Shown: piece by piece, positions 1 through 29,642 of the stretch
Layout: each line of letters begins with the position of its first letter
Position numbering within the stretch: position 1 is the stretch's first letter
Virus record (IMG/VR): IMGVR_UViG_3300034198_014047
Coordinates: 1-29,642 of that record
Length of the DNA: 29,642 nt
Origin: a virus
Strand: one strand, 5' to 3'
Position numbers and translations under genes: made by a program
The notes under the pieces: model-generated
The model's database searches: none
Seen by the model: only the letters and a program-made list of their open reading frames with translations
Told to the model about the DNA's origin: nothing

Positions 1-179
1 GAGCCTTTCTTTAATTTGCTTGGTTTAGTAGTAACAGCAGTTTTTAGTTTACTGCCAGGATTCTCACGACGATAAGCCTTTACGGCTTTTGAACTCATAC
101 CGTCTGTCTTATCTTTCCTATTAGCTTTTTGCCAATCTTCGCTTTGAGCAACTGCTTCCATAAGTTCGCGGATTTTCAT
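1..179 (-). CDS. Partial phage protein with basic C-terminal box (runs off left edge)
   Basis: The first 59 residues of a protein whose end lies outside the window. The ATG at 179 opens MKIRELMEAVAQSEDW, an amphipathic stretch. A very basic region follows, with KAYRRENPGSKLKTAV at about residues 34-49 and then a Lys/Thr-rich run. I recall this box from short or modular proteins of marine T4-like phages, where it is usually followed by a Lys/Arg/Cys-rich tail, but I cannot name a function. A late-promoter-like octamer sits about 20 bases upstream (200-207), which suggests late expression. The charge would suit nucleic-acid or scaffold contact, but that is speculation. Confidence 0.7.
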   Translation of the reverse strand, partial: MKIRELMEAVAQSEDWQKANRKDKTDGMSSKAVKAYRRENPGSKLKTAVTTKPSKLKKG

Positions 180-199
180 GGTTATATCCCTCTTTAGGA

Positions 200-207
200 T
201 ATTTATC
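200..207 (-). promoter_or_regulatory. Late-promoter-like octamer GATAAATA
   Basis: Read on the minus strand this is GATAAATA, one base from the T4-type late promoter core TATAAATA. It lies 20 bases upstream of the ATG at 179. The same octamer recurs at matching distances before other genes in this window, which supports it as a real element. Confidence 0.55.
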
Positions 208-211
208 TAAA

Positions 212-406
212 TTAGACTTCCTGGACTGTGAAGTATTGTCCACGGTATCTACCTCTATAGGGGATATTAGTATCACCCCTAACTAAGAAGATTTCAACTT
301 TAGTTCCGTCTGGGCGGACTGTTAAGCGTAGTTTGTCTTTTTGGAGGACTTCGGCAAGCATTTTCTTGCCAGTTTCTGGGTGGATTAGTTCACACTTCTT
401 TGTCAT
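212..406 (-). CDS. Small conserved-style hypothetical protein (64 aa)
   Basis: A 64-residue protein starting MTKKCELIHPETGKK, with many charged residues and alternating beta-like segments (RLTVRPDGTKVEIFLVRG, then YRGRYRGQYFTVQEV at the end). No signal peptide or membrane segment is visible. I do not recognise the family. The compact beta-rich pattern would suit a small OB- or SH3-like fold, but that is a guess. It sits between two virion-like small genes on the same strand, each with its own late-promoter-like motif, and its end abuts the motif that serves the gene to its left. Confidence 0.65.
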   Translation of the reverse strand: MTKKCELIHPETGKKMLAEVLQKDKLRLTVRPDGTKVEIFLVRGDTNIPYRGRYRGQYFTVQEV

Positions 407-452
407 GGCTTACTCCAAGTATGCTGTAATATAGCAACAAATTAGAGTGAAG

Positions 453-800
453 TCAATAGTTTATGAGTATTCTGTTTATAGTTCCAGCAGTATAATCAAC
501 AACTGCTCGTACCCAAACAAAGTTTCCTGTGAAATTAGCGATATACACTTCTGTTGCGGCTGTACCTGTATATTCAGAGCCACTAACATCAAACCAATCT
601 TCCTCTTGTGGATCAGTAGCAAGAGTGGCTTGAATTTTAATATCACCAGTGAATGTAGTGATTTGGTAACTTACGGTATGAAGCCCGCTGCCCATACCGT
701 AAAATCCCGCTCCCTTAAACTTCTCACCTGTTATATTTTCAGGATCGAGATTAGCAGCATGTGAAGTAGATGGTATTAAAATTGTACTGTTTGCGGGCAT
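453..800 (-). CDS. Probable small virion/appendage protein (115 aa)
   Basis: A 115-residue protein, rich in Thr, Gly and aromatic residues, with predicted beta strands throughout (YQITTFTGDIKIQATLAT, NFVWVRAVVDYTAG). There are no cysteines and no membrane segment. The pattern resembles a single beta-sandwich, as found in small phage decoration, neck or fibre-associated proteins. This is judged from composition, not from a named family match. A late-promoter-like motif lies 20 bases upstream of the ATG at 800, which agrees with a structural role. Function is otherwise unknown. Confidence 0.65.
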   Translation of the reverse strand: MPANSTILIPSTSHAANLDPENITGEKFKGAGFYGMGSGLHTVSYQITTFTGDIKIQATLATDPQEEDWFDVSGSEYTGTAATEVYIANFTGNFVWVRAVVDYTAGTINRILINY

Positions 801-820
801 GATTTATATTCCTATAGGAA

Positions 821-828
821 TATTTATC
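821..828 (-). promoter_or_regulatory. Late-promoter-like octamer GATAAATA
   Basis: The minus strand reads AGATAAATATTCC, with the octamer 20 bases before the ATG at 800. It falls in the short gap after the upstream gene's stop, as expected for a promoter at a transcription-unit boundary. Confidence 0.6.
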
Positions 829-1116
829 TTACTTTGGCTTCTTTAATGAGACCTTAACTCTATATGCTTGAGCGTAGCGTGAAAGTTCCATACCTTCAAT
901 GTCTTGTAGATCTTCAAATCCAGTAGATCTAATTTTTCTATCTTCATAGAGAGCAGTGAATCCTGCTTCGTTTACTGAAGTAATGATACCTTTCTTAGTA
1001 GCAGTCATTGGAGCACCTCCAAAGCCGCGTACTGGTACCTTAGCACTTATTGTAATTCCTTCACGAAGTAGTTTGCGGTCTACGAGTATTTTAGCAAGAT
1101 CGATAAAATTAGACAT
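829..1116 (-). CDS. Hypothetical protein (95 aa)
   Basis: I place the start at the ATG at 1116 (MSNFIDLAKILVDRKLL). AAGAGGAAATCACAA precedes it and gives a good Shine-Dalgarno site. The longer reading from 1164 would run deep into the upstream gene and begins with an atypical sequence. The protein has a helical N-terminus, a Gly-rich KVPVRGFGGAPM segment and a basic end (VKVSLKKPK). Its start overlaps the stop of the 232-residue gene by 8 bases, so the two are probably co-translated. I do not recognise the family. Confidence 0.65.
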   Translation of the reverse strand: MSNFIDLAKILVDRKLLREGITISAKVPVRGFGGAPMTATKKGIITSVNEAGFTALYEDRKIRSTGFEDLQDIEGMELSRYAQAYRVKVSLKKPK

Positions 1117-1807
1117 TTGTGATTTCCTCTTGGTTGACTTCGTCGTAAGTAACAATTTTAACAACCTCTTTAATAATTGGCTGTAATATCATTTGAGCCA
1201 TTAATAGGAATTTACTGTCCTTAACATAGAAATAGTTTCCCCAGAAATGTCTGTACTCTCGTCTAAAGCTATTGAGCAAGTCTTCAGAGATATGGAACTC
1301 GTCTATGTTTCTCTTAACAAGATTAACAAAGTTTTTCTTGCCATCTGGACTGAGTTTTGATATAGAGCCCTGTAAAGCAATTTTATAACGACAACCGTGT
1401 GTGAGTTGTTTCTTAACTTCTACACGACGATTAGTCTCCATAAACATAAGTGCTTCCTCACTTACTGGTTCCCAAAATTCTGCAACAACAGAATTCTTTT
1501 TGGAAATTTTCGTTAGATCATCAAGGATAGCACGATCTTTGAAGAATAGACTAAGTCCTCTACCTTCAGTTCTTCTACGCATCTGACTTTTATCATACTT
1601 GCCGAGGAGTTGAATTAAACCAATTACTTCATTTGGATATTCTCGTGCTGCTCTGTTTGCTGCTCCCCAATCTGTAAGATCTCCCTTTTTAATTTTAGGA
1701 ATATCTTTTACATTGAAGTAATTAGCAGCATAACCCCATTCATTATGTATAACCGCCTTATACGGAAAAGAGCGGTAAAAGAGTCTGTCCGTTGTTCTGA
1801 TTCTCAT
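1109..1807 (-). CDS. Hypothetical protein (232 aa), downstream of clpA
   Basis: A 232-residue soluble protein that is rich in Arg, Lys and aromatic residues. It has no membrane segment and no catalytic motif that I can identify. The N-terminus (MRIRTTDRLFYRSFPYKAVI) and the basic YDKSQMRRRTEGRG stretch near residues 71-84 would suit nucleic-acid or protein binding, which is inference only. AGAGGT lies five bases upstream of the ATG, so the start is well supported. The gene overlaps the end of the ClpA reading frame by 50 bases, long for this window, and the 95-residue gene by 8 bases. Confidence 0.65.
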   Translation of the reverse strand: MRIRTTDRLFYRSFPYKAVIHNEWGYAANYFNVKDIPKIKKGDLTDWGAANRAAREYPNEVIGLIQLLGKYDKSQMRRRTEGRGLSLFFKDRAILDDLTKISKKNSVVAEFWEPVSEEALMFMETNRRVEVKKQLTHGCRYKIALQGSISKLSPDGKKNFVNLVKRNIDEFHISEDLLNSFRREYRHFWGNYFYVKDSKFLLMAQMILQPIIKEVVKIVTYDEVNQEEITNV

Positions 1808-3035
1808 GTGTACCTCTATAGTTTAGTTTAACATCTTTTCCTTCACAGTCAACCTCAACTATGCCACCAGACTTAAGAGATCCAAATAACATCTCACGAC
1901 TCATTGGCTTCTTAATTTCTTGGTCAATGATTCGTGCTAACGGACGAGCGCCCATCTTTGGATTAAAGCCCTTCTTAATAAGCAGAGCCATTCCACTTTC
2001 ACTAACTTCAACCTTAACATTCTTTTCACTAACAAGAGCATTAAGATCCCTAATGAACTTCTTAACAATATATTCCATACTCTCTTTGCCTAATTTATTG
2101 AACTTGATAACCCCGTCCAATCTATTACGAAACTCTGGGGCGAAGAAACTAGTCATCGCTTCTTCGCCGTCGTTGTATCGGTCTTCAGTTGAGAAGCCAA
2201 TAGTCTGACGTTCGGCATCCTTAGCACCAAGATTGGAAGTCATAATTAAAATAACATTACGACAATCAGCAACCTTACCATTTGATCCAGTGACTTGTCC
2301 ATTGTCCATTAACTGGAGTAGAATGTTACTAACATCTGGATGAGCTTTTTCAATTTCGTCAAGAAGTAGAACACAATGTGGATGTTCCTGAATCTTAGTG
2401 ATTAACATACCTGCGTTCTCTTCGTATCCAACGTAGCCAGGAGGTGATCCAATCAATTTAGCAACAGAATGCTTTTCCTGATACTCACTCATATCAAAGC
2501 GGATCAAGTTTACAGCAAGATTATCTGCTAATTGCTTTGCTGTTTCAGTCTTACCACAACCAGTTGGACCAACAAACAAGAAACTACCAATTGGCTTAGT
2601 AGGATCTTTAAGTCCAGCACGAGCAATAAAGATCTTGTCAAGCACATCGTCAATTGCTTTGTCTTGTCCAAATACTTTATGCTTCATATTAGATTCTAAA
2701 TTACTAAGTCCTTCGCTTTCTGTTTCAGCAACAGCCTCGACAGGAAGTTTAACCATCTTGCTTAACTCAAATTCAATACTCTTCTTTGTAACAATTCGTT
2801 CTTTAGAAGCATCGAGTTTAAATCTGGAACAAGCAAGGTCGATAAGATCAATGGCCTTATCTGGTAATTTCTTATCTGTGAGATACTTAACGGAAAGTTT
2901 AACAGCATCTTCGATTGCTTGATCTGTAATCTCTGCCTTGTGGAATTTTTCGTAATACTTCTTAATACCTTTAAGGATATCTATAGCAACTTCTGCTGTT
3001 GGCTCGTCAACAGTAACTCTTTGGAATCGACGCAT
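1758..3035 (-). CDS. clpA: ClpA-like unfoldase, C-terminal part (D1 end and D2), frame-disrupted
   Basis: The second part of a ClpA-type AAA+ unfoldase, which feeds substrates into the ClpP protease. It continues D1 from the paired arginines of MRRFQRV (the arginine-finger region). It then carries a full D2 module: Walker A GPTGCGKT at residues 156-163, Walker B VLLLDEIEK at 222-230, sensor-1 MTSN at 265-268 and the GARPLAR sensor-2 region near 362-368. ClpB-style coiled-coil insertion is absent, so ClpA fits better than ClpB. An IGF tripeptide at 279-281 corresponds to the ClpP-docking loop of ClpA (IGL) and ClpX (IGF). In frame, 24 further ClpA-like residues (from GAIKVIAS to DRAL) extend upstream to base 3107, where they meet the N-terminal part. 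The ATG at 3035 overlaps that part's TGA as TGATG. Confidence 0.9.
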   Translation of the reverse strand: MRRFQRVTVDEPTAEVAIDILKGIKKYYEKFHKAEITDQAIEDAVKLSVKYLTDKKLPDKAIDLIDLACSRFKLDASKERIVTKKSIEFELSKMVKLPVEAVAETESEGLSNLESNMKHKVFGQDKAIDDVLDKIFIARAGLKDPTKPIGSFLFVGPTGCGKTETAKQLADNLAVNLIRFDMSEYQEKHSVAKLIGSPPGYVGYEENAGMLITKIQEHPHCVLLLDEIEKAHPDVSNILLQLMDNGQVTGSNGKVADCRNVILIMTSNLGAKDAERQTIGFSTEDRYNDGEEAMTSFFAPEFRNRLDGVIKFNKLGKESMEYIVKKFIRDLNALVSEKNVKVEVSESGMALLIKKGFNPKMGARPLARIIDQEIKKPMSREMLFGSLKSGGIVEVDCEGKDVKLNYRGTHENQNNGQTLLPLFSV

Positions 3036-4024
3036 CAGCGCACGATCCTTTTCAAAGTGCTTACGATATTCTTCCCAAGTAGTAGAAGCAATAACTTTAA
3101 TAGCACCTTACTAAGAGCAGGCTTTAACATATTAGCCATGTCGTTTGGATTGTTTGAACTAGAACCGGCACCGCTCATCATGTGTGCCTCATCGATAAAG
3201 ATAATTGCCTTACCCTTACGTTCAATAGCCTTAAGGACTGCTTTAAGTCTTTCTTCAAACTCACCTCGATACTTTGATCCAGCAAGCATAGCACCGATAT
3301 CTAAATTGTAGATTGTATTATCTTTAATAAATTCTGGAACTTCACCATTAACGATTTCAAAAGCAAGTCCTTCTGCGATAGCAGTCTTACCAACACCTGG
3401 GTCACCAACAAGTATTACGTTTGCTTTATTACGACGTCCAAGAGCAAGAATAATACTTTCAATCTCAGTTTCACGACCGATAACAGGATCTATTTTATTC
3501 TTCTGAACCTGTTGATTCATATTTGCCGTATATTGTGCTAGAAGTTTATCAATACCCCCTGAAGGTATAGCTTCTTCGTCAACATGTATAGTTTCTTCAT
3601 CTACGTATTCTATAAATTTGTCTTTAGTAAATCCTGCTTTGTTAAGATAATATACTGAATAACTTTTCTTTTCAGCAAGAATACTTAAAAAGAGATCGTT
3701 TAGTTCTATCTTTTGTCTTCCGTTAAAAAGAACTTGAGTAAAAGCTCTATTAAGGCATCTTTCAACAGTTTGAGTTTTAGCTGGCTTTACTTTTCTTCCA
3801 TCTATTACAATATCATTCATATTTAATTTAATGAAATGCTCGAGGTTAACACGAACATAGTCTAGATCGCCTTGATAACTATTCAAAAAGTTAACAAATT
3901 TTTCATCAGTAACAATAGCAAGAACTAAATGTTCTAGAGTAAGATATTCGTGTTGATGTTCTATTGCAATAGCAACGGCTTTATCATAAATGACTTGTAG
4001 TTCTTCACTAGGTTCTAAAATCAT
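3035..4024 (-). CDS. clpA: ClpA-like unfoldase, N-terminal part (N domain and D1), frame-disrupted
   Basis: The first part of the ClpA-like unfoldase. Residues 1-145 match the ClpA N domain, which binds adaptors and substrates (HEYLTLEHLVLAI at 25-37). D1 follows, with Walker A GDPGVGKT at 207-214 and Walker B FIDEAH at 276-281. ClpA identity ends at Lys306; the next 23 residues (VLLKLLLLLLGK and on) are an out-of-frame tail. Re-reading from base 3107 one frame back restores GAIKVIASTTWEEYRK and joins the second part. The joined product would be 306 + 24 + 425 = 755 residues, close to E. coli ClpA (758). The ATG overlaps the deformylase stop as ATGA, so the two genes are translationally coupled. 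A missing G in a GGG run at 3106-3107 is the simplest explanation. Confidence 0.9.
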   Translation of the reverse strand: MILEPSEELQVIYDKAVAIAIEHQHEYLTLEHLVLAIVTDEKFVNFLNSYQGDLDYVRVNLEHFIKLNMNDIVIDGRKVKPAKTQTVERCLNRAFTQVLFNGRQKIELNDLFLSILAEKKSYSVYYLNKAGFTKDKFIEYVDEETIHVDEEAIPSGGIDKLLAQYTANMNQQVQKNKIDPVIGRETEIESIILALGRRNKANVILVGDPGVGKTAIAEGLAFEIVNGEVPEFIKDNTIYNLDIGAMLAGSKYRGEFEERLKAVLKAIERKGKAIIFIDEAHMMSGAGSSSNNPNDMANMLKPALSKVLLKLLLLLLGKNIVSTLKRIVR

Positions 4025-4515
4025 CTCTTACCCTTTCGCATCTTTTTAATAGCCATTTCTAATTTAACTTTACCTACTCTATCAGTGTAACATACACCGT
4101 AAAGATGATCAAACTCATGTTGAAAGCATTTTGCCATATAGCCTTCAACCTTAATTTCATTCCACTTCTGATCAACATCTTGATATGCAGCAATAATCCA
4201 TTTAGGTCTTTCAACATTAAGCCATAACCCAGGAAAGCTCAAACAACCCTCTTTATCAAGGATTTTTTCTTCACTAACTTTAAGAATCATAGGATTAATA
4301 AAAATTGTAGGCTCAATAAAGCCCTCAATAAATTTAGAACCCATAACAAATATTTGATATGGGATGTTTACTTGATTAGCAGCTAATCCGATACCATGAT
4401 TCTTTAACATAGTATCGATCATTAGTTGTTCTAATTCTTTAGGATCGGTATCAAATTCAAATTTTGCTACAGGCATGTGTAGCAATGGGTAAGGTTCTTT
4501 AAAAATTTCTAACAT
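4021..4515 (-). CDS. def: Peptide deformylase
   Basis: Removes the N-terminal formyl group from nascent proteins. All three family motifs are present: GIGLAANQ at residues 41-48, EGCLS at 89-93 and QHEFDH at 132-137. Cys91, His133 and His137 should bind the metal, with Glu134 as the catalytic residue. At 164 residues it is near bacterial length and keeps a basic C-terminal tail (KKMRKGKR). Phage deformylases are known from marine cyanophages, where they are thought to help process host photosystem proteins. Here the partner is different: the gene overlaps clpA by four bases and follows the DnaJ-like gene by about 45 bases. I am confident of the enzyme; its role in infection is inference. Confidence 0.95.
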   Translation of the reverse strand: MLEIFKEPYPLLHMPVAKFEFDTDPKELEQLMIDTMLKNHGIGLAANQVNIPYQIFVMGSKFIEGFIEPTIFINPMILKVSEEKILDKEGCLSFPGLWLNVERPKWIIAAYQDVDQKWNEIKVEGYMAKCFQHEFDHLYGVCYTDRVGKVKLEMAIKKMRKGKR

Positions 4516-4559
4516 AACTTAATTATATTATACACATTGAGCAGAAGCAACATTTATGT

Positions 4560-5429
4560 TTATTTTCCTCTAATTTGACTTGCCATTTGTTTAACTAACG
4601 AAACTAAATTAGGATCTGTTATTGCAGGAGTATCTACAATAATTTGAATTAATAAATCTCCTCTAACATTATTAAATTTAATACTAGGAAATCCTAATCC
4701 TTTACATGCATATTTTTGACCATTTTGTGTTCCGGGTCTTATAGTTATTTCTACATCATTATCGTCTATATTTTTGATTGTTTTTTTACATCCAAGCATT
4801 GCGTCAAAAATATCTATATTAACTTTAGAAATTAAGCTCATATCATCTCTATAAAAATCCTTGTCACGATCAATTTCTATATTGATTATAAGATCGCCTC
4901 GAGGAAGGTCTATTATAGAATCGTCACCCATTCCCCCCATTTTCATCTGTTGTCCAGCAGCAATTCCTGCAGGAATAGTTATCTCTGCGGTTTGTTGTTT
5001 TCCGCTAGGCAAAGGATAATTAATAGTCATAGTTTTACCTAAGTAACTATCTTTTAGACTTATTTTTACTTTTATTTGTAAGTCACTGTTTTTTGGTCTT
5101 GCAGCTCTGCTATTTTGAAAACCAAATCCAAACTGATGAAAAATGTCTTCAAAAGGATGTCCAAAAGGATCTCCACCTTGGAAAGGATGTCCGCTACGGA
5201 ATTCATTAAAGCCTCCGCCAAACGGATTGCCACGTTGTCCACCACCGTGATCATAAAATGCTTTCTTATCAGGATCGCTTAGTGTTTCGTACGCTTCTGT
5301 AATAGTTTGAAACTTCTTTTGATCACCACCGCGATCTGGGTGATGTTTCATCGCTAGTTTGCGATATGCTGATTTGATTTCTTCTGGTGACGCAGATTTA
5401 CCTACGCCTAGTGTATCGTAATGACTCAT
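4560..5429 (-). CDS. DnaJ-like co-chaperone, type II (CbpA-like)
   Basis: A Hsp40-type partner that would stimulate the host DnaK ATPase. Residues 1-62 form a J domain, with the essential HPD at 30-32 and the typical AYRKLAMKHHPD helix-loop context. A Gly/Phe-rich linker follows (about 63-110, repeated GGxPF and FGHPF units). Two beta-rich C-terminal substrate-binding regions come next, and LPRGDLIINIEID is a family-typical stretch. The CxxCxGxG zinc-finger repeats of DnaJ itself are absent, so it is closer to CbpA. At 289 residues the length fits that type. It lies upstream of def and clpA in one direction of transcription, making a protein-quality cassette. An AATAAATA motif sits about 30 bases before the ATG. 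Confidence 0.93.
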   Translation of the reverse strand: MSHYDTLGVGKSASPEEIKSAYRKLAMKHHPDRGGDQKKFQTITEAYETLSDPDKKAFYDHGGGQRGNPFGGGFNEFRSGHPFQGGDPFGHPFEDIFHQFGFGFQNSRAARPKNSDLQIKVKISLKDSYLGKTMTINYPLPSGKQQTAEITIPAGIAAGQQMKMGGMGDDSIIDLPRGDLIINIEIDRDKDFYRDDMSLISKVNIDIFDAMLGCKKTIKNIDDNDVEITIRPGTQNGQKYACKGLGFPSIKFNNVRGDLLIQIIVDTPAITDPNLVSLVKQMASQIRGK

Positions 5430-5459
5430 GATAATACTTATTTCCTAAAACTGTGGAGA

Positions 5460-5467
5460 TATTTATT
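5460..5467 (-). promoter_or_regulatory. Possible late-promoter octamer AATAAATA before the dnaJ-like gene
   Basis: The minus strand reads AAAATAAATATCTCC, with the octamer 30 bases upstream of the ATG at 5429. It overlaps the end of the upstream gene. It differs by one base from GATAAATA and sits slightly farther away than the stronger copies, so it is less certain. Confidence 0.35.
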
Positions 5468-6194
5468 TTAGGAGGTCGAAGACCATTACTGTATTTTCGT
5501 TCTCAAAAACAAAGTGATCTCCATATTTGGTAATATTATAATTACCGAAATACTTTGTCAACCACATTGTTTCACTCATCGAACCTTCGTCGACACGAAT
5601 TTTTCCTGCAAGATTATTTAGAATATCTGTTCTTGTACCATATTCTAACATACGCATCTTAATAGGATTAGCAAAAGGACGCTTAAATGTAATTATATTT
5701 TCTTCTGCTGTAAGATAATCAAATCTGCTTCTACGAAAGAAGTGACGCATTTCGCTTTCAAAAATTTCTTCCATTTGTGCTTGATAATCTTCTGATGAAC
5801 TTGGAATGTTTCCTATTTCATGTAAAGGTTTACTATGATAATCTTTATAATATCTAAATTTCCAATCTTCACAACCGGTAAGTTCACTAAGACCGTACAT
5901 CATTTCGCTAATTTGACGACCTATCTTACGACTACGTTCAATCTCAACAAATACTTTATAACGACCGTTCTCGTCTTCACCTTGACTCATGTCTGCGTCT
6001 AAAACAAAATCGTATCCCTTTTCAACAAAATCAACAAAATCTAAAGATGCTTGATGACCAGTAACTTCAAATGCAAGAACTACAATATCTGAATCTTCTC
6101 CCATTTTACTTTTATAGGAGTCAACTTCAAATACATTCTTAACGAGATCTTTTAAATCTTCTATTTTAAGACCTTCACATAGGTGATGTTGCAT
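5463..6194 (-). CDS. Hypothetical phage protein (243 aa)
   Basis: A 243-residue acidic soluble protein. Hydrophobic strands alternate with charged loops (DIVVLAFEVTG near 36-46, YKVFVEIERSRKIGRQI near 79-95, NTVMVFDLLK at the end). There is no signal peptide, transmembrane segment or recognisable catalytic motif. The FFRRSRFDYLTAEENIITFKRP region is basic and could contact nucleic acid, but that is a guess. It overlaps the 185-residue gene by 20 bases, which points to joint translation. I do not recognise either family; both look like phage-core unknowns rather than host genes. Confidence 0.65.
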   Translation of the reverse strand: MQHHLCEGLKIEDLKDLVKNVFEVDSYKSKMGEDSDIVVLAFEVTGHQASLDFVDFVEKGYDFVLDADMSQGEDENGRYKVFVEIERSRKIGRQISEMMYGLSELTGCEDWKFRYYKDYHSKPLHEIGNIPSSSEDYQAQMEEIFESEMRHFFRRSRFDYLTAEENIITFKRPFANPIKMRMLEYGTRTDILNNLAGKIRVDEGSMSETMWLTKYFGNYNITKYGDHFVFENENTVMVFDLLK

Positions 6195-6732
6195 TCATAT
6201 CTCCAGCAGTAGGTTGTTCGTTCTGTGGCAACTCGACAGATTCTTCGCCCATGTTTTGTTCAGTATCAATGTCAGCATAAAGACTTTCTAAATCTACAGA
6301 ATTTTCTTGTTTTCCCCTTATAGATCCTTTGAATATTTCTAACATTAAAGTCTTTGGCATTTTAATTGTAACAACCCAAATTGGATGTTCATCTATGATA
6401 CCTTTTTTGCTTTGTGGACGAAAATCACTAGGTTCGTCAATCTTACGTGGTTTTTTAAAAATGCTTTCCTCATAAGAAACCTTACAATTATAATCAAGTA
6501 GTCTCTTACCACCCATAGGATCAGGCATGTCTTTTTTAGGCCACATAAAGGAGCACTCTACCCAATGGCGACTGACTTTAGGTCCTTCTACAAGTTCGCC
6601 GTCCTCCCAGTTCTTAAAAACATAGAGATTTAGTTCATCAATAACTCTCTCAAAATCCTTTAGGACCCTGAGGCTTGTATTGCTGTCGTAGATAGTAGAA
6701 ATGTTCTTTATAACGTCTTTTTCGTCGGTCAT
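6175..6732 (-). CDS. Hypothetical phage protein (185 aa)
   Basis: A 185-residue protein with a folded first part of about 140 residues. It includes the conserved-looking SRHWVECSFMWPKKDMPDP and EHPIWVVTIKMPKTLMLEIF stretches. The tail is acidic and probably disordered (ESLYADIDTEQNMGEESVEL and on, ending in Pro, Thr and Asn). No membrane segment or known motif is visible. A GATAAATA motif lies 24 bases upstream of the ATG, so it probably opens a transcription unit that includes the 243-residue gene and perhaps the dnaJ-def-clpA group. Function unknown. Confidence 0.65.
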   Translation of the reverse strand: MTDEKDVIKNISTIYDSNTSLRVLKDFERVIDELNLYVFKNWEDGELVEGPKVSRHWVECSFMWPKKDMPDPMGGKRLLDYNCKVSYEESIFKKPRKIDEPSDFRPQSKKGIIDEHPIWVVTIKMPKTLMLEIFKGSIRGKQENSVDLESLYADIDTEQNMGEESVELPQNEQPTAGDMNATSPM

Positions 6733-6756
6733 TTTATGTGCCCTGTTCGTATTAGT

Positions 6757-6764
6757 TATTTATC
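6757..6764 (-). promoter_or_regulatory. Late-promoter-like octamer GATAAATA
   Basis: The minus strand reads AAGCGATAAATAACTAATAC, with the octamer 24 bases before the ATG at 6732. It lies in the divergent gap between this leftward unit and rightward phoH, where a leftward promoter is expected. Confidence 0.55.
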
Positions 6765-6820
6765 GCTTCAAAACTTAATATATCCTGTTATGATTTTGTC
6801 GCAGGTCTTAAATACTTGTG

Positions 6821-6836
6821 TAGGACGCATGTCCTA
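6821..6836. promoter_or_regulatory. Inverted repeat upstream of phoH (possible operator or start-site element)
   Basis: TAGGAC and GTCCTA form six-base arms around GCAT in the 152-base divergent gap between 6732 and 6885. In the same gap the heptamer TATCCTG occurs at 6781-6787 and 6851-6857. No convincing -35/-10 pair stands out. The arms could bind a dimeric regulator, but no direct evidence shows it. Confidence 0.25.
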
Positions 6837-6884
6837 ATACATGGATATGCTATCCTGCAATACAAATTGTAAGGAGTTTTGCGT

Positions 6885-7622
6885 TTGTCCAGACAAAGAG
6901 CACAAAGAAAAGCACAACAGAACCACAATCATAGAAATAACAATGTAATTGATTTACAAGAATACATCCCAGAAAAGAAAAAATCAGTACGAATAGTACC
7001 CCGCAATAGAGCGCAAGAACAATACTTTCTAAAATTACAAAATCCAGATAATAGCGTATTATTTGCTGTAGGACCTGCAGGAACAGGTAAAACTCTACTA
7101 GCAACACAAACTGCTATTAAATTACTTAAAGAGAAAGAAATTGATAAAATCATTGTAACTCGTCCAGCTGTATCAGTTGATGAACAGCATGGATTTTTAC
7201 CAGGTGATCTTAACAAGAAGATGGAACCATGGACACGCCCAATATTTGATGTGTTTGCGGAATACTATTATGCAAAGGAAATTCAAAATATGCTTATAGA
7301 AGGCGTAGTTGAAGTTTCACCTTTAGCTTATATGAGAGGGAGAACATTTAAGAATGCTTTTATAATTGCTGACGAAATGCAGAATGCTACACCTAACCAG
7401 ATGAAAATGCTGCTAACACGTATCGGTGACAATAGCAGAATGGTAGTAACTGGCGACTTGAAGCAAGCTGACCGCATTGAGGATAACGGTTTGATCGAAT
7501 TTATCAGACTTCTCAAGAGCAAAGAGAACCTAAAGTATGTTGACATAGTCAATTTCGGACAAAAGGATATTGAGAGACATCCAGCGGTTAAGGAGATACT
7601 GGACATATACGGAGACTTTTGA
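6885..7622 (+). CDS. phoH: PhoH-like P-loop ATPase
   Basis: The only plus-strand gene in the window. Counted from this start (245 aa), Walker A GPAGTGKT lies at 63-70, the conserved VTRPAV at about 91-96, Walker B FIIADEMQN at 159-167 and TGDL at 189-192. Together these are diagnostic of PhoH, a predicted NTPase (possibly RNA-linked) common in marine phages. No ATG is available. AAGGAG at 6871-6876 is eight bases from the TTG at 6885 but only two from the TTG at 6879, so I choose 6885. The first 25 residues are basic and Gln/Asn-rich (SRQRAQRKAQQNHNH). It converges on gp44 across a hairpin. Its true cellular role is unsettled in the literature. Confidence 0.93.
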   Translation: MSRQRAQRKAQQNHNHRNNNVIDLQEYIPEKKKSVRIVPRNRAQEQYFLKLQNPDNSVLFAVGPAGTGKTLLATQTAIKLLKEKEIDKIIVTRPAVSVDEQHGFLPGDLNKKMEPWTRPIFDVFAEYYYAKEIQNMLIEGVVEVSPLAYMRGRTFKNAFIIADEMQNATPNQMKMLLTRIGDNSRMVVTGDLKQADRIEDNGLIEFIRLLKSKENLKYVDIVNFGQKDIERHPAVKEILDIYGDF

Positions 7623-7624
7623 GG

Positions 7625-7644
7625 GTAAGGGCGAAAGCCCTTAC
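7625..7644. terminator. Perfect hairpin between convergent phoH and gp44 genes
   Basis: GTAAGGGC, a GAAA tetraloop, then GCCCTTAC: eight perfect base pairs. It begins three bases after the phoH stop, and the minus-strand stop codon of the clamp-loader gene lies inside it. Neither side has a clear U-tract, so it may be a weak bidirectional terminator or an mRNA 3' end stabiliser. Confidence 0.6.
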
Positions 7645-8570
7645 TTCTCAACTAGGTTAGCAATACGGATCATAGTTGCTGCAAGATTTATTTCAGCATC
7701 AGCAATAGATGCGTGATCAACAAGACCTTGTTTAATTATAAGGATAGCTTTATCCTGAATACCTTCATCTGCACTAATTAAATCAAGATTATCATACAAC
7801 CATCGATAAATTTCTTCCATCTCTTCTGGTCTTGCACTTTTACAAACTAATTTTCTTGCATCTTGAATTTTACCTGCCTTAAACAACTGAACCATATCCA
7901 GTCGCCAATCTGCTTCACTCTTATCTCCGCTGTCGGGAGGAACAAGTTTACCAGCAATAGACTTTTGTTGTACAAGGTTGATACATTTTCTTAAGTCTGG
8001 ATATGTTGCTTTAACGTAAGTATCGAGGGTATCTAAATCTAAATCAATTTCTTCGTTGACTAAGATAGTAGCAACACGAGCAGTAAACTCATCCTTGTCT
8101 ACAGTTTCAATGTGGAAGCCTTGACAACGTGAATGAAGTGCTGGAAGGATCTTATGAGGATAGTTACAAGTTAGGATGAACCTAACAGTGGAAGCATATT
8201 CTTCCATAAGGTTACGAAGTGCGGGCTGAACACTGTCTTTGTTTAAGTAATCAGCTTCGTCAATAATAACAACCTTAAAGGGACCAAATGGAATAGTTTG
8301 ACAAAATGCAATTAGCTTGTCAACCCATTCAATTCTACGACCTTCTTTAGATCCGTTAGCAAACATAATGTCAAACTCGTTTACATCAAGTTCATTACAA
8401 AGAATCTTAGCAAGTGTAGTCTTACCGATACCTGCTGATCCTGAGAACAGCAAGTGCGGAATACTTCCTTCCTTAATCCAAGATCCTATCTGTGCCTTTT
8501 GATTCTCATCGCGAAACACATACCCACCTAGATCCTTAGGTCTATACTTTTCTGTCCAAAGTTGCTTCAA
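7641..8570 (-). CDS. 44: Sliding-clamp loader large subunit (T4 gp44-like)
   Basis: An AAA+ ATPase that, with a small subunit (gp62 in T4), loads the sliding clamp for DNA replication. It has Walker A GSAGIGKT at residues 44-51, Walker B with DEAD at 104-107, sensor-1 TCN at 134-136 and SRC at 147-149, which supplies the arginine finger of clamp loaders. Length is 309 residues against 319 in T4. The start is TTG; a GGAGA site seven bases upstream supports it and no in-frame ATG fits. It follows the fatty-acid genes after only 36 bases, so it may share their transcript. No gp62 partner is present in this window. Confidence 0.95.
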   Translation of the reverse strand: MKQLWTEKYRPKDLGGYVFRDENQKAQIGSWIKEGSIPHLLFSGSAGIGKTTLAKILCNELDVNEFDIMFANGSKEGRRIEWVDKLIAFCQTIPFGPFKVVIIDEADYLNKDSVQPALRNLMEEYASTVRFILTCNYPHKILPALHSRCQGFHIETVDKDEFTARVATILVNEEIDLDLDTLDTYVKATYPDLRKCINLVQQKSIAGKLVPPDSGDKSEADWRLDMVQLFKAGKIQDARKLVCKSARPEEMEEIYRWLYDNLDLISADEGIQDKAILIIKQGLVDHASIADAEINLAATMIRIANLVEK

Positions 8571-8606
8571 CGAATTGTCTCCATGTTAGAAATAATATAA
8601 CAGATA

Positions 8607-10754
8607 TTAGTGTTCACGTAAAGACTTTGGTGCTTCAAACCTTGGCCCAAACTTTTTTTCCAAATCATTAGCAACTTGGATAAACTTATCTTTGCCAACA
8701 TAATCAACAAATGATATTGTTCCGCCAGTAAAGGGAGGAAATCCAAATCCAAAAATTGATCCAACATCTGCTTCACGCTGATCTGTTACAATACCTTCCT
8801 TCATTGTCCTAAGTGCTTCAAGTGATTGTGTAAATAGAAATCTATTTTTAAGTTCTTCTACATCCACAAGATCCGAAACAAGAATACCATACCTGTTATT
8901 CAATCCCGACCATAATGTCTTTTTACCATCTTCATGATAGTCATAGAATCCTTTACCATTCTTACGACCATAACGCCCATGTTCCTCTACCATATAATGT
9001 AGAAGATTTTCTTGTACAGGATTTACAGCATCTGGACCTAGATCCTTCTTAGTTGCTTGTAGTATCTTCCAACCTAAGTCTAATCCAACTTCGTCATTAA
9101 GTGCTAGAGGTCCAACAGGCATACCTGCCATCTTAGCAACATTCTCAATCATAGCAGGCGGAACACCTTCTGCTAACATAAGATGTCCTTCTAACACATA
9201 ATTTAGAACACAACGATTAGCATAGAAACCACGTGAATCATTTACAACAATTGGTGTCTTCTTAATAATACGAACAAAGTCAAGAGCAGTTGCTAGGGCT
9301 AATTCATCTGTTTCCTTGCCCTTAATAACTTCAACAAGCATCATCTTATCTACTGGAGAGAAGAAATGAATACCAATGAACTTACCTGGATCAGTTACAT
9401 TCTCGGCAAGTGATGTAATTGGAAGTGTAGAAGTATTAGAAGCAACAATAGTATCAAGTCCGACTACTTCTTGTACCTTTTTAAGAACTTCTTCCTTAAC
9501 AGCTCTATCCTCAAAGACCGCTTCAATAACAAGATCAACATCTCTTAAAGAATTGTAATGCATTGATTCTTCAATGCGATTAAGCAATGTATCTTTCTCT
9601 TCAGCAGTCATTTTGCCTCTAAATACTTGCTTAGATACTAACTTGTTGATAGTTTCCTTACCAGCCTGTACCTTTTCTAAGGTAGTATCAAGTAGAACAA
9701 CATCAAGACCGTTTTGTGCAGAAACATAAGCAATACCTGCACCCATAAGTCCAGCACCGATAACACCAATCTTCTTAATGTTTGTTTCAGGGAAGTTAGC
9801 AGGACGACGAGCACCCTTATCTAATTCGTTCTTTGAAAGGAATAGGGTTTTAATCATTGCCTCTGCTTCTTTAGATCGAAGTATATTAGCAAACAATCTA
9901 GACTCAATCTTTAATGCTAGGTTAAATGGAACCTGTAGTCCTTCGTAAACACCTGTAAGAATTGCTCTTGCCCCAGGATAGTTATTATAAGTTTCTTTTC
10001 TATAAAGAGCATTAGCAGCAGGCCACACCATCATACCTTTTGGTGAAAATACTTTGCCCGAAGGATTCTTAAAATCTTTCTTGTCCCAAGGAGCAATCGG
10101 ATCGCCAGAATTTTCAATCCACTGCTTTGCTCTTACAACAGGATCAATATCTGTACAAATCTCATGAACAAGGTTCATCTTAAGGGCTTTAGTAGCATCA
10201 ACTGGATTGCCTTTTAACAAGAATTGTAATGCTTGATCAGTTTCCATTAACCTTGATACTCTAGTTGTACCACCAGCACCTGGAAACAGCCCAACCTTAA
10301 CTTCTGGCAAGCCAACTTTAGTTCTCTTATCAGCAACCATGATACGATAATGACATGCTAGAGCAAGTTCAAATGATCCACCAAGACAAATACCATGTAT
10401 TGCTGCAACAAATGGTTTACCACAAGTCTCTATTCTTCTATAAATTCTTGAGAGTCTACTTGAATCGTCGAAGAACCAAATATTTGCTGCTTCTTCTCCT
10501 TGTTCAGCAACGGCTTTGTCATACTGCCTTTTGCTTTCTTCTAACAAAGATAAGTCTGCTCCTCCCGAGAAATCTTTCTTTTTTGAAGCAATGACACATC
10601 CTTTAACAGTTTCGTCCTCTACAACATGGTAGATTAACTTATCTAGTTCGTCCATAACACTTTTATCAATAACATTCATAGAACGATCTGGCATATTCCA
10701 GTAAGCAATTAGAATATTCTTGTCGTATTCAATTTCAAAGTTTTTAAATGTCAT
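8607..10754 (-). CDS. fadJ: Bifunctional enoyl-CoA hydratase / 3-hydroxyacyl-CoA dehydrogenase (FadJ/FadB alpha-subunit type)
   Basis: Catalyses two middle steps of fatty-acid beta-oxidation: hydration of trans-2-enoyl-CoA, then NAD-dependent oxidation to 3-ketoacyl-CoA. The N-terminal hydratase (about 10-200) has the oxyanion-hole region HGICLGG at 120-126 and both expected acids, Glu129 (GGSFE) and Glu151 (GLPEV). The dehydrogenase (about 327-605) has the NAD-binding GAGLMG at 333-338 and the catalytic-type His463 in GIHFFSP. A C-terminal repeat (about 635-715) contains FGFGFPPFTGG. The 715-residue length is normal for FadJ/FadB and every motif is intact, so it should be active. Thiolase lies two bases upstream and gp44 36 bases downstream. 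Sequence style suggests capture from an alphaproteobacterium (inference). Confidence 0.96.
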   Translation of the reverse strand: MTFKNFEIEYDKNILIAYWNMPDRSMNVIDKSVMDELDKLIYHVVEDETVKGCVIASKKKDFSGGADLSLLEESKRQYDKAVAEQGEEAANIWFFDDSSRLSRIYRRIETCGKPFVAAIHGICLGGSFELALACHYRIMVADKRTKVGLPEVKVGLFPGAGGTTRVSRLMETDQALQFLLKGNPVDATKALKMNLVHEICTDIDPVVRAKQWIENSGDPIAPWDKKDFKNPSGKVFSPKGMMVWPAANALYRKETYNNYPGARAILTGVYEGLQVPFNLALKIESRLFANILRSKEAEAMIKTLFLSKNELDKGARRPANFPETNIKKIGVIGAGLMGAGIAYVSAQNGLDVVLLDTTLEKVQAGKETINKLVSKQVFRGKMTAEEKDTLLNRIEESMHYNSLRDVDLVIEAVFEDRAVKEEVLKKVQEVVGLDTIVASNTSTLPITSLAENVTDPGKFIGIHFFSPVDKMMLVEVIKGKETDELALATALDFVRIIKKTPIVVNDSRGFYANRCVLNYVLEGHLMLAEGVPPAMIENVAKMAGMPVGPLALNDEVGLDLGWKILQATKKDLGPDAVNPVQENLLHYMVEEHGRYGRKNGKGFYDYHEDGKKTLWSGLNNRYGILVSDLVDVEELKNRFLFTQSLEALRTMKEGIVTDQREADVGSIFGFGFPPFTGGTISFVDYVGKDKFIQVANDLEKKFGPRFEAPKSLREH

Positions 10755-10756
10755 TG

Positions 10757-11965
10757 TTACACCCGTTCAATAATTGTAGCAGTTCCCATACCGGCACCAA
10801 TACACAATGTAACTAGTGCAGTTTGTTTATTTGTTCTTTCAAGTTCGTCAACAGCATGACTAATAAGCATAGCACCTGTAGCACCAAGTGGATGTCCCAT
10901 AGCAATAGCCCCGCCATTTGGATTTACCTTAGCAGGATCTAAGTTAAATGCTTGTATGTATCTTAGAACAACTGAAGCAAATGCTTCGTTAACTTCAAAC
11001 AAGTCGATATCTTCAATGGCTATTCCTGTTTGTTTTAATAATTTTTTAGTAACATCAACCGGACCAGTTAACATAATAGCAGGTTCTGATCCGATATTAG
11101 TAAAACCTAATATTCTTGCTCTAGGAGTAATTCCTAAACTCTTGCCTGCTTCTCTAGAACCAAGTAATACAGCAGCACTACCGTCAACAATACCCGAACT
11201 ATTACCAGCATGATGAACATAATTTAGTTTTTCAATCTCTGGATATCTTTGAATTGCTACTGCTTCAAAGCCAGCCATTTCTCCATACATCTTAAATGAC
11301 GGATTTAATCTTCCCATACCCTCAACTGTAGCATCTGGTCGCATATGTTCATCGCGATCAAGTATTGTTATGCCATTTAGATCTTTAACAGGAACAATGG
11401 ACTTATTAAATCTACCTTCACTCCATGCTAATGCGGCACGACGCTGTGATTCAACAGCATAAGCGTCAACATCGTTACGACTGAATCCATACTTTGTTGC
11501 TATTAAATCTCCTGAAACACCTTGTGGCATAAAATAAGATGGTATAGCAATCATAGGATCAACTGGCCAAGCCCCGCCACTAGCACCTAGACCAACACGC
11601 GACATTGATTCAACACCTCCGCCGATAGTTAGTTTATCTTGTCCTGACATAACTTTAGCGGCAGCAAAGTTAACAGCATCAAGACCTGACGCACAGAATC
11701 TATTAATCTGAACCCCAGGTACATCATTACCGAATCCAGAAGCAATAGTACCTGCTCTTGCTATATCGCCTCCTGCTTCTCCAACAGGATCAACACAACC
11801 AATAACACAATCTTCTACTTCAAAACCCTTAAGGTTATTTCTATCCTTAATACTTTCAAGAGAAGTAATTAATAATTTTAATGTTGACACCTCGTGGAGT
11901 GACCCATCGGGCTTACCACGTCCACGAGGTGTTCTTACACAATCATAAATGTAACAATCGGTCAC
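10757..11965 (-). CDS. fadI: Acetyl-CoA C-acyltransferase (3-ketoacyl-CoA thiolase)
   Basis: Splits 3-ketoacyl-CoA with CoA to yield acetyl-CoA and a shortened acyl-CoA; the reverse reaction condenses two acetyl-CoA. The nucleophile Cys91 (NRFCASG), NEAFA at 326-330, His358 in GGAIAMGHPLGATG and Cys388 in CIGAGMG are all present, so the enzyme looks complete at 402 residues. It begins with GTG; GGAG lies eight bases upstream, and the start overlaps the previous stop as GTGA. Only two bases separate its stop from the fadJ ATG, matching the thiolase-plus-alpha-subunit pairing of bacterial fad operons. It could be named acetoacetyl-CoA thiolase; the sequence alone does not settle chain-length preference. 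Confidence 0.95.
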   Translation of the reverse strand: MTDCYIYDCVRTPRGRGKPDGSLHEVSTLKLLITSLESIKDRNNLKGFEVEDCVIGCVDPVGEAGGDIARAGTIASGFGNDVPGVQINRFCASGLDAVNFAAAKVMSGQDKLTIGGGVESMSRVGLGASGGAWPVDPMIAIPSYFMPQGVSGDLIATKYGFSRNDVDAYAVESQRRAALAWSEGRFNKSIVPVKDLNGITILDRDEHMRPDATVEGMGRLNPSFKMYGEMAGFEAVAIQRYPEIEKLNYVHHAGNSSGIVDGSAAVLLGSREAGKSLGITPRARILGFTNIGSEPAIMLTGPVDVTKKLLKQTGIAIEDIDLFEVNEAFASVVLRYIQAFNLDPAKVNPNGGAIAMGHPLGATGAMLISHAVDELERTNKQTALVTLCIGAGMGTATIIERV

Positions 11966-12234
11966 CGTAACATCTCCAAAGAAATAATTTTAGTTAGGCT
12001 TTCGCTAAAGTTTTGATCTGCTGAAATGATATACATTTTATTATCGTTACGATCTTTATGAGGATCCCACTTACGGAATTCAACAATGTGTCCGCCAGTA
12101 GCACCCCATATTTTAATGTTCATTCCATCAACAGAAATTCTATCATCTAATTCTTTTGTAGGTGTTACATATGGTCTATCGTCGTACCATACCTCACGAC
12201 ATTTTCTAGCAAACCAATTATTGAACCATTTCAT
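11962..12234 (-). CDS. Conserved marine-phage hypothetical protein (90 aa)
   Basis: A 90-residue protein beginning MKWFNNWFARKCREVWYDD and ending with ADQNFSESLTKIISLEMLR. I recall proteins of this pattern (WFARKCR start, Gly-Gly-[HY]-[IV]-V-E-[FY]-R middle, KII..E.LR end) from marine T4-like phages, where they are unassigned. It therefore helps to anchor the metabolic block in phage DNA. It overlaps the 52-residue gene upstream (ATGA) and thiolase downstream (GTGA), so translation is chained through all three. No catalytic motif or membrane segment is seen. Confidence 0.8.
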   Translation of the reverse strand: MKWFNNWFARKCREVWYDDRPYVTPTKELDDRISVDGMNIKIWGATGGHIVEFRKWDPHKDRNDNKMYIISADQNFSESLTKIISLEMLR

Positions 12235-12389
12235 TTACGATTCTCCTGCCCTATTCCCATCAAGATTAATATAACATAAAGACCAGGCCAAGCCCAACCG
12301 TTTAGATGTCCTAAGATATGTAGAGTCATAAGAGTCACACCAGTAACTCCTAATGTACTAAGCCCTGAAGGGGCTGTAGGTAGTTTCAT
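12231..12389 (-). CDS. Small hydrophobic protein, probably membrane-associated (52 aa)
   Basis: A short gene: MKLPTAPSGLSTLGVTGV and on, ending GIGQENRK. It has two hydrophobic stretches, about residues 11-28 and 34-46, separated by a His/Asn/Gly/Trp turn (LGHLNGWAWPG), which suggests a two-pass membrane hairpin. Evidence that it is real: its ATG directly follows the mazG stop with no gap (TAAATG), and its TGA overlaps the next ATG (ATGA), an arrangement unlikely to arise by chance. I do not recognise it. Small phage membrane proteins of this kind can be regulators or lysis-related, but nothing here assigns a role. Confidence 0.7.
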   Translation of the reverse strand: MKLPTAPSGLSTLGVTGVTLMTLHILGHLNGWAWPGLYVILILMGIGQENRK

Positions 12390-12824
12390 TTAGAGATCGC
12401 CTTCCTTACGGTTCTCACTGTAGAAAGCATCAAAGTGTCCGCCTGGATACCTTGCTTCAAGTTTGCGAACATTCTCAGCGATAACTTCGTTAGGGTCGAG
12501 ACGCAATGCATTACAAGCATTGATCCAATACCACATAACATCGCCTAGTTCACGCTTCATGTGGAATAGTGTTTCTTCTGTAAGTGGCTTACCTTGGAAG
12601 AACATCTTCTTAGGAATCTCACAGAACTCGCCGCACTCTGCTGCCATACCAATAGCCGCAGTTAGTACTAAGGGAACATTGATATCAGGACCATGAACAC
12701 CGTCTCCGATATAATTTGCATCAACTTCGTCTAGTCGATTCATAAAGGTAGTAAGATCCTTACTTTCTTTACTTGTTACAGCTTCAACAAATTCTTTATA
12801 TTTGTTCAAATCAATGTTGCTCAT
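12390..12824 (-). CDS. mazG: MazG-like nucleoside triphosphate pyrophosphohydrolase
   Basis: Hydrolyses nucleoside triphosphates to monophosphates and pyrophosphate. The metal-binding helix motif is visible: Glu63 and Glu66 in AAECGEFCE, then Glu92 and Asp95 in RELGDVMWYW. ENVRKLEARYPGG at 117-129 is the usual family ending. At 144 residues it is a single-domain phage form, unlike the two-domain E. coli MazG. Marine phage MazG was proposed to lower ppGpp, though biochemical work on a cyanophage enzyme favoured dGTP and dCTP, so the role here is open. The start overlaps the acyl-ligase end by 14 bases. Confidence 0.92.
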   Translation of the reverse strand: MSNIDLNKYKEFVEAVTSKESKDLTTFMNRLDEVDANYIGDGVHGPDINVPLVLTAAIGMAAECGEFCEIPKKMFFQGKPLTEETLFHMKRELGDVMWYWINACNALRLDPNEVIAENVRKLEARYPGGHFDAFYSENRKEGDL

Positions 12825-14274
12825 TTTTTATCTGCCTTATGTAAGTTAATATTTTTTCACGATCAGGTTTTATACCAGTAACAAAATCTGACATATCTTC
12901 TATAAAAATTATGTCATTAAGCTCGATTTTATTATTATAATGTATCTTTACACTTTCTTTAATACCCTCAATGTGTTTCATAATTTGATCGTTATTTGTT
13001 ACAGCATACAGTCTATTATAAATTTCATCAACTAAAATGATAGCATCTTTATAATGAAATCCTGTTACATGTTGGAGGAAAATTCCCTGTATATCGTATA
13101 TGTTTATTTCTGTATCGAGTATTCTATATAACTTTTTTTTACCTGCAAAATCGTATCCGTTTCCCATATCTCTAAGAGAATCTTCTGTATTAATAGTAGT
13201 TCCATATGTTGGTATTGTTACATGGAGACTATTATCTATTATAGATATTTCATGAAATCCTTTAATAGGATATCCTAAAAAGTTAGGACTAAAATTTTCA
13301 ACATTTTTATCTACATAAGGTAAGAACAAAGGACCAGAAGTCTCACTGCATCCAAATATACTGATCACCTTTTTTATTTTTCCTTTTTTAACAAGATCAT
13401 ACCATTTTGGATTTATGAAAGTTAGAATATAAATTACTAGATCAGGACAACCTATTTCTGATCGATCAAAAGCATTTATCATATAATCGATACTAAAATC
13501 AAAAGGACATTGCATTTTAGTAATCCCTGCTTTTTGACAGAAAGAAACAAATCTATCCCAATTTTCTTCATCAAATAAAGTTAGACTAAAATCAGGAATA
13601 CTAAAATAATGCCATTTACATATACGTAAAGAAGGTAAAAAATAAATTCCTAAAGCAGATCCGTGATTAAAAGAAACTAAATGTAAAACTTTGTCTTCTT
13701 CTACGAACTCTAAAGGTTGCCAATTAAATGAACACAAGTCATAAAAGAATTCATGAGTATGTTTTACAATCTTTGGTTGTCCGGTACTGCCACTACTTGT
13801 GCAGAGTAAACATATATCTTTAGATTCTGGATATACTTTTTTAATTTTTTTGTTTGGCTTCTTAATAGGTTGAAAGGAATTTCCAATCCATATTAAATCT
13901 ATTACATGGCGTGAATTATGTGTGTAATAATCTTTTAATTCTGGGAACCATCTTATAGCTAATCTATCTAATATTAATATATCAAGTGGATAGAAGACAT
14001 TGAATTTAGAACTATTCATCTCCTTTTCATTTACTGGTTTTAAAAGAATTGTTAATTTAAGTCCTAATTCAAATGCAGCAAATATTGCAGCAACATAAGA
14101 TATATCAACAGTAGCAACAGCAAAGCCAATTTTATCTCCCGGCTTTGCATTATGCTCTAATAAAATATTTTTCCAATAATCGATAATAGAGAAGAAATAT
14201 TTTCTAGTAAAACCTTTATTTTTTACATAGAAATGTGCTTCTTCGTGTATCCAATTTCTAGAAATTACTTTCAT
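12811..14274 (-). CDS. AMP-forming acyl ligase (ANL superfamily), possible acyl-CoA synthetase
   Basis: An adenylate-forming enzyme. The phosphate-binding motif TSSGSTGQPK is at residues 159-168, and FGCSETSG at 307-314 matches motif A5. RDMGNGYDF at 368-376 corresponds loosely to the A7 Asp region. GIKPDREK at 467-474 resembles the motif around the catalytic C-terminal lysine. The family activates a carboxylate with ATP and often transfers it to CoA. At 487 residues it is slightly shorter than most acyl-CoA synthetases (about 500-560), and the sequence is quite divergent, so substrate and acceptor are unknown. The gene is AT-richer than the fad genes (14 of 60 bases G+C at 13921-13980 against 22 of 60 at 9301-9360). 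GroES ends two bases upstream. Linking it to beta-oxidation rests on proximity and chemistry. Confidence 0.85.
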   Translation of the reverse strand: MKVISRNWIHEEAHFYVKNKGFTRKYFFSIIDYWKNILLEHNAKPGDKIGFAVATVDISYVAAIFAAFELGLKLTILLKPVNEKEMNSSKFNVFYPLDILILDRLAIRWFPELKDYYTHNSRHVIDLIWIGNSFQPIKKPNKKIKKVYPESKDICLLCTSSGSTGQPKIVKHTHEFFYDLCSFNWQPLEFVEEDKVLHLVSFNHGSALGIYFLPSLRICKWHYFSIPDFSLTLFDEENWDRFVSFCQKAGITKMQCPFDFSIDYMINAFDRSEIGCPDLVIYILTFINPKWYDLVKKGKIKKVISIFGCSETSGPLFLPYVDKNVENFSPNFLGYPIKGFHEISIIDNSLHVTIPTYGTTINTEDSLRDMGNGYDFAGKKKLYRILDTEINIYDIQGIFLQHVTGFHYKDAIILVDEIYNRLYAVTNNDQIMKHIEGIKESVKIHYNNKIELNDIIFIEDMSDFVTGIKPDREKILTYIRQIKNEQH

Positions 14275-14276
14275 AA

Positions 14277-14612
14277 TTACTCAGATGCAGTATAAGCGTC
14301 AGATGGTTTTTCATTACTCAACATCATTATAGCAGATGGTTCTACTCTTCTAACAGTGGTTAATGACCCATCTTCATTTTCTAGATCAACTCCTCTAGTC
14401 CATCTGCCATGTTCTACGAGAACCCAATCTCCTATCTTTATATCTTCTTGTTTTGGACCAACAGCATAAACTTTACCCCATCTAGGTTTAATACCATGTT
14501 GTTTCCCGTCATCATTAACAATAATGATTCCGCTTTTTGTCTTCTGTTCTCCAAATTCCATATCCTGAACAATAATATGATCAAGAATCGGTTTGATCTT
14601 CCTTATGGTCAT
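14277..14612 (-). CDS. GroES-like co-chaperonin
   Basis: Works with the host GroEL to fold phage proteins, the job done by gp31 in T4. It has the GroES opening pattern KIKPILDHIIVQ at residues 5-16, a mobile-loop region around 20-35 (EQKTKSGIIIVND) and the barrel segment WGKVYAVGP at 45-53. At 111 residues it is a little longer than GroES (97), with an extra Ser/Ala-rich tail. AGAGGT lies five bases before the ATG. The start overlaps the upstream structural-type gene by 32 bases. Together with the DnaJ-like and ClpA-like genes it makes a third host-chaperone system targeted by this phage. Confidence 0.9.
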   Translation of the reverse strand: MTIRKIKPILDHIIVQDMEFGEQKTKSGIIIVNDDGKQHGIKPRWGKVYAVGPKQEDIKIGDWVLVEHGRWTRGVDLENEDGSLTTVRRVEPSAIMMLSNEKPSDAYTASE

Positions 14613-14919
14613 CTTTTACCTCTTTCTTAATTGCAGTCTTTTTAGTTTCTGATAATTTAGATTCAGTAGGTAAAGTTTTAGGTTGAGCAGAAGCTGGACG
14701 AATATATTGTTCATCACGAACTGCACTAGGATTATTTTCATAATACTCAGCCATGATTTCTTCTCTTTTACGAACAATTTTTCCACCAGGACCTAATTCG
14801 TCACCTCGAGCATTTACTCTGATGTTTCCGATAGCTGGTGCTAATTCGTTTTTTTGAGAAAGAAGTTCCATATCTACTATTTTACCCTGCATTGATCTAT
14901 AAAGTCTTCTATTAGCCAT
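14581..14919 (-). CDS. Conserved marine-phage hypothetical protein (112 aa)
   Basis: The first 65 residues are well ordered and distinctive: MANRRLYRSMQGK, then NELAPAIGNIRVNARGDELG, then PGGKIVRKREEIMAEYY. I recall near-identical blocks in T4-like marine phages, unassigned but possibly virion-related. The last 45 residues are a charged, Lys/Asp/Glu-rich, probably disordered tail. AGGAG lies just before the ATG and overlaps the stop of the upstream gene, so the start is firm. Its end overlaps GroES by 32 bases. No catalytic motif is present. Confidence 0.8.
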   Translation of the reverse strand: MANRRLYRSMQGKIVDMELLSQKNELAPAIGNIRVNARGDELGPGGKIVRKREEIMAEYYENNPSAVRDEQYIRPASAQPKTLPTESKLSETKKTAIKKEVKDDHKEDQTDS

Positions 14920-14929
14920 TTTTTTTCTC

Positions 14930-15478
14930 CTATCTAAGAAATTCTTCTATATCTAAGTCATATTTAATCGAATTGATCTTATGAATACCTAGAAGATAGA
15001 GACAAAAACTAGCAACACTAGATCCTCTACCTACTCCCCATAATATATTATTTTGACGCATGATATCAACCAAATATTTCAAAAATTTTAACAAAGCAAT
15101 CATATTGTGTTTTTTAAATAAACTGAGTTCTTGAGCAACTCTTTTTATTTCTATATCAGATGAGCACAATGAATATAAATGTTCTTCTATATTGTAATTT
15201 TTATACTTTTCCGGAATATACCAGTTACTTTGATAAAGCTCATCTAATTCTTTCGTTGTTCTTATGTCACCGAAATAAGGATGTGGAACAGGCCAGTCAT
15301 CTAAATTATTTTCTGTAACAAATTCGATATAAGAAAGATAATCAATGTCTGTATTATAGTCGACTTGAGATTTTAATATCAGTTCGAGATTACCTTTGTA
15401 AATTTCTTTTATTAAATCTTTACTAGTAAAAACAGGTTCAGAATTATGATTTAGTATCATTAGTATCTTTACCACCAT
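14930..15478 (-). CDS. Fragment related to DNA polymerase III alpha (DnaE) palm domain
   Basis: The last 40 residues (WGVGRGSSVASFCLYLLGI, then a Lys-Tyr-Asp-Leu-Asp stretch ending EEFLR) match the palm-entry region of bacterial DnaE (GRGSxxGSLVxYLLxI then FERFL). The protein stops exactly where DnaE would continue into its PDFDVDF catalytic aspartates, so it cannot be a polymerase alone. The stop abuts the Shine-Dalgarno of the next gene (TAGGAG), so the truncation looks natural. The first 140 residues are helical and charged. Similar fragments occur, I believe, in other marine T4-like phages. Starts at 15478 or 15460 (MILNHNSEPVF) are both possible; the second reduces the overlap with the upstream gene. 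Confidence 0.75.
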   Translation of the reverse strand: MVVKILMILNHNSEPVFTSKDLIKEIYKGNLELILKSQVDYNTDIDYLSYIEFVTENNLDDWPVPHPYFGDIRTTKELDELYQSNWYIPEKYKNYNIEEHLYSLCSSDIEIKRVAQELSLFKKHNMIALLKFLKYLVDIMRQNNILWGVGRGSSVASFCLYLLGIHKINSIKYDLDIEEFLR

Positions 15479-16097
15479 TTATTATTTTAAATTTATTTTT
15501 AGGATTAGAAATATTTTCTGCCTCTTCTAAATCTTCTTGAAAGTGCTCTTCCCAAGTAAACTCACCTTTGTAGATATCATCACCTTCTAGAATTTCATCA
15601 TAAGTTGCTGGATCTGGTCTCATCCACCAAGGCTGATTTTTAATTTCTTTATTTTCCCACCAATCGTCTTTGTTTGGTAATAGAGTGTGTATTTCTGGAC
15701 CAGCTTCATTAATTGTGTAGGTTATTCTTTTACCTAAAGAACTTGATATTTTTAAGTAAATAATATCTAAATCCTCTCCTACCATTGCTGTTAACTTACA
15801 AAATAATGCAGAACCTAAAGATTGATCATTAAGCATATCGTACAATTCGACATAATTATTATTATATTTTACTGTCTTTTTTTGAAAGTCTTCATGAGTA
15901 ATTATAATAGAATTGGGAAATATTGCATTAAAGAATAAATCAATTTTTTCAAAAGCTATATCATGTAAAAGAGGATTTGCTGTAGATGTATCAAATCCAA
16001 TTTCAAAACGATAATTGTTAACAAGTAACATATTATCTACATAAACTAAAATATTCGATTCTACAGGATAAGAGTGAGGTATGATATCTAATGTCAT
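15444..16097 (-). CDS. Hypothetical phage protein (217 aa)
   Basis: A 217-residue acidic protein. The first 130 residues are rich in beta-type segments (SNILVYVDNMLLVNNYRFEI). A Trp-rich patch follows (DDWWENKEIKNQPWWMRPDP near 154-173), then a charged tail with many Glu, Asp and Asn residues. No membrane segment or known motif is visible. It sits between a conserved small protein and the DnaE-like fragment, overlapping the latter by up to 35 bases. The WWMRPDP patch is the most searchable signature. I do not recognise it. Confidence 0.65.
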   Translation of the reverse strand: MTLDIIPHSYPVESNILVYVDNMLLVNNYRFEIGFDTSTANPLLHDIAFEKIDLFFNAIFPNSIIITHEDFQKKTVKYNNNYVELYDMLNDQSLGSALFCKLTAMVGEDLDIIYLKISSSLGKRITYTINEAGPEIHTLLPNKDDWWENKEIKNQPWWMRPDPATYDEILEGDDIYKGEFTWEEHFQEDLEEAENISNPKNKFKIINGGKDTNDTKS

Positions 16098-16132
16098 ACT
16101 TTTATTTTAAGATAGAAAATGAACAAAGTCAA

Positions 16133-16366
16133 CTAATCAATTCTAATTAAGTCTTCAAAAGACTGATCTTCATCTTTTGGTTTACGTTGTTTTTCTATTA
16201 ATCTTCTTTGTTGTTCCCATTTATATCCGTCTATCATTAGAGAAATTTGACTTGCTGCTCCCGGGACATATCTTATTGCTTGGAAATATTTTTTAGTCAG
16301 CTCGATTACTTTTGTTTCTAACTCTTGATCACTCAAACCAGTTATGTCGGGCTGTAATGGATGCAT
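16133..16366 (-). CDS. Conserved marine-phage hypothetical protein (77 aa)
   Basis: A small, mostly helical, charged protein starting MHPLQPDITGLSDQELETKV and ending with an acidic EDQSFEDLIRID. The M-H-P-L-x-P-D opening followed by G-L-S-D-x-E-L matches small unassigned proteins that I recall near the fibre or baseplate genes of marine T4-like phages. Its ATG shares one base with the stop of the 222-residue gene... read in transcription order, that gene ends at 16366 and this one begins there (TAATG). It is probably an assembly or adaptor protein, which is inference from context. Confidence 0.75.
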   Translation of the reverse strand: MHPLQPDITGLSDQELETKVIELTKKYFQAIRYVPGAASQISLMIDGYKWEQQRRLIEKQRKPKDEDQSFEDLIRID

Positions 16367-17034
16367 TATTGATATTGTCCTATGTAATCAATATATACAG
16401 TATTTCCACTATCGTATGTCCAAAACTCTACTAAAATTGGGTCAGCAACATGAGATGATTCTGTTTTTTGAATTGAATTTGAAGGAATAATAAATCCAGG
16501 TTGTCCACTTGTAGTTCCTGGAGGATTAGTACTGAGAATAATATCTTCAGGACAATCTCTTCCTTTTTTAATTGCAACAGCCCCATTTACAACAAAATTT
16601 ACAGTAACATCACTTGGGTTACTAGTTCCTTTGAATAGAAGCATTCTGATCTTTACATATTTTTCACCAAAATCGGTGAAGCCATCTATAGTAAATTGAA
16701 AACTTGTAGTAGTAGATCCTACCGGATTAACTGTGAATAATTGAAATGGACCGTTTACTATTTCTACTAATGTAGGAGATGATTGAACTGATCCACCAAT
16801 AAAAAGTTCTTCTGTATAAGAAGTTAAATTAACATTTGTGATTGTATTGTTATTAAAGTTATTTGAATCATCTAATCTGGCAGTATTAAGCTGAAGATCT
16901 TCAATTTCACTCTTTGCAGCTTCAAAATTATTTTTTACAACTGCGAAATTATCTCGAAATCCTTGACTATCGTTATCTCTTCCTGCTACAGGAAATGTTT
17001 CATCAATACTATTAAAATTTATATTACTAGCCAT
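16366..17034 (-). CDS. Virion appendage protein with shared N-terminal module (222 aa)
   Basis: Residues 1-50 (NFNSIDETFPVAGRDNDSQ, then GFRDNFAVVKNNFEAAKSEI) resemble the openings of the two fibre-type proteins further right, so they probably form a common attachment module. A short NTITNVNLT fibre-like turn follows. The C-terminal domain is beta-rich (about 75-222), with STTTSFQFTIDGFTDFGEKY and a closing VEFWTYDSGNTVYIDYIGQY, as in small receptor-binding or baseplate-peripheral domains. Its start overlaps the end of the 1240-residue gene by eight bases. A GATAAATA motif 29 bases upstream, inside that gene, may give it its own late promoter. Confidence 0.75.
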   Translation of the reverse strand: MASNINFNSIDETFPVAGRDNDSQGFRDNFAVVKNNFEAAKSEIEDLQLNTARLDDSNNFNNNTITNVNLTSYTEELFIGGSVQSSPTLVEIVNGPFQLFTVNPVGSTTTSFQFTIDGFTDFGEKYVKIRMLLFKGTSNPSDVTVNFVVNGAVAIKKGRDCPEDIILSTNPPGTTSGQPGFIIPSNSIQKTESSHVADPILVEFWTYDSGNTVYIDYIGQYQ

Positions 17035-20000
17035 TTATAATCTCTCTTGCTGCAAATGCGATGTATTTATCGCCAACTTCACCCTTGACCGAGTCAATTA
17101 TGACTCTATCTACAGTGAAATCTATTTTCTTAAAATCTATACCAAGATTCTTAATATTGTTAATAATTCTGTCTGCATATCCTGGTTTACAATAACATAG
17201 GAGTATACCCTTAGTAAACCCTTGTTCAACTCCGCTAAATGTTTGTGGAGTTCTCATCCATAAAGGCAAGAAGTTACGCTCGGTTTCCCCTAATTGTTGT
17301 ATATTACTTCTTATATTTTTTGTACTATTACCAAAAATGTTACTTTTGTTAATATCACTGACTTTTTGTCCGTCAAAATCTGCTGTTACAATCTTGTCTT
17401 GTTGCCAAATTCTAGACAAAACATCTTTATTAGATTCGGTTATATTATTGTCCGAAATATCACTGTCCCATAAATCTCTTTTAGATTGATTTACAGTAAT
17501 TGGGAAGTTGTTAAATCTAGTGTCTATTGTTTTTGGAATACTTCCTTTAGATGTTTCCATGTTATCTAAGACTTCGATATATACTGCTTCATAAACTACA
17601 TCGTTAGTTCCGGGAGTTTTTGCAATAGATTTTTTTACTCTACCAAATCTATAACGTTTTTTAGAGCTACGTCCTAAAGCCGCTGCATATTCGGGAGCTT
17701 CTTTCGTTTCTATTCCTGCATAAATTAACATCTTTAATTCAGTTTGAACACCAAATGATGGATCACTAGATCTATATATTTTGTCTAATTCGAATATATT
17801 AGGATTAGTAAAGAAATCGGTTAATTCTAATCTTTTAGAACTAGATAAGAATGGTTTTACAAAAATATTACTGTAAAGTAAATCATTAGGTGTTGTTACT
17901 TTAACTGTGAAGATTTTAGTTATTGCACTAAAATTAAATTGATCCTTAGCAAGGACTATGAATGTGTAATCTCTATCTACAGTAGTATCAAAACTATCAA
18001 ATGACGTTGTGTTATTATCAAATGTTGTAAGGCCTGGGGCATCTTCTGTTGCAAATTGATTTACTTTACCTTGAATCGTTCCATCGCTAAACAAAGTTAA
18101 TCCCGGTGGTAATCTTCCTCCGATAAGGGTATAATTCAAAACTGCATTTTGAATATTTGTTTCTGCGATTACCGCTAATTCGCTTATAAAATTAGCAGGT
18201 ATAGTTCCAAGATCGCCTGGAGTTACAAATTTAATTGTGCTATCAATCTCGCCTATAATATCTAATGTAAATGTTTTAGCCGAACTTGTAACAAAACTAA
18301 AAATAAATCTAGTTCCACTCGGTACATTAGATAATAAAGGGGTGTTTAATGTAACTGTTTTAGATGCAACATCAATGGCTGTTACAATTGTACCAGGTGT
18401 AATAAAATTACTGCCGTTTGGAGCAGTAACAAGACTGTCTTTTCTAAGATTAGCAACACTATCCAATCTTAAATTATAAGAACTGACTGTTGATATAGTG
18501 TTTGTAAATCTTTCTGTACCGTATGAAGGATTATCAGGATCATATCTAAGAGCTCTTACGGTAAACTTATATGTCTGAGTAACTGCTGGTTGATATGGAA
18601 CATCTCCGTAAATTTCTCCTGTTAATTGATCTAACTGCATATTAGGAGGAAGTCTACTAATAGTTCCGTCGTTATTTACAGGATCTAAAACATATCCTAA
18701 ATTACCTCTTAAAGTTGACGGATCATAAACATCAAGGTAAGTTGTTATATAATTATTTGCTCTTCTTTTACCTAAGTAAGAAGGAGTGAGCCAGAAAGGC
18801 TTACGTATCGGAGTAACGTCAGCAGTATAGAATCCTGTTCCTACTTCAACAACTGTGGTATCTGCTCGAAGAGAATCATCACCAACAACATAAATTCTAA
18901 ATCTTCTATCTGCAAAGAATAATCCGTCTGTAACTCTAACAATAAATTGATAGTACCTATTAAGTTTTCTAGGTGACCTTGTTAAATCACTAAAATCAAA
19001 TGTTTGATTATCAAAAAGAAAACTATCATATCCATTATATGGTCTGACTCCGTAGTCGTAAGCAAACTTATCATAAAGGTGCATATCATATGCACCGTTA
19101 ATATCCCCTTGGTCACTTTTTAGGATAGCCTCAGTGAACCCAGAAATAATTCCATCTGCAGAAAGTGTTAGTCCTGGAGGTAGTTCTCCTCCTCTCGGTG
19201 GAATATAATATGATAACTTTTGACCAGTAGATAAGTCTTGATCTATTGCACTAAGTTCATAATTTACATATTCACTGTCTAAAACAAAGAAATTTGTATG
19301 AACGTATGTAGATGTAAGTGTAACTCTTTGTCCTGCTGGTATATTTCCTATTAAAGGTTTATTCAATAAAACAGTTTTACTAGTAGTATTAATTGATAAT
19401 ATTTTTGTTGCAGAAGCAAAAGCAGCTGGGTACAGCAATGACGAAAGTTCACTATTTTTTAATACTTTATTAACAGAAGTAAATCTAAGAATAGATTCAC
19501 CGGGATTACCTGATAATGCTAATGTTCTTGTAAGTTCTTCTGTTCTTCTACCAGTTTCTCCTAATGGTAAATCTCCTTCTGGTGTTACCCATATTGGAGC
19601 ATCTGCACCTTCTATAGTAATTGAGTATGTTCTATCAGAAAGTCCTGATACATTCACAGCTCTTAGAACAAATCTAAAAGTTCTTAATTTATTAACCTCA
19701 AACGGAGTTCCTATGATAGTGTTTCCTTGAATTCTTAATCCGGGAGGTAACTGACCGGATATTACTTCAATTTTAATATCTCCAGGAAATTCTAAATTTC
19801 CATTAGGTAATAATGGTTCTTGATAATATGTTGGTCCGATTATATAAGGATATCTAGGTAGAGTTATATCGTCTGGATCAACGGTAACGAAATAAGCATA
19901 AATTCCTCCTGGATAATCTGGAGTTCTGCAGAACCTTCCGTTATGTTTGTCTAAATCTCCTAACCCTTCTTCATAAACAAAGTCTTCTATATAAGTTCCA

Positions 20001-20749
20001 TCGGGCAAAGATGCATTTGATCTTTGGACATCGGTTACTCTATAGCTGGTACGCATAACACGGATAGGACTATTAGGATTTGTTGGTTCACTATATGCAT
20101 AAGGTCCGTATATAGGGTTCCCGTCAAACGCATATCCTAGTATAGGACTGTGTCTTGTTGGATCTTTAACATAAAGTAATTTTGGATCAGTATGATAGAA
20201 AAATTTTCTATCAGAAAGAATTATTCCAGAACCATCTCCAAAGAAACTTGTTGGATTAGTACTGTCATCCTGATATGACCGTATAGGATAAAGAGCAGCA
20301 TTTTCTGTATAATTTCGTTCACCTATAGAAGCAACTATACCTGAGTTTGAACTTTTGAAGGGAACACCGTCTATTGTAACTCCAAAAAATCCATTAGTTG
20401 GTGTATTAGTTTGTTTTCTACTTACAACTGTAGTATTTTCTCCTAAAATAGTTCTCTGATCTCTAGGAATTTTAAAAACATAGTTTTGTGATCTAGGTGT
20501 ATATCTATTATATTGTGGAGGCTGACCTAACCAAGGAGTATTAGCTAATCCTGTGCTTTTAACCCAGAAGAAATTATCATCACTATAATTAGGTAGTAAA
20601 GTAGAATCTATATTATTCTCAAACTGAAGAGTTTCAACTGTGCTTCGGTCCTCATTATCAAATACTAAGATTTGTAAAGAGAGACTTCGACGTTCTTCAA
20701 ATGTACCTAAGTTACTATTTGACGGATATGTCCATTGTGGTATTGCCAT
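17027..20749 (-). CDS. Large fibre protein with YHYH domain and Ig-like repeats (1240 aa)
   Basis: A probable tail fibre or baseplate-attached adhesin. Residues about 185-310 match the YHYH domain: SPILGYAFDGNPIYGPY at 201-217 and CRTPDYPGGIYAYFVT at 274-289. At least four putative Ig (He_PIG-type) units follow, each marked by LPPGL or a variant and a short D/N-G-x-I-x-G turn: near bases 19735, 19180, 18640 and 18095. A second internal repeat, a KTVLLNKPLIGNIPAGQR-like unit, recurs as KTVTLNTPLLSNVPSGTR (about 19330-19390 and 18310-18370). The last 200 residues differ and may fold as an assembly or capping domain. No enzymatic motif is seen. The start is supported by a late-promoter motif 20 bases upstream. 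Confidence 0.85.
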   Translation of the reverse strand: MAIPQWTYPSNSNLGTFEERRSLSLQILVFDNEDRSTVETLQFENNIDSTLLPNYSDDNFFWVKSTGLANTPWLGQPPQYNRYTPRSQNYVFKIPRDQRTILGENTTVVSRKQTNTPTNGFFGVTIDGVPFKSSNSGIVASIGERNYTENAALYPIRSYQDDSTNPTSFFGDGSGIILSDRKFFYHTDPKLLYVKDPTRHSPILGYAFDGNPIYGPYAYSEPTNPNSPIRVMRTSYRVTDVQRSNASLPDGTYIEDFVYEEGLGDLDKHNGRFCRTPDYPGGIYAYFVTVDPDDITLPRYPYIIGPTYYQEPLLPNGNLEFPGDIKIEVISGQLPPGLRIQGNTIIGTPFEVNKLRTFRFVLRAVNVSGLSDRTYSITIEGADAPIWVTPEGDLPLGETGRRTEELTRTLALSGNPGESILRFTSVNKVLKNSELSSLLYPAAFASATKILSINTTSKTVLLNKPLIGNIPAGQRVTLTSTYVHTNFFVLDSEYVNYELSAIDQDLSTGQKLSYYIPPRGGELPPGLTLSADGIISGFTEAILKSDQGDINGAYDMHLYDKFAYDYGVRPYNGYDSFLFDNQTFDFSDLTRSPRKLNRYYQFIVRVTDGLFFADRRFRIYVVGDDSLRADTTVVEVGTGFYTADVTPIRKPFWLTPSYLGKRRANNYITTYLDVYDPSTLRGNLGYVLDPVNNDGTISRLPPNMQLDQLTGEIYGDVPYQPAVTQTYKFTVRALRYDPDNPSYGTERFTNTISTVSSYNLRLDSVANLRKDSLVTAPNGSNFITPGTIVTAIDVASKTVTLNTPLLSNVPSGTRFIFSFVTSSAKTFTLDIIGEIDSTIKFVTPGDLGTIPANFISELAVIAETNIQNAVLNYTLIGGRLPPGLTLFSDGTIQGKVNQFATEDAPGLTTFDNNTTSFDSFDTTVDRDYTFIVLAKDQFNFSAITKIFTVKVTTPNDLLYSNIFVKPFLSSSKRLELTDFFTNPNIFELDKIYRSSDPSFGVQTELKMLIYAGIETKEAPEYAAALGRSSKKRYRFGRVKKSIAKTPGTNDVVYEAVYIEVLDNMETSKGSIPKTIDTRFNNFPITVNQSKRDLWDSDISDNNITESNKDVLSRIWQQDKIVTADFDGQKVSDINKSNIFGNSTKNIRSNIQQLGETERNFLPLWMRTPQTFSGVEQGFTKGILLCYCKPGYADRIINNIKNLGIDFKKIDFTVDRVIIDSVKGEVGDKYIAFAAREIING
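17064..17071 (-). promoter_or_regulatory. Late-promoter-like octamer GATAAATA inside the fibre gene end
   Basis: The minus strand reads GGCGATAAATACATCGC, 29 bases before the ATG at 17034. It lies in coding sequence, so chance is possible, but the C-GATAAATAC context equals that at the two fibre-gene promoters further right. Confidence 0.4.
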
Positions 20750-20769
20750 TATTTTAAATCCCTATACCG

Positions 20770-20777
20770 TATTTATC
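20770..20777 (-). promoter_or_regulatory. Late-promoter-like octamer GATAAATA
   Basis: The minus strand reads TACGATAAATACGGTATAGGG in the 38-base gap before the 1240-residue fibre gene, 20 bases from its ATG. It closely matches the copy at 21565-21572, including the TATAG that follows. Confidence 0.65.
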
Positions 20778-20787
20778 GTATAAGGGC

Positions 20788-21546
20788 TTATATAAAAGTA
20801 CCACCCTCTATACCTAGATCTGCAGGAGAACTAAATGTTCCTAAATCTATCATAGTGCTTAATAGTAGATATTGTATAGGTGATTGAGATTGTTTGTTTA
20901 TGGAACCAAAATCAAAGGTATTAGCTAAATCTGTAGGATTAATATCGTTTATAAGTCCATAAACTGTTCCATATAAGTTTCCAGTAACGTCGCCGTTAAC
21001 ATTACCAGTGTGTATTCCTGTTGTATTTCCGGTTAAATTACCTATTAATGTACTTACTACTATAGAACTTCCTATACCCTGAATATTAAAGCCATTTAAA
21101 TTTAAATTTCCGCCTAAAGCGGGATTTGGATCAGTATTAAGTGTATAGTTATTACCTGTAATAGTTAACGTATTTCCATTAACACTAGTAGATACTCCAG
21201 ATCCACCTACTATGTTAATTTCACCGTTTGGGTTATTAGAAGTAAAAGAGCCTGTATTGCCATTTACTTTTAAAATAGAATTTCTATTATTAGTTATAGT
21301 AACTTCATTAGATGAAGCAGTAATTGTAATTCCGTTGCCAGCTAGTAAAGTTTTTAATCTAAGATCTACACCTATCTTTTCTTTATATAATCCAGTTCCA
21401 ACTCCAACATTAGAGATTGTATTAGCTTGACCGCCCTGTAGATCAAGTTCTTCGAAATTAGCATTTACCTTCGAAAATGCTGTTCTAAGATCGTCTCCTG
21501 TGCCGTCGTTAGCAAAGTTTCCAAGATTGATAGTTTGTAATGCCAT
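20788..21546 (-). CDS. Short tail-fibre-like protein (252 aa)
   Basis: The opening (residues 4-35: TINLGNFANDGTGDDLRTAF, then SKVNANFEELD) is the clearest copy of an N-terminal module also found in the giant fibre protein (NIGVEGNDASGDPIREAF, then AKVNENFNELY). The middle is low-complexity and beta-helical in style, rich in Asn, Gly, Thr and Ser, with repeated GNLTGNTTGIHTGNVNGDV units typical of trimeric fibre shafts. The C-terminus (LLLSTMIDLGTFSSPADLG) may be a small tip or contact site. No enzymatic motif is seen. A strong late-promoter-like motif precedes it by 18 bases. Confidence 0.8.
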   Translation of the reverse strand: MALQTINLGNFANDGTGDDLRTAFSKVNANFEELDLQGGQANTISNVGVGTGLYKEKIGVDLRLKTLLAGNGITITASSNEVTITNNRNSILKVNGNTGSFTSNNPNGEINIVGGSGVSTSVNGNTLTITGNNYTLNTDPNPALGGNLNLNGFNIQGIGSSIVVSTLIGNLTGNTTGIHTGNVNGDVTGNLYGTVYGLINDINPTDLANTFDFGSINKQSQSPIQYLLLSTMIDLGTFSSPADLGIEGGTFI

Positions 21547-21564
21547 AAATTTATTCCTCTATAG

Positions 21565-21572
21565 TATTTATC
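21565..21572 (-). promoter_or_regulatory. Late-promoter-like octamer GATAAATA
   Basis: The minus strand reads CCCCGATAAATACTATAGAGG, with the octamer 18 bases before the ATG at 21546 and an AGAGGA ribosome site between them. It lies in the gap between two fibre genes. Confidence 0.65.
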
Positions 21573-21581
21573 GGGGTATGG

Positions 21582-24500
21582 TTAGTGTTTACCAACCATA
21601 ACCTCAATAATTCCTACATGATCTGAATCGTAATTTTGTAGAGCTTTACCTATTATACTACCTGCCTTAGCATCGGAAGATGCCATAGCAACACCAGGTA
21701 CAATTCCTACAACTAAGAGATCTCCTTTTTCTATTTTTCCTATAACCTTACATGGAACTCGACCTTGTAAAGCTACTAGATTTTTTAGACCAGGACATTC
21801 TTTGTACATAATAAATGCAGCATTATTGCTCACAACACCGGCAACTTTTGTAGTTCCTTGACCTTTAGCAAGAGTTACATCAAACTCGCCTCCGATCATT
21901 AAAACAGTTCCAGTTTCGTATTCTTTATCACCCTGATAATATTCTGCAATATCAGCAGCATATGTTGATTCTAAAGTTGCACCAGATGCAAGTGTCCATG
22001 CACCTGTTACGGACCAATTACCATTAGCAGTACTGCTTCGACCGGATGCACTTAAAGTTAAATCACCAGCTAGTGTGGTATTAACAACGCTACTTACTGT
22101 TCTAGTGCTAATAGATGTAGTACCTTGTGGAGTTATAATTTCTAAGAATGGTGTAGCATCTGCACTTCTTCTTAGAGCTACATTACCATTTACGTTGAAT
22201 TGTGTTGTAGCATTAATTGTCGATGCTGAGAATCCACCTGAACTGTCTCTTTGTACAATGGTATTATTTTCGCTAACACCTGTATAAGAAGCAGTATAAG
22301 CTAATGTAGTATAAGAATTAACTCCTATTCTTACAACAGCACCATCATTACTAAACTGTTGTAGATATAATCCGCCACCTTCTTGAACGACTGTAGCAAA
22401 TGATACAGCAGTTGGAGTAGCATTTGAACCACTACTGTTACCTATTACAGTATCGCTTCCTATTTGAGCAATCTCACTTAGTGCAACACCATTAGCTTTA
22501 ATACCAACAAAGCCGCTTGTAATTTCAAAGTTAGCACTATCGAAACTTGCAATACCACTTGCAGCTTGTATCTGTGCCGCAGTACCCGTTGGTGCAGCAG
22601 CTCTTGTAGTTGCAAGAGTCATTGCAAGTTTAGATTGTTCAATTGCAGCAGATGCATTTACATCGGAGTTAATAATTACACCCGGCTGTATTGCTGAAGT
22701 AAGAGTATTTGTTACTAATGTAAATAGAACATCACCTGCTTGAGCGCCCCAAGTAAAGTTTGTACCGTTAAAGACAAACAATGAATTGTTTGTCACTCCT
22801 GTTATTGGATTAGGTAGACTTACTCCACCTAACTCTCTAATTTCGTTTTGAGATGCTGCTAAATCATCTACATATTTCTTTGTAGTAGCATCAAAATCAG
22901 TAGTTGGAGTAGCAAGATTAGTAATCTTGTTATCATTCATATTGATATTACCAGCATAAATTTTAATTGCGGTAATTGTTCCTGCTATAGGAGTAGATCC
23001 TCCTGCGGCAGAGAAATCAACTGATGTTGAACCAACAAAGGTAACTGTATATAATCCACCAGTTCCCAAACTACCAACACCATTAGTTGCAACAATAGTA
23101 TTTCCAACTGCTACATTTGTTGTAGTAGCTAGGCCGGTAATAGTTCCTACCCAAGGTCCTGTTCCACTAATAGATCCTACAGTTCCATTTGGATTTAAAA
23201 CATCTGGTCTCATTTCAAAAGACTCAATGTCTGACCTACTTGTACCTCCTTGACGTCTTAAGAAAGCATCAACATATGTTTTTGTTGTTGCGTCTGCAGG
23301 ACTTACAGGAGTATCAACATTAACAATTTTATAATTGCCCATGTCTAAATTTGCTTTCATAGGCAAAACACCATTTAGACATAAGAATCCTGCACCGGGA
23401 GGAATTAATTCTGAATTAAGAACCGCTGTTCCGTTATGAGTTAGACCTAATCTTTTTTCTATGTATCCTCGAACTGCCTGTTCTGTTGGTACTGTATCTG
23501 TAGCATTATCAAACATAGTTGTATCTACAGAAAATTCAGCAACAGCAACACCTCGTTTAAATCCTAATCCATCTAAGTTTGAAATTGCAATAGAACTAGA
23601 GAATGTAACAGTACCAGTACCTTGGTCAACTTTAAAGAAGTCACCAACTTTAAAGTTACCATCTTGATCTGATGTAACAAAGAAGCAACGACCTTTTCCT
23701 CTTTCAACAACTTCAGCACCTTGGTCAGGATCACGATCTGGGCTACCAAATATAGTATTTGGGAAGTTTGTTTGTGCATAACTTCCTGTACCGATATCTA
23801 ATAGATCGTGACCAGTAACACGTACTGTTGAAATTTGAACAGTAACATCACCTGGATTATCTGCTGAAAGAACACCTCTTAGTCCTGGATTATTGTCCCA
23901 ACCGCCTTCGAGAACGCCAACTGGTTCAAAAAGACCGTCTCCTGCTAAGTTATCTATTTCTATTACACCGTAGTTAGTACCATTTACAGTTGGACTTCTA
24001 TAGTTTGTAATTTCGTGAACTCTACCTCTCCATCCAACTAGGATAGGGAAGTTATTATCTATACCCCATTGTATTCTATTTGCATCTAATATGCTTAATT
24101 CTCTAACAGCAAATTTATAACTTCCTGTTACTCCCCAAGTAAAGTAAGTTACACCTTGAATATTAGTTGTACCAAACATACTTGCAGTTTGACTTGTTAA
24201 TGTTCTAGTAGGTCCTGCTATTCCTGAAAGTATAGTATTAGAAATAGTAAACCTGTTTGTTCCTACTAATGCTTTTACATAGTAGGAAGTTCCAGCTGTT
24301 ACACCTCCAACTGTACCAGTAAATTTAATTTCCTGGTTCACAGATAATGCAAAGTTTGATAAACAATTGAATTGATTAGCTGTTAAAGGATTTGTACCAT
24401 CAAATGATCTATCTACAGTTACAGTGAATGGTTGTACAGGCTGTGATAGTGCATCATAATATGTTGTTATTTGAACAGCTCTAAAAGGTTCTTTTAATGT

Positions 24501-27500
24501 TGCTTCGACTTGCCCATTAGCTTCGCCATATGATAATGAACCAACTGATGTTCCTTCAGCAGTTGATACAACAGTAACACTAAACTGATTTGCATTTAAC
24601 ACTGTAATAGGATAGAAACCTCTTGAAGGAATTGCTCCTACGTTTGCTATCCAGGTTATGTATTGGATATTTTGAGTAACTTCACCAACAAAGCTTATAC
24701 CAGTGATTGCTCCAAGAGAATTGTTTGTTACAGTTATATTAATATCGTTAGTTGGACTTGTTCCACCTAATGCAGTTCCTAAAATTCTAATAACATTTCC
24801 ATTGCTATATAATACACCTGGTGTATTAAGAGTAACAGTATACCCGCTTACTGTAACATTAATATTAAATTTAGCATTTGATCCAGATCCTGATATATTT
24901 GTACCTGCAACAGCAGTATACGATGCAGGATAAGAAGTTGTTAATCCATGAGAAGTAGAAGTTATTGTTACAGTATTAGTTCCATCTGGCCAACTAAATT
25001 CTGCTATTTCCGAAAATATATTCGAGAAACCAATAATTCTATTAACATTAGTAGCTTCATCAAATACTAAAGCAGTTGAAGGACGAGTTGCAGTTTGTTG
25101 GTTTAAATCGTATAGATATAATCCAAGATTCATTCTTATTGTAACTCTTGCATTATTTGCAACAGTTTCAGAAAGTCCTCCTCCTCCGAGAAGACTAGTA
25201 CTAGCTAGATTTAATCTATATAGACTACCAGTTATTGATTCAGGAGCACCTGTTGTATCAATTACTAAAGATGCATTATTAATTACATATCTAATTATTT
25301 CTCTGTTAGGGGCAACACCGAATACTAATTCTAACTCACTTCCATTTGGAACTCTGAAGTCTTTAGTCAAATTATCTATGTAAAGGAAACTATCTCCTTC
25401 TCTAGAATAAAAATCGTTAACAGGTGCTCCAGTTGGAATAGTTCCAGTAAATGTAAATGTAGAAATTGGGCCAGGAGGTCCACTAGTGGTAGTTGCAACA
25501 GTAATAACCACATCGTTGGCTCCAGTTATACCACCAAAAAATGCTCCAGGTATGTTAATCTGAGTACCTACTGTATATGCACTTCCCGCACTATTCAGTG
25601 TAATAACATAAACAGCTTCATTAACTGTAATATTAAATGTTGCTCCTGTTCCCGCTCCTGAAATTCTATCACCTGCAACTCCAGTATAGATATCAAATGG
25701 TGAATATACACTTGCACCGATAACCATATCTTCTAAAAGAAATACTTCATCAGGAACTTCGAGAGGATAAGAATTAGCAGCAACTAAGCCATATGCACCG
25801 TGTGCTGATGATCCGCCAACTGAACGAATTTGTCCACCGGTATCAGCAAAGTAAGATATCTGATTATAGTATGTGAAAACACCTACTGCTTCTAGTAACC
25901 CACCATTTATAGCAGCTAATCCGTATCCTAAGTCATTTAATTGGGTATAATCATTAGATAGCATCGAGTTATTACCTGCAGATAAGAACTCTATACTTGT
26001 GCTTGATAAAAATAGACTTGTCGAATCTTGAAAATTACTTGCTTCGGTATAATCAATGTCATCTGGTGTAGCAGGATTAACATGAATTAATGCTGTTCCG
26101 GCTTCTTGATCCCATTCAGTTATAAGATCAACTTGAAATCTAACTCCTTTAATATAAAAAGCAGTTGGAAGATTTGGTAATCTTTTTGTTAATCCGTTAA
26201 CTTCTACAGTAACTTCATCAATTCTGCTTGTAATTTGTGCTTCAATATTGCCGGCAAACGCATCAACAAGCATGCCTCCAGCAAATATTCTCTCATTAAT
26301 ACTTTTAGAGAATGAGGAAGCAGTTTGAATATAAGGTGATTTAGTAAGAATCTGTCCTAAAGGATCTAAAACGCACATAAATCCGCCATGTTCTTGACAA
26401 GAAAGATTTCTTATTATAGTAGCATCATTCATTAAGAAAACATCTACGCCCATAGAATTATTTTCTTTAGGTGGATTTATTGAAGATGTTTCTGTTATAA
26501 TATCTAACATTAATCCAACTAAATTAGAAATTACAGTAGTTGAACCAGCTTCAGCGGTTTCTGTCATAGTTCTTGATTGTAAAATTCTAGTACTTGTTGG
26601 ATAAGCATTTTGATATAATGTAATTGGAACTAATTTTTGAACAATTCTTTGTGCTATAATACTCAAATAGTTTATAGCTGCTGATGTTTCATCTAATTGA
26701 TCTGTAATAGCAATTAGAGAACTTGCACTTTCAAAATAACTATTAGCTGCTTCTAAGCTTCTATAAAACCCGCCATAAACTAAGTCATATCCTAAAGCAT
26801 CTACTAAAAGTCCAACATCTCTTTTACAAAGTTCTTCGTTATATATGAAGAAATTATTATTAATGTAATCAATAACTTGATCTTTTAAAGTATTAGTTGC
26901 TGAATTAATAGTTGTAAAGTCAGTTACAAGAGCAGTATCAACTGATACTAAACTTGGATCTACTCTTGTTGGAAGGTCTCCGTCAGTTTCGATTATAGAA
27001 ATTATAATATTCAATAATGCTTTTGCAGAATTTGCAGCATCACTTGACCCAGCAGTACCACCTACTCTGGGAACAGATGTTTGAAAATTATTTAACGGAT
27101 TATTAAGAATAATAGCTTCTATTCTATCTCTTAAAACAGCATATGCAGCCATTGTGGGCTCTACTTCATCAGTGTTTAGAATACCCAATGCTCCTAAGAA
27201 ATATGCACTTCCTGCATCAATTGTTTGACTATTACCACTATAAGTTAAGTCATAAACAACAGCTTCAATAATATATCCAACATCTCTTGAGCAAGCAGAC
27301 CCGTTAATTTCTAAATTATACCATATACTTGCTTGGTTATTAATATTTGCAGCAAGTTGTTGATCAATATAAGCAACAATTTCTGCCTGTAGATATGCTT
27401 TATTATTAAAAAGTATATTTCTTGCGTTAGAAAATCCTGATACTATGTTAGAAGGAGTTGGCCATACAATAACAGGAACACTTGATAATCCATTATTAAT

Positions 27501-29567
27501 AATAGATTTCATAAGTGTTATATTACTAGCTATTCTAGTATCTGCTATTGAACTTAGTGCTAATATTTCTAATTGAGTTTGTAAGTAATCTAAAGCTTCT
27601 AAAGTTGCAATTTTATCAGCACCTAAAACTTCTGCTGCTTGTGTACCCCTATAATATGCTCTAGCACTTGCAATAGAAGCAAAATTACTTCCAAAAATCA
27701 TGTCATATACAAGTGCATTAATTATTAGTCCAGTATCTCTACGACATTTTACTTCGTCGTATTCTAATCCTCTTAAGGCAGTATTAACATACGCAATAAC
27801 TTCTTCCTGAATAAATTCTCTATTTTGTAATAGAATAAATGAAGCATTATCAAAATTACCATCGTTAGTAATAGCTCTACCAACCTTAATATTAGTTATA
27901 GTTCCTGCAATAGGAGTAGTTCCTGAAAATGCTTTGAAATATATAGTGTCATTACTAAGGAGATTAGTAACAGTATAAACACCGTTAGTTCCTATGCTAC
28001 CAGTTCCTTGAGTTGCTGTAAAAATGTCGCCTAAAGATAAACCGGAAGTCGATGACATACCAGTAATTGTACCAGTCCATTCTGGAAAACTTCCTGTAAT
28101 AGAACCATTTACTACTACACCTGTAGTAGAAATAATATCTTGAAGATATAATGATTTACTTGTATCTGATAGATAATGATAACCAAAGAGTCTATCTGTT
28201 ACTTGTAAATTTCCATCAAAAATAGGATCTCTTCTAAAATAAGTATCAATCGCCCAGCTTGCTGATCTACCAAGTCTTGGACGTATAATAGTTCTTCTTA
28301 ATTCATCGCCTATGATAGAAACGTTTTCTGGAACTCTAATTGGATAGTGTTCATAATAGTTTCCAGATTCTAAGAAAATTGTAATCTGTAAATCTTTAGC
28401 AGGATTACCGTATTCTAGCGGTTCTCCACCTAAGATAGTAATAAATGATTTTGTGATTGGATTTGTAATATATTGAACTCTATAAGTTTCAGCAGAAACA
28501 GTATTGCCGGGTTCTATTTCAAATGTAATAGTCCCTTCGATAATTTCTTCAACTCTTGCAATTGCTCCACTTATTTTTCCTTTTATAATTTGTCCTGGAC
28601 GTATATCGTCCGCATCTCTTGGATCAGTTTGTGTTCCGTCGTTTAGAATAGTCATAATGTAATAGTTAGATACAGGAGTTATATTAAGAACAGTAGAAAC
28701 GTTTGCCCCATTTCCATAAGTTATGTCCTTAACAGTGATACTAACTGTAAAATCTGACGCATCGATTAGTCTTTGAGCATATCTACATGCGGCACTTAAT
28801 GTTCTAAATGCATATCCTTCTGATCTACCTTTTCTAGAATCTGAAACTTCAAATTGATTATCATCACCCTGTGTGCTAACAAATAAATTAACTTGACTAA
28901 TAAAACTAGATGCATCTACGTATTCTTTAGTTGTAGCAGATAAAGGATCGTCTGTTTCTTGTACTCTACGTTGAAGAATAAGAGGTCCAGTCATTTGACT
29001 TGTAAATCCGCCGTCTCTTAAAACAGTTTCGTTAGCTCTAGCTACCTCAGTTCCACTTGCTCCAGCAGGAACATTTAAATAACCGGTCATAGTATCGCCA
29101 GCTAAATTAACGTATCTACTATCTGCATAACCTCTGTTGATTGCAAAACTATTTTCGCTCACGCCATAGGCAGCAGCAGTCACTGGATTTGGATCACCTA
29201 AACGTAAAATATTAAAAGAATTTGCGTCTAAATTATTACCTAGAGACGGGCGAGAGTCTGCATTAACTGATGAAGATGCTGATCTTATGATGAGCTTAGT
29301 AGGATCGGAATTAACAATTTCTATACCTCCTTGTCCTTCAATTTCTTTAGACAAGTATTGATCACCTAAATCATTTGATACGAGAATCGAATTTGGAGTG
29401 ACTTCATCTGGACCCTCTTCTAGAGCAGTTATAGATATACCGTCGCCTTTACCAAATGCAGAGTATAGTTCGTTGAAGTTTTCATTAACTTTAGCAAATG
29501 CTTCTCTAATAGGATCGCCCGAAGCATCATTACCCTCAACACCTATGTTAACAACCTTTTTAACCAT
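21582..29567 (-). CDS. Giant tail-fibre protein (about 2661 aa)
   Basis: A very large probable host-recognition fibre. I start at the ATG at 29567 (MVKKVVNIGVEG) because GGAG lies five bases upstream; the TTG at 29582 gives only five more residues. Modules in order: shared N-terminal attachment segment; a pectin-lyase-like beta-helix region (IRVPENVSIIGDELRRTII, near 28290-28350); three copies of a CxRDxGxxxxAxxYD unit (near 27750, 27290 and 26820); two copies of a GxGAxFxI/YxVTLNxxGxxY unit (about 25440-25700 and 24660-24920); two copies of a TPIAGTIT-ended unit (about 27890-28110 and 22970-23190). The C-terminal domain (21585-21962; begins ADIAEYYQGDKEYETGTVLM) resembles the terminal domain of many marine phage fibres, and loosely self-cleaving fibre chaperone domains. 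No lyase active site was identified. Confidence 0.88.
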   Translation of the reverse strand: MVKKVVNIGVEGNDASGDPIREAFAKVNENFNELYSAFGKGDGISITALEEGPDEVTPNSILVSNDLGDQYLSKEIEGQGGIEIVNSDPTKLIIRSASSSVNADSRPSLGNNLDANSFNILRLGDPNPVTAAAYGVSENSFAINRGYADSRYVNLAGDTMTGYLNVPAGASGTEVARANETVLRDGGFTSQMTGPLILQRRVQETDDPLSATTKEYVDASSFISQVNLFVSTQGDDNQFEVSDSRKGRSEGYAFRTLSAACRYAQRLIDASDFTVSITVKDITYGNGANVSTVLNITPVSNYYIMTILNDGTQTDPRDADDIRPGQIIKGKISGAIARVEEIIEGTITFEIEPGNTVSAETYRVQYITNPITKSFITILGGEPLEYGNPAKDLQITIFLESGNYYEHYPIRVPENVSIIGDELRRTIIRPRLGRSASWAIDTYFRRDPIFDGNLQVTDRLFGYHYLSDTSKSLYLQDIISTTGVVVNGSITGSFPEWTGTITGMSSTSGLSLGDIFTATQGTGSIGTNGVYTVTNLLSNDTIYFKAFSGTTPIAGTITNIKVGRAITNDGNFDNASFILLQNREFIQEEVIAYVNTALRGLEYDEVKCRRDTGLIINALVYDMIFGSNFASIASARAYYRGTQAAEVLGADKIATLEALDYLQTQLEILALSSIADTRIASNITLMKSIINNGLSSVPVIVWPTPSNIVSGFSNARNILFNNKAYLQAEIVAYIDQQLAANINNQASIWYNLEINGSACSRDVGYIIEAVVYDLTYSGNSQTIDAGSAYFLGALGILNTDEVEPTMAAYAVLRDRIEAIILNNPLNNFQTSVPRVGGTAGSSDAANSAKALLNIIISIIETDGDLPTRVDPSLVSVDTALVTDFTTINSATNTLKDQVIDYINNNFFIYNEELCKRDVGLLVDALGYDLVYGGFYRSLEAANSYFESASSLIAITDQLDETSAAINYLSIIAQRIVQKLVPITLYQNAYPTSTRILQSRTMTETAEAGSTTVISNLVGLMLDIITETSSINPPKENNSMGVDVFLMNDATIIRNLSCQEHGGFMCVLDPLGQILTKSPYIQTASSFSKSINERIFAGGMLVDAFAGNIEAQITSRIDEVTVEVNGLTKRLPNLPTAFYIKGVRFQVDLITEWDQEAGTALIHVNPATPDDIDYTEASNFQDSTSLFLSSTSIEFLSAGNNSMLSNDYTQLNDLGYGLAAINGGLLEAVGVFTYYNQISYFADTGGQIRSVGGSSAHGAYGLVAANSYPLEVPDEVFLLEDMVIGASVYSPFDIYTGVAGDRISGAGTGATFNITVNEAVYVITLNSAGSAYTVGTQINIPGAFFGGITGANDVVITVATTTSGPPGPISTFTFTGTIPTGAPVNDFYSREGDSFLYIDNLTKDFRVPNGSELELVFGVAPNREIIRYVINNASLVIDTTGAPESITGSLYRLNLASTSLLGGGGLSETVANNARVTIRMNLGLYLYDLNQQTATRPSTALVFDEATNVNRIIGFSNIFSEIAEFSWPDGTNTVTITSTSHGLTTSYPASYTAVAGTNISGSGSNAKFNINVTVSGYTVTLNTPGVLYSNGNVIRILGTALGGTSPTNDINITVTNNSLGAITGISFVGEVTQNIQYITWIANVGAIPSRGFYPITVLNANQFSVTVVSTAEGTSVGSLSYGEANGQVEATLKEPFRAVQITTYYDALSQPVQPFTVTVDRSFDGTNPLTANQFNCLSNFALSVNQEIKFTGTVGGVTAGTSYYVKALVGTNRFTISNTILSGIAGPTRTLTSQTASMFGTTNIQGVTYFTWGVTGSYKFAVRELSILDANRIQWGIDNNFPILVGWRGRVHEITNYRSPTVNGTNYGVIEIDNLAGDGLFEPVGVLEGGWDNNPGLRGVLSADNPGDVTVQISTVRVTGHDLLDIGTGSYAQTNFPNTIFGSPDRDPDQGAEVVERGKGRCFFVTSDQDGNFKVGDFFKVDQGTGTVTFSSSIAISNLDGLGFKRGVAVAEFSVDTTMFDNATDTVPTEQAVRGYIEKRLGLTHNGTAVLNSELIPPGAGFLCLNGVLPMKANLDMGNYKIVNVDTPVSPADATTKTYVDAFLRRQGGTSRSDIESFEMRPDVLNPNGTVGSISGTGPWVGTITGLATTTNVAVGNTIVATNGVGSLGTGGLYTVTFVGSTSVDFSAAGGSTPIAGTITAIKIYAGNINMNDNKITNLATPTTDFDATTKKYVDDLAASQNEIRELGGVSLPNPITGVTNNSLFVFNGTNFTWGAQAGDVLFTLVTNTLTSAIQPGVIINSDVNASAAIEQSKLAMTLATTRAAAPTGTAAQIQAASGIASFDSANFEITSGFVGIKANGVALSEIAQIGSDTVIGNSSGSNATPTAVSFATVVQEGGGLYLQQFSNDGAVVRIGVNSYTTLAYTASYTGVSENNTIVQRDSSGGFSASTINATTQFNVNGNVALRRSADATPFLEIITPQGTTSISTRTVSSVVNTTLAGDLTLSASGRSSTANGNWSVTGAWTLASGATLESTYAADIAEYYQGDKEYETGTVLMIGGEFDVTLAKGQGTTKVAGVVSNNAAFIMYKECPGLKNLVALQGRVPCKVIGKIEKGDLLVVGIVPGVAMASSDAKAGSIIGKALQNYDSDHVGIIEVMVGKH

Positions 29568-29596
29568 TGTGGCTCCAATCAAATAGCAGTTTTTAG

Positions 29597-29604
29597 TATT
29601 TATT
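29597..29604 (-). promoter_or_regulatory. Possible late-promoter octamer AATAAATA before the giant fibre gene
   Basis: The minus strand reads ACTAATAAATACTAAAAAC, with the octamer 30 bases upstream of the ATG at 29567. It differs from the other copies by one base. The surrounding sequence is very AT-rich, so chance occurrence is more likely here. Confidence 0.4.
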
Positions 29605-29642
29605 AGTATTTACCTTAATAAATATTCCTACCAAAGGAGATA

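Follow-up and report, generated by a model that had tools for sequence, protein, structure and literature searches.

Clp proteins have been described in several phages. The Agrobacterium phage Atu_ph07 has been reported to encode ClpA, ClpP, ClpS, ClpX and ClpB (PMC6102473), and the Sinorhizobium jumbo phage AP-J-162 several Clp proteins together with GroES, Hsp20, DnaJ and a tmRNA (PMC11242549). ClpA is also common in the Moraphages, large aquatic phages of Bacteroidota in which DnaK and DnaJ are present (PMC12619734), and phage tmRNAs are known from mycobacteriophages and from Bacillus phage G (PMC4131195). An overview of jumbo phages states that ClpP is found in some groups and that others 'instead' encode ClpS, which likely feeds the host ClpAP (PMC7824862). 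We found no publication that ties these parts together, most subscription journals being outside the literature searched.

Here, we describe a clpA gene in a record of 29,642 bases from a giant bacterial virus (hereafter the window), which is a fragment of a larger genome, and propose that its product is probably the unfoldase ring of a protease encoded by the phage itself. Since the presence of ClpA, ClpP and ClpS in one phage has already been reported for Atu_ph07, the window ClpA adds a member. The ClpA proteins of Atu_ph07, Phosso and AP-J-162 belong to the same family as that of the window; a DnaJ gene lies next to clpA in Atu_ph07, and Phosso, which infects Sinorhizobium, has exactly the gene order of the window, dnaJ-def-clpA. 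However, the window ClpA is less than 50% identical to those of Atu_ph07 and Phosso over the C-terminal half, and in contrast to the Atu_ph07 group, dnaK adjoins clpS in relatives of the window, with no ClpX found in either of the relatives G001 and G006. Enterobacterial jumbo phages of the RaK2/121Q/GAP32 type have ClpA of the same family, and every genome tested among them encodes ClpP and a ClpS-like protein. The likeness to the E. coli ClpAPS system extends to the domain order, the motifs, the IGL/IGF loop and Glu-23 and Glu-28 of ClpA, and, in the relatives of the window, to the ClpP catalytic triad and the ClpS residues, but the window ClpA is 44% identical to E. coli ClpA, and clpA, clpP and clpS lie scattered across the phage genome. 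While the Moraphages have Bacteroidota hosts, the tmRNA and a thiolase gene in the lineage studied here point to Alphaproteobacteria.

A ClpA-type protein encoded in two parts

The clpA gene lies on the minus strand of the window. Its first part (3035-4024, minus strand; 329 residues) encodes the N domain and the Walker A and Walker B motifs of D1 and runs out of frame after about residue 306, and its second part (1758-3035, minus strand; 425 residues) encodes the end of D1, the lid, D2 and the D2-small domain. When the two parts were joined across the frameshift (1758-4024, minus strand), the protein had 755 residues with an N domain, D1 and D2, exactly as the original prediction had described, and Pfam assigned Clp_N and AAA to the first half and AAA_lid_9, AAA_2 and ClpB_D2-small to the second. 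Both halves matched phrog_4871 (ATP-dependent protease) of PHROGs with E values of 2e-71 and 6e-167, TIGR02639 (ClpA) was the top NCBIfam model for each half, and the top PDB sequence matches of an intact ClpA from a relative were E. coli ClpA structures. The matches to NCBIfam, phrog_4871 and the PDB thus place the identity of the split gene as ClpA above chance, and the sequence match to solved ClpA settles the fold. The intact relative's protein scored 872 bits against TIGR02639 and 696 bits against ClpB; since the NCBIfam equivalog cut-off for cellular ClpA is 993 bits, the gene product is a phage ClpA-type protein and not a cellular ClpA equivalog under the NCBI rule.

Alignment of the joined protein to E. 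coli ClpA showed that both pairs of Walker A and Walker B motifs and the arginine fingers are intact, as are the pore loops KYR in D1 and GYVG in D2. In the N domain, the glutamates at the ClpS-contact positions (Glu-23 and Glu-28) are kept, and the N domain is predicted to bind ClpS at these positions.

The tripeptide IGF (2193-2201, minus strand), which had been predicted at about residue 610 opposite the docking loop of E. coli ClpA, indeed occupies residues 609-611 of the joined protein and aligns with the IGL docking loop of E. coli ClpA at residues 617-619. It is invariant in all 80 relatives, including the close ones in which its loss would have spoken against the prediction, and the residues that flank it vary. 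Among the ClpA proteins of 38 of these relatives that were aligned together, Ile-609, Gly-610 and Phe-611 are each invariant columns. An AlphaFold model of a relative's ClpA had a moderate pLDDT of 78, with the docking loop as a low-confidence coil between two helices. Judged from sequence, these results support the view of the gene product as a ClpA-type unfoldase with a putative ClpP-docking loop.

ClpP and ClpS in the relatives of the window phage

No clpP gene lies in the window, as had been noted (CLP_protease is absent among its genes), and no clpS was found among the open reading frames of its 29.6 kb. The search for both genes was extended to relatives, and both were found. The nearest relative, contig G001 (128,772 bases), has a ClpA that is 93% identical to the window ClpA and shares a collinear stretch of about 27 kb with the window. 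It encodes ClpP at 61,471-62,016 (E value 3e-80), with the Ser-His-Asp triad intact and a score of 305 bits against PRK00277 of NCBIfam (cut-off 249), and ClpS at 68,809-69,042 (E value 6e-28), both at positions outside the part of G001 that corresponds to the window. PHROGs labels this ClpP as a head maturation protease; we rejected that assignment, as the protein is over the cut-off of PRK00277 and below that of the head-maturation model. A second, shorter ClpP-family protein of 195 residues (L100:16004-16591, minus strand), in which Ser, His and Asp are retained, is also encoded in G001.

Forty-one IMG/VR contigs that carry this ClpA were searched, with a total of 3.74 Mb (roughly 8-11 genome equivalents). 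They have ClpP on 12 and ClpS on eight, close to the number expected from one copy per genome; on three ClpA-carrying fragments of 139-161 kb (G017, G021 and G024), neither was found. Fourteen isolates of the Atu_ph07, Phosso, SCTP-2, PA5oct, XaC1 and RaK2/GAP32/121Q kinds were also tested. ClpP was present in all 14 with E values of 1.4e-40 or better, and so was a ClpS-like protein, over the cut-off in 13 and at 5e-4 in XaC1. Vibrio phage qdvp001 (a partial record) and LR756508, both more distant carriers of ClpA, gave weak ClpP-like matches and no ClpS. When the records with ClpS were compared with the list of those with ClpA (Vibrio phage 2.275.O being searched directly), 30 of the 31 phage records that have a ClpS detectable from that of G001 also held this ClpA, the exception being a 4.9-kb fragment.

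We then compared the interfaces between the three proteins at positions which we take to be the ClpP cleft and the ClpS contacts. In lineages with the IGF loop, ClpP shares 48-65% identity with the E. coli protein and the N-degron residues of ClpS are mostly canonical. For the kin of the window that were tested, ClpP is 53-65% identical to the E. coli protein with the Ser-His-Asp triad kept, ClpS has the residues ND(D/E)-TPM-H-E-K including Glu-79 and Lys-84, and ClpA keeps Glu-23 and Glu-28. The original prediction had suggested that the N domain may accept different adaptors from host ClpA. With Glu-23 and Glu-28 kept and a canonical ClpS encoded in relatives, the idea finds no support in this lineage.

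Unlike the window lineage, the RaK2/121Q/GAP32-type phages have a drifted loop and ClpP cleft and a ClpS-like protein of about 185 residues with an altered pocket. The loop in the enterobacterial phages reads LGM, VGM, MGM, IGV, IGM or MNM; ClpP is 33-36% identical to E. coli ClpP, with cleft positions changed and the triad intact; residue 84 of ClpS is Phe or Tyr; and residues 23 and 28 of ClpA are mostly Thr/Ser and Asp. Overall identity of ClpA to the E. coli protein is nevertheless similar in both groups (about 39-46%). Among the conserved columns of ClpA, those of the loop rank in the least-kept 16-18% (25% for the glycine), so that drift is not unique to them, and the RaK2-type drift represents in essence a single clade. 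In the enterobacterial phages, the loop of ClpA, the cleft of ClpP and the contacts between ClpS and the N domain drift together, as would be expected if the phage parts fit one another. The long ClpS-like proteins, which occur in enterobacterial and XaC1-type jumbo phages (L166-L175) and have a long N-terminal extension and altered N-degron pocket residues, are possibly adaptors with other substrates.

These comparisons bear on the original proposal that the phage ClpA captures host ClpP and redirects host proteolysis. A canonical loop would fit bacterial ClpP, the IGF is invariant, and cross-docking is plausible with relatives' ClpP being as similar to the E. coli protein as it is. However, the proposal drew on clpP being absent from a fragment of 29.6 kb, and it does not hold for relatives, as G001 and all 14 isolates encode their own ClpP. 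Furthermore, the loop of the enterobacterial phages departs from I-G-F/L in step with the phage ClpP. Host ClpP is nearly constant in sequence among enterobacteria, and such a drift would therefore be hard to keep if the loop docked on host ClpP. We consider capture of host ClpP as the main role of this protein unlikely, although docking on host ClpP may occur as a side activity.

Gene neighbourhood, frameshift and host

Upstream of clpA in the same cluster are def, encoding peptide deformylase (4021-4515, minus strand), and dnaJ, encoding a J-domain co-chaperone (4560-5429, minus strand); upstream of dnaJ are genes for two virion structural proteins, phrog_13138 (5463-6194, minus strand) and phrog_12928 (6175-6732, minus strand). 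All 59 relatives with enough sequence have dnaJ upstream of clpA, and 35 of them have def between the two. Thus, dnaJ-(def)-clpA is a conserved cluster beside virion genes. A GroES-like co-chaperonin or head morphogenesis protein is encoded at 14277-14612 (minus strand), with homologues in G001, G006 and G018. The genes clpS, hsp20 and dnaK lie side by side on the same strand in G001 (L100:8791-11618, minus strand), and dnaK adjoins clpS in G006 and G032 too, making three relatives. Genes for heme oxygenase and a ferredoxin-dependent bilin reductase (L100:7561-8794, minus strand) also adjoin clpS in G001.

A role as chaperone or remodeller has been proposed for jumbo-phage ClpA (PMC7824862), and the protein could accordingly serve virion assembly with little proteolysis. 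Virion structural genes lie beside clpA both in the window and in RaK2-type phages, and the clpA of PA5oct adjoins genes for proteins noted ESI-MS/MS in its record; no publication on the timing of PA5oct expression was found. Against this role, ClpP and ClpS travel with ClpA, and the ClpP-docking loop is unchanged throughout this lineage. ClpB, a pure remodeller, has no docking loop. It is therefore improbable that ClpA acts here chiefly as a remodeller, and a ClpA that works with the phage ClpP is the reading we prefer.

The frameshift that splits clpA is a shift of one base at 3100-3114 (minus strand), near 3107. In each of the 80 IMG/VR relatives checked, ClpA is encoded by a single open reading frame of 715-765 residues. 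Because all 80 are intact, the frameshift is private to the window. Rather than being characteristic of the family, it is either a very recent lesion or an error of assembly or sequencing. A programmed frameshift was rejected on the same grounds, and no slippery heptamer was seen at the site. A chimeric assembly was rejected as well, as the identity to G001 is mosaic, without a sharp change at about 3107. The gene is broken as sequenced, but the view of it as a decaying passenger in this phage is very hard to reconcile with three results. It is intact in all 80 relatives; dN/dS against the nearest relative is 0.10 for the part that precedes the shift and 0.03 for the part that follows; and no other indel in the first 8.5 kb compared with that relative puts a coding sequence out of frame.

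A fadB/fadJ-like multifunctional enzyme (715 residues) and an acetyl-CoA C-acetyltransferase (402 residues) are encoded at 8607-11965 (minus strand) and are annotated by homology as genes of fatty-acid beta-oxidation or acetoacetyl-CoA metabolism; both are under purifying selection. The same pair, with 78% DNA identity, occurs in G001 at the contig end, a different place from that in the window, and none of the 33 other ClpA-carrying phage records searched had a fadB match over the cut-off. Near this pair is a gene for an AMP-binding (acyl-CoA ligase-like) enzyme (12811-14274, minus strand), the G001 homologue of which is 56% identical. A protein of 1240 residues (17027-20749, minus strand) has a YHYH domain in Pfam and a putative Ig domain, and matches families of phage baseplate wedge proteins and of virion structural proteins.

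G001 also has a permuted tmRNA of the alphaproteobacterial type (123 bits; L100:17836-18239, equal to G001:77886-78248, minus strand), the tag of which is ANDNFVASEIALAA. A tmRNA over the gathering score was found in eight of 31 records. tmRNAs are also present in G006, G011, G018, G023, G026, G032 and phage Phosso, and the tags of G006, G018, G023 and G032 have ALAA or AMAA as their last residues. SmpB was absent from all 18 records searched, so the phage tmRNA would need the SmpB of the host. Leucyl/phenylalanyl transferase, which makes N-degrons, was found in none of 31 genomes searched. The phage thiolase is closest to those of Methylocystis and other Rhizobiales, with up to 77% identity. 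Based on this kinship, the type of the tmRNA and the Sinorhizobium host of a phage with the same gene order, the host is likely alphaproteobacterial.

A predicted phage ClpAP(S) protease

As ClpS, ClpA and ClpP occur together in these genomes and drift jointly at their contacts, the phage probably brings the whole protease, and we consider it probable that the product of the window gene forms the unfoldase ring of a ClpAP(S) protease encoded by the phage. The IGF loops of ClpA hexamers would insert into the clefts of the ClpP ring of the same phage, with clpP, and likewise clpS, presumably encoded elsewhere in the genome, outside the window. The phage ClpS would bind the ClpA N domain and deliver substrates. 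This ClpAP(S) would work within a phage proteostasis set of DnaJ, peptide deformylase and GroES, joined in close relatives by DnaK and Hsp20. The protease may remove or remodel proteins in the course of infection, probably at a late stage and beside virion assembly. As candidate substrates we consider N-degron proteins delivered by ClpS, misfolded virion proteins, and proteins to which the phage tmRNA has added an ssrA tag.

A more tentative extension, which is possible but which we regard as rather doubtful, is a phage tag-and-destroy pathway. Proteins from stalled ribosomes, marked by the phage tmRNA with an ssrA tag that ends in ALAA, would be degraded by the phage ClpAP without ClpX, and ClpS would switch ClpA to N-degrons. 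Together with DnaK, DnaJ, Hsp20, GroES and peptide deformylase, these parts would form a self-contained viral proteostasis system.

The genomes compared here disagree with the overview in which phage ClpS likely feeds the host ClpAP (PMC7824862), as the three proteins are found together in these genomes and change in step at their contact residues. The phages provide a series of diverged docking interfaces in which the co-evolution of an AAA+ unfoldase and its peptidase may be studied, and in which it may be asked which ClpP a phage ClpA prefers.
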